Source: an uncultured Pelagibacteraceae bacterium (lineage in GTDB: Bacteria; Pseudomonadota; Alphaproteobacteria; Pelagibacterales; Pelagibacteraceae). From it: a stretch of DNA of 64,000 nucleotides. Below the pieces are notes generated by a model. That model did not search any database, had not been told where the DNA came from, and saw nothing but the letters and a program-made list of their open reading frames with translations. Of the stretch, positions 1 to 64,000 are shown one piece after another; within the stretch, counting starts at the first letter, position 1; each line of letters starts with the position of its first letter. Made by a program: the position numbers and the translations under genes. The stretch lies in NCBI GenBank assembly GCA_902514695.1, contig CABXRR010000001.1, forward strand, positions 1-64,000. Reading direction: 5' to 3'.

Positions 1-1
1 T

Positions 2-202
2 TCACAAAAAATTAAAAATAAAAAATTAAAAGAAATAAAAGATTTTATTAATTCCTGCGAAAATATCTTTGAAAATACTAAAATAGTTTTAGAGAGAAAT
101 TGGAAAGATTTTATAGAATTATTGGACAAAAAAAACGCACCTAGAAAAGAATGCTTGCTTCTTCCGTTAAGAACTGTTCTAAAAGCCTTAAAAATATCAT
201 GA
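2..202 (+). CDS. C-terminal fragment of an unidentified protein (5' end outside the window)
   Basis: Open frame 2 from the window edge, ending ...NAPRKECLLLPLRTVLKALKIS*; its TGA overlaps the ATG of the next gene (ATGA). Confidence 0.55.
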   Translation, partial: SQKIKNKKLKEIKDFINSCENIFENTKIVLERNWKDFIELLDKKNAPRKECLLLPLRTVLKALKIS

Positions 203-675
203 TTAATATAAATAAAGAAATTTTTAAAAAAGCTTTGCTTGCTGGAATTTTCTCAGCATTTACAATTGGTGTATTAACTGTTTTAACTTATAAAAGTGCC
301 TTAGGTTTATTCATAGCTGGGTCGTTCGGATCCTCTATGGTTTTATTATTTGGTTTTCCAGAAAGTCCTTTTGCTCAACCAAAAAATGTTTTTTTTGGTC
401 ATTTGGTTACAGCTCTTGTAGGTGTAATTTTTGTAATTTTTGTACCATTACCAATGTTTATCAACATAGCGTTAGCTGTTGGTGTTGGAATTTTTTTTAT
501 GATATTATTAAACATTGTACATCCCCCTGCAGGTGGAAATCCAATAATGGTGATTATTGGGAGTGTTTCTTATGATTATTTATTAAGTCCAATTATATTT
601 GGATGTATTATCATTATATCGTTAGCTATTTTAATTAATAAATTTTTACTTAAAAAGAATTATCCGCTAAAATGA
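199..675 (+). CDS. HPP-family integral membrane protein
   Basis: Multi-TM protein with VHPPAGGNP motif and ESPFAQPKNV segment; start at ATG 199 (MININKEI) preferred over 151 because of the ATGA overlap with the upstream frame. Confidence 0.8.
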   Translation: MININKEIFKKALLAGIFSAFTIGVLTVLTYKSALGLFIAGSFGSSMVLLFGFPESPFAQPKNVFFGHLVTALVGVIFVIFVPLPMFINIALAVGVGIFFMILLNIVHPPAGGNPIMVIIGSVSYDYLLSPIIFGCIIIISLAILINKFLLKKNYPLK

Positions 676-679
676 TTGG

Positions 680-1519
680 ATGAATTCTAAGTATAAGGTA
701 ATCAAATTTAAAAAAAATAAATTTGAAAAAATTGATGATCTTATTTCAATAGAAGAGCCTTTAGAAATCTCAATAAAATATAAAGATCAAAGTGAATGGG
801 TGACTAGTAGTCTTTCAATAACAATGAGAACACCAGGTAATGATGAAGATCTGGTCAGGGGTTTTTTGTTTAACGAACAAATAATTCAAAATTTAAATGA
901 AATAGAAAATATAGAAAGTATTGGTGAAAAAGTTGGGCAATATAAAATTCAAAATAAAATATTAATTACCCTTAATAATTCTAAAAACATAAATATTTCT
1001 AAAATTAAGAGAGACTTCTTGACAAATTCATCCTGCGGAGTTTGTGGTAAATCATCACTTGATGCTTTAGAAATAATCAAAAAAGAAAAAACTTTTAAAA
1101 ATGAGCCTAAATTGGTAAAAGAAATTATAATTAAATCACCTTCAATATTAAGACAAAATCAATCTGAATTTTCAAAAACAGGTGGAATTCATGCAAGTGG
1201 ACTATTTTCATCTGATGGAAAATTAATATCCCTTAGAGAAGATGTTGGCAGACATAATGCGCTAGATAAGATGATTGGTAATGCTTTGATTGAGAACCAG
1301 ATTGACCCTCAAAACCAATTTATAGCATGCTCCGGTCGGTTAAATTTTGAACTAGTTCAAAAAGTTTTAATGACCAATATTGGCTTAATGATTGGTGTAG
1401 GTGCGCCAACTAGTCTAGCAATTGATCTAGCGAATAGGTTTGACATGACCTTGATAGGTTTCGTAAAAGAGGATAGTTTTAATATTTACACAAATAACCA
1501 AAAGGTTGTTGAAAATTAA
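680..1519 (+). CDS. fdhD: Formate dehydrogenase accessory sulfurtransferase FdhD
   Basis: TPGNDEDLVRGFLFNE, SSCGVCGKSS, TGGIHASGLF, REDVGRHNALDK motifs. Confidence 0.93.
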   Translation: MNSKYKVIKFKKNKFEKIDDLISIEEPLEISIKYKDQSEWVTSSLSITMRTPGNDEDLVRGFLFNEQIIQNLNEIENIESIGEKVGQYKIQNKILITLNNSKNINISKIKRDFLTNSSCGVCGKSSLDALEIIKKEKTFKNEPKLVKEIIIKSPSILRQNQSEFSKTGGIHASGLFSSDGKLISLREDVGRHNALDKMIGNALIENQIDPQNQFIACSGRLNFELVQKVLMTNIGLMIGVGAPTSLAIDLANRFDMTLIGFVKEDSFNIYTNNQKVVEN

Positions 1520-3191
1520 TATTGCGGGGAGACAAGTGTCAAAAAATATTAGTAATTTATCTGGAAGGGTTGGACTAAAAGACAATCTTTTTAAAAAAAT
1601 GTCAGAAAATGTCCTCAATGACTCTCCAAAAGATATAAAAGAAATTGCTAAAGAATACAACTTGGGTGTTTCTACTATTCATGGAGCTGAGAGTTTTTAT
1701 GAATTTTTAAGACCTTCTCATAGAGAAAAAAAAGCCTTTGTGTGTAATGGTAGTGCTTGTATGTGTGCTGGCACTCAAGACAAATTAAAAGAAACTTTAA
1801 AATCAAAACTTGGAAATGATAAAGTAGGAGAAATGTTTTGCTTGGGCCACTGTTATGAAAATCATGCTTTTCACTATGATGGAGAAAATTATGCAGGAAA
1901 AGATATAGAAAAAATTGACCAAATTTTAAAAGGAGAAAATATCAAACAAGAAAAATTCTTTTCAAAAAGTTTTGCAACAACTAGTTTTTTAATGGATGAC
2001 AAGCTTTCATCAACAGACCAATTCGAAAAACAATTAAACAAATTTTTAAAAAAAGATAAAAAAGAAATTGTTAAATCTTTACTAGATTCTAATTTAACTG
2101 GAAGAGGTGGTGCAGGTTTTCCAACTGGAATGAAATGGGATTTTTGTAGCAAAGCAAAAGGTGATAAAAAATATGTTATTTGTAATGCTGATGAGGGAGA
2201 CTCAGGAGCTTTTTCTGATAGATATCTTTTAGAAGACCAACCATTAAAAGTTATATTTGGAATGGTAATTTGTGGTTTGGTTATCGGAAGTGATGAGGGA
2301 GTTTTATATATTAGAGGTGAATATCCAAAATCTATAGAAGCAATTAATGGATGTATCAATGAACTTAAAAAATTAAACCTACTAGGTGAAAATATTTTAG
2401 GAACTGAATTTTCTTTTGATCTTGGAATTTGTATTGGTCAAGGAGCTTACATATGCGGTGAAGAAACAGCTTTAATTGCATCAATTGAAGGTAGACGAGC
2501 TGAGGTTGATGTTAGGCCCCCTTTCCCTGTTACAGAGGGACTTTATAAAAAACCAACTGTAGTTAACAATGTTGAAACTTTAGCAGCTGCGACTGGAATT
2601 TTAATTAATGGTGCAGAAAAATTCTCATTGATTGGAAATAAAAAATCTGCTGGAACAAAATTAGTTTGCTTAGATAGTTTTTTTAATAACCCGGGTGTTT
2701 ATGAAATTGACATGGGAACACCAATGAAAAAAATATTCAATGAAATTGGAGGAGGTTATAAGGAGCCAGTTAAAGCATTTCAAATTGGTGGACCACTTGG
2801 TGGTGTTGTTCCATTAAATGAAATCGATAATCTTAATTTAGATTTTCAAGAATTTAGCTCTAAAGGTTTTATGCTAGGTCATGCCAGTGTTGTAAGCATA
2901 CCTAAAAATTTCCCAATGACCGAGTATATTCATCATTTATTTGAATTCTCTGCGGAAGAATCTTGTGGTAAATGTTTTCCAGGAAGACTTGGGTCTTACA
3001 GGGGAAAGGAAATGTTTGATCAAGCAAAGAAAAAAACTGCAAAAATTCCACTTAAATTACTAAATGAGTTGTTAGTAACCATGCAAAAAGGCTGTTTATG
3101 TGCTCTTTGTGGGGCAATACCAACTCCTATAATGAACATCTTAAAATATTTTGGTGATGAAATGAAAAGTGATATGGTAAAAGATAATTAA
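1506..3191 (+). CDS. fdsB: NAD-dependent formate dehydrogenase, fused gamma (NuoE-like) and beta (NuoF-like) subunit
   Basis: N-terminal thioredoxin-like [2Fe-2S] domain (CNGSACMCAGT...CLGHCYENHAF) followed by NuoF-like domain (GRGGAGFPTGMKW, NADEGDSGAFSDR, GAYICGEETALIASIEG, ESCGKCFPGRLG). TTG start; a later start is possible. Confidence 0.88.
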   Translation: MLKINIAGRQVSKNISNLSGRVGLKDNLFKKMSENVLNDSPKDIKEIAKEYNLGVSTIHGAESFYEFLRPSHREKKAFVCNGSACMCAGTQDKLKETLKSKLGNDKVGEMFCLGHCYENHAFHYDGENYAGKDIEKIDQILKGENIKQEKFFSKSFATTSFLMDDKLSSTDQFEKQLNKFLKKDKKEIVKSLLDSNLTGRGGAGFPTGMKWDFCSKAKGDKKYVICNADEGDSGAFSDRYLLEDQPLKVIFGMVICGLVIGSDEGVLYIRGEYPKSIEAINGCINELKKLNLLGENILGTEFSFDLGICIGQGAYICGEETALIASIEGRRAEVDVRPPFPVTEGLYKKPTVVNNVETLAAATGILINGAEKFSLIGNKKSAGTKLVCLDSFFNNPGVYEIDMGTPMKKIFNEIGGGYKEPVKAFQIGGPLGGVVPLNEIDNLNLDFQEFSSKGFMLGHASVVSIPKNFPMTEYIHHLFEFSAEESCGKCFPGRLGSYRGKEMFDQAKKKTAKIPLKLLNELLVTMQKGCLCALCGAIPTPIMNILKYFGDEMKSDMVKDN

Positions 3192-5959
3192 TGAGTTCTG
3201 AAAAAAGAAAAATTGCATATATAGATGGTAAACCATATGAAATTGGAGCTAAACACACATCTATTTTAAAATTTGTAAAAAGCTATAAAGGAGAAAAAAA
3301 GGTTCCAACGTTATGTGATGATCCTAATTTGGCTCCATATGGTGCTTGCAGAGTTTGTTCTGTTGAGGTTGCTTTAGAAAAAGATGGTCCAACAAAAGTT
3401 GTTGCCTCTTGCCACACACCAGTAGCTGAAAATCAACATATTTTTACATCAAATGAAAATCTTCATAAGTTAAGAAAAAATATTGTTGAGCTAGTTTTAA
3501 CTGACCACCCTATGGAGTGTGGAACATGTGAAGTTAATAATAATTGTGAACTTCAAACTGTAGCGAACGACTTAGGTATTTCAGATCACAGATACAATAG
3601 TCCAAAACAACACAAGGGTATTCCTAGGGATACTTCTCATGACTATATGAGAATGAATTTAGATAACTGCATCAATTGTGGAAGATGTGTAAGAGCTTGT
3701 GATGAAATTCAAGGTTCATTTGTATTAACTATGTCTGGAAGAGGATTTGAGTCAAGAATAACTACAGATAACGATATGATGTTTGGAGACTCATCTTGCG
3801 TTTCTTGTGGAGCTTGTGCGCACACTTGCCCAACAGATGCTATTTCAGATGTGTTTAAATCAAAATCTGTAGCAGTAGATAAAAAAGTAAGAACTACTTG
3901 TTCATATTGTGGTGTTGGATGTAATTTAGAGGCTTCAATTAAAAATGATAAAGTTGTTGCAATCGATACACCAAAACAAACTGAAGTGAATGCAGGTCAC
4001 ACTTGTATTAAAGGAAGATATGCGTTTGGTTTCTATGACCATCCAGATAGGCTTAAAACTCCATTAATAAAAAGAAATGGAAAATTTGAGGAAGCAACTT
4101 GGGATGAAGCTTATGATTTTATCAAAAAAGAAATGCAAAGAATTACAAAAAATCATGGACCTGATGCTTTTGCAGGTATTTCATCTGCAAGATGTACTAA
4201 TGAAGAAAATTATGTCTTTCAAAAAATGATTAGAGCAGCCGTAGGAACAAACAGTGTCGACTGTTGTGCAAGAATTTGTCACTCACCTACTGCGTGGGGA
4301 ATGCAACAAACTTTTGGAACAGGTGCTGCTACTAACTCTACAGAAGATATATATCATGCAGATTTATTTTTAGTCATTGGAGCAAATCCAACTAATGCCC
4401 ATCCTGTAACTGGTGCAAAGATTAAGCAACAAGCTATGAAAGGAAAGAAATTAATAGTTTTAGATCCTATTACAACAGAACTTGCAAAACTTGCTGACTA
4501 TCATATCAAATTAAGACCTGGGACTAATGTTGCAGTACTTAATATGATGTTACATTTTATAATTAAATCAAAATTATATAATGCTGATTTTGTAAGAGAT
4601 CGAACAGAGGGATTTGATAATTTCCTTAAAGAAATTGAAAGACAGGATGTTGATCAATTAGCAAAAGTTGCGGGTGTGGATAAACAACTTGTTAAAGAGG
4701 CTGCTATTGCATATGCAACTGCAAAAAATTCAATGGAATTTCATGGATTAGGAGTTACAGAACATGAACAAGGTTCAAAAACTGTAATGTTGATTGCTGA
4801 TCTTGCAATGATTACAGGAAATATTGGTAGAAAAGGAGTTGGAGTAAATCCTTTAAGAGGTCAAAATAATGTTCAGGGTGCAGCTGATATGGGTTGTCAA
4901 CCTCATCAAGGTGCTGGTTACTTTGAAGTTTCAGATGAAAAAAATCAAAAATTTTATACAGAAAAATATGGTGTAACACATCCAACTAAAGCAGGATTAA
5001 AAATACCCCAAATGTTTGATGCAGCTATTAAAAAAGAATTAAAGGGAATTTGGATTATCGGTGAGGATATTGTTCAAACAGATCCTAACAGTGCTCATGT
5101 AATTGAAGCAATGAACTCATTAGAACTTTTAGTAGTCCAAGAAATTTTTATGAGTGAAACAGCAAAACTTGCAACAGTAGTTTTGCCTGGGACTACATTT
5201 TTAGAGAAAGATGGTACGTTTACAAATACTGAGAGAAGAATTCAAAGAGTTAATAGAGCTGTTCCTCCACTACCAGGAACAAAACCTGATGGAGTAATCG
5301 TAACTGAGATGATGCAAAAACTTGGATTTGATCAGCCAACTTATGATGCCGATCAAGTGCTTGGAGAAATTGCTAATATTGTGCCTTTCTTTAAAGGAGT
5401 AACTAGAAAAAGGTTAGGAAAATTAGGATTACAATGGCCAGTAAAAGAAGATGGAACTGATACTCAAATATTGCATACTGAAACATTTAAATTAGGTAAG
5501 GGAAGATTGAAGAATTTTGACTGGAAAGAGTCAAGTGAGATTGAGGCTAACCAAAAAGATTACCCTTTAATATTAACAACTAGTCGAGTTTTACAACACT
5601 ATAATGCAGCAACAATGACAAGAAGAACAAGTAATATAAATATTGTTGACGAGGATGTGCTTTTGATTCACCCAAAAGATGCCGCAGATAGAGATTTAAA
5701 TACTGGTGATATTGGAAGATTGTATTCAGGAAGAGGTGAAGTAGCTTTAAAAATAGAAGTTACAGATAAAGTGAAATCAGGAATCGTGTTTACAACATTC
5801 CACTTTCCTGAGCACATGGTTAATATGGTGACAGGCCACGGAAAAGATGAAGAAACAATGTGTGCAGAATACAAGGTTTCATCTGTCCAAGTTCAAAAAA
5901 TTTCAAATCAATTTAAAACTGAAATACAACCAAAAGAAAATCAAGCCGAAGTGGGTTAA
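3191..5959 (+). CDS. fdsA: NAD-dependent formate dehydrogenase alpha subunit (molybdopterin, Cys form)
   Basis: NuoG-like N-terminal Fe-S region, CINCGRCVRACDE, CSYCGVGCNLE, active-site VDCCARICHSPTAWGM, GQNNVQGAADMG. Confidence 0.93.
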   Translation: MSSEKRKIAYIDGKPYEIGAKHTSILKFVKSYKGEKKVPTLCDDPNLAPYGACRVCSVEVALEKDGPTKVVASCHTPVAENQHIFTSNENLHKLRKNIVELVLTDHPMECGTCEVNNNCELQTVANDLGISDHRYNSPKQHKGIPRDTSHDYMRMNLDNCINCGRCVRACDEIQGSFVLTMSGRGFESRITTDNDMMFGDSSCVSCGACAHTCPTDAISDVFKSKSVAVDKKVRTTCSYCGVGCNLEASIKNDKVVAIDTPKQTEVNAGHTCIKGRYAFGFYDHPDRLKTPLIKRNGKFEEATWDEAYDFIKKEMQRITKNHGPDAFAGISSARCTNEENYVFQKMIRAAVGTNSVDCCARICHSPTAWGMQQTFGTGAATNSTEDIYHADLFLVIGANPTNAHPVTGAKIKQQAMKGKKLIVLDPITTELAKLADYHIKLRPGTNVAVLNMMLHFIIKSKLYNADFVRDRTEGFDNFLKEIERQDVDQLAKVAGVDKQLVKEAAIAYATAKNSMEFHGLGVTEHEQGSKTVMLIADLAMITGNIGRKGVGVNPLRGQNNVQGAADMGCQPHQGAGYFEVSDEKNQKFYTEKYGVTHPTKAGLKIPQMFDAAIKKELKGIWIIGEDIVQTDPNSAHVIEAMNSLELLVVQEIFMSETAKLATVVLPGTTFLEKDGTFTNTERRIQRVNRAVPPLPGTKPDGVIVTEMMQKLGFDQPTYDADQVLGEIANIVPFFKGVTRKRLGKLGLQWPVKEDGTDTQILHTETFKLGKGRLKNFDWKESSEIEANQKDYPLILTTSRVLQHYNAATMTRRTSNINIVDEDVLLIHPKDAADRDLNTGDIGRLYSGRGEVALKIEVTDKVKSGIVFTTFHFPEHMVNMVTGHGKDEETMCAEYKVSSVQVQKISNQFKTEIQPKENQAEVG

Positions 5960-5964
5960 CCAAA

Positions 5965-7413
5965 ATGACCATAGGATGGCATTTTGATAACACTTATTCA
6001 AAATTATCAGATACTTTTAAAGAACAGATAAAACCTATTCCTGTAACAAATCCAGAGTTAATAATACTTAACGAAAAATTAGCCTCTGAATTAGATTTAA
6101 ATTTTTCAAAAATAGATAGAAATGAGCTTTCAAAAATTCTTTCAGGAAATTCTTTGCCAAAAGGCTCAAACTCTATAGCACAAGCTTATGCGGGTCACCA
6201 GTTTGGTCATTTTACAATGCTTGGAGATGGTAGAGCAGTTTTAATTGGTGAGCATACAACAAAATCAAATGAGAAATATGATATTCAATTTAAAGGCTCA
6301 GGTAAAACAGCATTTTCAAGAAGTGGTGATGGTCGTGCAGCTTTAGGTCCAATGTTGAGAGAATATATTATTAGTGAGGCTATGAATGCATTAAACATTC
6401 CCACTACCCGTAGTCTGGCAGTAGTAAAAACCGGAGAAAATATTCAAAGAGAGACACCTTTACAAGGTGCAATACTGACTCGTGTCGCCTCTAGCCATAT
6501 TAGGGTTGGTACTTTTCAATATATCGCAGCAAGACAAAAAGAAGATGAGTTAAAAACTTTATTAGATTACACAATTGATAGGCATTATCCTGAAATAAAA
6601 AATTCAAATAACCGAGCATTAGATTTATTAAATCTTTTAATAGACCGACAATGTAATTTGGTTGTGAATTGGATGCGTGTCGGTTTTATTCATGGAGTAA
6701 TGAATACTGATAACATGACAATTTCTGGGGAAACTATTGATTACGGTCCATGTGCATTTATGGATACCTATGATCCAAAGACTGTTTTTAGTTCAATAGA
6801 TCAAACAGGTAGATACGCTTATTGTAATCAACCTGTTATTACAAAATGGAATTTAGCCAGATTTGCAGAATGCTTAGTTCCTCTTATTGATAAAGATCAA
6901 GAAAAATCGATTAAGATAGCTACAGAAACCATTAATTCTTTTGAAAAAAAGTATGAGGAAAAATGGATGAACATGATGAGAGATAAATTAGGATTATTTG
7001 GTTTAGATGATAAGGATAAATTTTTAATCTTAGATTTATTAACTTGGATGCACGAAAAAAAGGCAGATTATACAAATACCTTTTGTCATTTAATGAATCT
7101 TGATCCAAAAAAAGATAAATTATTTGAAGATAATGATTTTAAAAACTGGAAAAAAAGATGGGAAATGAGAACATTAGTAAATAGCAACAATCAAAATAAA
7201 TCCATGGATTTAATGAGAAATAACAATCCGCTAGTTATTCCAAGAAACCATAAAATCGAAAAAGCTTTAGAGGCAGCTGAACAAAATGATTTAGAGCCAT
7301 TTAATAAGATTTTAAAAATTTTAGAAAAACCATATTATCAGCAAAAAGAAATTATTGATTACCAATTGCCGACTATATCAGGTGAAAAATATCAAACGTT
7401 TTGTGGAACTTAA
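5965..7413 (+). CDS. selO: SelO/YdiU family pseudokinase (protein adenylyltransferase family)
   Basis: AYAGHQFGHFTMLGDGRAVLIGE, FKGSGKTAFSRSGDGRAALGPMLREYIISEAM, GVMNTDNMTISGETIDYGPCAFMD. Confidence 0.92.
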   Translation: MTIGWHFDNTYSKLSDTFKEQIKPIPVTNPELIILNEKLASELDLNFSKIDRNELSKILSGNSLPKGSNSIAQAYAGHQFGHFTMLGDGRAVLIGEHTTKSNEKYDIQFKGSGKTAFSRSGDGRAALGPMLREYIISEAMNALNIPTTRSLAVVKTGENIQRETPLQGAILTRVASSHIRVGTFQYIAARQKEDELKTLLDYTIDRHYPEIKNSNNRALDLLNLLIDRQCNLVVNWMRVGFIHGVMNTDNMTISGETIDYGPCAFMDTYDPKTVFSSIDQTGRYAYCNQPVITKWNLARFAECLVPLIDKDQEKSIKIATETINSFEKKYEEKWMNMMRDKLGLFGLDDKDKFLILDLLTWMHEKKADYTNTFCHLMNLDPKKDKLFEDNDFKNWKKRWEMRTLVNSNNQNKSMDLMRNNNPLVIPRNHKIEKALEAAEQNDLEPFNKILKILEKPYYQQKEIIDYQLPTISGEKYQTFCGT

Positions 7414-7417
7414 AATT

Positions 7418-8116
7418 TTAAAAATTTTTCCATTCTTTAAAAGGTGTTACTAAGTGTTCTAAATTTTCTGAATTTTTTGAGGTGATAAAAATATCAGCTG
7501 ATAAAGAAATTCTTTCATTATTATTTACCTCAGGTTGCGTTTGATGTAATGTTTTTGATGGAAATATTACTATTTCATCCTCTTGTGCCTCAACAATAAT
7601 TGCTGCTGTGTTTGAAATATTTCTTTTTTTAATCAATCCTTTTTGACTGATAGTAGGAGATAAAAAAGACCCTGGCAAAAATTCATTTTGTTTTATTTCA
7701 TCTATTAACAACAGATTAGCATCAGTAGAATCTTTTTTTAAATAATATGCGAATGAAAGATGTGATTGTAAATGTTTATGTTGAGCTATATTTTCTTTAC
7801 CTCTAGATATTGTTGCCCATGATCTTTGAATATAAAAATCTAACAAATTATGATCAATACCTATTACTTCCAGATATTCTAAAATTTTTTTTTTAACCTC
7901 TAAAAAAAAATCATCAAATTCATTATTTTTATGTAAAAATTCAAAACCTTGTGTATCTCCAGTCCAAGAACTTTTTTCATTTTTGTAAAATTTATTTTTA
8001 CTATTTTTTTCCATATCAAAAATTCTTTTAATCATTAAATCTTTAGTTGTATTAGCTAGATCAATCTTAGATTTTAAGATTGTTAAAGGAAAAAAATTAT
8101 AAATTTTATTAGTCAT
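7418..8116 (-). CDS. Putative 2OG-Fe(II) oxygenase superfamily protein
   Basis: HKHLQSHLSFAYYL and SKTLHQTQPEVNNNERISLSADI resemble the putative 2OG-Fe(II) oxygenase family with similar HxH / ER-IS-S motifs. Confidence 0.65.
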   Translation of the reverse strand: MTNKIYNFFPLTILKSKIDLANTTKDLMIKRIFDMEKNSKNKFYKNEKSSWTGDTQGFEFLHKNNEFDDFFLEVKKKILEYLEVIGIDHNLLDFYIQRSWATISRGKENIAQHKHLQSHLSFAYYLKKDSTDANLLLIDEIKQNEFLPGSFLSPTISQKGLIKKRNISNTAAIIVEAQEDEIVIFPSKTLHQTQPEVNNNERISLSADIFITSKNSENLEHLVTPFKEWKNF

Positions 8117-8147
8117 TAATTTATTCTAACAAAAAATATCACTTTAA

Positions 8148-8660
8148 TTATTTATAAGCAATTAAGTTTAAACTTATTGGAACTCCACTATAAGGAGCAA
8201 AATCACTTGTATCATTAAATATAGAAAATGATTTTACCCTTTCAATCTTTTTAAATCCTGCGTTAGTAAGATATTCATTCATAAATTCAAAATTCCAACC
8301 AAAATAATGGAAATCATATTCGTCTGTCTGGCCTCCAAACATCATTCTCATAACATGATATTTGACTTTAATGGGTGCATCTTTGGCAATAAATATTCTA
8401 CACAAAATATCTAAATCAGGAACTGACACATAAAATTTACCAGAATCTTTTAGAACTCTATGAATTCCAGCTAGAGTATTTGTAATATTTTTTTGATTAA
8501 CATGTTCAACAACATGGCTAGCGTATATTTCATCTATTGAATTATCTTTAAATTGAGAAAGATCAGAAATATCACCTAAAAAATCTACATTCTCACCTTT
8601 TAAAATATTAAGTATTTTCCAGCCTTCCTTTTTTTCTTTTCCACCAATATGAAGTTTCAT
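8148..8660 (-). CDS. Class I SAM-dependent methyltransferase-like protein
   Basis: MKLHIGGKEKKEGWKILN, IDEIYASHVVEHV, IHRVLKDSGKFYVSVPDLD. Confidence 0.75.
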   Translation of the reverse strand: MKLHIGGKEKKEGWKILNILKGENVDFLGDISDLSQFKDNSIDEIYASHVVEHVNQKNITNTLAGIHRVLKDSGKFYVSVPDLDILCRIFIAKDAPIKVKYHVMRMMFGGQTDEYDFHYFGWNFEFMNEYLTNAGFKKIERVKSFSIFNDTSDFAPYSGVPISLNLIAYK

Positions 8661-8672
8661 AATAACTTTAAA

Positions 8673-9776
8673 TTAAAGTACGTACGGTTCTGGTCTTGCT
8701 TTTTTACCTAAAACTCTTTCAACAGCCATATTTGAAATATCTATAGACTGATAAGCTCCAGTTGTAATTAGTTCTGTTAAAGCTCTCCCTATTCCTGGTG
8801 CTTGCATTAAACCTCTGCCAGTAAAACCTGTAGCTAAATATACATTTTCAAATTTTGGATGTTTCCCAACTACTGCATTATTATCAAGTCTGTTACAGTC
8901 ATAGTAACCAGCCCAGCCTCCTGTTAATTTTAATTCTTCCATAGCAGGGATACGTTGAGCTAAAGCAGGCCAAACAAGTTCTTCATAGTCATCCCATGCT
9001 GGTTCTAAGTCATCTGCATCAAAGACAGATTTTGGTGATCCAGCTAAATATTCTTTACCCTCTGGTCGCCAATAAACTCCCGTTGTTAAATCTCCAGTCA
9101 ATGGCATTTCAGGAATATGTTTTGGACATTTCACTCTGAACACAGTATGTTTTTGCGGTTCAACTGGAATGTCCTCTAATAGTTCTTTTGTCCAACATCC
9201 AGCTGCAGAAATAATTGTTTTAGCTTTTATTTCTGAAAGGGACTTTACCTCCCCTTTTACAAATTCAGCACCAAGTTCCATTGCTTTACTTTTCAATGCA
9301 CCATGGAACATAAATGGATCAATCCATCCTTCACTTTGATTGTCGGTAAATGTGGCCGTTTCTATTCCATCGCTATTTATATATGGAAAAAATTTTGTTA
9401 GTTCTGAACCTTTAATATTTTTTGTTCCAGCTTCACATGCTTTATGATTTTCTAATGCTTTATATTGTTCCTCTGCATGTTCAGGTCCAAACATTAACAA
9501 ATATCCATTGGTTACCATGCTAGCAGTTGGCTTAGGGTTTTTTTCAGTTTTAAGTAATTCTGGTATTTGAAAAATAAATTCTCTGGCAAATTTTCCTAGT
9601 AAGATATTTTCTGTTTGAAAAAATTGTCTTCTAAAACCACCAAGAGATAATGGGAATGAGGCAGTTTTATAAGTGGGGTCTCTTTCAATTACTTTTACTT
9701 TTCTACCTTCTTTAGAGAGAAAGTATGCGGTAGCTGTACCAATAATTCCGCCACCAACTATAACAACATCATCCAT
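8673..9776 (-). CDS. FAD-dependent oxidoreductase (D-amino acid / sarcosine oxidase-like family)
   Basis: N-terminal dinucleotide fold VVIVGGGIIGTATAYFLSKEG; C-terminal VYLATGFTGRGLMQAPGIGRALTELI. Confidence 0.85.
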   Translation of the reverse strand: MDDVVIVGGGIIGTATAYFLSKEGRKVKVIERDPTYKTASFPLSLGGFRRQFFQTENILLGKFAREFIFQIPELLKTEKNPKPTASMVTNGYLLMFGPEHAEEQYKALENHKACEAGTKNIKGSELTKFFPYINSDGIETATFTDNQSEGWIDPFMFHGALKSKAMELGAEFVKGEVKSLSEIKAKTIISAAGCWTKELLEDIPVEPQKHTVFRVKCPKHIPEMPLTGDLTTGVYWRPEGKEYLAGSPKSVFDADDLEPAWDDYEELVWPALAQRIPAMEELKLTGGWAGYYDCNRLDNNAVVGKHPKFENVYLATGFTGRGLMQAPGIGRALTELITTGAYQSIDISNMAVERVLGKKARPEPYVL

Positions 9777-9777
9777 A

Positions 9778-10263
9778 TTAATTCATTAAATATAAGTTTA
9801 AATTGAGAAATAATGCATAGCAACTCCAAAGTAAATAGGGAATCATTAAGTATGAACTTACTTTATTGACACGTTTAAATTTTAAAATGAGAATGATTAT
9901 CAGAATAATCAGAATCAAAAGTACAATTAGGGCTAATAAAATTTGATGTAAGCCAAAAAAAACAATACTCCAAGTTGTATTAAAGACTATGTGAATAAAA
10001 TAAATATAAATTGTATTCATTTCTCTGTTCTTGCTATGCCAATAAAACCAAATGGCTACTGTCATCATTAAATATAAAGTAGTCCAGACAGGAGCAAAAA
10101 CCCAGTCAGGTGGATTAAAATTTGATTTTACAAGTTGAGAATACCAAGGTTCTTTAAAACTTATTGTCGCCATTCCTCCAATTAATGATGCAGAATAAGT
10201 GATTATGAAGAATAGAATAAATGATATAAATTTATTTTTTAACATATAAGTATTATACATCAC
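9778..10263 (-). CDS. tspO: TspO/MBR family protein
   Basis: Five-TM protein with WYSQLVKSNFNPPDWVFAPVWTTLYLMMTVAIWFYW signature. Confidence 0.88.
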   Translation of the reverse strand: MMYNTYMLKNKFISFILFFIITYSASLIGGMATISFKEPWYSQLVKSNFNPPDWVFAPVWTTLYLMMTVAIWFYWHSKNREMNTIYIYFIHIVFNTTWSIVFFGLHQILLALIVLLILIILIIILILKFKRVNKVSSYLMIPYLLWSCYALFLNLNLYLMN

Positions 10264-10269
10264 TATAAA

Positions 10270-11031
10270 ATGAATAAAAAAACAATTTGGATAACTGGCG
10301 GAAGTACAGGTATTGGAAAGGCTTTAGCAATTAAATTTGCAAATAAGGGTTGGAATGTTGCGATTTCAGCAAGGAGAGAGAAACTGCTTAAAGAAATTTC
10401 TAATGAAAATGAAAATATTCACGGATTTCCACTTGATGTTACTGATAAGTTAAAATGTAAAGAAGTTTTTGAACAAATCAAAGAAAAGTTTCAAGAAATT
10501 GATATCTGTTTTTTTTCAACTGGTACTTGGAATCCCAAAAAAGAAAAGGATATTGATGTTGAACAAATAGAAGAGGTATTTAAAGTGAATTTTTTTGGTA
10601 CGTTAAATAGTATCAAGGCTGTGGAAGATTATTTTAAAAATAAAAAGAATGGTATAATTACTATTGTTTCATCTATAGCTGGATATAGAGGGTTGCCAAA
10701 TTCAACTGGCTATGGACCTTCTAAATCAGCTCTTAATAATTTAGCAGAAAGTTTATACTTTGATTTTAAAAGATCTAATGTGCGTGTTTGCTTAGTATCA
10801 CCTGGATTTATTAAAACACCAATGACAGATAAAAATGATTTTAAAATGCCTTTTTTAAAAACTACTGAATATGCAGCTGAAAAAATTTATGATGGATTAA
10901 TGAATAAAAATGTTTTTGAAATTCACTTTCCAAAATCTCTTACTCTTATACTTAAACTATTTAGCTTTTTGCCTAGTAAAATTTATTTTGGATTAGTTGG
11001 TAAAATGACTAAATATCAAAAGAAAAATTAA
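10270..11031 (+). CDS. Short-chain dehydrogenase/reductase
   Basis: TGGSTGIGKALA, SSIAGYRGLPNSTGYGPSKSAL. Confidence 0.9.
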   Translation: MNKKTIWITGGSTGIGKALAIKFANKGWNVAISARREKLLKEISNENENIHGFPLDVTDKLKCKEVFEQIKEKFQEIDICFFSTGTWNPKKEKDIDVEQIEEVFKVNFFGTLNSIKAVEDYFKNKKNGIITIVSSIAGYRGLPNSTGYGPSKSALNNLAESLYFDFKRSNVRVCLVSPGFIKTPMTDKNDFKMPFLKTTEYAAEKIYDGLMNKNVFEIHFPKSLTLILKLFSFLPSKIYFGLVGKMTKYQKKN

Positions 11032-11576
11032 TCTTTAACAAATACAACTGTTAGTTCAGCAACTTTTATACCAAATTTAGTCATAGTTGCTCTATTGATA
11101 GCTACTCGGTCATCTTGTTTGAATATCCAGTCATCAAAAGTTATTTTCATCTCTTTACCTTTAACAGGAACTAGAAGAACATACTCAAACTTAAATGCCG
11201 GACCATAAGAATATCCTTTTGCTTTTCCAACAACATCTCCTGCTGTACCCTCATAGTTATTTTCATCAATTTTAGTAATTTGCCATTGTCTAGTTTGAAT
11301 TTCTCCATCATCCCAATTAAATTTTTCATCAAGGATCAATTGTTTTCCATCCCATTTACCATTTAGGTCAGCAGAAAATTGTCTAGTGACTTTTCCAGAT
11401 CTATTTTGGAGCACACCCCAAGCTTTCACATCTCCAGAAAGGTATTCCTCAATAATTAATCTTGGTTCTTTATTTTTAAAATCTTCAGGTTTCATAGAGC
11501 TATTTTTTGAACAACTTGTAAATAACAATATAGAAATTATCAATAAAATTGATTTAAAATATTTTATGTCGCGCAT
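11028..11576 (-). CDS. DUF3833-type lipoprotein
   Basis: Lipobox-like LLFTSCS; YLSGDVKAWGVLQNRSGKVTRQF and LDEKFNWDDGEIQTRQW motifs; position beside cfa/DUF1365. Confidence 0.78.
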   Translation of the reverse strand: MRDIKYFKSILLIISILLFTSCSKNSSMKPEDFKNKEPRLIIEEYLSGDVKAWGVLQNRSGKVTRQFSADLNGKWDGKQLILDEKFNWDDGEIQTRQWQITKIDENNYEGTAGDVVGKAKGYSYGPAFKFEYVLLVPVKGKEMKITFDDWIFKQDDRVAINRATMTKFGIKVAELTVVFVKD

Positions 11577-11589
11577 AGTGTTTATTTCC

Positions 11590-12768
11590 CTATTTATTTT
11601 GAATTGAAAATTGTATTAAATCTATATTCTTTGATTTAAATCCAGCCTCACAATAACAAAGGTAAAACTCCCACATTCTTTTAAATGTTGAGTCAAATCC
11701 CTGATTTTTAATTTGATTCCATTTTTTATTAAATTCGTCTCTCCATATAGACAATGTGTTAGAATAATGATCAGCATAAGACTCATAAGATTTTATTGTT
11801 AAACCATTTTCAGAAACATACTTATTGATACTATTTTTATTTGGGAGGAAACCACCAGGAAAAATGTATTTTTGAATAAAATCCTCTTTATTTTTATATC
11901 TGTCAAATAAAGCATCATCAATAGTAATAGCTTGAATGGCAGCTTTACCATTATTTGATAAGTTATTTTTGATCGTTTTAAAATAACTTTCTAAATAATT
12001 TTGACCTACGGCTTCAATCATTTCTATTGATGCTATTGAATTATATTTATCTTTCAAATCTCTATAATCTTTAATCTCAATGTTAACCTTTTCATTTAAA
12101 CCACATTTATGGATTCTTTGTTTGGCATACTCATACTGTTTTTTTGAAATTGTTATACAATCAAGTTTTACATCATATTTTTTTCCAAGATATTCAGCAA
12201 AACCTCCCCATCCACATCCTATTTCTAAAATTTTATCTCCACTACTAGGTTTCATTAAATCAATTAGTTTTTGATATTTATTATTTTGTGCGTCTGATAA
12301 ATCTTTATTTTCCTCATCAAAAATTGCACTTGAATATGTCAATGTTTTATCAAGCCACAGAGAGAAAAAGTCATTTCCTAGATCATAATGTTTGGCTATA
12401 TTTTCTTTACTTCTATTTTTTGTATTCTTAATAAAAAAATTTTTTAAAAAATTAATAACCGGAAAATCTAGTAAACCTGAAAATTTGTGAACTTGTTTTA
12501 TGTTTCTAGCTGTAACTTCTATTAAATCTGATAAATTGTTAGTCTCAAATTCATTTTTCATATAAGATTCTGCTAAACCAACACTTCCTCCTTTTATGAG
12601 GTTAAAAGTAAAATTCTTTTTTCTAATCTTAAGATTTGCTTTTAATTGGTCATTTGGATTACCAAATTTCAATAACTTACCTTCGTGATTAGTTATTTCT
12701 AAGTACCCATATTTTATATTGTTTAAAGTGCTAAAAACAATTTTGTCTGAAATCTTAAATAAATTCAT
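11590..12768 (-). CDS. cfa: Cyclopropane-fatty-acyl-phospholipid synthase family methyltransferase
   Basis: IAKHYDLGNDFFSLWLDKTLTYSSAIF, KILEIGCGWGGFAEY, SIEMIEAVGQNY, QKYIFPGGFLP. Confidence 0.92.
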   Translation of the reverse strand: MNLFKISDKIVFSTLNNIKYGYLEITNHEGKLLKFGNPNDQLKANLKIRKKNFTFNLIKGGSVGLAESYMKNEFETNNLSDLIEVTARNIKQVHKFSGLLDFPVINFLKNFFIKNTKNRSKENIAKHYDLGNDFFSLWLDKTLTYSSAIFDEENKDLSDAQNNKYQKLIDLMKPSSGDKILEIGCGWGGFAEYLGKKYDVKLDCITISKKQYEYAKQRIHKCGLNEKVNIEIKDYRDLKDKYNSIASIEMIEAVGQNYLESYFKTIKNNLSNNGKAAIQAITIDDALFDRYKNKEDFIQKYIFPGGFLPNKNSINKYVSENGLTIKSYESYADHYSNTLSIWRDEFNKKWNQIKNQGFDSTFKRMWEFYLCYCEAGFKSKNIDLIQFSIQNK

Positions 12769-13529
12769 TAACCTTCAAAAGTAATATTATTTCTAATTTT
12801 AATTTTTTTCCTAATAAATTTAATTCCTTTTGCCCATAATTTAAACGCTTCAAAATGTATCGCAGAGATAATTTTAAATGTCATCAGCGGGTGTTTTAGG
12901 TAAGATTTAATTAGTTCTTTTGAATTAAAGTCTACTCTTGTGCCATCTTGAGATGCGTATAATATTTTTTCATTTGTTTGATATTGATCAATTACTACCA
13001 AAATTTTTTCTCCAGGTTTAAGAAGTCTAAAAAAATAATTACAATTCATTTCTATAAATGGAGAAACATGGAATTTTTTTGTGCAATTATGTTGATAGAG
13101 ATTTTTTTCATCATCAACTTTAAAAATGTAAGTGTGTTGTTCACCAAATGTATTTTTAACTTCATATAAAATACATCTTAATTTTTCATTATTGTCATAG
13201 ATATAAAAAACACTAAGTGGATTAAATACATATCCAAAAATTCTTGGATAACAGAGAAGTTTTATTTTAATGTCCTCAGAATTAATCTTGTTTTCATCTA
13301 AATTTTTTTTCACCCATTCGGTCAGTGATGAGCCATCTCTATTACCGTGATCTTTTTCATAGAAACTTACTAAATTAAATTTGTTATATGAAAATATATT
13401 TATTGTTTTATCCAATTGATCTAATTCGGACAAATCAATAAAGAGCGAGAAAACACTATATTTGAAAAAGTGAGTTTTAGGTTTGAATCTTTTGTGAATT
13501 ACAGTTCCATTATAAATTGAGCTAGTCAT
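12768..13529 (-). CDS. DUF1365 family protein
   Basis: YNGTVIHKRFKPKTHFFKYSVFSLFIDL, GYVFNPLSVFYIYD, KKFHVSPFIEM. Confidence 0.88.
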   Translation of the reverse strand: MTSSIYNGTVIHKRFKPKTHFFKYSVFSLFIDLSELDQLDKTINIFSYNKFNLVSFYEKDHGNRDGSSLTEWVKKNLDENKINSEDIKIKLLCYPRIFGYVFNPLSVFYIYDNNEKLRCILYEVKNTFGEQHTYIFKVDDEKNLYQHNCTKKFHVSPFIEMNCNYFFRLLKPGEKILVVIDQYQTNEKILYASQDGTRVDFNSKELIKSYLKHPLMTFKIISAIHFEAFKLWAKGIKFIRKKIKIRNNITFEG

Positions 13530-14760
13530 TAAAGTTTTTTAACATTTCAATAGATGACTTTATTCCATCTTCGTGAAATCCATAACCAAAATAACTTCCA
13601 CAGAAAAGAATATTTCTTTTATTTTGTAAATTTTTAAGCTTGCTTTGGAAATCTAATGCGGCTTGATCAAAATAAGGGTGAGTAAATTTTACTTTTTTTA
13701 ATATTTTTGATTTATCAATTTCAAAATATGGATTTAAGGTAAGAAATAAATTTTCTTCACACTTTAAGTTTTGTAATAAATTTAACCAATAAGTTATTGA
13801 ATTTTTTTCTACATCATCTTTACTCATTAAAGAGTTCCAAGAACACCAAGCTTTTCTATTTTTGGGCATAACTTTTTCATCTGTATGGATATAAGCAAAA
13901 TTTTCTTTATAGCTAAAATTTGATAAGATTTTTTTTTCATCCTCTGATGGATTTTCAATAATTGAAAGAGCCTCATCTGCGTGATTTGCTAATACAACTT
14001 TATCATAATTAAAAAATTCACTTTCACCACCATAATACAAATCTACACCAGAACTTTTACTAATAATCTTTTTAACAGCATAATTTTTAAAATATTCACC
14101 ATTTAATTTTGAGATAATTTTTTGAACATAAGTCCTACTTCTATTTGTAACAGTATACCATTGAGGTCTATTACTTAATTTAAATAAACCATGATTTTGA
14201 AAAAATTTTAAAAAAAATTTTAATGGCATTTTATTAGACTCATATGGAGGCATTGACCAAATTGCAGAAACCATGGGTATTAAATGATAATTTACAAACT
14301 CTTTCGATAATTTATTTTTAATTAAATATTCACCTAGAGTTGTTCTTTCATCAAAATTTTTTATATCATCACATTTTTTGTAAAAATTTATAATATCAAA
14401 AAACATTCTCATAAATTTCAAATCAAATAAATTTGATCTATTTGAAAAAATACCATTCAAACCTTTTCCACAATATTCAAAATTTGTATTTTCTACTGAA
14501 ACCGAAAAAGACATGTCACTTTTTTCTATATCTATTTTATTTTCTTTAAAAAAATTAATTAAATTAGGATATGTTTTAAAATTAAAAACAATAAAACCGA
14601 TATCTACTGCAATTTTTTTTGTATCTAAATTTAGATCAATAGTATGAGAATGCCCTCCAAAATGGTCTTCTTTTTCATATAAGTCTACATGATGTTTTTT
14701 TGATAAATAATAGGCAGCACTTAAACCTGAAATTCCTGACCCAACTACAGCAATTTTCAT
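13522..14760 (-). CDS. NAD(P)/FAD-dependent amine oxidase-like oxidoreductase
   Basis: IAVVGSGISGLSAAYYLSKKHHVDLYEKEDHFGGHSHT; FCGSYFGYGFHEDGIKSS. Confidence 0.88.
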   Translation of the reverse strand: MKIAVVGSGISGLSAAYYLSKKHHVDLYEKEDHFGGHSHTIDLNLDTKKIAVDIGFIVFNFKTYPNLINFFKENKIDIEKSDMSFSVSVENTNFEYCGKGLNGIFSNRSNLFDLKFMRMFFDIINFYKKCDDIKNFDERTTLGEYLIKNKLSKEFVNYHLIPMVSAIWSMPPYESNKMPLKFFLKFFQNHGLFKLSNRPQWYTVTNRSRTYVQKIISKLNGEYFKNYAVKKIISKSSGVDLYYGGESEFFNYDKVVLANHADEALSIIENPSEDEKKILSNFSYKENFAYIHTDEKVMPKNRKAWCSWNSLMSKDDVEKNSITYWLNLLQNLKCEENLFLTLNPYFEIDKSKILKKVKFTHPYFDQAALDFQSKLKNLQNKRNILFCGSYFGYGFHEDGIKSSIEMLKNFND

Positions 14761-14766
14761 TTATTT

Positions 14767-17637
14767 TTATGCTGCATCTTCTTTGAATTCGTCCATGCTT
14801 GGACATGTGCAAAAAATATTCTTATCCCCATATACATTGTCTACTCTTGCAACTGGAGGCCAAAATTTATTAGTTCTTAAAAATTTAGCAGGGTAAGCCG
14901 CCTCTTCTCGAGAATATTTGTGTGTCCAGTCATCAGAAGCTAATTCAGTATCTGTATGAGGAGCGTTCTTTATTGGGTTGTCAACTTTATCAAACTTACC
15001 AGATTTTATTTGATCTATTTCTTGTTTTATTTTTATCAAAGTATCACAAAATCTATCAAGTTCTGGCAAACTCTCGCTTTCTGTAGGTTCAATCATCATA
15101 GTACCAGCTACAGGCCATGACATTGTTGGTGCATGAAAACCAAAATCAATTAACCTCTTGGCGATATCTTCCTCTGTTACTCCAGTTTCTGATTTAATTG
15201 ATCTAATATCAATAATACATTCATGAGCAACATTACCTTTTGAACCTTTATATAAAATTGGAAAATGATCTTTAAGTCTACTCGCAATATAGTTAGCATT
15301 AAGTATAGCAATTTGAGTAGCAAGTTTTACTCCTTCAGACCCCATCATTTTAATATACATCCAAGAAATTGATAGAATACTTGAACTTCCCCAAGGTGCT
15401 GCTGAGACTGCACCTATTCCAGATGCAGGTCCACAATCTTTAACTACTGGATGATTGGGCAAATAAACTTGTAAATGTCTTTTACATGCAATAGGTCCCA
15501 TTCCAGGCCCTCCTCCTCCGTGTGGAATACAGAATGTTTTATGTAAGTTTATATGACAAACATCTGGACCAAAATTTCCTGGTTTTGCAATACCAACAAG
15601 TGCATTTAAGTTTGCTCCATCCATATAAACTTGGCCTCCATGTTTATGAATTAAATCACAGATATCTGATATTTTTTCTTCAAATACACCATGTGTAGAG
15701 GGATATGTAACCATTAAAGCTCCAAGATTTTCAGAATGAATTTCTGATTTTTTCTTTAAATCTTCAAAATCAACATTTCCATCTTTGTCACAATCAACTA
15801 CTACAACTTTCATTCCTACCATCTGGGCGCTTGCTGGATTGGTTCCATGTGCTGAACTTGGTATTAAACATATATTTCTATTTTTATCGCCTCTATCTAA
15901 ATGATATTTTCGAATTACCATTAATCCTGCATATTCACCTTGCGCCCCAGCATTGGGCTGAAGTGAAACTCCTGAAAAACCAGTAATTGATCTTAGCCAA
16001 TTTTTAAGATCTGTGAACAATGTTCTGTATCCTTCCATCTGCTCTATGGGGACGAATGGATGAGGCTCAGCTAATTCTCTCCATGAAATAGGTATCATCT
16101 CTGCAGTGGCATTTAATTTCATAGTGCATGAACCTAGTGCAATCATGGTTCTGTTAAGAGCTATATCCTTATCCTCTAACTTTTTAAGGTATCTAAGCAT
16201 TTCTGTCTCTGAACGATACAAATTAAAAACTGGGTGCTCTAAATATTTTGAAGTTCTTAATAAACTTTTTGGAAGATTGGGTAAACTAACTGTGGGATCT
16301 TCTTTTTTGATTGATTCTGCTGCATTAAAAATTTTTAATAATTGATTTACTCTATAAACATTTTTTTTCTCATCAAAAGAAACAGCAAGCATTTCTGAAT
16401 TTACTCTTCTAATATTAACTTTTTGAACCAAAGCATTTTTGAAAATTTGATCAGTTTTTTCCTTAGTAATAATTGTTACGGTATCAAAAAAATAATCTGA
16501 ATATAGCTCATATCCTGATTGTTTTATTTTATCAGCGAAATTTTTTGCTAATTGAGAAACTCTTTCAGAAATATTTTTAATTCCTTCAGGACCGTGATAA
16601 ATGGCATATGCTGCTGACACTATTGCTAATAAAGCTTGAGCCGTACAAATATTACTTGTAGCTTTGTCTCTTCTAATGTGCTGTTCTCTAGTCTGTAGCG
16701 ACAACCTATAAGCCTTATTTCCATGTCTATCTACTGAGACACCAACTATTCTACCTGGCATAGATCTTTTATACTCATCTTTTGTTGCAAAAAATGCAGC
16801 ATGTGGACCACCATAACCCATTGGAATACCAAATCTTTGTGAACTACCGACTGCAATATCAGCTCCAAGCTCTCTCGGTGTTTTTAACTTAGCAAGTGCA
16901 AGAAGATCACATGCTAAAATTGCTTTACCATTTTTTTTATGAATTTTACTTATTGCCTCACTAGGATCTTTAATATCACCTAAAGTTCCTGGATACTGTA
17001 AAATTCCACAGACAATGTCCTCTTTTAACTGCTCTAAAACTTTATCCTCATTTCCGACAAGAACTTTTAAACCCATAGGCTCTGCTCTAGTTTGTATCAC
17101 ATCAATTGTTTGTGGATGACAATTCTCTGAAACGAAAACTAAATTACTATCGCTTTTATTCAGTCTGTGACTTAAGCCCATAGCTTCTGCTGCTGCTGTA
17201 CCCTCGTCCAATAAAGATGCGTTTGCAATATCCATTCCTGTGAAATCAACGATCATTTGTTGAAAGTTTAACAACATTTCCAATCTTCCTTGTGCTACCT
17301 CTGGCTGATAAGGTGTGTAGGAAGTATACCAACCTGGATTTTCTAATATATTTCTTAAAATTACATAAGGTGTATATGTTCCATAATAACCCATACCAAT
17401 AAAATTTGAATAAATTTGATTTTTTTTAGAAATTGCTTTTAATTTTCTTAATGCTTCATACTCTGAATTAGACTCACCAATATTTAGTTCGCCTTTGAAC
17501 TGTATTTTTTCTGGAACTGTATTGTCTATTAAATCATCCAGTGATTTATAATTTAATTTTTTTAACATCTTTGATTGATCCCCCTCAGAAGGACCAATAT
17601 GTCTTTTTAAAAAATCTTTTTGTGAGTTATGTAACAT
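14767..17637 (-). CDS. gcvP: Glycine dehydrogenase (decarboxylating), P protein
   Basis: Full-length 956 aa; DFLKRHIGPSEGDQ, NLHKTFCIPHGGGGPGMGPI. Confidence 0.97.
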   Translation of the reverse strand: MLHNSQKDFLKRHIGPSEGDQSKMLKKLNYKSLDDLIDNTVPEKIQFKGELNIGESNSEYEALRKLKAISKKNQIYSNFIGMGYYGTYTPYVILRNILENPGWYTSYTPYQPEVAQGRLEMLLNFQQMIVDFTGMDIANASLLDEGTAAAEAMGLSHRLNKSDSNLVFVSENCHPQTIDVIQTRAEPMGLKVLVGNEDKVLEQLKEDIVCGILQYPGTLGDIKDPSEAISKIHKKNGKAILACDLLALAKLKTPRELGADIAVGSSQRFGIPMGYGGPHAAFFATKDEYKRSMPGRIVGVSVDRHGNKAYRLSLQTREQHIRRDKATSNICTAQALLAIVSAAYAIYHGPEGIKNISERVSQLAKNFADKIKQSGYELYSDYFFDTVTIITKEKTDQIFKNALVQKVNIRRVNSEMLAVSFDEKKNVYRVNQLLKIFNAAESIKKEDPTVSLPNLPKSLLRTSKYLEHPVFNLYRSETEMLRYLKKLEDKDIALNRTMIALGSCTMKLNATAEMIPISWRELAEPHPFVPIEQMEGYRTLFTDLKNWLRSITGFSGVSLQPNAGAQGEYAGLMVIRKYHLDRGDKNRNICLIPSSAHGTNPASAQMVGMKVVVVDCDKDGNVDFEDLKKKSEIHSENLGALMVTYPSTHGVFEEKISDICDLIHKHGGQVYMDGANLNALVGIAKPGNFGPDVCHINLHKTFCIPHGGGGPGMGPIACKRHLQVYLPNHPVVKDCGPASGIGAVSAAPWGSSSILSISWMYIKMMGSEGVKLATQIAILNANYIASRLKDHFPILYKGSKGNVAHECIIDIRSIKSETGVTEEDIAKRLIDFGFHAPTMSWPVAGTMMIEPTESESLPELDRFCDTLIKIKQEIDQIKSGKFDKVDNPIKNAPHTDTELASDDWTHKYSREEAAYPAKFLRTNKFWPPVARVDNVYGDKNIFCTCPSMDEFKEDAA

Positions 17638-18017
17638 TATGATGAGCTCTCCTTTGCAAATTTATCGTAATCTTCCTTATTCATCAAAGATTCCATCTCT
17701 GATTTATCTTTAACCTTTAATTTAAAAAACCATGCACTATTTTCAGGATCTTGATTTATTTTTGATGGATCATCTACAATAGCTTGATTAGTATCTACTA
17801 CCTCACCACTTATTGGTGTATATACATCGCTAGCTGCTTTAGTTGATTCTACTACACCAGCAGTACCATCTTTTTCTACACTAGTTCCTTTTTCTGGAAG
17901 TTCTGTAAAAACTATATCTCCTAACATTTCTGTAGCATGTTTTGTTATTCCAATTGTAGCTATATCACCTTCTAATTTTATCCATTCGTGTTCTTTCGAA
18001 TATTTTACGTCACTCAT
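17637..18017 (-). CDS. gcvH: Glycine cleavage system H protein
   Basis: [14 protein letters not shown], lipoyl site [20 protein letters not shown]. Confidence 0.97.
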
Positions 18018-19120
18018 TTATTTACTCCTTTCACATAACTTTTTTTATAAAATGGTAATCCACAAATATTTGCAGGATATTTTTTTCCTCGTACTTCCAA
18101 AAAAACTTTTGTATCCTTATTTGAAAACTCATTCTCTACATAACCCATGGCAACTGGACCATTAACGCTTGGTCCAAATGTTCCACTTGTAATTTCACCA
18201 ATATGTAAATCAGATTGATTAAAGATCTTTGTCTTTTCTCTTGCAATTATCTTTCCTTCTGGCTTTATTCCAACTCTAATTTTACTCACACCATCGTTTA
18301 ACTGCTTTGTAATTATATTTGATCCAATAAAATTACCTTTGGAAACTCTGTCTTTAGAAATAGCCCATTTTAAATTTGCTTCAACTGGAGTTTTGTCTTT
18401 ATTTAGCTCATGACCATACAAACACAAGCCTGCTTCCAATCTTAAAGTATCTCTAGCTCCCAAACCAATTAATTTTGCTCCCTTATTAATTAATTCTTTT
18501 GTGAATTTTTCGGATAATTCATTTAATATAGACACTTCAAATCCATCCTCACCAGTATAACCTGAGCGTGTAACATAAATTTTTTGATCATGAAATGAAA
18601 ACCAATTTCCAGACATAAAATTTAGATCTTCAACTCCCTGAATAATATTATTTAGTATCTTTACTGATTTTGGTCCTTGAATAGCAATCAAAGATCTTTT
18701 TTCATCTAGTAGCATTTCATATTTACCATTCAATAATTTACTTAAAATTTTAAAATCATTTTCTTTACAAGCTGCATTTAAGATTATTAAAAAACCTTTT
18801 TCTAATTTAGTAACAATTAAATCATCATAAATTCCTGCATCATCATTCATTAAGAAGCTATATTTAGAATGGTTGATTTTTAAATTTTTTAAATCTAATG
18901 GAAAAATTTTCTCTAAATCTTCAGTTAAATTATTTTCTCCATATATAAATAATTGACCCATATGTGAAACATCAAAAATACCTGAGTGCATTCTTGTAAA
19001 TTTATGCTCCTCAACAATGCCATCAGAATATTGAATTGGCATTTGATAGCCTGCAAATTCAACAAATTTTGCGTTGTTGTTCTGATGTAGTTTGTATAAA
19101 GATGTTTTTTTTATTTCCAT
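18014..19120 (-). CDS. gcvT: Aminomethyltransferase (glycine cleavage T protein)
   Basis: [57 protein letters not shown]. Confidence 0.97.
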
Positions 19121-19292
19121 ATTAACTCTCTTTACCCATCTGTATATTTGCCTGAGAGTTTTGCTCCTTCGGCGAGAATTTAATCTCTTTCCAGAGTTAA
19201 TATGCTACGGTCCTTTTTGCCTGAGAGATTCCTGGGTGGTTGCTCCTTCGGCGCTACGATATTCTGTAGTCTCTCCCGTAAAGAGATATTCT
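19119..19292 (-). ncRNA. Tandem glycine riboswitch (two aptamers) upstream of gcvT
   Basis: On the minus strand: GGGAGAGA..CTAC..GTAG..CGCCGAAGGAGCAA..TCTCTCAGGCAAAAAGGACCGTA, then CTCTGGAAAGAG..TCTCGCCGAAGGAGCAAAACTCTCAGGCAAAT. Two copies of GCCGAAGGAGCAA...CTCTCAGGCAAA, the glycine aptamer signature. Confidence 0.95.
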
Positions 19293-19310
19293 TACACATG
19301 ACTATAAAAG

Positions 19311-20189
19311 TCAATGAGAAACACTTTTTTTGCTCTTATTTAAAAGTGAATAAAACTGTAATAATACTGCAGAAAGAATTATTGCACCCCCAATTAATCC
19401 AAAAGTTGAGGGCCTTTCGCTCACAAATAGAAAAGCCCATATAGGTCCCAACACAGATTCGGACAACATAATTATTCCAACCATCGCAGAGGGAGTGGTT
19501 CGAGCACCAATAGTTATAAATATAAATCCAAAACCAACTTGAAAAAAACCTGCTAAAAAACCTAAAAAAATATCATGAGGTGATATCATAATTTTAGTTG
19601 AAAGCATAAAACCAATTAGACAAGAACTAACTCCTGCAATAAATTGTGCTGGTACCATATCCACTGATGGATATTTTCTCACTATCATAATTAAAACAGC
19701 AAAAGTTATTGGCATAGTAAAAGCTGCAAGATTTCCAGAAAATTCACCAGGTGATAAAGAATTACCAACCATGACTAAAACTCCAGTCATAGCTAAGACT
19801 ATAGAAGTTAAAGTTACTGCATTAATTTTTTCTTTTAAAAAGATGTATCCAAATATAGCAAGAAATAAGATTTGAAGAGATATTATAAAATTAGTATTAG
19901 CTACGGTAGTATTATACATGGCAAATACATAGCCACAAAAACCGAAAGATAATATAATTCCACCTATAGATCCTGGTAAACCAGAATTATAAAAAGCTTT
20001 AAAAGTTTTTTTTTTATAACTAATTATTAAAAAAGTTAAAACTGTTAGAGAAAAAAATAAGGATCTCCAAAACAATATTTGCCACAATGTTGCACCCTCA
20101 AAAGATTTAACAATTAATCCACCAAAACTTAAACTTAATGCACCTAAAAAAATTAATAATGGGCCAGGCAGGTTTCTTATTATGTTCAT
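19311..20189 (-). CDS. DMT superfamily (EamA) transporter
   Basis: About 10 TM segments; GALSLSFGGLIVKSFEGATLWQILFWR; SESVLGPIWAFLFVSERPS. Confidence 0.87.
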   Translation of the reverse strand: MNIIRNLPGPLLIFLGALSLSFGGLIVKSFEGATLWQILFWRSLFFSLTVLTFLIISYKKKTFKAFYNSGLPGSIGGIILSFGFCGYVFAMYNTTVANTNFIISLQILFLAIFGYIFLKEKINAVTLTSIVLAMTGVLVMVGNSLSPGEFSGNLAAFTMPITFAVLIMIVRKYPSVDMVPAQFIAGVSSCLIGFMLSTKIMISPHDIFLGFLAGFFQVGFGFIFITIGARTTPSAMVGIIMLSESVLGPIWAFLFVSERPSTFGLIGGAIILSAVLLQFYSLLNKSKKSVSH

Positions 20190-21154
20190 AATATTTGTGA
20201 AATTAAGTTTTGTGTTTCCATGTCATACAGCTTAAATAAAGTTTCTGCATCTGATAATTCAACTTCCTGAAATTTTATTTTTGTGCCTGGGGATAATTGA
20301 ACTAATTTGTCATAATCGGCACTAATTACAACACCAATTTTTGGATAACCTCCAATTGTACCGTGATCTGATAACATGATTATAGGATTGCCATCAGCAG
20401 GAACCTGAATGACACCCTTTATTAATCCCTCAGATTTAATGTTTGTATTGACAATATTTTCAATCTTTTCACCCTCTAATCTCATTCCCATGCGATCTGA
20501 TAATTTTGAAATTATAAATTCATTTTCAAATAATTGTCTTTTACCTTTATCAGAAAAATAATCAAAATTTGTTCCTTTAATAACTCTAATTTTTTCAATT
20601 TTTGAATTTAAATAGTTCAATTTTTTTTTTGATTGATTGATATTAATATTTAAAATTTCAATTTCTTGATCATTTTTTAACTTCTCTCCATAGTTTGATC
20701 CAATTTTAGCTTTTGTATTAATAGAGCAACTTCCCCATTGAAAATTTATATTAAATTTTGCATTAATAGACAGATAACCATATACAGATTTGTTTGTTGA
20801 TAAAATATCTATTTCATCTCCTTCTTCAATAAAGTAGCTTTCATAACAATTTCCAATTATTTCTTCATTGCCTTTTTTTAATTTAAAATTTACATCACCA
20901 GTAACTGCAATATTTATTTTATCACCAAAATACCTTAATAAAGGGCCTTGGTATGCAAACTCAATTACAGGTGCACTTGATGAATTTCCAACCAACTTAT
21001 TTGAAATCAAATAATTTCTATTATCCATTGCACCGCTAAAAGGAATTCCTATAGGATAAAGATTATCTCTACCCTTATCTTGAAAAGTTGTATTAATTCC
21101 TGCTCTAATTATTTTAAAATAATTTTTACTCATTGTAGTTTTTATATTCATCAA
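20186..21154 (-). CDS. pxpC: 5-oxoprolinase subunit C / biotin-dependent carboxyltransferase family
   Basis: TTFQDKGRDNLYPIGIPFSGAMDNRNY; SDRMGMRLEGEKI; MLSDHGTIGGYPKIGVV. Confidence 0.9.
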   Translation of the reverse strand: MMNIKTTMSKNYFKIIRAGINTTFQDKGRDNLYPIGIPFSGAMDNRNYLISNKLVGNSSSAPVIEFAYQGPLLRYFGDKINIAVTGDVNFKLKKGNEEIIGNCYESYFIEEGDEIDILSTNKSVYGYLSINAKFNINFQWGSCSINTKAKIGSNYGEKLKNDQEIEILNININQSKKKLNYLNSKIEKIRVIKGTNFDYFSDKGKRQLFENEFIISKLSDRMGMRLEGEKIENIVNTNIKSEGLIKGVIQVPADGNPIIMLSDHGTIGGYPKIGVVISADYDKLVQLSPGTKIKFQEVELSDAETLFKLYDMETQNLISQIL

Positions 21155-21800
21155 TGTTTATTCTATTAAAAATAACTGTGTCTCCAGGATTAATTAGGTT
21201 TGGTTCTTTCTCTTTATTGCTATTAAAAATTTTAATGGGCGTATTTCCAATAATATTCCAACCACCTGGGCTTTCAAAGGTATAAATGTTTGCAAATTGT
21301 TCAGTCAATCCAACTGATCCTTTTGGAACTTTAACTCTTGGTGTTTCCAATCTTTTGGCATGCATATTTTTGTCTAGGTCCCCTAGAAAAGGCATTCCAG
21401 CAATAAAGCCTGTCATATAACAAAAATATTCTTTTTCAAAAAAAGCATCAAAAATTTTTTCTCTATCTAATTTCAATTTTTTTTCCAATCTTTCAATATC
21501 TAACGAATAAGAATTTTCACAACAAGTTGGTATTTTGATTGTTTTTGTTGATAAATTTTCTTTTTCACTTATCGAAAGATTTTCAACAATTTTTTTAATT
21601 TCTTTATAGTTTGTTTTTTTTAAATCATAAGAAATAATCAATTTATTATATGAGGGTGTTAAATTGTTAATTTTGTCAATATTTTCATTTTTTAAAGTTT
21701 TAAAATACTTAATTACTTCAGAGTTAATTTCTTTATTTACTTCACTCCCAAAATCACAATACAGCGCTGCGTCACCAAGATTTGATATATTTTTTATCAT
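21126..21800 (-). CDS. pxpB: 5-oxoprolinase subunit B (KipI-like)
   Basis: GDAALYCDFG; YCYMTGFIAGMPFLGDLD; RVKVPKGSVGLTEQFANIYTFESPGGWNIIG. Confidence 0.9.
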   Translation of the reverse strand: MIKNISNLGDAALYCDFGSEVNKEINSEVIKYFKTLKNENIDKINNLTPSYNKLIISYDLKKTNYKEIKKIVENLSISEKENLSTKTIKIPTCCENSYSLDIERLEKKLKLDREKIFDAFFEKEYFCYMTGFIAGMPFLGDLDKNMHAKRLETPRVKVPKGSVGLTEQFANIYTFESPGGWNIIGNTPIKIFNSNKEKEPNLINPGDTVIFNRINIDEYKNYNE

Positions 21801-21821
21801 GCCATGTTATACTTAAGAATT

Positions 21822-22601
21822 ATGTCAATGGAAATTAATATAAATTGTGATTTAGGAGAAAAATCAAAACTTCACTCCAATAAACATGATCCTGAATTGT
21901 TAAAAATTGTTAATTCTGCAAATGTTGCTTGCGGATTTCATGCTGGTGACAAAGATACAATGTCTGAAGTTATACAAATATCGAAAGCCAATGGAGTTAG
22001 TATAGGTGCTCATCCATCGTTTAATGATCCAGAAAATTTTGGAAGAAAAAGAATTAATTTATCCTCATCTGAAATAAGAAAACTAATAATTGATCAATAC
22101 GATATTTTACAAAATATTGCATCAAATCATGGTGAATTTGTAAGTCATATCAAGCCACATGGGGCCTTAAATAATATGGCATGCGAAGATTCAGAGCTTG
22201 CGAACACACTAGCAAAAACTATTAAAGAAATAAATCAAGATCTGATCTATTTGGTGCCAACAGGATCAAAAATGGAAGAAGAAGCTAAAAAATTAAATAT
22301 GAAAATAGCTTGTGAAATTTTTGCAGATAGAAATTATGAGGATGATGGAAATTTAGTTTCCAGAAAAAAACCAAATGCTTTAATTACAAATCCAGAGGAA
22401 GCAAAAAAACACGTATTAAATATGGTAAGAAATCAGGCTCTTAATTGTCACAGTGGAAAACAGATACCTTGTGAAATTGACTCAGTGTGTATACATGGAG
22501 ATAATCAAAGTTCATTGGCTACAGCCGTATCTATTAAGAATAACTTGTTAGAAAATGGACTTAAATTAAAAACTTTGAACACAATGAAAAAATTTATTTA
22601 A
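21822..22601 (+). CDS. pxpA: 5-oxoprolinase subunit A (LamB/YcsF family)
   Basis: INCDLGEKSK, ANVACGFHAGDKDTM, SIGAHPSFNDPENFGRK, HIKPHGALNN, EIFADRNYEDDGNLVSRK; internal ATG 21822 or 21828 fits the family better than ATG 21804. Confidence 0.93.
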   Translation: MSMEININCDLGEKSKLHSNKHDPELLKIVNSANVACGFHAGDKDTMSEVIQISKANGVSIGAHPSFNDPENFGRKRINLSSSEIRKLIIDQYDILQNIASNHGEFVSHIKPHGALNNMACEDSELANTLAKTIKEINQDLIYLVPTGSKMEEEAKKLNMKIACEIFADRNYEDDGNLVSRKKPNALITNPEEAKKHVLNMVRNQALNCHSGKQIPCEIDSVCIHGDNQSSLATAVSIKNNLLENGLKLKTLNTMKKFI

Positions 22602-23098
22602 TGATCAAAAAGATTTTAACAGTTACTTTTATATATCTTTTTTATTCATCATATGCCTTTTCTGCTGGGAGTGATGGGGGTGATGGAGAATCCTCAAAAA
22701 TAAAAACAAATTATGAAAAAGCTATTATGCATGTTAAGTCTGCAAAAAAATACGAAAAAAAAGGTAAATTAGAAAAAGCCAAAAAAAAATATGAAAAAGC
22801 TCAAAAATTATTACTCAAATCAAATTTAAAAAAGCCTAATAAACCAGATACACTAAACTACTTAGGATTTACAACTAGAAAACTTGGTGACTATGAAAAT
22901 GGAGAAAAATATTATTTACAAGGACTAGCCTTGGACCCAAACCATATTGGTATAAATGAGTATCTTGGTGAACTTTATGTTGCAACAAATAGAATTGATT
23001 TAGCAAAAGAAAGATTAGAAGTTTTAGCTAAATGTAATTGTGAAGAGTATTCTGAATTAAAGCAAATAATTGACGGTACAAAAAAATCCAAATATTAA
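22601..23098 (+). CDS. TPR-repeat protein, predicted exported
   Basis: Signal peptide-like N terminus; DTLNYLGFTTRKLGDYENGEKYYLQGLALDPNHIGINEYLGELYV. Confidence 0.75.
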   Translation: MIKKILTVTFIYLFYSSYAFSAGSDGGDGESSKIKTNYEKAIMHVKSAKKYEKKGKLEKAKKKYEKAQKLLLKSNLKKPNKPDTLNYLGFTTRKLGDYENGEKYYLQGLALDPNHIGINEYLGELYVATNRIDLAKERLEVLAKCNCEEYSELKQIIDGTKKSKY

Positions 23099-24405
23099 TT
23101 TAGATTTTTAACCATTTGTTCAGGCATCCATAAAGCTATCTCTGGAAAAATTACTACTAATATGACTGCTAAAATCATTAATAGAAATAATGGAAACGCA
23201 CTTTTTGCGATAAAGCCCATATCCCTATTTGCCATTCCTTGAAGAACAAATAAGTTAAATCCTACTGGTGGAGTTATCTGAGCCATTTCAACAACTATAA
23301 CTAAAAAGATACCAAACCAAATCATATCAAACCCTGCTTGACGTATCATCGGCTCTATGACCGCCATTGTTAATACTACAGCAGAGATACCATCAAGAAA
23401 CATTCCTAAAATAATGTAAAAAATCATCAAAACAAAAATTAGAACATATGGGGAAAGATCCATATTCTGGATCCATGTAGCTAAATTTCTAGGTAAACCA
23501 GTAAAACCCATAGCTAAGGATAAAAATGTAGAGCCTGCTAAGATAAAAGCAATCATACATGATGTTTTGGTAGCTCCTAATAAAGATGATTTAAATGTTT
23601 CTAGAGTAAGACTTTTTTGAAAATAAGATAAAATTAAAGATCCAACTACCCCAAGGGAAGCTGCTTCTGTTGCTGTTGCTACCCCAGTATAAATTGAACC
23701 AATTACACCTGAAATCAATATTATGACAGGTAAAAGTTGTTTCGATCTTTTTATTTTTTCTAAAAATGAATACTTTTCAGAAATCTTAGGCATTTTTCTC
23801 TTATTAACTAAAGACCAAATAATTACGTATGACATAAAAATTAATGCAATCATTATCCCAGGAATAATCCCTGCAATAAATAATTTTGCGATAGACTCTT
23901 GAACAGCTACGCCATAAATTATCAAAATTATTGAGGGTGGTATCAACAAACCTAATGTTCCTGAACCAGCCAGACTACCTAATAAAATTTTTTCAGGATA
24001 TTTTCTTTTTCTAAGTTCTGGAATTGACATTTTTCCTACTGTAGCAACTGTTGCAGCTGATGAACCAGATATTGCTGCAAATAAAGCACACCCAACAACA
24101 TTTACATGAATTAAACCTCCAGGTAATTTCTGCATCCAAGGAGATAAACCCTTAAATAAATTTTCAGATAATTTTGTCCTAAATAAAATTTCTCCCATCC
24201 AAACAAATAAAGGTAGAGCAGTTAGAGTCCACGAAGATGATGTTCCCCATATTGTTGTTGCCATTGCATCACCTACAGGTCTAGATGTAAAAAGCATCAT
24301 TCCAATTGCAGACACTCCTATCATGCTCAAGGCTACCCAGACTCCAGACCCTAAAAAAAATAATAAAACACTAATAAAAAAAATGGTTAAAAATATTTCA
24401 GGCAT
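23095..24405 (-). CDS. TRAP transporter large permease (DctM family)
   Basis: 436 aa, multi-TM; LPLFVWMGEILFRT, GSSAATVATVGKMSIPELRKRKYPEKILLGSLAGSGTLGLLIPPSI. Confidence 0.93.
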   Translation of the reverse strand: MPEIFLTIFFISVLLFFLGSGVWVALSMIGVSAIGMMLFTSRPVGDAMATTIWGTSSSWTLTALPLFVWMGEILFRTKLSENLFKGLSPWMQKLPGGLIHVNVVGCALFAAISGSSAATVATVGKMSIPELRKRKYPEKILLGSLAGSGTLGLLIPPSIILIIYGVAVQESIAKLFIAGIIPGIMIALIFMSYVIIWSLVNKRKMPKISEKYSFLEKIKRSKQLLPVIILISGVIGSIYTGVATATEAASLGVVGSLILSYFQKSLTLETFKSSLLGATKTSCMIAFILAGSTFLSLAMGFTGLPRNLATWIQNMDLSPYVLIFVLMIFYIILGMFLDGISAVVLTMAVIEPMIRQAGFDMIWFGIFLVIVVEMAQITPPVGFNLFVLQGMANRDMGFIAKSAFPLFLLMILAVILVVIFPEIALWMPEQMVKNLN

Positions 24406-24888
24406 TTAATCTTTTTTTATTGATAAGACAAATTGATGCAAAACACTTATGAAGAAAATTGTGGATCCAATAGCTACACTAGTTTGTGGTATCCATATCA
24501 AAATTTCATCTGCTCCTTCACTTCTTTCTTGAAATTTATAAGATATTATTAACATTTTAATAAAGTAAAATGATAAGAAACCTGAAAAAAAACTAGCTAA
24601 ACTAAGACACCATATTTCAATGAATTTTTTTTTTGTTCCAGATAATTTTTCTAAAAACAAAGTTATTCTAATGTGCCCACCTTCTACAAAAGTATACGCT
24701 AAAGCAAAGAATGAAGCTGAAGCCATGCAATAACCAGAATATTCTGCTAATCCTCTAATATAAAAACCAAATATTCTTGAAGAAATACCAATAAGAATAA
24801 ACACTGCTACAAATATTAAAAAAACTGCAGCGATATATCCTGAATATTTATATAATTTATTTAAATTCTTGTCTAAAGATTTTAACAT
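24406..24888 (-). CDS. TRAP transporter small permease (DctQ family)
   Basis: Four-TM 160 aa protein between DctM and DctP; GLAEYSGYCMASASFFALAYTFVEGGHIRI. Confidence 0.9.
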   Translation of the reverse strand: MLKSLDKNLNKLYKYSGYIAAVFLIFVAVFILIGISSRIFGFYIRGLAEYSGYCMASASFFALAYTFVEGGHIRITLFLEKLSGTKKKFIEIWCLSLASFFSGFLSFYFIKMLIISYKFQERSEGADEILIWIPQTSVAIGSTIFFISVLHQFVLSIKKD

Positions 24889-24894
24889 AACGAT

Positions 24895-24927
24895 TTAAGG
24901 CCACTTATGATTTTTAAGTGGCCTTAA
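24895..24927 (-). terminator. Intercistronic RNA hairpin between TRAP substrate-binding and permease genes
   Basis: Perfect 13-bp inverted repeat TTAAGGCCACTTA / TAAGTGGCCTTAA with 7-nt loop; no long T tract, so possibly an mRNA stabiliser or attenuator. Confidence 0.75.
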
Positions 24928-24941
24928 TTTAGAAGTTTTAA

Positions 24942-25913
24942 TTATTTGTATGCTGATAAAACAGTGGCTCCTCTTGATCCAGCTTTTTGAGACCATTCCT
25001 TAGCCATTGTTGCTCCAACCTTTTCAAAATGAGATTGTAAAGATGAATTAACTTTACCAACTACCATTCCAGCATTTGCTAAAGCTTTCTTATCAGAAAC
25101 ATTTCCTTGTTTAGATAATTGCCAACCTTTTCTTTCAGCTAAAGCTGCTTGTTTCATAACTAAGTCCTGAGTAGCTTTATCTAACTTATTCCAAGAATCT
25201 TTATTAACTATAACCATGTTCTTTGGAAACCAAGCTGCAATATCATAAAAATATTTAACTCCATTCTCCCAAATTTTAGAGTTTTTTCCAGTTGTTGGTG
25301 ATGTAATCATGCTTTCAACTGCACCAGTCGAAAAAGCCTGACTAATCTCAGCAGCTTCAATTTTTGTCGGTGCCATTCCAGTCAATTCAGCAATTCTAAT
25401 TGTAGCTGAGTTGTAAGCTCTAAACTTTAAGCCTTTAAGATCTGCTACAGAATTAATTTCTTTTTTGCTGTATAAACCTTGAGCAGGCCACGGAACTGCA
25501 TACAAAAATACAAGACCTTTAGAGTCTAAACTTTTAACAATTTCATCTTTAGAAGCTTTATATAAACTTAAAGCATCGCTGTATGATGTTGCTAAAAATG
25601 GTTGAGAGTCAATTTCCAATAACGGATCCTCTTTTCCAAGAGCTGACATAAATCTTTCACCTATTTGAGCTTGACCAGTTCTAACAGCTCTAAAAATTTC
25701 TCCTCCTTTAAAAAGTGATCCTCCAGGATGAGCTACTATTGTTAATTTTCCTCCACTTTTTTCCGTTACATTTTTTGCAAATTCTGTTGCGTTAGCAGAG
25801 TGAAAATTACCAGCTCCATAAGCTAGAGCCATGTCCCACTTTTCTGCGATCGCCACATTAGTAGCTAAAATCAACGAAATTAAAGTACTTAAAAAATATT
25901 TAATAAATTTCAT
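24942..25913 (-). CDS. TRAP transporter substrate-binding protein (DctP family)
   Basis: Signal peptide; LKGLKFRAYNSATIRIAELTGMAPTKIEAAEISQAFSTGAVESMITSP. Confidence 0.92.
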   Translation of the reverse strand: MKFIKYFLSTLISLILATNVAIAEKWDMALAYGAGNFHSANATEFAKNVTEKSGGKLTIVAHPGGSLFKGGEIFRAVRTGQAQIGERFMSALGKEDPLLEIDSQPFLATSYSDALSLYKASKDEIVKSLDSKGLVFLYAVPWPAQGLYSKKEINSVADLKGLKFRAYNSATIRIAELTGMAPTKIEAAEISQAFSTGAVESMITSPTTGKNSKIWENGVKYFYDIAAWFPKNMVIVNKDSWNKLDKATQDLVMKQAALAERKGWQLSKQGNVSDKKALANAGMVVGKVNSSLQSHFEKVGATMAKEWSQKAGSRGATVLSAYK

Positions 25914-26026
25914 TATTCCTCCATTTCTATTTAAGGTATTTCATAGTGTATCGAAAAATTTATCAATAAAAAAATATTACTACTTTTAATTGAATTATAA
26001 GTATTTTCTAATATTATAACGAGACT

Positions 26027-26638
26027 TTGTTAGAAGAAACGCTCATACTTGTTCAGATTATTTTCATAGATATTATCTTGGCTGCGGATAATGCAATAAT
26101 TATAGGTTTAATTGCAGCAAATTTTGCTCCAAAAAATAGAAAACAAATAATCTTATGGGGCGTTGCTGGTGCCTTGATATTTAAGATCATATTTGCATTA
26201 TTTGCTACATATTTATTTGAATTTTACTTCATTAAAATTTTAGGTGGATTACTCTTAATTTGGATAGTTAACGATTTAAGAAAAGATTTATTTGAAATAA
26301 AAAAAATTAAATCACCAACTAAGAAATCAAAAGAGCCATCGTATATTCAAAGTGTATACAAAGTCTTATTTGCTGATATTACGATTAGTTTCGATAACGT
26401 TGTTGGTGTTGTTGGTGCTGCTAAAGGTAATTTTGGTTTTATGATATTTGGTCTTGTGTTATCAGTAATTTTAACAGGTGCAATGGCCACATATCTCGCT
26501 AACTATATTCAAAAACATTTATGGATAGCATATATTGGTCTAGGTTTTATATTATTAGTTGCAATTCAATTAGTAATTGGTGGTCTTGCAGATTTAGATA
26601 TCTTATCAATAAATGAACAGTTTAAAAAATATTTTTAA
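26027..26638 (+). CDS. TerC/YjbE family integral membrane protein
   Basis: IIFIDIILAADNAIIIGLIAA and VLFADITISFDNVVGVVGAA; TTG start. Confidence 0.88.
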   Translation: MLEETLILVQIIFIDIILAADNAIIIGLIAANFAPKNRKQIILWGVAGALIFKIIFALFATYLFEFYFIKILGGLLLIWIVNDLRKDLFEIKKIKSPTKKSKEPSYIQSVYKVLFADITISFDNVVGVVGAAKGNFGFMIFGLVLSVILTGAMATYLANYIQKHLWIAYIGLGFILLVAIQLVIGGLADLDILSINEQFKKYF

Positions 26639-27411
26639 TAAGAATATTTTTTCGAAGGATACTTTTGTGATCTAACCTCAGATGAAAATTTTTTTAATCC
26701 CAAATTAATGTGTTTTTTTATATTGATAAATTTTTTCACAAATTTTATCTTTGTATTATTCAATCCAATTAAGTCATCAGTTACTAGAACTTGTCCATCG
26801 CAATAAGCTGATGATCCTATTCCAATAGTTGGTATTTTTAATTTTTCTGTAATTTGTTTAGCTAAGGAAGTTTTAACACATTCTAAAACGATCGAAAATA
26901 CCCCACATTTTTGTAATAATAAAGAATCCTTTATTAGTTGTTTTTTTTCTTTGGCGCTTCCCCCTTTGGACTTAAATTTTCCTTTATTAGTTTGAGGTAA
27001 AAGACCTAAGTGGCCCATTACAGGGATTTTATTTTTTATTAAAAATTTAATTTGTCTTATAATTTTTTTTCCACCTTCTAATTTCACTGCATCACATTTG
27101 GTTTCTTTAATTATTCTTTTAGCATTTTTTAAAGCTAGATTTTTTGAACTATAGGTATTGTATGGCATATCTACTACCATCAAACTTTTTTTAACTCCAA
27201 GTCTAACACTTTTTGAGTGTTCAATCATATTTGTTAGAGTAACTTTTTTTGTAGTGTCGTAGTTGTATAAAACTGAGCCCAGAGAATCACCAACTAATAT
27301 TATATCTGCATGTTTGTCAGCTTCCTCAGCAATATTCTTAGAATAGGACGTTAAACAGATTATCTTAGATCTTTTTTTTTTCATCAGAACTTTTTTGATT
27401 TTGCTATTCAT
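26635..27411 (-). CDS. panB: 3-methyl-2-oxobutanoate hydroxymethyltransferase
   Basis: ADIILVGDSLGSVLYNYDTT, VVDMPYNTY, VKLEGGKK, IPVMGHLGLLPQ, IGIGSSAYCDGQVLVTDDLIG. Confidence 0.92.
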   Translation of the reverse strand: MNSKIKKVLMKKKRSKIICLTSYSKNIAEEADKHADIILVGDSLGSVLYNYDTTKKVTLTNMIEHSKSVRLGVKKSLMVVDMPYNTYSSKNLALKNAKRIIKETKCDAVKLEGGKKIIRQIKFLIKNKIPVMGHLGLLPQTNKGKFKSKGGSAKEKKQLIKDSLLLQKCGVFSIVLECVKTSLAKQITEKLKIPTIGIGSSAYCDGQVLVTDDLIGLNNTKIKFVKKFINIKKHINLGLKKFSSEVRSQKYPSKKYSY

Positions 27412-27420
27412 TGCTTTTAA

Positions 27421-28983
27421 CTACTCTAGTTCAATAGTGCTCGGTGGTTTCGATGTTATATCATAAACTACTCTATTTATTCCTCTAATACTATTTACAA
27501 TTTTATTTGAAATCATTTGGATAAAAGGCTTTTTAAATTCATAAAAATCTGCCGTCATCCCATCCTCTGATGTAATTGCTCTTAACAAACACAAATATTC
27601 ATAAGTTCTGTTATCACCCATTACACCTACTGTCTTAACAGGCAGCAATGCAGCGTAAGCTTGCCAAATTTTATTGTAAAGTCCATGGTCTTTTAAGGCT
27701 TGAATAAAGTAATAATCTGCTTCTTTTAAAATATTAATCTTTTTCTGTGTAATAACTCCTGGCATTCTAATAGCTAAACCTGGACCAGGAAAAGGATGTC
27801 GAGAGATGATATCTCTACTTAAATTCAGCTCTAGACCTAATTTCCTAACCTCGTCTTTAAATAAAAATTTTAATGGCTCAACGAGCTTAAGCTTCATTTT
27901 TTTTGGTAATCCACCGACATTATGATGTGATTTAATTTTTGAGGTTTGACTACCAGTGACTGATTTACTCTCTATAAGATCAGGATAAAGAGTTCCTTGT
28001 GCCAAAAACTTTACATCTTTAATTTTTTTTGCATAACGTTCAAAAATCTTAATAAACAAATTTCCTATTATTTTTCTCTTTTTTTCTGGATCAGAAATAT
28101 TAGCAAGCTTTTTTAAAAATTCTTTTTCGGCGTTCACATATATTAAATTCATTTTTAATTTTTTTTTAAAAGTTTCTACAACTTGTTTTTCCTCATCTTT
28201 TCTAAGAAGTCCTGTATTAACAAATACACAATAAAGTTTTTTACCAATAGCTTTATTCAATAATTGCGCAACGACACTACTATCAACCCCACCAGAAAGA
28301 GCGCAAATAACTTTATTTGTTCCCACTTGATTTCTGACATCTTTAATTAATTGTATCTTTTGATCTTTAGAGGACCAATTCCTTTTAATTCCACATATTA
28401 AAAAAATAAAATTACTAATAATTTTTTTTCCATTTTCGGTATGAGTAACCTCAGGATGAAATTGAACTCCATAAAATCTTTTCTTCTTGTTTTCAATAAT
28501 GGCATACTTTGAGTTACGACTGGAAGCAACTACATTAAAATTTTTTGGTAATTTAGAAACTTGATCAGCGTGGCTCATCCATACTTTATTAATTCTTTTT
28601 TTATTAAAAAAATTTTTAGTAATAAGACTATCTTTTTTTTTATCGATGTTAGCTAGACCAAATTCTCTATGTTTTGATTGTTTAACTTTACCACCATTAA
28701 GTTTTGAAAGAATCTGGTGACCAAAACAAATACCCAATATGGGTATACCATTTTCTATAATTTTCTTATCAAATGAATATTTATTGATTTCATAAACATT
28801 TAAAGGACCTCCAGATAAAATAATTCCTTTAATTGAATGACTAATGTCTGTGTTTTTAATTTTTTTATGACTTATTATTTCAGAAAATACACCAAGTTCC
28901 CTAATTCTTCTTGCTATTAATTGAGTGAATTGAGAGCCAAAATCTATAATCAAGATTTTATTTAAGTTTTTATCAAGACTCAT
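27421..28983 (-). CDS. guaA: GMP synthase (glutamine-hydrolysing)
   Basis: [74 protein letters not shown] terminus. Confidence 0.97.
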
Positions 28984-29413
28984 TGTTTTTAGGTTCTATA
29001 TTCGCAAGAGTCTCTAAAATATCTTTATTTTCATCACATAGTTTTTTACAAACTTGTTTGAAAGTTTTTGATAAGTCTTTTACTTTTTTATAATTGGACT
29101 TTTCTAAAGCAATTTTCATCGACATTAAAATTGCCTCTTCATTATCAGGTTCAATTAGCAATGTCGCTTCTAAATTTTTTTCTTCTTTTTTTTGATCTTC
29201 TTTAATATTGTAGATTTTTGCTAAATATAGATATGAATTTGAATTCTTTGGATTAAACACAATACTTCTTTCAAACATAAATTTTGCATCATCATATTTT
29301 TTTTCTTCAAAAAATTTTAGTCCTGTATTAAAAAATTTTTCATTACTATTTAAAGTATTAAATAAATTAATAATTAAATAAAAAAATAATGAAAATTTAA
29401 ATATTTTATTCAT
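28973..29413 (-). CDS. Small TPR-containing protein
   Basis: Hydrophobic N terminus; [35 protein letters not shown]. Confidence 0.65.
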
Positions 29414-30495
29414 TAGTATTTATTATCATTTTTAACTATATCGACATTATGAACCATACTTTCATAAAAACCAGCCTTTGTAATTTTTACAAATTGTGGT
29501 TTATCTCTAAGATATTTAATTTGCTTAGATCCAAGATAACCCATTGACGATCTTAGACCACCGATTAACTTATAAATTATATTGCTAACTTTGCCTTTAT
29601 ATTTAGCAAAACCTTCTACTCCCTCTGGAACATATTTTGACATATCTTTTTGTTTTGATTGAAAATATCTATCAGCTGAACCTTTATTCATAGCGCCAAC
29701 TGAACCCATGCCTCTGAAGCTTTTGAAAAATTTACCATTTCTTTTTATTAATTTACCTGGTGTTTCGTCTGTTCCTGCAAATAAAGATCCTATCATTACT
29801 GCATCAGCGCCGGCAGCGAAAGCTTTTGCAAGATCACCAGAATATTTAATACCACCGTCAGAAATGATCTTTACATTTTTATTTTTAATTCCATTTCTAA
29901 CACTTAAAATTGCACTGAGTTGTGGCACACCAATTCCAGCAACTAATCTTGTTGTACAGATCGATCCAGGTCCTATACCAACTTTAATTATATCTACTCC
30001 CAATTTAAGTAAGAATTTAGCTGCTTCAGGTGTTGCAATATTTCCAGCACATAATGCAGTTTTTTTATTTTTGCTTTTTTTAATAAACTTAATTATTTCT
30101 GAAACTTTTTTTGTATGACCATGTGCAGTATCAACAACAATCATATCAATATTTTCTTTTAAAATTGCCTTTGCCCTTGTAAATTCATTAGGACCAGCAC
30201 CAACTGCTGCACCAACTAATAATTTTTGTTTTTTAACTTTTTTGATTTCTAAAATTTGTTTTTTTACATCAAGATTTCTATGAATTATTCCAAGTCCACC
30301 TGATTTTGCTATTGCAATTGCCATTTTACTTTCTGTAACTGTATCCATAGCCGATGACAAAAGAGGAATTTTAAGTTTTAAAGTTTCAGTTAATTTAATA
30401 CTAGTATCAACATCTGTCGGTAGAATTTCAGAATATTTTGGAACTAGAGTTACGTCATCAAAGGTGAGTGCTTCTTTTATAGGGACCATAATCAT
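29413..30495 (-). CDS. guaB: IMP dehydrogenase, short form without CBS (Bateman) domains
   Basis: KEALTFDDVTLVPKYSEILP, PLLSSAMDTVTE, GIGPGSICTTRLVAGIGVPQ, FRGMGSVGAMNKGSADRYFQ, VPEGVEGFAKYKG. Runs from IHRNLDVKKQ directly into KKQKLLVGAAVGAG. Confidence 0.93.
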   Translation of the reverse strand: MIMVPIKEALTFDDVTLVPKYSEILPTDVDTSIKLTETLKLKIPLLSSAMDTVTESKMAIAIAKSGGLGIIHRNLDVKKQILEIKKVKKQKLLVGAAVGAGPNEFTRAKAILKENIDMIVVDTAHGHTKKVSEIIKFIKKSKNKKTALCAGNIATPEAAKFLLKLGVDIIKVGIGPGSICTTRLVAGIGVPQLSAILSVRNGIKNKNVKIISDGGIKYSGDLAKAFAAGADAVMIGSLFAGTDETPGKLIKRNGKFFKSFRGMGSVGAMNKGSADRYFQSKQKDMSKYVPEGVEGFAKYKGKVSNIIYKLIGGLRSSMGYLGSKQIKYLRDKPQFVKITKAGFYESMVHNVDIVKNDNKY

Positions 30496-30526
30496 TTATA
30501 TATGATTCCTTTTATATTTAAAGAGG

Positions 30527-31138
30527 CTATCTAAGATTTTTACAAATAATAAAACTTTCTTTAGAGTCTTTACGACTAGATTTAGGTTTAAAAACCTTAA
30601 CTTCTTTAAAAAGTTTTTTCCCTAGTGCGACAATTTCATTAAATGAACCCCCCATAAATATTTTTGAAATAAAAGAACCTTCTTCTAACAAAACATCTTT
30701 TGAAAAAATCATTGCTTCTTTGCAAAGTTCGCCTGTTTGAATTGAGTCTATGTTTTTTATACCAGTGGTGTTTACAGCCATATCTGACATTACAACATCT
30801 GACCCTTTATTTAGATAATTTTTGATCTGATCTTGGATTAAAGGAGACGTAAAATCACCTTTAATTTGAATATTATTTTTAACTTTTTCCATTTCCTTTA
30901 AATCTATTGAAATAATTTTTCCATTTTTGACAATTTTAGAAGCATATTGAGTCCAACTACCTGGGGCCGCACCAATATCAATCACACACATGCCACCCTT
31001 AAAGATTTTAAACTTCTCATCAATTTCAATTAATTTATAAGCAGATCTAGCCCTATAACCATCAACTTTAGATTGACGGACATATATATCTCTTCTTTGT
31101 TTATTAACCCAATTTTTTGAAATTTTATTTTTTTTCAA
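30527..31138 (-). CDS. rlmE: 23S rRNA (uridine-2'-O)-methyltransferase RlmE/FtsJ
   Basis: RSAYKLIEIDEKFKIFKGGMCVIDIGAAPGSWTQYA; VVMSDMAVNTTGIKNIDS. Confidence 0.93.
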   Translation of the reverse strand: MKKNKISKNWVNKQRRDIYVRQSKVDGYRARSAYKLIEIDEKFKIFKGGMCVIDIGAAPGSWTQYASKIVKNGKIISIDLKEMEKVKNNIQIKGDFTSPLIQDQIKNYLNKGSDVVMSDMAVNTTGIKNIDSIQTGELCKEAMIFSKDVLLEEGSFISKIFMGGSFNEIVALGKKLFKEVKVFKPKSSRKDSKESFIICKNLR

Positions 31139-32050
31139 TTAATTATTAAATCTTAGACTTTTATATATTTTTTTATTTTCGAGTGTTTCAATTTGAATTT
31201 CAACACTTTTGTCTAATCTCATATCTCTTCCATCCCTCCAAATCCCAGCGGCAAGATGCATTATTCCAATTTTATAATTTGGCAAAAATGGTTCGACAAA
31301 AGTTTTTTGTTCTTCGTCATATTTTGGAAGTAAATTACTTGTAATCCAATTACAGTTTAAAGGTAAAAACTCTGTCTCTAAATCATCGATATAAACAGAC
31401 ATATTAATTGCTAACCCCTCAGATCCAAAAATATTTCCAGCTTTTAAAGTTTTTGACAAATTATTTTGCCAAGAACTCCATCCTTTAGAATTTTTTTCTA
31501 GGGAAAAAACTCCAATATTAATGTGAGGTGCAAAAGCCAATTTTCTAGCTTTGTCGTAACCAATATTTGATTTTACAGCATGTTTAAAATTTTGAGATTT
31601 AATAATTGCTAATTTACCAATTAACCAATTTACTTTTGAGGTTATTTTATATCCAGGTCCAATAGTTTGTGTAATACCAAGCTTTCCGTTATTACATGCC
31701 TTGAAATACAGTTCTAAACAATTCCAATCATTTACCCAAGCATCACAATCTATCCACAAATACTTCTCATAATCAGGAAAATATTTTGGCAAGAATGCTC
31801 TTGATACTTGGCTTTTTAACCATTCTTTTCCTTTAACTTTTGAAGTTGGAACATCTATGTCCCATTCAGCAGGTTTAATTTCATCAACTTTATTTGATAA
31901 TTTTTCTTTTTGTTCTTTAGTTAATCCAGCATCCAAAATACAGATTGCAACTCCACTGCTTTCTTTAAATCTTTTAATTGAGTCTATCAATTCATCTAAT
32001 AAAGGAAAATAATTAGCATCTGCTAAAGAAACGATTACATTTTTTTTCAT
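31139..32050 (-). CDS. Glycosyltransferase-like protein (GT-A / GT8-like)
   Basis: KYLWIDCDAWVNDWNCLELYF (DxD-like) and HLAAGIWRDGRDMRL. Confidence 0.5.
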   Translation of the reverse strand: MKKNVIVSLADANYFPLLDELIDSIKRFKESSGVAICILDAGLTKEQKEKLSNKVDEIKPAEWDIDVPTSKVKGKEWLKSQVSRAFLPKYFPDYEKYLWIDCDAWVNDWNCLELYFKACNNGKLGITQTIGPGYKITSKVNWLIGKLAIIKSQNFKHAVKSNIGYDKARKLAFAPHINIGVFSLEKNSKGWSSWQNNLSKTLKAGNIFGSEGLAINMSVYIDDLETEFLPLNCNWITSNLLPKYDEEQKTFVEPFLPNYKIGIMHLAAGIWRDGRDMRLDKSVEIQIETLENKKIYKSLRFNN

Positions 32051-32854
32051 CTATAGAATATCTTCTAATTCTTCATCTTTATCTGAAGAAATATTTTTCT
32101 CTTTTTTAATTTTTTTATAATGAAAATAGCTAATTGGAATTAAGCAAATATAAATTAAACAAGTTACTGCTAAAATTTTAAAAGTGTAAACCAATAAAGC
32201 ACCAAAAAATAAAACAATTCCAAATAATAAAAATTTTGTTAAAGATCTGGGAATGACTATTTTTTTAAATGAATATGTTGGAATTGTACTTATTAGTAAT
32301 ATTGAAACTACAATAAAGAATAATGGAACAACAATATCGTAATTTATTTTTGTGAAAGATGATCCAAATCCACTAAAGCTAAAAATTAAAGGCATTAAAA
32401 CAATTATTCCTCCTGCAGGAGATGGCATTCCTTCAAAAAAATTATCTTTCCATGATGGTTCCTCATCAGAATTAACATTGAATCTTGCGAGTCTTAATGC
32501 CACGCAAACTACATAGGTTAGACAAACAAACCATCCTAACTTATCTAAATATTGTAAATTCCAAAAATACATTATGAGTGCCGGAGCTACTCCAAAACTA
32601 ATTACATCCCCAAGAGAATCTAGTTCTTTACCCATTTTTGATGTACCTTTAATTAATCTAGCAATTCTTCCATCTAGTGCATCCATCAAGCCTGCAAACA
32701 ATATTGCAATTATAGCTATTGCAAATTTACCATCTATAGCAAACTTTATAGAGGTTAAGCCTATACAGACACCAATTAGTGTAATGGCGTTTGGTAAAAT
32801 CATTCTTGTTTTTTTATTTGAAACAATTTTAAAATTATTTTTTGGCTGTTCCAT
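32051..32854 (-). CDS. pssA: CDP-diacylglycerol-serine O-phosphatidyltransferase
   Basis: CDP-alcohol phosphotransferase motif AGLMDALDGRIARLIKGTSKMGKELDSLGDVISFG. Confidence 0.93.
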   Translation of the reverse strand: MEQPKNNFKIVSNKKTRMILPNAITLIGVCIGLTSIKFAIDGKFAIAIIAILFAGLMDALDGRIARLIKGTSKMGKELDSLGDVISFGVAPALIMYFWNLQYLDKLGWFVCLTYVVCVALRLARFNVNSDEEPSWKDNFFEGMPSPAGGIIVLMPLIFSFSGFGSSFTKINYDIVVPLFFIVVSILLISTIPTYSFKKIVIPRSLTKFLLFGIVLFFGALLVYTFKILAVTCLIYICLIPISYFHYKKIKKEKNISSDKDEELEDIL

Positions 32855-32855
32855 G

Positions 32856-33503
32856 CTATTTTTTAGCTAGTAATGTTTCTCCTGAGATAGCTTTTTGTCC
32901 AACTTTTACTAAAGGCACATAATTTTCAAAATATATATCTGCTCTACTTCCAAATCTTATCATTCCAATTCTTTCACCTTGTTTCAAATCTTGATCTTTA
33001 TTCGTCTCACAAACAATTCTTCTAGCAACTAACCCAGCAATTTGAACTACAATTATGTCATTGTTTTGAAGATCTTTAATCTTATAATAATTTCTCTCAT
33101 TATCTTCACTGGCTTTATCAAGAGATGCATTAAAAAATTTTCCTGGTTTATACAAAATCTCCTCCACTTTACCAGCACAAGGTGTTCTATTAACATGACA
33201 ATCAAAAATGTTCATAAAAATACTTATCTTCTTTAATTTTCTATTTTCAAATCCAAGTTCTTTAGGACCATCAACTTCTTCAACTTTTATTATTTCTCCG
33301 TCTGCTGGACTTACAAGGTAGTTATCATTTTCTATGATCACTCTTTCTGGATCTCTAAAAAAATAATAAACCCAAATAGTTAGTATTAAACCTATTAAGC
33401 CTAAAAAATCACTAAAGCTATAAAACACTATGGTGACGATTGCAGCTATAACTAAAAATTTATATCCCTCTGCGTGAATTTTTGGAAATATTTTACTTAA
33501 CAT
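32856..33503 (-). CDS. psd: Phosphatidylserine decarboxylase
   Basis: YYFFRDPERVI, LVSPADGEI, MNIFDCHVNRTPCAG, IRFGSRADIYF. Confidence 0.94.
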   Translation of the reverse strand: MLSKIFPKIHAEGYKFLVIAAIVTIVFYSFSDFLGLIGLILTIWVYYFFRDPERVIIENDNYLVSPADGEIIKVEEVDGPKELGFENRKLKKISIFMNIFDCHVNRTPCAGKVEEILYKPGKFFNASLDKASEDNERNYYKIKDLQNNDIIVVQIAGLVARRIVCETNKDQDLKQGERIGMIRFGSRADIYFENYVPLVKVGQKAISGETLLAKK

Positions 33504-33575
33504 ATTCTTCTATTTGATAATTTTTCATTAATATGTATATAAAATCACGAAATTCAATTAATAAGATAAATATAA

Positions 33576-34790
33576 GTGAGCAAAATTACCGTTAAAAACC
33601 CAGTAGTAGAGTTAGATGGCGATGAAATGACCAGAATAATCTGGGAATTTATTAAGAATAAATTAATCCTGCCTTATCTTGATCTAGGTATTGAATACTA
33701 CGATTTAGGAATGAAAAGCAGAGATGATACGGATGATCAAATTACAATAGACTCAGCTAATGCTATAAAAAAAATAGGCGTTGGTATTAAATGTGCAACC
33801 ATAACTCCAGATGAAGCTAGAGTAGAAGAATTTAGTTTAAAAAAAATGTGGAGATCACCTAATGGAACTATCAGAAATATTATTGGAGGTACCGTTTTTA
33901 GAGAACCAATAATCTGTTCCAATATTCCAAAATTAGTTCCTTCTTGGTCAGACCCTGTTGTAATTGGAAGACATGCTTTTGGTGATCAATACAGAGCAAC
34001 TGATTTTAAAGTTCCAGGAAAAGGAAAGATGGAAGTTAAATGGACATCAGAAGATGGTAAAGATGAAATTAAATATGAAGTTTTCAATTTTACAGGTCCA
34101 GGAGTTGCACTTTCAATGTACAATTTAGATAAATCTATTGAAGACTTTGCAAGATCTTGTTTTAGTTATGGCTTAATTAAAAAATGGCCAGTCTATTTAT
34201 CAACGAAAAATACTATTTTGAAAAAATATGATGGAAGATTTAAAGATATATTTGAAGATGTGTTCAATAAAGAATTTAAGAAAAAATTTGAAGAAGCTAA
34301 AATTACTTATGAACATAGATTGATTGATGACATGGTGGCGTGTGCGATGAAATGGAGTGGTAAATATATTTGGGCTTGTAAAAATTATGATGGTGATGTC
34401 CAGTCTGATACAATGGCACAAGGATATGGTTCACTTGGTCTAATGACTAGTACATTATTAACTCCAGATGGAAAAATAATGGAGGCAGAAGCAGCTCATG
34501 GAACTGTAACAAGGCACTTTAGAATGCACCAACAAGGTAAGGAAACTTCAACTAATCCAATAGCTTCAATATTTGCCTGGACACGGGGGTTAGCTCATAG
34601 GGGAAAATTAGATAATAATGAAAAGTTAATTAAATTTGCAAATACAATTGAACAAGTTTGTATAAATTGTGTTGAAAGTGGCTCGATGACAAAAGATCTA
34701 GCAATTTTAATAGGACCATCAAGTAAATATCTTACTACAAACCAATTTTTAGATGTAATTGACAATAATTTAAAAAAGAAACTAAATTAA
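33576..34790 (+). CDS. icd: Isocitrate dehydrogenase (NADP-dependent family)
   Basis: [53 protein letters not shown]. Confidence 0.96.
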
Positions 34791-37448
34791 ATCTCTCAGT
34801 TTTTTAAAAGCTTCGTCTATCTTATTCTTATTTTGACCACCAGCTTGTGCAAAATCTTTTCTTCCACCACCCCCTTTGCCACCAATAATTTCTGATCCCA
34901 ATTTTGCAAATTTTACAGCATCATATTTTTTAACTAATTTTTCAGTTATACCTACAGCGAGTCCAACTTTATCTTCACTGCTAGCAAAAACAATAACGAT
35001 ACCATCACCTAATTCTTTTTTTCCACCATCAACTAATTTTCTTAAATCTTTGGGTGGTAAATCTTGTACTTTTTGAAATCTTACCATTATATCTTTTATT
35101 TTTTCATCTTTGATAATATTCCTTGTTTTATCTTTAAGAACTGCGCTGACATTTAGTTGCTCAAGTTGTCTTGTAAGATTTTTTATAATTTCTTTAAGAT
35201 CCTCATTATTAACGTTTGGTTTGCCTCCAAGTTTTATAATTTGAGATGACAGCTCTTTGATATTTTCCTCATCTTTTTGCGTAGATAAAGTTGATAATTT
35301 TTCTTTAGTCTTAATAAAATCCTCAAGCTGCTTATCTCTTAAAGCTTCAACTCTTCTAACACCAGCAGCAATAGATGATTGGCTTACAGTTTTAAATTTT
35401 CCAATATCACCAGTATTTTTGACATGAGTTCCTCCACACAATTCTGTTGAAAAATATGCCTCTTTTTCCTTACCCATAGATACTACACGAACTTCTTCTC
35501 CATATTTTTCTCCAAAGAAAGCTAATGCACCTTTTTCTATAGCTGCTTTTGGAGTCATAATTCTTGTGGTTACTTCAGAACTATTTGAAACATATTCATT
35601 AACTAATTTATCGATAGTTTCTAACTCTTCATTGGAAATTGGTTTCATATGACTAAAGTCAAATCTTAATCTGTCTGGAGCAACTAATGATCCTTTTTGC
35701 ATAACATGTTTACCTAAGGTTCTCCTCAAGGACTCGTGGAGCAAATGTGTAGCAGAATGGTAAGCCTTTAGATTATCTCTTCTCTCAACATCTATTTTCA
35801 TCTCCACTACATCATTGATTTTTATTTCTCCAGTTTTGATTGATCCGTAATGAACAAATAAATTCCCAAGTTTTTTTTGTGTATCATCAACCTCAAAAAC
35901 AGAATTTCCAGAAACAATTGTTCCTTTATCTCCAAGTTGTCCTCCTGACTCTCCATAAAACGGGGTTTGATTTGTAATGATCATTCCCTTTTCACCAGAA
36001 GATAAAGATTTTGTTTCTTTGTCATCTTTAATTAAATTTAACACAACACCCTCTGACTGATTTGACTCATAACCTAAAAATTCTGTTGGACCAGTTTTGT
36101 CTTTAATTGAAAACCAAATCGCTTCTTCAGAACTATCTCCAGAACCTTTCCAGTTCTTTTTTGCAAGTTCTTTGCTTTTTTTCATTAATTCATCAAATTT
36201 CTTATCATCAACTTTTAAAGATTTATTTTTTAAAATGTCTTCTGTAAGATCTAATGGAAAACCATAGGTGTCATATAGTTTGAATGCGACATCACCAGGT
36301 AAAATTTTATCTATTTTTGCAATTTCATCATTCAAAATTTTGATACCTCTATCAAGTAAAACTAAAAATTTTTCTTCCTCCATCCTTAAAGTTTCTTTGA
36401 TTAAGGATTGAGATCTTTCAAGCTCTGGATAATTTCCGGACATCTCTTTTTTTAATGAATCAAAAATTTTATAAAAAATTGGTTCTTTAGATCCTAACAA
36501 ATGAGAATGTCTCATTCCTCTTCTCATAATTCTTCTTAGAACATATCCACGACCTTCATTTGAAGGTAAAACACCTTCAGCCAAAAGAAATGAGCTTGCT
36601 CTTAAATGATCAGCAATAACTCTAAAACTTGATATATTTTTATCTTCTTGTTTAACTTTTGTTACGTCAGATATTGAGCTAATTAATTTCTTAAAATGAT
36701 CAGTTTGATAATTATCATGTGTACCTTGTAAAAGAGCTGCAATTCTCTCTAATCCCATTCCAGTATCGACAGATGGTTTTGGCAAATCTATTCTTTTATC
36801 TTTTGAAACTTGTTCATACTGCATAAAAACTAAGTTCCAAATTTCAATAAAACGATCTCCATCTTGATCCTTAGTTCCCGGTAGACCTCCTTTTAAATGA
36901 TCGCCATGGTCGTAAAATATTTCAGAGCAAGGTCCACAAGGACCTGTCTCACCCATAGACCAGAAGTTGTCTGATGTTGCAATTCTAATTATTTTATCAT
37001 CACTAAAACCCGCAATTTTCTTCCAAAAATTAAAGGCTTCATCATCTTCATGAAACACCGTTACGTAAAGTCTATTTTTATCTAAACCAAAATCTTTAGT
37101 AATTAAATTCCATGCAAGTTCTATTCCTCTTTCTTTAAAGTAATCTCCAAAAGAAAAGTTTCCCAACATTTCAAAGAAAGTATGATGTCTTGGCGTATAA
37201 CCAACATTTTCCAGGTCGTTGTGCTTACCACCAGCTCTGACACATTTTTGTGAAGTAGTTGCCCTTTGATAATCCCTTTTTTCTAAACCAGTAAATACAT
37301 TTTTAAACTGAACCATTCCTGAATTAGCAAACATTAAGGTTGGGTCATTATTTGGAACTAAATTGCTAGATTCAACAATCTTATGATCATTTTTTTCGAA
37401 GTATTTAAGAAACGTACTTCTTATTTCATTTAATGATTTGTCCGCCAT
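34782..37448 (-). CDS. alaS: Alanine-tRNA ligase
   Basis: [66 protein letters not shown]. Confidence 0.97.
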
Positions 37449-37498
37449 ATTTTTAAAATACAGCTTTTTTATTCTATGTCTAGATAACGATAAGGGGG

Positions 37499-37523
37499 AA
37501 AGGCGCTTAAAATAAGCGCCTTT
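37499..37523 (-). terminator. Hairpin downstream of recA
   Basis: 11-bp inverted repeat AAAGGCGCTTA / TAAGCGCCTTT with 3-nt loop between recA stop and alaS start; weak T tract. Confidence 0.6.
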
Positions 37524-37548
37524 GATAATTTAAAGATGACCTTTAATT

Positions 37549-38685
37549 TTAGTTCTTTTTAGCAGGAGCAGCTTCTTCTTTTTCAGCTACTTTCTTCTCT
37601 TTTTCAATTTTTTCTGGACTTAATGGATTTCCTTCAATTTTTTTAGAAATCACACCAGCTTTTTCCCTAATTGCCATTTCAATTTCTGCAGCAACTTGTG
37701 GATTTTGAGCTAAATAGACTTTTGCGTTTTCTCTTCCTTGTCCAATTTTCTCTCCTTTATACGCATACCATGCACCTGATTTTTCAATAATATCAGCCTT
37801 AGCTCCTAGGTCTACTAATTCACCCATTTTGCTAATTCCTTTTCCATACATTAAGTCAAATTCAACAACTTTAAATGGTGGTGCAACTTTATTTTTAACT
37901 ACTTTCACTCTAGTAGAGTTACCAATAATTTCATCTTTATCTTTGATGGCACCAATTCTTCTAATGTCCATTCTTACAGATGAATAAAATTTAAGTGCAT
38001 TTCCACCAGATGTTGTTTCAGGGCTTCCAAACATAACTCCAATTTTCATTCTAATTTGGTTAATGAAAATCATCATTGTGTTTGTGTTTGAAATTGAACC
38101 AGTTAATTTTCTTAAAGCCTGACTCATTAATCTTGATTGAAGACCTACGTGATGGTCACCCATTTCACCTTCAATTTCAGCTTTTGGAGTTAATGCTGCA
38201 ACTGAGTCAATTACAATTACTGAAATAGAGCCTGATTTTACTAGAGTATCTGCTATTTCTAAAGCTTGCTCACCCGCATCTGGTTGAGAAATTAATAATT
38301 CTTCAGTATTTACTCCTAATTTTTTTGCGTAAACTGGATCTAAAGCATGCTCGGCATCAACGAATGCACAAATTCCACCAGCTTTTTGTGCTTCAGCAAC
38401 TACTTGTAAAGCTAATGTTGTTTTTCCAGAAGATTCTGGCCCGTAAACTTCTATAATTCTTCCTTTAGGCAAACCACCTATTCCTAGAGCTAAGTCTAAG
38501 CTTAAAGATCCTGTAGATATCGACTCGATATCCATAGCTCTTTTTTCGCCAAGCTTCATAACTGAACCTTTTCCAAAATTGTCAGTTATCTGGCTGATAG
38601 CAGCATCTAATGCCTTATTTTTTTCTTTGATGTCCATTTCTTGATCTTTAGTAGATTTAACTACTTTTAGGTTATTTTTCGTCAT
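37549..38685 (-). CDS. recA: Recombinase RecA
   Basis: [56 protein letters not shown]. Confidence 0.98.
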
Positions 38686-38734
38686 TTTTAGCCTCTTTTT
38701 TTAATTTTTTTAACACTCGAATCATAGAATAAAT

Positions 38735-38749
38735 GTACACATTTTGTTC
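38735..38749 (-). promoter_or_regulatory. Candidate SOS (LexA) box upstream of recA, one mismatch
   Basis: Minus strand GAACAAAATGTGTAC = GAAC-N7-GTAC, against alphaproteobacterial consensus GAAC-N7-GAAC / GTTC-N7-GTTC. Confidence 0.5.
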
Positions 38750-38792
38750 TCATTAGCAAGATTAATTTATTTTGATGAAAAAAGACCAAATA

Positions 38793-40088
38793 TTATCTGA
38801 TTTTTAGATATTCGCTATTAAGCTGACCTACTGATTTAAGCAGGTTAAATTGAGATAGAATATAGTTTCTTTCAGAATCAGCTAATGAAATTTGTGCATT
38901 TAACAATAAAGAGTTGGATTGAATAACTTCTAATGTAGTTCTATTTGAGCCACTATTGTATTCGGCTACTATTCCCTCATTAGCAATCTCAGCAGCATTA
39001 ACTTGAGCTCTTACAGAATTCAACAAACTTTTATTTGATTGATAATTAGACCAAGCACTAGCAACATCTGTTAGATTTTTTGTAGTCATATTATCAAGCA
39101 ATAAATTTTTTTGTAATTCAATACTTTTATTTTTTTTTAAAGATGCAATATTCTTTCCGCCAGAAAAAAATGGCCAAGTAACTGTTGCTTTTAAAGTATC
39201 TTTTTCTCTTTCATCATAGGTTGCACTTAAGTCGTCAGATTTAGATCTATCGAAAGACAATTTAGCAGATGGTGCTAAATCAGATCTAGCACTTGTTGTG
39301 TCTTTTTTTGATTGTTCATACTCTAGTTGAGCTATTATTAAATCAGGATTATTTTTTTTTGATATCTCAATTGCAGAATTTAATTCATTAGGCAATGTTA
39401 TTTCTATAATTGAAGATTTATCTAATAATTCTGGATCATTTAATTTACCAATAACATTTTCATAATTAAGTTTACTTGTTAAAAAATCATTTTCAGCTTG
39501 TATCAGTTTTGCTTGAGCTCCTGCTAATGAGGATTCTGATTGTGCGACATCAGATAAAGATATATTTCCTCTCTCAAGTCTTATTCTGTCTGTCTCAACT
39601 TGACGGTCTAATAAATTAACATTAGATCTATTAATTTTAAGTTTTTCATTTGCTGCCAAGAGTCCTGTATAAGCTTGAATTGACTTATACAAAATGTCTT
39701 GTTCTTTTTTCAAAAGTTTTGCATTAGCTAAATCTATTCCTATTTTGCTTTTTGCTAATTCTGCCCCCCTTCCAAAATCAATTAATGTTTGTTCTATTGT
39801 TATTGATGTAACAGTTGGATCTACATTTGTAATAGAAGCATTAGAACCATCACGATTAGTTAATTTATCTGTTTCTTCCTCACTTTTACTACCACTTATA
39901 GTGACAGTTGGAAGATAAGAACCTTTTGAAATATTTAACTCTTGCTCTGAAATATTTAAACTTTCCCTTTCAGCATTTAATTCAGGATTATTATTATAAG
40001 TTTTTTTTAGAGCAGCAGTAAAAGTTTCAGCACTTACACCAGAAAAGAAAAAAAAATAACTAAGGGTAATTATAAAAAATTTTTTCAT
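38793..40088 (-). CDS. tolC: TolC family outer membrane efflux protein
   Basis: Signal peptide; ALKKTYNNNPELNAERESL; IEQTLIDFGRG; EYNSGSNRTTLEVIQSNSLLLNAQISLADSERNYI. Confidence 0.92.
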   Translation of the reverse strand: MKKFFIITLSYFFFFSGVSAETFTAALKKTYNNNPELNAERESLNISEQELNISKGSYLPTVTISGSKSEEETDKLTNRDGSNASITNVDPTVTSITIEQTLIDFGRGAELAKSKIGIDLANAKLLKKEQDILYKSIQAYTGLLAANEKLKINRSNVNLLDRQVETDRIRLERGNISLSDVAQSESSLAGAQAKLIQAENDFLTSKLNYENVIGKLNDPELLDKSSIIEITLPNELNSAIEISKKNNPDLIIAQLEYEQSKKDTTSARSDLAPSAKLSFDRSKSDDLSATYDEREKDTLKATVTWPFFSGGKNIASLKKNKSIELQKNLLLDNMTTKNLTDVASAWSNYQSNKSLLNSVRAQVNAAEIANEGIVAEYNSGSNRTTLEVIQSNSLLLNAQISLADSERNYILSQFNLLKSVGQLNSEYLKIR

Positions 40089-41014
40089 TTTCTTTTATAT
40101 GTTGCAGATTTTATTTGATGGTTATTATTTAAATTAAAAATAATTGATGCATACTTAGGCATATACCTAAACATATTTTGAGTAATTCTTTGATAAGTCT
40201 GCATAAAGTTAATTACATCCCCTTTACTCATAATTTTTAGTTTTGAATTTTTTTTACTACTTAACCAAAGTTTACGTTCTTGTTTAAGTCTCCATTTTTG
40301 AAGTAAACCAAAGTTTTTTGCTTTTAAATATATTAAACAATTAAGTTGTGAATATAGGTTTTTATACTTTGATTTCAATTGTTGGTTCACGTATTTTCTC
40401 CAAATTTGCTTTTGATCTTTTGTTTTTTCCATAGAATTAATTGTTTTCCTTAAAGAACTATTTTTTTCTGATTTTGCACCAACACACCATCCCTCAAAAA
40501 TAATCACATCTGGTTTTTTATTTAAATTGTACCAATATTTTTTTTTAAATCTGTCATCAACTGCTTTATTAAAAGTTGGAAGTTTTAATCTTTTAAATTT
40601 CTTACTTTTTACTTTTTTAAAAAAATTTAACATCATTTTAATATCATGGGTTCCTGGAACGCCTCTAGTTAAAAGCATTGGATGAACTCGTTTTGATAAG
40701 CTTATTCTTTCTTTTCTAGTTTTATAAAAATCATCAATTGAAATTCTAAAAACTTTTAATTTAAAGAATTTTGTTAAAATTATTTTGATCAAAGAGCTAA
40801 TTGTTGTTTTGCCAGTTCCTTGCCCACCTGCTAAGCCCACAAAATAAGGTCTTTTTTTATCTGACTTTTTACTGATCCAAAAACATAATGGAATTAAGAA
40901 TGACCTTATCATTCTTTCTTTATTCTTAAATTTATCAGCTTTTGTCTCTTGAGATTTAATAAACTTTAAACAATCTTTTTTAACTTTGCTAAAGCATAAA
41001 CTTAATTTTTGCAT
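40085..41014 (-). CDS. D-glycerate 3-kinase-like P-loop kinase
   Basis: GLAGGQGTGKTTISSLI, RISIDDFYKTRKER, RGVPGTHDIKMM, VIIFEGWCVG. Confidence 0.78.
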   Translation of the reverse strand: MQKLSLCFSKVKKDCLKFIKSQETKADKFKNKERMIRSFLIPLCFWISKKSDKKRPYFVGLAGGQGTGKTTISSLIKIILTKFFKLKVFRISIDDFYKTRKERISLSKRVHPMLLTRGVPGTHDIKMMLNFFKKVKSKKFKRLKLPTFNKAVDDRFKKKYWYNLNKKPDVIIFEGWCVGAKSEKNSSLRKTINSMEKTKDQKQIWRKYVNQQLKSKYKNLYSQLNCLIYLKAKNFGLLQKWRLKQERKLWLSSKKNSKLKIMSKGDVINFMQTYQRITQNMFRYMPKYASIIFNLNNNHQIKSATYKRK

Positions 41015-41019
41015 GAGGA

Positions 41020-41382
41020 TTATTTTTTATCTAAAGGATGATTTTGACCGTCGTTGACTGGGATATCTTTCATACCAAAGGTATCTATTTCGTCAATACA
41101 TCCTACATTAAATCCAGTCATTGCTGGATTGATCCTCGGATTGTGATGAGTATAAATTCCACATTCAGAACAAAAATAATGTTTAGCAACTTTTGAATGA
41201 AATTGATAAAGTTTTAATTTATCTTCTCCTTTGATAATTTTGAAATCTTCATTTTTTACCATCGACATAATTGCTCCTTTTCTTTTACAAATCGAACAAT
41301 TACATTTAATTACCTTTGCTAAGTCTCCATCTAAATTAATCTCAGCTTCAATGGCACCACAATGACATGTTAATTTTTTCAT
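41020..41382 (-). CDS. GFA family (glutathione-dependent formaldehyde-activating-like) zinc protein
   Basis: TCHCGAIEAEI, CNCSICKRKGA, KHYFCSECGIYTHH. Confidence 0.88.
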   Translation of the reverse strand: MKKLTCHCGAIEAEINLDGDLAKVIKCNCSICKRKGAIMSMVKNEDFKIIKGEDKLKLYQFHSKVAKHYFCSECGIYTHHNPRINPAMTGFNVGCIDEIDTFGMKDIPVNDGQNHPLDKK

Positions 41383-42164
41383 TTTAAATTACCTATTACT
41401 TTTTCTTTTGTTTTTCCTGCTCTTACTTCATCAAAATATACTACTTGGGCTGGAACTTCTTTTCCTTTATGATAACTTTTATACTTACTTATCCAAGATC
41501 TGTAAATTCCAAACTTATAATATGTTTTAACACCTTTCGATTTTGTTTTTCCTTTATAATCATAAGCTAATTTATCATTTACCCAAATTTTAAAAAAACC
41601 ATCCTCTTTATGAGTCCAATTTACATTAATCAAAATATCATTCCATTTACCTAACATCTCTTGTTTTGATAAAAGATTTCTTTTTTCAGAGGTAAAGCCC
41701 TTTACATAGTTTTCAATCCAGTAACCACCAGACCCATTTTTAAACATCCAAATTACATGTTTCTTCTCTTGATGAAATTGTCCTAACATTGTTGAAACAG
41801 GATAAACATTTATAAAATCTTCAGGTAAATATATTGACCATGCATACCATCTCTCTCCTTTGCTAACTCTGTATCTTGCGCTTAACTCATGTCTTTCTCT
41901 ATCTTTCTTACAATCATTCCATCCTCCATCCTTATCTTTACCACAATCACCAGCTCTAACTTCAAACCTTATTGATTTTTCACCAGCACGTACGGGATGA
42001 CCATCTTTTTTATCAACAACTTGCATTCCGTACTCTTTATAATAATTTCCAGTTAAACTTTTTTTAAACTTACTTCCCGATACAACATCGTTTGGCAGTT
42101 TTTCAGAAAAAGCTGTATGACAATAAAAAAGGCTTACTAAAATAATTACTGAAATTTTTTTCAT
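41379..42164 (-). CDS. Secreted polysaccharide-lyase-like protein (heparin lyase I-type family), paralog 1
   Basis: Signal peptide; KSIRFEVRAGDC...RERHELSARYRV; WYAWSIYLPEDF; MLGQFHQEK; GKWNDILINVNWTHKEDGFFKIWVNDKLAYDYKGKT. Confidence 0.72.
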   Translation of the reverse strand: MKKISVIILVSLFYCHTAFSEKLPNDVVSGSKFKKSLTGNYYKEYGMQVVDKKDGHPVRAGEKSIRFEVRAGDCGKDKDGGWNDCKKDRERHELSARYRVSKGERWYAWSIYLPEDFINVYPVSTMLGQFHQEKKHVIWMFKNGSGGYWIENYVKGFTSEKRNLLSKQEMLGKWNDILINVNWTHKEDGFFKIWVNDKLAYDYKGKTKSKGVKTYYKFGIYRSWISKYKSYHKGKEVPAQVVYFDEVRAGKTKEKVIGNLK

Positions 42165-42311
42165 TCTATTACATTCAAACTATCTCTGGTTGAAGTTATC
42201 CACAAGCATACAAAATGTGGTTTTGATGTTCACGTTTTGATTCACTTTTGATTCAGTTACAGACTCAAAATACAACCTCTTGCGTGTATTGTATAAATAA
42301 GCTATAAAATA

Positions 42312-42326
42312 GAACAAAACAAGAAC
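42312..42326 (+). promoter_or_regulatory. SOS (LexA) box, GAAC-N7-GAAC, abutting the umuD start codon
   Basis: GAACAAAACAAGAAC immediately followed by ATG at 42327; exact match to the alphaproteobacterial direct-repeat SOS operator. Confidence 0.78.
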
Positions 42327-42722
42327 ATGAAACTAACTATTCCCTATTATTTACATAAAGCTGGCGCTGGTTTTCCATCACCTGCCACTGATTATATCGA
42401 AGAAGATATTGACCTAAATATGCATTTAATCAGAAATGTTCCAGCCACTTTCATTATTAGGGTACAGGGAAAATCAATGGTGAATGTTGGAATTAATGAT
42501 GGAGACTTATTGGTTGTCGATAAAAGTTTAAAACCAAAAAATTTTTCAACAGTTATTGCAAATGTTCACGATGAACTTGTCGTTAAAACTTTAGTTCAAG
42601 AAAGAGATAAAAAATTTCTAACTTCTGGCTCTAAAGATTTTTCAAATAGAATTTTAATTAACGAAGAAGAAGATGTCTTTATTTGGGGGGTTGTAACTTA
42701 TGTCATCCATTCAACGTACTAG
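42327..42722 (+). CDS. umuD: UmuD-type S24 peptidase / error-prone polymerase V subunit
   Basis: AGFPSPATDYIEEDIDLN cleavage region; active-site VQGKSMVNVGINDGDLLVVDK and ELVVKTL. Confidence 0.93.
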   Translation: MKLTIPYYLHKAGAGFPSPATDYIEEDIDLNMHLIRNVPATFIIRVQGKSMVNVGINDGDLLVVDKSLKPKNFSTVIANVHDELVVKTLVQERDKKFLTSGSKDFSNRILINEEEDVFIWGVVTYVIHSTY

Positions 42723-43977
42723 AAAATTAGCTTTAGTGGATTGTAATTCTTTCTATGTTTCTTGTGAAAGACTATTTAATCCAAGAATAAGAAAAAAGCC
42801 TGTTGTTGTTTTATCAAATAATGATGGTTGTATCATCTCAAGATCTAATGAAGCAAAAGCTTTAGGAATTAAAATGGGTGAACCTTATTTTAAAGCCAAA
42901 GATATCATTGTTAAAAACAAAGTTGAAGTTTTTTCATCAAATTATTCTTTATATGGAGATTTATCTAGAAGAGTAATGAGAACTCTTAAAAGATTTAATG
43001 AAGAAATAGAAGTATATTCAATAGATGAAGCATTTATAGATTTATCAAATTTTCCAGACACAGAAGTAGAAAAAGTTGGAAAAGAAATTAGAGACACTGT
43101 TTTGCAGTGGACTGGTATTCCAACAAGTATTGGTATTGCTAAAACAAAAACTTTAAGCAAAGTTGCAAATCACATTGCAAAGAAAAAACAATCAGGTGTT
43201 ACAAGTTTAATTGGAATAGAAAATTTAGATCCTATTTTAGAAAAAGTAGAAATCAACGATGTATGGGGCGTTGGTAGACAACTTACAAAATTTTATCAAA
43301 AAAATGGAATTTATAATGCTAAACAACTAAAGAATAAATCTAACACTTGGATTAAGAAATCTTCTAATGTTTTAGGTTCAAGAACAGCAATGGAGCTCAG
43401 AGGTGTTCCATGTATAAATTTAGAAACCACGCAAACAAAAAGAAAAAGTTGTGTAGTTTCAAGATCATTTGGTAAAAGAATTGAAAAGTTTCAAGAATTA
43501 AAAGAAGCAGTTGCCAACTATTGTTTAAACGCATCTGAAAAAATTAGATCAGAGTCTTTGGTTGCAAAAGCTATTACTGTTTTTGTTAGAACCAGTCCTT
43601 TTCAAAGAAACTTTGGTTATTATTCAAATGCAAAGACAATTGATTTTCCAATCGCAACAAATAATAGTATCGAAACTGTTAAGACTGCAATTTCTATTTT
43701 GGAAAAAATTTTCAAAAATGGTTATCAATATCAAAAAGCAGGTGTCATGCTTACAGGATTACGTAATGATGATGGAAGAAAAAATTTATTTTCATCAGAA
43801 AAAGATGAAAAAATAAAAAGTTTGATGCAATCAATTGATAATACTAATTATAGATACGGTAGATCTACTTTAAGCCTTGCAAGCGCTGGTGTTCAAAAAA
43901 AATGGAATATGAGAAGACAATACTCCTCTAAAATAGATACAGCAGACTTTTATTCATTACCAAGAATAAAAATTTAA
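42700..43977 (+). CDS. umuC: DNA polymerase V catalytic subunit UmuC
   Basis: ALVDCNSFYVSCERLFNPRIRKKPVVVLSNNDGCIISRSNEAKALG; YSIDEAFIDLS; TSIGIAKTKTLSKVANHIAKK. Confidence 0.97.
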   Translation: MSSIQRTRKLALVDCNSFYVSCERLFNPRIRKKPVVVLSNNDGCIISRSNEAKALGIKMGEPYFKAKDIIVKNKVEVFSSNYSLYGDLSRRVMRTLKRFNEEIEVYSIDEAFIDLSNFPDTEVEKVGKEIRDTVLQWTGIPTSIGIAKTKTLSKVANHIAKKKQSGVTSLIGIENLDPILEKVEINDVWGVGRQLTKFYQKNGIYNAKQLKNKSNTWIKKSSNVLGSRTAMELRGVPCINLETTQTKRKSCVVSRSFGKRIEKFQELKEAVANYCLNASEKIRSESLVAKAITVFVRTSPFQRNFGYYSNAKTIDFPIATNNSIETVKTAISILEKIFKNGYQYQKAGVMLTGLRNDDGRKNLFSSEKDEKIKSLMQSIDNTNYRYGRSTLSLASAGVQKKWNMRRQYSSKIDTADFYSLPRIKI

Positions 43978-43981
43978 ATTT

Positions 43982-44869
43982 TTAATTTTGATTTTCAATT
44001 TCCTCACAAGAATAACCTAGATCTTCCAATTTAAGTTTTTTGCATGCCTTTGCTATTCTTATCTCATCATAATAAGCTATTTGAGTTGCATCTGGTCCAG
44101 GTGTTCTATTTATAAATGATCTATACACACCGACATGAAATTCTGTTCGTTCTCCCTTGTGCTGAGTTTTTCCTTTCCAGTGATATTTCAATTTTCCATT
44201 AATCCAAATTTTAAAAAAACCCTCTTTCTTATGTGTCCACTTTGCATTAACTAAAATATCATTCCACTTTCCGAACATTTCAGTTTTATCAAGTAATTTT
44301 TTTGGCGTATTATCTCCACCAACGTATTCATCGACCTCAATCCAATAGCCTCCACCCTCTTCTTTTCTAGGATCAGATTGATTTTCGAAAGCAAAAGCTG
44401 GAGGAAAATCACCATCATTATGAAATTGCGCTAACATTGTTTTAGCAGGAAAAATTATCTTATAATCATTTGGTAAATACAATGACCAAGCAGACCAGGT
44501 AGTTTTTTTGTTAACGCAGCATATTAAAAGCTCGACTCTTTCTCTGTTATTTCTCGAGTCCCAACCCCATCCATTTCCATCTCTAACCTCAAATCTCAAT
44601 GATTGTTTGCCAAATCGAACTGGATGATTTTCAGATTTACTGACTATTTTAACAACATGTTCTCTAGAATTTTTATCTGATTCTAAAATTTTTTTATTTG
44701 TTACTCTCCAATGATTAGGTTTATTATCTTCTCCTCTATCTATTACTTTATTGAAGCCTTGAGCAATATCTTTATTTTTTTTTATTTCTTTTAAAACTTC
44801 TTCAACGCCAGCAAAACTTAAATTGCACCATAATAAACTTAAGACAAAAAATAAAATAATCTTTTTCAT
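43982..44869 (-). CDS. Secreted polysaccharide-lyase-like protein, paralog 2
   Basis: Signal peptide; KQSLRFEVRDGNGWGWDSRNNRERVEL; WSAWSLYLPNDYKIIFPAKTMLAQFHNDG; GKWNDILVNAKWTHKKEGFFKIWINGKL. Confidence 0.72.
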   Translation of the reverse strand: MKKIILFFVLSLLWCNLSFAGVEEVLKEIKKNKDIAQGFNKVIDRGEDNKPNHWRVTNKKILESDKNSREHVVKIVSKSENHPVRFGKQSLRFEVRDGNGWGWDSRNNRERVELLICCVNKKTTWSAWSLYLPNDYKIIFPAKTMLAQFHNDGDFPPAFAFENQSDPRKEEGGGYWIEVDEYVGGDNTPKKLLDKTEMFGKWNDILVNAKWTHKKEGFFKIWINGKLKYHWKGKTQHKGERTEFHVGVYRSFINRTPGPDATQIAYYDEIRIAKACKKLKLEDLGYSCEEIENQN

Positions 44870-45699
44870 TATCTTTGTATTAATTTTTGAAGTTTTTCTT
44901 TGCTACTAGTTCTAAACAAATTGTCATAATAAACAACTTGTGTTGGATACTCACCATGCACCTCATCACGCCATCTACTAATCCAACTATGATAGATGCC
45001 AAATTTATTAAAAAATTTTCCTCCATATCCTGTTCTTCCTTCGTAATCGTTGTAAAGAAGATCATTAACATACATTTTTATAAATCCTTTTTTTGGATTT
45101 TTTGACATTTTGGCATGAAATATAATTGTGGTCCACTTGCCCCTCATATCATCAATTTTAAGATGTTTATGTATTACTCCTGGAGAGTCCATTCCATTTA
45201 CAGCAAAATATCTTGGCTCTAAATTACCTCTCTTAACTCTTAACATCATTCTTGGATGTCTTTGTTGATTTGTTTTTCCCCATTCATAGATTTGAAAAAG
45301 AGAAGTGCTTACTGGCTCAACTGTTTTAAAATTATTTGGTAAATAAATACTTACGGAAATCCATTTTTCTCCAGTATATCTTTTATCTGAAGAATATTCA
45401 CTTCGAGCTCTATCGCCTCCACCGTGACCTACGACAGCATCTTTGCCGTTATTTTTACAATCAGAATAATCACCTTCTTTATCTCTACCACAATCTTTAG
45501 GTAGTAATGTTATCTTCCAAGCTTTTTTGCCTAAAGCTGGAGATGTAACAGTCTCTCTAAATTTAGAGAGTTTCTTTCCTCGAGCAACACTTTTATTCCA
45601 TTGAAGATTTGTAATTTCTCTCGCTTTAGCTTCTTTTGATAAATCCGTGACTCCTAAAATGAAAATACTTAAAAATAATATTAATAAAACATTTTTCAT
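44869..45699 (-). CDS. Secreted polysaccharide-lyase-like protein, paralog 3 (divergent)
   Basis: Signal peptide; GDRARSEYSSDKRYTGEKWISVSIYLPNNF; RGKWTTIIFHAKMSKNPKKGFIKMYVNDLLYNDYEGRTGYGG. Confidence 0.66.
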   Translation of the reverse strand: MKNVLLILFLSIFILGVTDLSKEAKAREITNLQWNKSVARGKKLSKFRETVTSPALGKKAWKITLLPKDCGRDKEGDYSDCKNNGKDAVVGHGGGDRARSEYSSDKRYTGEKWISVSIYLPNNFKTVEPVSTSLFQIYEWGKTNQQRHPRMMLRVKRGNLEPRYFAVNGMDSPGVIHKHLKIDDMRGKWTTIIFHAKMSKNPKKGFIKMYVNDLLYNDYEGRTGYGGKFFNKFGIYHSWISRWRDEVHGEYPTQVVYYDNLFRTSSKEKLQKLIQR

Positions 45700-45719
45700 A
45701 ATTTTTTAAAATTAAAAAG

Positions 45720-46979
45720 TTATTTCAAATTTTTTTTAAAAAAACTAACTGTATCAGTTATAGCTTGATTTTGCTGTTCCTGAGTTCCCCAAACTGTTAC
45801 TCCTTGTCCCCCACATTCTTTAAAAATTGCATTTACAGTTTCTAGTTCAGTCATATTTTTCCAAGATTTTTCATTATAAAACCAATAACCATCTTCATCC
45901 ACGTAGCCTGGTTTACAATTTTTCATATTACCAGTGAACTCAAAATATTGTCTTTCCTGAACTTTAATAAATCCATGATGGGCACCTTTATAAATCTTAA
46001 GATCAATTTTATTTCCATTATTTTGAAGTTTTTTAACATAATTAATACAATCAATTGTTGGAGCATAATCATCAAATTCTGCATGTAACATCAGCATAGG
46101 TTTATCAACTATTTTAGGTTCTTTAAAAACAACATCACACCCAGGATATACTGGCATATAAGCGGCGAATTGTTTGCCATTTGAAACTAAATCTAACAGT
46201 TTTGGATAAGCTGTAAAAAATGCAACCATTCCTCCATAAGAATAACCAGTAATACCAATCTTGTTTTTATCTATATTTTTATGATCAGACAAAGTGTTTA
46301 AAACACTTAAACCATCATAAACTCTTGCGGAAAGACCAAGCTTCCAATAACTTTTTTTCATTTTTCTTCCTGAATAACTATCGCCAATAAATACTGCTAT
46401 ATTCTCTTTATGCATCTCCTCAATGATTTTATGATAAGCATTAACAAAACCCTTGGGATGACCTGTGCCATGTTGAATATACACCACAGGATATACTCCT
46501 TTTTTTTGGGGTAAATATAATTGTCCGGTAAGTACAACATCTTTAGATTTATAGTTATTTTCAAAAATTTCATTGAACGATTGTGGTGTTTTAGATTTGT
46601 AATTTAGATATGTAATTTTTTTACATTCTTTTAAAATTTTGTTTATTTTTACACCCTTATATTTTTCATCAACAATCGTTTTTTTCCATTTATTATTTTT
46701 TGATATAAAAAAACTGTTAGATTTTACCCAATATCTCTCTTTTTTATTTTTGTCAGAACCTTTAACTCTTTTAAAATAACCTAAATAATCACCTTTATTA
46801 ATTGAAGTGTACACTGGTTCACCATCTAAAGAACCATTGTCCTTGTACCAATTCATAGAAACTTTTACGTCCTGATTTGCTTTACAAATTTTAATGGGTT
46901 TATCGCCAATCCAAGAGGGCAACGCATTAGCGCTAATTTGCCATAACAAAAAAAGAGAGGATAAAAAAAACTTTTTCAT
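45720..46979 (-). CDS. Secreted dienelactone hydrolase-like alpha/beta hydrolase with N-terminal extension
   Basis: Signal peptide; YPVVYIQHGTGHPKGF; KIGITGYSYGGMVAFFTAYP (nucleophile GYSYGG); MLMLHAEFDDYAPTID; YKGAHHGF. Confidence 0.8.
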   Translation of the reverse strand: MKKFFLSSLFLLWQISANALPSWIGDKPIKICKANQDVKVSMNWYKDNGSLDGEPVYTSINKGDYLGYFKRVKGSDKNKKERYWVKSNSFFISKNNKWKKTIVDEKYKGVKINKILKECKKITYLNYKSKTPQSFNEIFENNYKSKDVVLTGQLYLPQKKGVYPVVYIQHGTGHPKGFVNAYHKIIEEMHKENIAVFIGDSYSGRKMKKSYWKLGLSARVYDGLSVLNTLSDHKNIDKNKIGITGYSYGGMVAFFTAYPKLLDLVSNGKQFAAYMPVYPGCDVVFKEPKIVDKPMLMLHAEFDDYAPTIDCINYVKKLQNNGNKIDLKIYKGAHHGFIKVQERQYFEFTGNMKNCKPGYVDEDGYWFYNEKSWKNMTELETVNAIFKECGGQGVTVWGTQEQQNQAITDTVSFFKKNLK

Positions 46980-48121
46980 TAAAAAGTATTTTTTATTTTT
47001 TTGTAAACTATTTTTTTCCAGTTATAATTTCTATATAATGAGCTAATTACTATTATTCTTTTATTATCCAAATCAATTAATATTTGCTGACCTGCAAATC
47101 CACTCAATCCTAAAATTTTTCTTTCTTTTTTTATTCCAAAAATATCAAAATGGATTTGGCCTCCATATGATTTTGTGTAAAGGCCTACATCAGTTGTATG
47201 TTTTACGTTGTCTTTCTTTTGAATTCTATTTTCATAAATAGTTTTTAAGTATTTACCAGCACAAGTGTCATTATGCCAATCCTCCATCATAGTTTTAGCA
47301 ATTCTTAAATAATCGTATCTATCCGCATAAAAGGAATATCTTGCAGAAACAAAATCTCCATATCTTCTAGATTTTTGAAATTGAACATTATTTTTAACTT
47401 TAACGTGTTCATTAAATACTTTGTGTAATAATTTATCCCAATCATCACCAGCTTTATGTTTCACATAATTCATTATTACATTAGTGGTAAGAGCACTATA
47501 ATTATAAATTAGTTTATTTTTTTCTGTGCCTTTCAAATATTTATTCATTACTTTCACTAGACCAATTACATTCACGTTCTCTTCTTTCTTTTTGCCTTTA
47601 ATCCTATTGTCTGAACCGACATTTCTTCTTTCACCAACCCATTTTTGATCTCCACCTCTCATATTTAAGAGATCAAGCAGTACCGCATCCTCGTAAAGAG
47701 TATCTTTAATTAAAGGCCAATCATTTAACTTTACATTAACGCTGTCAATGTAACCTTCACAAATCGCATGACCTGTTACATAAGATACTAAACTTTTGCC
47801 CATTGAATGGGATGGCAATAAACCATTAATTATTTTTTCTCCACTGCTGACGTATTTAGGAATATCAGCTACATCAATAATAATTTTATTATCCTCAAAT
47901 AATAAATAACTAATAATTCCAGTTTCTTTATTATTTTTAAATTCTTTAAGAACGTCTTTATCTTCTCTTAAATTTGATTGGAATTTATAATGGTCTTCTG
48001 AACCTTCTATGACCCAACCTCTATAATCTATAAGAGGATAATCCCAAGTATTCTTATTTTTGTTTGCATAAGTATTAGATGAAAATGTTAAAATTAAAAA
48101 AAATATGAAGAATTTTTTCAT
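46979..48121 (-). CDS. Secreted beta-lactamase-fold serine hydrolase, paralog A
   Basis: Signal peptide; SMGKSLVSYVTGHAICEGYID (SxxK); LLNMRGGDQ; IYNYSALTTNVIMNYVKHKAGDDW. Confidence 0.78.
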   Translation of the reverse strand: MKKFFIFFLILTFSSNTYANKNKNTWDYPLIDYRGWVIEGSEDHYKFQSNLREDKDVLKEFKNNKETGIISYLLFEDNKIIIDVADIPKYVSSGEKIINGLLPSHSMGKSLVSYVTGHAICEGYIDSVNVKLNDWPLIKDTLYEDAVLLDLLNMRGGDQKWVGERRNVGSDNRIKGKKKEENVNVIGLVKVMNKYLKGTEKNKLIYNYSALTTNVIMNYVKHKAGDDWDKLLHKVFNEHVKVKNNVQFQKSRRYGDFVSARYSFYADRYDYLRIAKTMMEDWHNDTCAGKYLKTIYENRIQKKDNVKHTTDVGLYTKSYGGQIHFDIFGIKKERKILGLSGFAGQQILIDLDNKRIIVISSLYRNYNWKKIVYKKIKNTF

Positions 48122-49485
48122 TTGCCCTTCTTAATTGGTTCATAAATGATTTTGCTATAATTGTAATCCTCATATATTGCGTTAGTTACTACAATTCTTG
48201 ATCTCTCAAAATCAATTACAACATGTTGGCCACTTCTACCATGCATCCCCATTACAGCTCTTTTTTTACTTATTCCTTTATAATGGGTTTGAAATTGTCC
48301 CGCATATCCACTAGCAAATCTCCACTGAATTCGATCACCCTTTCCTTCTCTTTCTCTTTTATCATTCTCTTTGTCTACTCTATTTTCCCAAATTGTTTTT
48401 AAATATTTACCTACACATGTATCATTTTGCCAATCATCTAACATTGCTTTGGCAATTCTAAGATAATCATATCGAGTAGCATAAAACATAATATTCGCAT
48501 TTCCTTTTTCCTTTGATGAATTTTTAACTTTCCAGAAAATTACGCTATCTTTAATTTTAGCTTTTTTACTAAAAGTTTTTTCTAAAATTTTTTCAAAGTC
48601 ATCACCTGTTTTAAACAAAACATAATTTAAAATTAATTGAGTGGCAAACGCACTGTAATTAAATCTTGAAGTAGCTTTTTTAGAATTTTTAAAATAGGTG
48701 ATATATTGTGATATATCTTCAGCATTATCATCTGTTCCACTTGTAAATTTGTTATCAAGTAAAAAATCACTACTGTATACATATTCTTGATCACCAGCAC
48801 TCATATTTAAAAGATTAATTAATTTTTGATCGTAATAAAGTGTATTTTCTATTAACGGCCAATCATTTAATCTTGAATTAATACTGTCTATATAGCCTTC
48901 GCATATTGCATGGCCTGCAACATAAGATGCCATCGTTTTACCCACAGACATTGATCTTAATTTAGTATCTTGATTTATAAATTTTCCAAATCGATCTTTA
49001 GGTGTAAATTTATCAATCGTAATTTTGTTATCTTCAAACCTTAAATAACTTATCAAGGCTGTTTTCTTTAACTGTTTATCAATATACTTATCTTCTTTTA
49101 ATTTGGATTTAAATTTATAAGGTTTTTTAGATGGTTTTACTTCGTATACATCAACCCTCGGTTTGTCTCTATATGGAGAATATGTGAACTTATAGAGCTC
49201 AAAAAGCAAAGTTCCAAAATTAGGTTTTACAGTTTCTTCTGGAAGCCAGCCATCATAAAATTTAATTTTTAAATTGTTGTTATATTTAGGTTGGTCACAT
49301 TTGTTGTAGTACCACATATTGCTATACTTAGGCTCCGTTTTGCATACTGCACTCTCGGTTTTGGAAACATATTCAGTATGACCATTTTCAAATAACCATT
49401 TGTTGAACCCATCAAATTTATTATTTGCATAGCTATTTCCAAATAAAAATAAGCTTAAAGTTAAGATTACTAATATTTTTTTCAT
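48118..49485 (-). CDS. Secreted beta-lactamase-fold serine hydrolase, paralog B
   Basis: Signal peptide; FNKWLFENGHTEYV; SMSVGKTMASYVAGHAICEGYID; LLNMSAGDQEYV; FNYSAFATQLILNYVLFKTGDDF. Confidence 0.78.
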   Translation of the reverse strand: MKKILVILTLSLFLFGNSYANNKFDGFNKWLFENGHTEYVSKTESAVCKTEPKYSNMWYYNKCDQPKYNNNLKIKFYDGWLPEETVKPNFGTLLFELYKFTYSPYRDKPRVDVYEVKPSKKPYKFKSKLKEDKYIDKQLKKTALISYLRFEDNKITIDKFTPKDRFGKFINQDTKLRSMSVGKTMASYVAGHAICEGYIDSINSRLNDWPLIENTLYYDQKLINLLNMSAGDQEYVYSSDFLLDNKFTSGTDDNAEDISQYITYFKNSKKATSRFNYSAFATQLILNYVLFKTGDDFEKILEKTFSKKAKIKDSVIFWKVKNSSKEKGNANIMFYATRYDYLRIAKAMLDDWQNDTCVGKYLKTIWENRVDKENDKREREGKGDRIQWRFASGYAGQFQTHYKGISKKRAVMGMHGRSGQHVVIDFERSRIVVTNAIYEDYNYSKIIYEPIKKGK

Positions 49486-50864
49486 TTGCCTTTTTTAAAT
49501 GGATCGTGCAGTAGTTTTTTGTGATTATATTTAAATTGTTTGTTATTATAATGGAGTGAATTAACAACCAGTATTCTTGAATTTTCTACATCAATTAAAA
49601 TCATATTCCCACCATAGCCACCCATGCCAAATATAATTTTGTCTTTTAATCCTGGAAAATCCATATGAAATTGACCCCCATATGATTTTGTACGATTAAA
49701 AAAAGGCTCTTCTGTTTCTTTGCTTCCTTTTGGTATTCTTCTTTTATAAATTTCTTTTAAATATTTTCCAACACAAGTATCATTCTGATAATCATCCATT
49801 ATAGCTTTTGATAATCTAAGATAGTCAAATCTTGTTGCCATTATATTAGGATGTCCATTTCCAAATTGTTCTTTATAACTAGTATAGCCATAACGAATGC
49901 TATTTTTGATCTTTATTTTATCATTGAAAACTTTGCTATAAAATTTGTCATAATCTTCACCGATTTTAAATTTCATATAGTTTAAAATTAACTGAGTGAC
50001 AAATCCATTATAATTGTATCTTTCCTTAGATTTTTTTGTATTTTTATTTCTAAAGTGTAAGCGCATAGTTGTTTCAATATCCCTATCTTCATATGCACCT
50101 AATTTACTAGTACCATCTTTAAATTCATCGATATATTTTTGATCACCAGTATTCATATTTAAAAAATTAATTAATTTTTGATCATGATAAAGTGAATCTT
50201 TTATTATAGGCCAATCATTTACTCTTGCATCAACTCCATCAATATAACCCTCACATATGGCGTGGCCTACTAAATAAGAAGTTACTGACTTACCCATCGA
50301 CATTGAATAAAATTTTGTTTCATTATTCAAAAACTCTCCTAATCTTTCTTTGGGAGAAAGTTCGTCAATTAATACTTCACCATCTTGATAATATAAATAA
50401 CTAAGGATACCTTTAGTTTTCATTTGCTTTTTTACAAATTTATCTTCAATTAAATTGAATTTAAAATCGTAGGAATTATTTGTTGATTTAAATTCTTTTA
50501 AATGTGAACTTCTATCTCTATAAGAATATTTCCATAAATAATAAATCAGAGTATCTCTATTTGGGTTTGCATGATAAGTAATATTAGTTGATGAAAATGC
50601 TTTATTAGCTAACTTGATTTTTAGATTGTTCCTGGTTATCATTTTTCCTTTGGGATAATTCCCACATTCCTCATTTAACCAAGCATCACTATTTTTTTTA
50701 AATGTTGCGCAAATATCAACCTTTGCACCCCCATCTTTTAAATATTGCGAATGGCCATTTTCCAAAAGCCATTTATTGAATTGATTTTGGTTGTTAAGCT
50801 CAGCAGCAAATAGATTGCTTGAAGTTAATAAACTTAAAATAAGTATTACTAATATTCTTTTCAT
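49482..50864 (-). CDS. Secreted beta-lactamase-fold serine hydrolase, paralog C
   Basis: Signal peptide; FNKWLLENGHSQYL; SMSMGKSVTSYLVGHAICEGYID; FLNMNTGDQKYID; YNYNGFVTQLILNYMKFKIGEDY. Confidence 0.78.
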   Translation of the reverse strand: MKRILVILILSLLTSSNLFAAELNNQNQFNKWLLENGHSQYLKDGGAKVDICATFKKNSDAWLNEECGNYPKGKMITRNNLKIKLANKAFSSTNITYHANPNRDTLIYYLWKYSYRDRSSHLKEFKSTNNSYDFKFNLIEDKFVKKQMKTKGILSYLYYQDGEVLIDELSPKERLGEFLNNETKFYSMSMGKSVTSYLVGHAICEGYIDGVDARVNDWPIIKDSLYHDQKLINFLNMNTGDQKYIDEFKDGTSKLGAYEDRDIETTMRLHFRNKNTKKSKERYNYNGFVTQLILNYMKFKIGEDYDKFYSKVFNDKIKIKNSIRYGYTSYKEQFGNGHPNIMATRFDYLRLSKAIMDDYQNDTCVGKYLKEIYKRRIPKGSKETEEPFFNRTKSYGGQFHMDFPGLKDKIIFGMGGYGGNMILIDVENSRILVVNSLHYNNKQFKYNHKKLLHDPFKKGK

Positions 50865-50972
50865 AGGTTATGCTCTTTTTTTTATGTTGTCCCTTTTTTT
50901 AAAGTGAGCACAACCACACTTACCGCAACATAGTAAATTTATGTTAAGTAAAAATCTATGTCAAATATTTAC

Positions 50973-51842
50973 TTACTTGATTTGATCAATATTATTTATA
51001 TTTTCTAAAGACTTTTCAAACTCATCCATATTTTCTCTTAAAGCTAAGTTTGAAATTGAATAAACAGCTACAAGTAAAAATACCAATGGTATTGCAGTGA
51101 TTACAGATGCATTACTCTTAATGAATAAAATATATAAAATTATAAATAAAGCTGAACGAATTAAAAAGGTTTTTCTAAAAACACTAATAATAGAGAGTGA
51201 ATGTTTTATGAGATTATAAAAGCTCATTTTAGAAGGACCAAAATACCTGGGTCCCCTTATAGAAGGTATTGACAATAAATCATTTTCTATTTTCGTTAGA
51301 GAACCTGAGAAACTATTCCAGGTAGCTTTTTCATTAATCATTTTTTCAACAGTGCCTTTTGGTAAACAAGTAAAATTACCAAATTTGATTGACTTACCAG
51401 TAAAAGTATAAGTTATTAATTTGTGTATTTGATAACAAATTTTAAATGTTAATCCCTCAGATCTTTTAACTCTTAAACCAACTATTGGTTTGTCATTTGA
51501 ATCTTTAATTTTATCAATAAATTCCTTAATTTCTTCAGGTCTATCTTCACCATCCCCATCCATAGGAATAACATAATCAAAATCTTCTTTTTCAAATATG
51601 TATTTTAATCCTGTGGCTATACATCTTGCATGACCTTGGTTTTTTTTCATATTTATGATTTTAAATGAATGTATATTTTCTAAGTTTTTACTTTCTTCTG
51701 GGCGATCATGATTTGAAGCATCATTCACTATAATTACAGAAATTTGAAATTCTGAACTTATGGATAAATTATTAATTTCATCTACCAGTTTTGAAGTTGA
51801 CTGCCAATCATTATAAAGAGGAATTAAAATTTTGATTTTCAT
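50973..51842 (-). CDS. Glycosyltransferase family 2 protein
   Basis: ILIPLYNDWQSTSKLVDEI, VIIVNDASNHDRP, FDYVIPMDGDGEDRPEEI; C-terminal TM segments. Confidence 0.87.
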   Translation of the reverse strand: MKIKILIPLYNDWQSTSKLVDEINNLSISSEFQISVIIVNDASNHDRPEESKNLENIHSFKIINMKKNQGHARCIATGLKYIFEKEDFDYVIPMDGDGEDRPEEIKEFIDKIKDSNDKPIVGLRVKRSEGLTFKICYQIHKLITYTFTGKSIKFGNFTCLPKGTVEKMINEKATWNSFSGSLTKIENDLLSIPSIRGPRYFGPSKMSFYNLIKHSLSIISVFRKTFLIRSALFIILYILFIKSNASVITAIPLVFLLVAVYSISNLALRENMDEFEKSLENINNIDQIK

Positions 51843-51858
51843 TTATGTAATGTATCTC

Positions 51859-53217
51859 TTAATATCTCCCTAAACAAACATCATCTATGCAAATAAATTG
51901 GGATGAATCATTCAGCAGTTTATCATTTGTATACCCTTCCCACCTAGGTCTTGATTTTAGATGATAGGAGAGATTGCCTGCATTCCATTCATTCCCTGTT
52001 ACAAATTCAATTTCTTTATCAAAATTTTTATCCCATGTAATCTGTACCTTGGTGGCAATATCTTTTCCTGGATAGTCTGTACGCTTATCTGTTTGAGATA
52101 TTGAAACGTATGAATAAATTATAGGCGATAAAAAAAAGAAAAACAGAAAACCATATAAAAAAGAATTTAATTTTTTTAAGTTTATTTGAGTTTGAAATAT
52201 ATAAATAAATAAAACTCCAAAAAAAGAATAAAAAGGTGTCATCCACATTGATCTAATTTTTGAACCTGTTACGATCGAAGTTAAAAGCAATAAGGCTATA
52301 GGCAAAATATTTATAAATATTAAAAATAAAAGTTTTTTGTCATTCAAATTTATTTTAAATTTTATTTTTTTTACCAATAACCAAATTAAAAATAAAAATG
52401 GAATTAATATTCCTGCTTGTTTAAGTAAAAAAATAATTGGATATTTTAAATGATCTATAAAACTTAATTCGTCCAATCCTGCTCTCTTTAAACCATATGT
52501 GATTGTTATAAAGTCATTATTATAAAGCCAAATAAAATGGGGCACTAACAATACCAAAAATACCTCTAAGGTTATCAAATATTTAAAATCAAACTTTTTA
52601 GTTTTTTTGAAAAAAATAATATAAATAAATAATAGATCTATTGATATTAAAAGATAAATAAAAAGATATTTTGATAAAAAACCTATCGCAGCGAACAAGC
52701 CAACTAAAAAGCAATCTAAAAATTTTATTTCTTTTTTGTCGTAAACTTTCCAAGAATAGTAAACTACTAATGACCAGAATGGTAATTGACTAACATTTAC
52801 ATTAAATTCTGGTGTCGTAAAATTAAAAAAATAAATAGCTTCCAATAATAAAACTGAAATTAAACTCAATTTTGAATTTTTCAAAATTTCATTAGCAAAT
52901 TTAAATATGAAAAAAAATGATATTAAAATAAAAATTTGACTTAATAAATAATAAGCCCAATCTTGAGATCCAAAAATTTGAAAAAAAACTTCAGAAAAAA
53001 ATGCACTTGCTGGAGGATGTTTATTAAAGCCCCAGTCCAAATTACTTCCCCAGGCTAATGCTTCTATTGTATCTAAAGGTAAATTCTTATTTGTTAGTGT
53101 CGGAATTAAAGTCCAAATTATTAAATGAGATAAAACAAAAATAAAAAAAATATTATTTATATTTCTATTCAAAGCATTCATTAATAAATATTTACAATAA
53201 TTAAGGTTGCTTGACAC
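51859..53217 (-). CDS. Glycosyltransferase family 39-like membrane protein
   Basis: Multi-TM; LPLDTIEALAWGSNLDWGFNKHPPASAFFSEVFFQIFGSQDWAYYLLSQ. Confidence 0.78.
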   Translation of the reverse strand: MSSNLNYCKYLLMNALNRNINNIFFIFVLSHLIIWTLIPTLTNKNLPLDTIEALAWGSNLDWGFNKHPPASAFFSEVFFQIFGSQDWAYYLLSQIFILISFFFIFKFANEILKNSKLSLISVLLLEAIYFFNFTTPEFNVNVSQLPFWSLVVYYSWKVYDKKEIKFLDCFLVGLFAAIGFLSKYLFIYLLISIDLLFIYIIFFKKTKKFDFKYLITLEVFLVLLVPHFIWLYNNDFITITYGLKRAGLDELSFIDHLKYPIIFLLKQAGILIPFLFLIWLLVKKIKFKINLNDKKLLFLIFINILPIALLLLTSIVTGSKIRSMWMTPFYSFFGVLFIYIFQTQINLKKLNSFLYGFLFFFFLSPIIYSYVSISQTDKRTDYPGKDIATKVQITWDKNFDKEIEFVTGNEWNAGNLSYHLKSRPRWEGYTNDKLLNDSSQFICIDDVCLGRY

Positions 53218-53260
53218 CCCTAATTTGCTGAATATACTCCCTCGAATTCAATTATAAAAT

Positions 53261-53785
53261 ATGCCTAAAACCAGCAAACTAAAAAAAAAAGTTACAAAAG
53301 CTAAAAGTAAAACAATAAAAAAAACAAAACCAAAACTAGCTAGTAAACCTAAAGAGATTAATAAAGGTCCTGTAAAAATTTCTAAAGTATATATTCCGAA
53401 AGATACTGAAAAATATATGTGTGAAAAACATAAAGTTTTTTTTAGAATGAAATTACAAGAATGGAAAAAAGAATTGGTTAAGGCCAACAATGAGGCTCTT
53501 TATAATGGCAGCATGGATGATAACAGCATTTCTGCTGATATAGTCGATCAAGCAAGTTCTTACACTGATAAGAATGTTGAAATGAAAGCTATCAACAGGC
53601 AAATCAAATTAATTTCTGAAATTGATAAAGCTTTGCTTAGAATTAAAGATGATACATACGGTTATTGTTTGGATACAGCTGAACCTATTGGTCTTAAAAG
53701 ACTAATGGCTAGACCAGTGGCAAAATACACAATTGCTGCTCAAGAAAAACATGAAAAAAATGAGAAAGTTCATGCAGATGAGTAA
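53261..53785 (+). CDS. dksA: RNA polymerase-binding transcription factor DksA family
   Basis: MKLQEWKKELVKANNEALYNGSMDDN...DQAS; ALLRIKDDTYGYCLDTAEPIGLKRLMARPVAKYTIAAQE. Confidence 0.92.
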   Translation: MPKTSKLKKKVTKAKSKTIKKTKPKLASKPKEINKGPVKISKVYIPKDTEKYMCEKHKVFFRMKLQEWKKELVKANNEALYNGSMDDNSISADIVDQASSYTDKNVEMKAINRQIKLISEIDKALLRIKDDTYGYCLDTAEPIGLKRLMARPVAKYTIAAQEKHEKNEKVHADE

Positions 53786-53906
53786 AAAAAGAAAAAAAAA
53801 CAAACCTGTTCATAATCCAATTACTTATAATTTTACGAAAAAGTATATTTACTTTTATTATGCTTTCTTTTGGATCCTGTTATTAATATTTGTATTTACT
53901 AGATGA
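53778..53906 (+). CDS. Small basic single-TM protein (42 aa) overlapping the dksA 3' end
   Basis: MSKKRKKNKPVHNPITYNFTKKYIYFYYAFFWILLLIFVFTR*; ATG lies inside the dksA stop region (gcagATGAGTAA). Not in the supplied ORF track. Confidence 0.5.
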   Translation: MSKKRKKNKPVHNPITYNFTKKYIYFYYAFFWILLLIFVFTR

Positions 53907-54007
53907 ATAAAAAATTTGTTTTAATAGTTATTATAATACTTGCTATAGAACTATCAGGTTATGGGATTATAAGCTCACTAATGAGACTTTTAAGTTCTAT
54001 GAATTAA
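53903..54007 (+). CDS. Small hydrophobic protein (34 aa), ATGA-coupled to the preceding ORF
   Basis: MNKKFVLIVIIILAIELSGYGIISSLMRLLSSMN*; start overlaps the upstream TGA as ATGA. Confidence 0.42.
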   Translation: MNKKFVLIVIIILAIELSGYGIISSLMRLLSSMN

Positions 54008-54034
54008 TTTGCGTCTAAAACTGTTGATTAAACC

Positions 54035-54481
54035 TTAATTAAAGACTTTTATTTTATTTCCTATTTCAATACTTGAAGAGGATAATATTTGACATCTTAA
54101 ACCGCCTCTTCTTAAAAATTCTTTAATTATGTTATCCTGATCCAACAATTCACATAAATGCCTGCATGGACGACATAAATCGATTCCTTCCAGCTCTACT
54201 TCACCAACAAGAAATTTTTTTCCTATAAGATCATTTAATCTAATTCCTTTGGTAATAATATTTCTTCTAAAATCTATGTACGGAATATTTAATCCATATT
54301 TAATATTATAATAATCAATATTTTCTGACTCTATAAGGGATAGTTGACTATAAGGATCATTAAATTCCTTAAAATGTCTATCACCTATTATCCCTTGATT
54401 AGCTAAAACCTCAATGGAATTTACTTCTTTTATTTTTTGATTATTATTATTTGTAATTCCTAATTTGTATACATTTGACAT
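54035..54481 (-). CDS. MOSC domain protein
   Basis: NQGIIGDRHFKEFNDPYSQLSLIESE; IDLCRPCRHLCELL. Confidence 0.82.
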   Translation of the reverse strand: MSNVYKLGITNNNNQKIKEVNSIEVLANQGIIGDRHFKEFNDPYSQLSLIESENIDYYNIKYGLNIPYIDFRRNIITKGIRLNDLIGKKFLVGEVELEGIDLCRPCRHLCELLDQDNIIKEFLRRGGLRCQILSSSSIEIGNKIKVFN

Positions 54482-54488
54482 TAATTAA

Positions 54489-55280
54489 TTAATTTGCATC
54501 TAAAACTGCGTGTAAAAATTGTTTAGTTCTCTCGTTTTGAGGGTCACCAAATAGTTGTTCTGGAGGTCCTTGTTCAAAAATTTTTCCTTCATTAAAAAAG
54601 CAAACTCTATCTGAGATCTCTCTGGCAAACCCCATTTGGTGGGTAACCATTATCATAGTTAAGCTGTGTTCTTTATTAAGAGATCTAATAACGTTTAAAA
54701 CTTCGCCAACAACTTCAGGATCTAATGCTGAAGTTATCTCATCTAATAGCATTACCTTAGGTCTCATGGCTAAAGCTCTTGCAATAGCCACTCTTTGTTG
54801 TTGACCGCCTGATAATCTACTTGGATGTTGATCTTTCTTATCTGTTAGACCAACAAGTTCTAACAACTCTAAAGCTCTTTCCTCTGCTTCTTCTTTTTTC
54901 ATACCCAGCACTTCAACTGGAGCTTCAATACAATTTTGCAGAGCTGTCATATGTGGAAACAAATTAAATTGTTGAAATACCATACCTATTTTTGATCTTC
55001 TTTCTCTTAAATATTTTTCATTCGCTTCAACTAAACTTCCATTAGAGTCCATATGTGTTAAAGGTTCTCCATCTAAATTGATTACTCCTCCATTTATCTT
55101 TTCTAAAGTCATTAAAACTCTTAATACTGTTGTTTTTCCTGAACCAGAAGGGCCTATAATTGAAACCATTTCATTTTTTTTAATTTCAAGATTCAGTTTA
55201 TCTAAAACAACTAGATCACCATATTGTTTAGTTACCTCATCAAACTTAACTATAATTTCGTCTGTCTTATTTTTATTCAT
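54489..55280 (-). CDS. ehuA: Amino acid/ectoine-type ABC transporter ATP-binding protein
   Basis: Walker A GPSGSGKTTVLR, LSGGQQQRVAIARALAMRPKVMLLDEITSALDPE; first gene of the array order with two permeases and an SBP. Confidence 0.8.
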   Translation of the reverse strand: MNKNKTDEIIVKFDEVTKQYGDLVVLDKLNLEIKKNEMVSIIGPSGSGKTTVLRVLMTLEKINGGVINLDGEPLTHMDSNGSLVEANEKYLRERRSKIGMVFQQFNLFPHMTALQNCIEAPVEVLGMKKEEAEERALELLELVGLTDKKDQHPSRLSGGQQQRVAIARALAMRPKVMLLDEITSALDPEVVGEVLNVIRSLNKEHSLTMIMVTHQMGFAREISDRVCFFNEGKIFEQGPPEQLFGDPQNERTKQFLHAVLDAN

Positions 55281-55283
55281 AAT

Positions 55284-55961
55284 TTATTTTTTAATTTTTC
55301 CTTGTGATATATTAACATCTCTTTCAAGTTTTCTAATCCACATTGCTGCAGGAATTGATAAAGTTAAAAATATAATACCTACTAACGTATAAGGTTCTAA
55401 ATATCTATAATTGTAGCCACCAACTGCTGTAGCTGCATGAAATAATTCTGCAACACCAATTGTTGATAAAAGCGGTGTATCTTTAAATATTCCAACTAAA
55501 TAATTTCCCATTCCAGGAATAGCTATAGGAAATGCTTGAGGAAGAACTATTCTTCTATATGTGTAAATTGTAGAAAAATTTAAAGCTCTGCAAGCTTCCC
55601 ATTGTGTTTTTGAAACTCCCTCAAGTGCTCCACGATATACTTCTGACATATATGTTCCAAAGTGAAGACCAATAGTTATCATTCCACACACCCAAGCAGA
55701 TAAAGTAATACCAAACTGTGGTAGCACAAAATATACAAAAAATAATTGTATTAGTAATGGAGTTGATCTTATGAACTCAACTATTTCTCTGTTAACCCAA
55801 TTAAAAATTTTAGAGGGTGTTCTTTGCGCTAATAAAAAAAACAACCCAACAATCAAAGCGATTGCATATCCTACACCAGCCGCAAGAATAGTGTTAAGTG
55901 TTGCAATTGCCATTTGGGGCAATATTTCATAAGTAAAATCCCATCTCCAACCCATTTCCAT
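55284..55961 (-). CDS. ehuD: Polar amino acid/ectoine-type ABC transporter permease
   Basis: HisMQ-type EFIRSTPLLIQLFFVYFVLPQFGI; WEACRALNFSTIYTYRRIVLPQAFPIAIPGMGNYLV. Confidence 0.78.
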   Translation of the reverse strand: MEMGWRWDFTYEILPQMAIATLNTILAAGVGYAIALIVGLFFLLAQRTPSKIFNWVNREIVEFIRSTPLLIQLFFVYFVLPQFGITLSAWVCGMITIGLHFGTYMSEVYRGALEGVSKTQWEACRALNFSTIYTYRRIVLPQAFPIAIPGMGNYLVGIFKDTPLLSTIGVAELFHAATAVGGYNYRYLEPYTLVGIIFLTLSIPAAMWIRKLERDVNISQGKIKK

Positions 55962-55964
55962 AAA

Positions 55965-56636
55965 TTAAGCTTTCTCCTTTCCAACTTTTCTAGCTGCTAA
56001 AACTTCTAACCATCTTAAAAATGGGACCAATGCAAATCTAGCCATTATATAATAAATAAGTAATGCTGTTCCAAAACATTGTGCTGATAGCCAAGTAATA
56101 GAGTTAATTTGTTTTGCTTCAAAAGTTAGATCAACTACGGTAACTAATGCTACTAATGCAGTAGCTTTTAATAATTCTACAGTTAAATTTGCTGCGGGTG
56201 GCAATATTATTGGAAAAATTTGAGGAATAATAATTCTTTTAATTCTTTTTGCTGGAGTAAAATTTAATGAATGAGCTGCCTCCCACTGTCCTTTGGGTAC
56301 CGCAAGTATTCCAGCTCTAACTATTTCAGCGCCATATGCTCCAAAATTAAGACCTAGTGCTACTACTCCTGCTGTAAAAGCTTCTAATGATATTCCAAAA
56401 AATGGTAAGACATAATAAGCCCAAAATAATTGTACTAATAAAGAAGTACCTCTAAAAAATTCTATGTAAACTGTAGCTGTACCTTGTATTAACGGATTTT
56501 TGGAAAGCCTCATCAAGCCAAATATCATAGAAATAATTACATAAAGAATCATTGAACAAACAAGTACCTTCACAGTTGTAACTGTCCCAAGCAAAAGAGT
56601 TATTCCATGTTCGTTTAAAAATTCAAAATAAGTCAA
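55965..56636 (-). CDS. ehuC: Polar amino acid/ectoine-type ABC transporter permease
   Basis: EFFRGTSLLVQLFWAYYVLPFFGISLEAF; GQWEAAHSLNFTPAKRIKRIIIPQIFPIILPPAANLTVELLKATALV. Confidence 0.78.
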   Translation of the reverse strand: MTYFEFLNEHGITLLLGTVTTVKVLVCSMILYVIISMIFGLMRLSKNPLIQGTATVYIEFFRGTSLLVQLFWAYYVLPFFGISLEAFTAGVVALGLNFGAYGAEIVRAGILAVPKGQWEAAHSLNFTPAKRIKRIIIPQIFPIILPPAANLTVELLKATALVALVTVVDLTFEAKQINSITWLSAQCFGTALLIYYIMARFALVPFLRWLEVLAARKVGKEKA

Positions 56637-56657
56637 ACAAATACCTTTAAATTTTAA

Positions 56658-56687
56658 AAACCAGGCAACAATTAAGTTGCCTGGTTT
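56658..56687 (-). terminator. Intercistronic hairpin downstream of the ABC substrate-binding gene
   Basis: 12-bp perfect inverted repeat AAACCAGGCAAC / GTTGCCTGGTTT, 6-nt loop, followed on the minus strand by TTTTT-rich sequence. Confidence 0.8.
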
Positions 56688-56708
56688 ATTTTTTAATAAA
56701 TAATTAAA

Positions 56709-57554
56709 TTATTTAGTTGAGCAAGCCCACGCAGTACTCATGTCTGGTGGAGGAAGTTGAGCTTTATCATACCCATACTCTCCAGCTCTTTTCAACATAG
56801 TTGCTGGGTTAGCCATAACTTTAGCTAGAGCTGCATTAAATGCTTCTCTAAATTTGTCATCACCTTTTCTAAATCCAATACCTACGACGTTTAAAGTTTC
56901 CTTAGGCATTAATTTTGGATCAGTAACCTCAAATTTTCCATTAGTTTTTTTCTCATGCTCTTTAGCGCCAAAGAATGTCTGAACTGCAACGTCAGCTCTG
57001 CCAGCTTTCATTGCTGCTAAAATACCAACTTCACCTTCGACTAAAAGCATTTGACTGTCAGGCACACCATATTTTTTAGCTGCTTCTACAGTATTAAATC
57101 CAGTTCCAGTAACTAATTTAGCTCCAGTTGAAATAACATCCGCATAATTATTAATGTTTTTTGGATTTCCTTTTGGTACTAGCATTGCATCACCAAATAC
57201 ACCTATAGGATCTGAAAAGTCCATATTTTCGCATCTACTTTTTAAGATATACATTCCACCAGTAATCATATCTGCACGGTCTGCATTCAATCCTGGAATT
57301 AGCCCTGACCATTCAAAAACTTTTGTTTCATGTTCAGTGATACCCATCTCTTCTAGAACTGTTAATGCTATCATATTAACAAATCCTAATGCTTCACCAC
57401 CATCTCCAGCGTAAGCCCATGGCACTGCTGTTCCAAAACCTAGTCTTAATTTGTGTCCATCCGCAAGTCTTTCAGTAAGAGTTTTCGCACTTACAGAAGA
57501 AATTGAAAAAAGAAGCACAAGTAAAACTGTTAATGATTTAAATATTTTACTCAT
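56709..57554 (-). CDS. ehuB: ABC transporter substrate-binding protein, ectoine/hydroxyectoine-type (EhuB-like)
   Basis: Signal peptide; LRLGFGTAVPWAYAGDGGEALGFVNMIALTVLEEMGI; ADMITGGMYILKSRCENMDFSDPI. Confidence 0.72.
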   Translation of the reverse strand: MSKIFKSLTVLLVLLFSISSVSAKTLTERLADGHKLRLGFGTAVPWAYAGDGGEALGFVNMIALTVLEEMGITEHETKVFEWSGLIPGLNADRADMITGGMYILKSRCENMDFSDPIGVFGDAMLVPKGNPKNINNYADVISTGAKLVTGTGFNTVEAAKKYGVPDSQMLLVEGEVGILAAMKAGRADVAVQTFFGAKEHEKKTNGKFEVTDPKLMPKETLNVVGIGFRKGDDKFREAFNAALAKVMANPATMLKRAGEYGYDKAQLPPPDMSTAWACSTK

Positions 57555-57648
57555 ATTTTTCTCCCCATTATTTTAATTAAGAAATAATTAAATCAAAAAA
57601 GATTTAAAAAGTATAGTTGAAAAATTACAATCTCAAGTTGATAATAAA

Positions 57649-58437
57649 TTATTTTATAAGGACATTGTCACCGATATTTACTTGTCCATCATTAAGGGCA
57701 GTAAGATAAACTCCCATATCGAAATGATTATAATTTTTTTTTAAAGACTGAAGTAAGTTTAAACTATTATCATCAGTATTTGGTTTTAAATTAATTGCAA
57801 CACATCTTGGTATATTTTTTTCAACTCTAAATGAAATATTATTTATTTTAATTATTTTTCCAATCCAATTTCTTTCTTCCCAAGCCTCCATTCCATCGGC
57901 ATGAATATTGCCTCTAAATCTTTGAGGTTCTATTATCTGATTAGTTTTTTTTTCGAAATCCTCAATACTTTTATTATTTAGAAAGGATATTGAGTGAGTT
58001 AAGATAGTTTTATTTGAGATTGATGTATCAAAAAAAGGGGTGTCCGCATTTTTCATCAAGAATATTGGTTTTTGAAGAGAATTTTCTAATTCTAAAATTT
58101 TGTTTGAAAGTAAATCATATTCACTTGTCTTGGCTGTGTCGATTGACAAAATTTCATTGTTTTTATGAGTAAATTTCAATTTATTATCATTAAATTCAAA
58201 ATTGTACTTATTCAATGCAGGAGAGTTTTTAAGAGTTAAGATTTTATTCCATTTACCTCTTCTCTCATCAAGATTTTTTTCAAATAATTTTACTTGGCTT
58301 AATTCTAAACCCTTCGAAAATGCAAAAATTCTATCTCCAACTATTCCTATATCTTTTTTTATTTTACAATTACCAAGATTTTGAAATGATATTGATTTTA
58401 CTGGGCAGTAATTTATTGAAGAAATAGATGCGGTCAT
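57649..58437 (-). CDS. MOSC domain protein with N-terminal MOSC_N-like region
   Basis: ISSINYCPVKSISFQNL, GIVGDRIFAF, FRGNIHADGMEAWEERNWIGK, RCVAINLKPNTD. Confidence 0.82.
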   Translation of the reverse strand: MTASISSINYCPVKSISFQNLGNCKIKKDIGIVGDRIFAFSKGLELSQVKLFEKNLDERRGKWNKILTLKNSPALNKYNFEFNDNKLKFTHKNNEILSIDTAKTSEYDLLSNKILELENSLQKPIFLMKNADTPFFDTSISNKTILTHSISFLNNKSIEDFEKKTNQIIEPQRFRGNIHADGMEAWEERNWIGKIIKINNISFRVEKNIPRCVAINLKPNTDDNSLNLLQSLKKNYNHFDMGVYLTALNDGQVNIGDNVLIK

Positions 58438-58454
58438 ATATTCTTTTTAATAAT

Positions 58455-59282
58455 ATGTCTTATCTTTCCTCAAATCAACTCAAACAGTATAGAGATGAGG
58501 GTTTTGTTTCTCCAATAAATATTTTCTCAAAAGAAAAGGCAAAAGAAATAAGAAATGAAATCGAATTGATTGAAAACAGAATTCCTGGTGAATTAGAAAA
58601 ATCAGGTAGATATAATGCTCATTTAATTTCACCGCTGTTAGATGAAGTTACACATAATTCAAAAATTTTAGATGCTGTTCAAAGTTTAATTGGTGAAAAT
58701 ATACTTGTTTGTGGAACAACATTATTTATTAAAAATCCAAATGAAAAAGGATTTGTTAGTTATCATCAGGATGCTAAATATATTGGCCTAGAGCCTCATA
58801 ATTGGGTGACTGCTTGGGTTGCAATAACTGACTCAAATGAAAAAAATGGGTGTATGAGAATGTGGTCAGGTTCACACAAAGATAACCTGAAAGAACACGA
58901 TCAGAAATTTAATGAGGGTAATTTATTAACTAGAGGTCAAACTGTTAAAAATGTGCCAAAAGATGAAACGACCCCTCTTGTTTTGGAGGCTGGACAAATG
59001 TCACTACATCACCCAACTGTTGTTCATGGCTCAGAACTTAACAAAAGTAATGATCGAAGGATAGGTTTTGTAATTCAAAGTTATATTGGAACGAATGTAA
59101 AACAAGTTTTAGGTAAAAATAGTGTTCAGCTTGCAAGAGGAGTTGATAAATTTAATTATCATGAAATGATTGGTAGACCTCAAAATTTACTTGATACACA
59201 AGATATTAAATTAAAAAAACAAGAAAATGATAATCTTCAGGAAATTTTTTATAAAGGTTCAGATAAAAAAGGTAAATTTTAA
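58455..59282 (+). CDS. Phytanoyl-CoA dioxygenase (PhyH) family protein
   Basis: LKQYRDEGFVSPINIFS; SYHQDAKYIGLEPHNWVTAWVAITDSNEKNGCMRMWSGSHKD; SLHHPTVVHGSELNKSNDRRIGFVI. ATG 58455 preferred over ATG 58428. Confidence 0.88.
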   Translation: MSYLSSNQLKQYRDEGFVSPINIFSKEKAKEIRNEIELIENRIPGELEKSGRYNAHLISPLLDEVTHNSKILDAVQSLIGENILVCGTTLFIKNPNEKGFVSYHQDAKYIGLEPHNWVTAWVAITDSNEKNGCMRMWSGSHKDNLKEHDQKFNEGNLLTRGQTVKNVPKDETTPLVLEAGQMSLHHPTVVHGSELNKSNDRRIGFVIQSYIGTNVKQVLGKNSVQLARGVDKFNYHEMIGRPQNLLDTQDIKLKKQENDNLQEIFYKGSDKKGKF

Positions 59283-59909
59283 TTAAATTTTTGGAATTAT
59301 CGAGCCATTGTTATAGAGGTCATAACCTTTTATAACAGCATCACGATTTGCAATATCTAAATACCATCTAGAAAGACTTTTAAAATTCTTAAGCCCTATA
59401 TCATGCCATTCATGTCTAGCAATCCATGGCCATGTTGCAATGTCAGCTATAGAATATTTGTCTCCAGCAAGATATTTAGAATTTTCTAAACGATTATCGA
59501 GGTCTTGATAAATTTTTTTGGTAATCTTAAAATATCTTTCCTCACCAAATTCACTCTTACCAGAATTGTAATGATGAAATTGATGATGCTGACCTATCAT
59601 TGGACCTACATATCCCATTTGTGCCATTAACCATTGATTTATTTTAAGTCGGTTTTCTTTATTATAAAACTTTCCACTCTTTTCTCCTAAATACATTAAG
59701 ATAGCACCAGACTCAAAAATAGTTTCATTAGCATCATGATCAATAATTACTGGTATCTTACTGAATGGACTTATCTTTACAAATTCCTCTTTGAACTGTT
59801 CTCCTTTAGATAAATCTATTTTGGAAAGTTTGTATTTAAAATCAATTTCTTCAAGCATAATGCTTATTTTTTTACCATTAGGAGTATCGGCTGAGAATAA
59901 CTCAATCAC
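59283..59909 (-). CDS. Glutathione S-transferase family protein
   Basis: IELFSADTPNGKKISIMLEEI, SPFSKIPVIIDHDANETIFESGAILMYLGEK, YSIADIATWPWIARHEW. Confidence 0.9.
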   Translation of the reverse strand: MIELFSADTPNGKKISIMLEEIDFKYKLSKIDLSKGEQFKEEFVKISPFSKIPVIIDHDANETIFESGAILMYLGEKSGKFYNKENRLKINQWLMAQMGYVGPMIGQHHQFHHYNSGKSEFGEERYFKITKKIYQDLDNRLENSKYLAGDKYSIADIATWPWIARHEWHDIGLKNFKSLSRWYLDIANRDAVIKGYDLYNNGSIIPKI

Positions 59910-60921
59910 CTTTTACACCAAGACGATCTTTAATTGTTTTGGAAGAAGTCGTAAATTCAAATCTATATTTTTCATTTGGTCTTGCTAATTTAAAACATGC
60001 TCTTGCAGCTAAAGCACCCTCATGAAAACCTGATAAAATAAGTTTTAATTTACCTGGATAGCTGCATATATCGCCCACAGCATAAATACCTTTTTGATTT
60101 GTCTCAAATTTTTCTGTATCTACTTCAATAGTTTTTTTATCAATATTCAATCCCCAGTTTGCTATAGGACCAAGTTGCATAATTAGTCCAAAAAACCCTA
60201 ACGCATAATCTGAGTTAAGAGTTTTGGTCTCTTTATCATCATTTTTGATATCAATACTTTCTAATTGGTCATCACCCTTTATGGAACTCATTTGATATTT
60301 TGTATAAAGATTTATTTTTCCATCTTTTGCAAGTTCGTGTACTTTATCGACAGTTGCCTGAGCACCTCTAAAATCTTCTCTTCTATGAACTAAATTTACC
60401 TTTGAATTTTTTGATAACTCTACTGCCCAATCTAAAGCACTATCCCCACCACCAAATATTGTTACAGTTTTTCCTTTAAATATACTTTTATCTTTAATTG
60501 AATAAAGAACTGATTTATTTTCCAATTTTTCACACTCTTTAACAGGAAATTTTCTTGGTTCAAATGATCCAACTCCTCCAGCTATAATTACATTTGGAGT
60601 TTGAAATGTTGTACCGTTGTTCGTTTTAACAATCCAGTTATCTCCCTCTTTTTTTACCTCATCTACTCTTTCACTTAAATGAAATTTAATATTAAAAGGT
60701 TTTATTTGATTAATTAAGTTGTTAGTCAATTCCCCTCCAGTACATTCTGGTACAGCAGGAATATCATAAATAGGTTTATCTGGATAAAGCTCAATGCATT
60801 GACCTCCAATTTTATCTAAATTATCTACAATCTCACAGTTAAGACCAATCAATTTTAATTGATGAGCTGTAAATAAACCTGTGGGTCCCGCTCCAATAAT
60901 TAATGCATCTGTTTTATTCAT
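59902..60921 (-). CDS. Thioredoxin-reductase-like ferredoxin-NADP reductase
   Basis: ALIIGAGPTGLFTAHQLKLIG, GGQCIELYPDKPIYDIPAVPE, VTIFGGGDSALDWAVELS, GIYAVGDICSYPGKLKLILSGFHEGALAA. Confidence 0.9.
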   Translation of the reverse strand: MNKTDALIIGAGPTGLFTAHQLKLIGLNCEIVDNLDKIGGQCIELYPDKPIYDIPAVPECTGGELTNNLINQIKPFNIKFHLSERVDEVKKEGDNWIVKTNNGTTFQTPNVIIAGGVGSFEPRKFPVKECEKLENKSVLYSIKDKSIFKGKTVTIFGGGDSALDWAVELSKNSKVNLVHRREDFRGAQATVDKVHELAKDGKINLYTKYQMSSIKGDDQLESIDIKNDDKETKTLNSDYALGFFGLIMQLGPIANWGLNIDKKTIEVDTEKFETNQKGIYAVGDICSYPGKLKLILSGFHEGALAARACFKLARPNEKYRFEFTTSSKTIKDRLGVKGD

Positions 60922-61242
60922 TTAACTTTGTTTGGAAGGTATATTGACTGTTAAACCATCCAATTCATCCGAAATTATTATTTGACAACTCAGTCTACTA
61001 TTTTTTTTTGGTTCAAACGCCATATCTAACATATCTTCTTCACCATCTTCTTTTGGAGTTACCTTATCAAACCAATCATCTTTAACATATACATGACATG
61101 TCGCACACGCCATTCCTCCCCCACAGTCTGCATCAATACCTGGAATATCATTCTGAACAGCTCCTTCCATTACGGTTAAGCCATTTTGAACTTCAACTGT
61201 ATGAACTTGATTGTCATGTGTGACGTAAGTTATTTTTGCCAT
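60922..61242 (-). CDS. 2Fe-2S ferredoxin
   Basis: [52 protein letters not shown]; start at ATG 61242, since the longer frame to 61290 runs into a terminator. Confidence 0.92.
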
Positions 61243-61261
61243 GATTATTATATAGTTATGC

Positions 61262-61299
61262 AAAAAAATAGGGCAAGTATGTGAAAACATACTCGCCCT
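61262..61299 (-). terminator. Rho-independent terminator downstream of proteorhodopsin
   Basis: Minus strand AGGGCGAGTATGT-TTTC-ACATACTTGCCCT followed by ATTTTTTT. Confidence 0.93.
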
Positions 61300-61322
61300 A
61301 AAATTATTTAATTACTTTGTAA

Positions 61323-62093
61323 TTATCTGCTTCTTGCACCAGCTGAACTAACTGCAGCAGCCCAGATTACTAGACCGAATGCAATTTTGTTTATAAAGTC
61401 AGCTAAGTTGTAAACAACGTTAAGTGAGTTAGCATCTACACCACCTGTTAGGTAACCAAATACGTAACCTAATGGGTAAATAGCCCAACCTACTGTAACG
61501 ATCATTCTCATTGCACCAAATGCGGTTACAAGAGCTTTGTTTCCACTTTTTGAAGCAGCTTTACCAGCTTCACCTGAGAATATTTCATAAAGAATGTATA
61601 CCCAACCTGCCATACCGATTACAAAACCAAGTGTAGCGTTGATGTATCCAGCTTCTCCTAAATATCCACCGATTAACATTACTAATGATCCAATTAACAA
61701 TCTCCAGAAAATTCCAGAATTTGCTTTTCTTACAGCTACTAGAATTAAATAGAACTCTATCATCTGTAATGGAACAGTAATTAACCAGTCAATGTATCTG
61801 TATACTGTTGGTGAATCACCTGTACTCACCCATACATCTCTCATGTACATGTAGTGGATGAATGCAATACCAGTTACAAGACCTGCAACAGTTACTGACG
61901 TTTTCCAGCCAGGAGCAACAGTACTTCTTTCCATGAAGAAGAATGCTGTAGCAGCCAACATACCCATTGAAATTACCCAAAAGGAAATTCCAACGAAGTC
62001 ATCTTGTGCTAACATCGCGGTCTCAGCGTTTGCTACACCTGTAATACCCATAAGGGCAACAGCTGTAAGAGCAAACAGTTTAAGTTTTTTCAT
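61323..62093 (-). CDS. Proteorhodopsin, predicted blue-absorbing proton pump
   Basis: RYIDWLITVPLQMIEFYLI (Asp97/Thr101/Gln105/Glu108 in GPR numbering), FIHYMYMRDVW (His75), Schiff-base lysine in NLADFINKIAFG; signal peptide. Confidence 0.97.
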   Translation of the reverse strand: MKKLKLFALTAVALMGITGVANAETAMLAQDDFVGISFWVISMGMLAATAFFFMERSTVAPGWKTSVTVAGLVTGIAFIHYMYMRDVWVSTGDSPTVYRYIDWLITVPLQMIEFYLILVAVRKANSGIFWRLLIGSLVMLIGGYLGEAGYINATLGFVIGMAGWVYILYEIFSGEAGKAASKSGNKALVTAFGAMRMIVTVGWAIYPLGYVFGYLTGGVDANSLNVVYNLADFINKIAFGLVIWAAAVSSAGARSR

Positions 62094-62309
62094 AAAAAAC
62101 TCCCTCTTTAGTTAGTTTTTACTTTATTAGTTTATATAAACTAGGCTTAAGCTTCCCTAAGCCAAAGTTGTGCGTTAAATACCAAATTAAAAGACTTAAT
62201 TGAAGACTTAATTGTCATTAATTTACATTGATTTTACTGACTTTTTAAAATTAAATACAATTTATAAGTTAAAAATCAAAAAAAGGGTGATAACGAATCA
62301 GTTTTTCAA

Positions 62310-64000
62310 ATGTCAGATAAATTCAATAAAATCTACGAACAATCAATAAATAATCCTGAGAAATTTTGGAGTGATGCATCAAACGACATCTTTTGGTTTA
62401 AAAAACCAACTAAGATTTTAAATAACTCAAACCCTCCTTTTTACAAATGGTTCGAAGATGGAGTAACAAACACTTGTTACAATGCATTAGATGTTCATAT
62501 TGATCGAGGAAATGGAAAAAGAATTGCACTAATATACGACAGTCCAATCACGGGTAATAAAAGTAAGTTTACTTATGAGGAACTCAGATCAAAAGTTTCA
62601 AAATTTGCTGGAGCTCTTAAAGATCAAGGTGTTAATAAAGGAGACAGAGTAATCATTTACATGCCCATGATACCAGAGGCAGTAGTAGCTATGCTTGCAA
62701 GTGCAAGAATAGGAGCAATACACTCAGTGGTGTTTGGAGGATTTGCCTCTAATGAGCTTGCCAGCAGAATTGATGACAGCAAAGCAAAAGTATTAGTCAC
62801 TGCTTCTTGTGGTTTTGAGCCAGGAAGAACAGTTGAGTATAAACCTTTAGTAGACGAAGCCATTAAACAAGCCAAACATAAAATTGATAAGATGATTTTA
62901 TTTCAAAGACCAGGTCATGAAGTAAAATTAAATGCTCCTAACGAAGTTAGTTGGAAGGAAGTCGTTTCAGCAGCAAAAGAAATTGATTGTGTTGAAATGA
63001 ATTCAAATGAATTTGCTTATATACTTTATACTTCAGGAACAACAGGAACTCCTAAAGGTATTGTAAGAGATATTGGTGGACATATTGTTGCATTAAAATG
63101 GACAATGAAAAATATATACAACATAGATGAGGGTGACATATGGTGGTCTGCAAGTGATATAGGTTGGATAGTTGGGCACTCTTATATTGTTTACGCTCCA
63201 CTGTTTAAAGGTTGTACGACTGTATTATTCGAAGGAAAGCCAGTTGGAACACCAGATGCTGGTGCTTTTTGGAAAATTATATCTGAATACAAAGTTAAAT
63301 CTTTGTTCACAGCTCCAACTGCTTTTAGGGCAATTAAAAAAGAAGATCCAGATGGAAAATTTTTTTCTAAATATGATTTGAGTAAATTTGAAAGTCTTTT
63401 TCTTGCAGGTGAAAGAGCAGACCCAGATACGATTAAATGGGCTGAAAATCTATTAAAGGTTCCTGTAATAGACCATTGGTGGCAAACTGAAACAAGTTGG
63501 GCAATAAGTTCAAATTGTACAGGTATTGAAATGATGAAAACTAAATATGGTTCTGCATGTAAAGCTGTTCCTGGTTATGATGTAAAAATTATTAAATCGG
63601 ATCAAACTTTAGCAAAGCCAAATGAAATGGGGGACATTGTAGTTAAACTTCCTTTACCTCCTGGAACCTTCCCGACTCTTTGGAATGCCGATCAAAGATA
63701 CAAAGAAAACTATATGTCTAATTATGAAGGTTATTATCAAACTTATGATGCAGGTCATATAGATGAAGATGGATATATTTGGATAATGTCTAGAACTGAC
63801 GACATTATTAATGTCGCTGGTCATAGATTATCAACTGGTGCTATTGAGGAAGTTCTATCTGAACACCAATCAGTTGCTGAATGTGCGGTTCTAGGAATTG
63901 CAGATAAATTGAAAGGACAATTGCCAATTGGATTAATAGTATTAAAAGCAGGTGTAGATAAAGAAAATGAGACGATATCTAAAGAATGTATTCAAATGGT
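62310..64000 (+). CDS. prpE: Propionyl/acyl-CoA synthetase (PrpE-like), 3' end outside the window
   Basis: ATG 62310, open to window end; NSNPPFYKWFEDGVTNTCYNALD, YILYTSGTTGTPKGIVRDIGGH, SASDIGWIVGHSYIVYAPL, WWQTETSWAI, SRTDDIINVAGHRLSTGAIEE. Confidence 0.9.
   Translation, partial: MSDKFNKIYEQSINNPEKFWSDASNDIFWFKKPTKILNNSNPPFYKWFEDGVTNTCYNALDVHIDRGNGKRIALIYDSPITGNKSKFTYEELRSKVSKFAGALKDQGVNKGDRVIIYMPMIPEAVVAMLASARIGAIHSVVFGGFASNELASRIDDSKAKVLVTASCGFEPGRTVEYKPLVDEAIKQAKHKIDKMILFQRPGHEVKLNAPNEVSWKEVVSAAKEIDCVEMNSNEFAYILYTSGTTGTPKGIVRDIGGHIVALKWTMKNIYNIDEGDIWWSASDIGWIVGHSYIVYAPLFKGCTTVLFEGKPVGTPDAGAFWKIISEYKVKSLFTAPTAFRAIKKEDPDGKFFSKYDLSKFESLFLAGERADPDTIKWAENLLKVPVIDHWWQTETSWAISSNCTGIEMMKTKYGSACKAVPGYDVKIIKSDQTLAKPNEMGDIVVKLPLPPGTFPTLWNADQRYKENYMSNYEGYYQTYDAGHIDEDGYIWIMSRTDDIINVAGHRLSTGAIEEVLSEHQSVAECAVLGIADKLKGQLPIGLIVLKAGVDKENETISKECIQM

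Follow-up and report, generated by a model that had tools for sequence, protein, structure and literature searches.

SAR11 is the most abundant bacterium in the ocean and is usually pictured as an almost unregulated consumer of small dissolved molecules, so what is a run of six genes for predicted secreted enzymes doing in a Pelagibacteraceae genome? The run lies in a 64,000-nt stretch of one contig (referred to here as the window), and the answer we favour, with a probability of about 0.6, is that it represents one version of a Pelagibacter island that varies from strain to strain and is passed on horizontally. The island is situated between a GT2 glycosyltransferase gene and a umuC-like gene, and the cargo it carries most often consists of exported glycan-active enzymes.

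All six minus-strand open reading frames reported in the first-pass annotation are present, and the signal peptides that it described correspond to an N-terminal hydrophobic signal-like segment in each of the six (by a heuristic rather than SignalP). SH1 (49482–50864; 460 aa) is a class-C beta-lactamase-like serine hydrolase, predicted to be exported, with S189-x-x-K192 and Y285; it is followed by its paralogue SH2 (48118–49485; 455 aa) and by SH3 (46979–48121; 380 aa), a shorter paralogue lacking the N-terminal region. ABH (45720–46979) is an alpha/beta hydrolase (DLH), also predicted to be exported, with a GYSYGG nucleophile motif, and LY2 (44869–45699) and LY1 (43982–44869) are PF14099 polysaccharide lyases, LY1 with a complete R/Q/H/Y set and LY2 with an active-site variant in which R, Q and Y are kept and His is replaced by Tyr. 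The short overlaps claimed for these genes are as described (4 nt for SH1/SH2 and SH2/SH3, 1 nt for SH3/ABH, and 1 nt for LY2/LY1), and ABH and LY2 are separated by a 20-nt gap.

LY1 ends 4 nt from the convergent umuC-like gene (plus strand, 42700–43977) that forms the right border, and the left border is GT2 (minus strand, 50973–51842), an ArnC/GtrB-like polyprenyl-phosphate glycosyltransferase gene. Next to it is a conserved flanking gene for a PMT_2 glycosyltransferase (minus strand, 51859–53217; GT-C, ArnT/RgtA-like superfamily). These two co-directional upstream genes were absent from the first-pass annotation, as were a structured RNA leader at 50886–50922 and a third PF14099 lyase gene, LY3 (minus strand, 41379–42164; R91/Q129/H131/Y221), which lies outside the six-gene range in a second variable slot past umuD.

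The three serine hydrolases had been called paralogues, and the second and third share 42–45% identity with the first and contain the motifs that had been quoted. The beta-lactamase fold also ascribed to them is supported by structure prediction, but not by profile scores. The AF2 model of SH1 (pLDDT 89.7) is nearest to PIB-1 (8rlj, E 1.1e-13), with further matches to the 6-aminohexanoate-dimer hydrolase NylB, D-peptidases and DltE, whereas none of the three reaches the 27-bit curated cut-off of PF00144 (20.1, 10.5 and no match), and we dropped Pfam beta-lactamase membership on these scores. Among 40 diverse SH members the catalytic columns are nearly invariant (S189 in 40, K192 in 39, Y285 in 40); the asparagine of the YxN motif is not kept, position 287 (Y285+2) being G in 13, N in 11 and A in 8. 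The family shares its fold, S-x-x-K and catalytic tyrosine with PIB-1 (8RLJ) and NylB, which are class C beta-lactamase-related, but differs in its sub-threshold PF00144 scores, its variable YxN asparagine and an N-terminal region of its own. ABH, annotated as a hydrolase from its GYSYGG motif, does match DLH PF01738 (E 2.3e-14; 53.9 bits against a 21-bit cut-off) and has the GxSxG nucleophile; no relatives were found in the other loci examined.

Full-length SH is confined to Pelagibacter (G000, G357) among 289 alphaproteobacterial genomes, those outside the genus giving only short, weak class-C-type matches of at most 61 bits, and when named genomes were searched with the SH alignment, the matches were almost exclusively Pelagibacteraceae single cells. 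One congeneric, near-complete, single-contig genome has three SH copies, and the locus is therefore a SAR11 locus and no assembly artefact. SH genes frequently occur without lyases, at sites other than the island.

Assignment of the lyase-like pair to PF14099 holds (E 2.6e-22 and 3.9e-21) and extends to LY3 (E 2.1e-25), the bit scores of the three window lyases being 80.2, 76.3 and 90.3 against a gathering threshold of 29.9. The AF2 model of LY3 (pLDDT 90.7) has a jelly-roll fold with glucuronan lyase 2zzj as its best PDB match (E 1.4e-11) and GH131 and PL7 alginate lyases as lower-ranked matches; a profile search also found 2zzj (E 7e-15). Of 85 distinct island lyases, 82 have R91, 71 have Q129, 55 have H131 and all 85 have Y221, and the residues replacing His include Lys (18) and Tyr (10), LY2 being one of the Tyr variants. 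The roles of these four residues are presumably those of PL7 and PL20 enzymes. Compared with Trichoderma reesei glucuronan lyase A (PL20, 2ZZJ), the SAR11 lyases have the same fold and aligned Q and Y, but they are bacterial, carry Arg where the fungal enzyme has His as the first residue of the set, and have an additional His (in QFH) as in PL7. Their R-x-E-L, Q-x-H and invariant Y resemble what we take to be the PL7 active-site motif; however, they have no PL7 Pfam match and their structural match to PL7 is weaker than that to 2ZZJ. Proteins of a second lyase type, PF05426, found in the GT2–umuC slot have a conserved NH plus RG-x-R-A-x-F-Y, presumably as in PL5.

PF14099 genes are present in 64 of 151 Pelagibacter genomes, PF05426 alginate-lyase-type genes in 31, one or both in 80 (a hand count from the two genome lists) and SH in 40, and all of these counts are lower bounds because the genomes are incomplete. 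The earlier remark that such a locus would be unexpected in a streamlined oligotroph is a fair one, but what it describes is a common variable accessory trait (80/151 genomes) and not one odd locus. If about half of Pelagibacter genomes do carry exported uronate-type lyases, many of them at a single exchangeable site and some behind an RNA leader of their own, then SAR11 acts on marine polysaccharides or on its own surface in a way that has so far escaped notice.

The six window genes are the contents of a hypervariable slot bordered by GT2 and umuC. Among 57 loci picked by the neighbouring PMT_2 gene only, blind to cargo, the computed slot length ranges from −8 nt (an overlap) to 10.9 kb and 13 slots are empty. 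PF14099 genes are present in 15, PF05426 genes in 14, either lyase in 28 and DUF1800 genes in eight, and other cargo, judged by reading the sequences, includes PEP carboxylase (ppc), urease and an ammonium transporter. This mixture indicates a slot open to insertions of many kinds, exported lyases being the commonest class, and the non-glycan cargo makes co-location alone a weak argument. Related islands also hold a GH10-like protein, a sulfatase, further PF14099 and PF05426 proteins, and DUF1501/DUF1800 pairs, which have been described as neighbours of bacterial chitin synthases and are of unknown function (PMC5122149). Conserved synteny, by which the first-pass annotation proposed to judge the locus, is partial, and the genes recur together. 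Co-occurrence of SH and lyases by genome is modest (24 versus 17 expected, p 0.007, uncorrected for genome completeness), and for this reason, and because SH is often solitary, an obligate SH–lyase pairing was dropped.

The slot resembles the flexible genomic islands of SAR11 (PMC7318151) in having a fixed site, variable cargo and empty alleles. Most other such islands are reported to encode hypothetical proteins (PMC7318151), and a cargo of exported lyases and hydrolases is not described in the SAR11 island literature that we searched. A 2009 study placed the predicted glycosyltransferase SAR11_0633 close to the S24-type SOS gene SAR11_0635 and reported variable genes surrounding the SAR11_0636 RNA (PMC2704228), a region that fits the window slot.

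The cargo is under purifying selection, as judged from dN/dS values of 0.07–0.24. Between the window and locus L104, dS is 0.21 for SH1 but 0.99 for umuC, 1.43 for PMT_2 and 1.99 for GT2, and SH1 has thus moved recently between otherwise diverged backgrounds while being kept functional. Searching 50,697 phage records by tblastn gave no match, and a phage origin of the lyases and hydrolases was rejected. We also discarded a 36-nt signal-peptide DNA cassette as accounting for the window genes; it has no match in G000, and its similarity to the signal-peptide DNA of the window does not exceed what random codon choice would allow.

A 37-nt 5′ leader (minus strand, 50886–50922; its sequence includes AAGTGTGGTTGTGCTCACTTTAAAAAAAGGGACAAC at 50886–50921) precedes SH1 and is predicted, by complementarity, to form a hairpin and H-type pseudoknot, with a 5–6 bp stem and a loop GUUGU that pairs with a downstream ACAAC (5 bp). 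No match to the leader is expected in shuffled window sequence. When the window leader and 31 other copies are aligned, 99.7% of the cells in the 6-bp stem and the loop-to-tail helix are paired, compared with 29–54% when the partner is shifted by 1–3 columns. Two stem pairs covary (C-G/G-C and A-U/C-G/U-G/G-U); the loop-to-tail helix has no two-sided covariation and is near-invariant apart from one G-U, so covariation is no proof of it. A covariance model run over ~3 Mb recovered 44 leader copies (duplicate records counted) at 61–75 bits against noise of at most 20 bits. The distinct downstream genes are 29 SH, six DUF1800 and two PF14099 genes (L086, and L085 through its family's assignment).

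Of 26 SH units in the island, 24 begin with the leader, or 25 with a variant in L106 that a relaxed text pattern missed and the covariance model recovered. Outside the island it precedes 3 of 26 SH units, and among 28 genes internal to the island it precedes one. Its enrichment at island relative to other SH units is strong (Fisher p ~1e-9) in a set where most loci were chosen by SH; the PMT_2-selected survey held one copy besides that of the window, a decayed one (L263). SH genes at other sites are often solitary and lack the leader, which counts against the explanation that we favour for the island. A promoter-like TTGACA-17-TAAATT is located upstream in the window (minus strand, 50936–50964), and 15 of the 35 distinct copies have TTGAC 35–45 nt 5′ of the leader, against 0.8 expected. 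This near-fixed distance places the transcription start near the leader 5′ end. No Rfam model matches the leader at E≤1, and identity with SAM-II or SAM-V was rejected accordingly. The SAM-V/SAM-II riboswitches of SAR11 (PMC2704228, PMC6061858) are likewise small H-type pseudoknots near a start codon, but the leader differs from them in sequence and regulon. By its conserved covarying structure upstream of several gene families it classifies as a putative cis-regulatory RNA, and it appears to be an RNA switch that several exported enzymes have in common. The fold is previously undescribed and may serve as an on/off switch.

The leader loop segment GGTTGTGCTC (minus strand, 50906–50915) takes part in both the proposed pseudoknot and a proposed start-site pairing, its 10-nt perfect complement (with G-U) being GAGCATAACC just 5′ of the SH1 start codon (minus strand, 50866–50875). 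In the lowest-energy fold of the window sequence the loop GGUUGUGCUC is paired with GAGCAUAACC directly before the start codon; with z −1.6, the energy alone is unconvincing for this pairing. Complementarity between loop and start site is present in 13 of 13 tested leaders of the G-type, the subtype of the window leader, with G-U changes (p=0.002, the minimum of the test), and C-type leaders mostly lack strong start-site complementarity. Use of the same loop bases makes the two folds mutually exclusive, which is the architecture expected of a translational switch, with a hypothetical ligand. Transcription from a promoter ~40 nt upstream would begin at the leader; pairing of the loop with ACAAC would form the pseudoknot and leave the start site free, pairing with GAGCAUAACC would block translation, and a cellular signal would set enzyme output through the choice of fold. 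The genes so controlled would be the serine hydrolases, some PF14099 lyases, and DUF1800/DUF1501.

We give about even odds that this is a new, pseudoknotted, riboswitch-like class of SAR11 leader, switching translation of exported enzymes by ACAAC versus start-site pairing on an exchanged island. The leader could instead be a DNA element, either an operator or a recombination tag carried with the cassette, as its very high sequence identity and the travel of cassettes between strains might suggest, and an inverted repeat would covary too. We consider this improbable: the helices are interleaved, the sense orientation is fixed, and the leader sits between a promoter-like box and a start codon. 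Furthermore, two copies are present on separate units of one island in L111, L172 and L085, the G-type loop is complementary to the start site, and the copy in L263 has decayed where the downstream gene was lost. If the switch reading is true, SAR11 would edit uronate glycans under regulation and in a manner that differs between strains. The genes described here define a concrete, testable enzyme set and a candidate RNA switch.

As to what the enzymes do, we infer that the proteins cross the inner membrane by Sec and work in the periplasm or extracellularly. LY1 and LY3 would use beta-elimination to cleave a polymer that contains uronic acid. In this scheme R/Q/H would bind the uronate, Y would serve as acid/base, and LY2 would be a variant of this type of lyase; the His is missing from LY2 and from many island homologues, an observation that runs against the explanation we prefer. 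The SHs and ABH would take off ester- or amide-linked groups with a Ser (SxxK) or Ser-His-Asp nucleophile. The joint pathway originally proposed for the six genes gains from the predicted export, the uronate-lyase-type active site and the leader common to hydrolases, two lyases and DUF1800. Its nutritional form is not supported: in a survey of three functions, KDPG aldolase was found in 0, GH88 in 1 and TonB receptors in 4 of 61 Pelagibacter genomes, although catabolism that uses a PF00701-type KDG aldolase or generic sugar ABC uptake may occur. G000 has no TonB receptor, and no TonB or SusCD gene lies beside the locus, in agreement with the first-pass annotation. The locus does not qualify as a polysaccharide utilisation locus by outer-membrane uptake and uronate catabolism through GH88/KDPG aldolase, and the lack of canonical uronate-catabolism and TonB genes makes ordinary polysaccharide foraging doubtful.

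Trimming of surface glycan or exopolymer, or loosening of bound polymer, seems more likely than complete catabolism since the usual uronate pathway is missing, and we lean slightly towards surface or exopolymer trimming, foraging by an unrecognised route being nearly as likely. Possibly the cells edit their own envelope, trimming the O-chain or exopolymer (uronate units, for instance) such that the surface presented to phages and grazers is altered and cargo swapping reflects an arms race. The slot adjoins the ArnC-like GT2 and PMT_2 glycosyltransferases (an adjacency that may be chance), cargo turns over fast between strains, and the SAR11 O-chain cluster is hyperdiverse (PMC11898729); however, no correlation with an O-chain type speaks for this account, and the lack of phage homologues we count as neutral. 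Sugar-nucleotide dehydrogenase (uronate-making) genes are present in 145 of 151 genomes, and a self-made uronate glycan is therefore possible.

Foraging, in which secreted lyases and esterases would digest uronate polysaccharides of phytoplankton or particles, with uptake by ABC/TRAP systems and an unrecognised uronate route, is a somewhat unlikely account given the enzyme survey, even though lyases of two folds (PF14099, PF05426) are recurrent island cargo, as are GH10-like and sulfatase genes, and lyases are common in open-ocean SAR11. TRAP transporter genes adjoin the island in several genomes, but they sit with aromatic-catabolism-like genes (from N-terminal sequences only), and the island sulfatase lacks a signal-like segment. 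It is less likely still that the SHs act apart from the lyases on amides, D-peptides or beta-lactams, in a cell-wall or antibiotic role. Their nearest folds (PIB-1, 6-aminohexanoate-dimer hydrolase, D-peptidases and DltE) and frequent solitary occurrence would suit such a role, but the class-C beta-lactamase curated cut-offs are not reached, and the leader of the SH genes is also found on DUF1800 genes and two PF14099 lyases.

Near-identical signal-peptide DNA (ATGAAAAAACTTTTAGGGATCGTGGTTCTGGGTTTG...), in which rare codons are abundant, begins non-homologous secreted genes, with ~100 copies in 57 of the 151 Pelagibacter genomes and none in a reversed control. Copies lie in L213:249-8962, at L214:5354 and 6455, at L215:1324 and 3019, and at other loci (L-numbers denote loci from genomes compared with the window), and reach a density of 8 per 9 kb. 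The likeness among these genes stops at the cleavage site. The pattern suggests signal-peptide shuffling in SAR11.

In the window, the SAR11_0636 sRNA (RF01827; 42188-42277, minus strand; 119.6 bits) is located ~24 nt upstream of the start codon of LY3, the PF14099 lyase gene beyond umuD, and from this placement could therefore serve as a leader of LY3 in this strain. An orphan copy of the 37-nt structured leader is present at L263:5470-5516, adjoining a GH10-like gene; its tail helix is mutated and no gene lies downstream, and it looks like a decayed cassette.

Some lyases of the GT2|umuC island carry an additional C-terminal module (KNKLDDKVLIKVR...CYVHYSSQVAFGQ) that is common to PF14099 and PF05426 proteins (L065:2-8476, and lyases of L172 and L142). 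Also recurrent as island cargo are c57 and its small partner c74 (L076:12305-14863; L075:2624-5146), with no match in Pfam; c57 (820-850 aa) is predicted to be exported and has Gly/Pro-type low-complexity repeats close to its C-terminus. Eight pilin-like genes form a tandem array at L223:1072-6124, sharing a FTLIELLVVVAIIGILAAVGVVAYNGYT-type N-terminus and having divergent C-termini.
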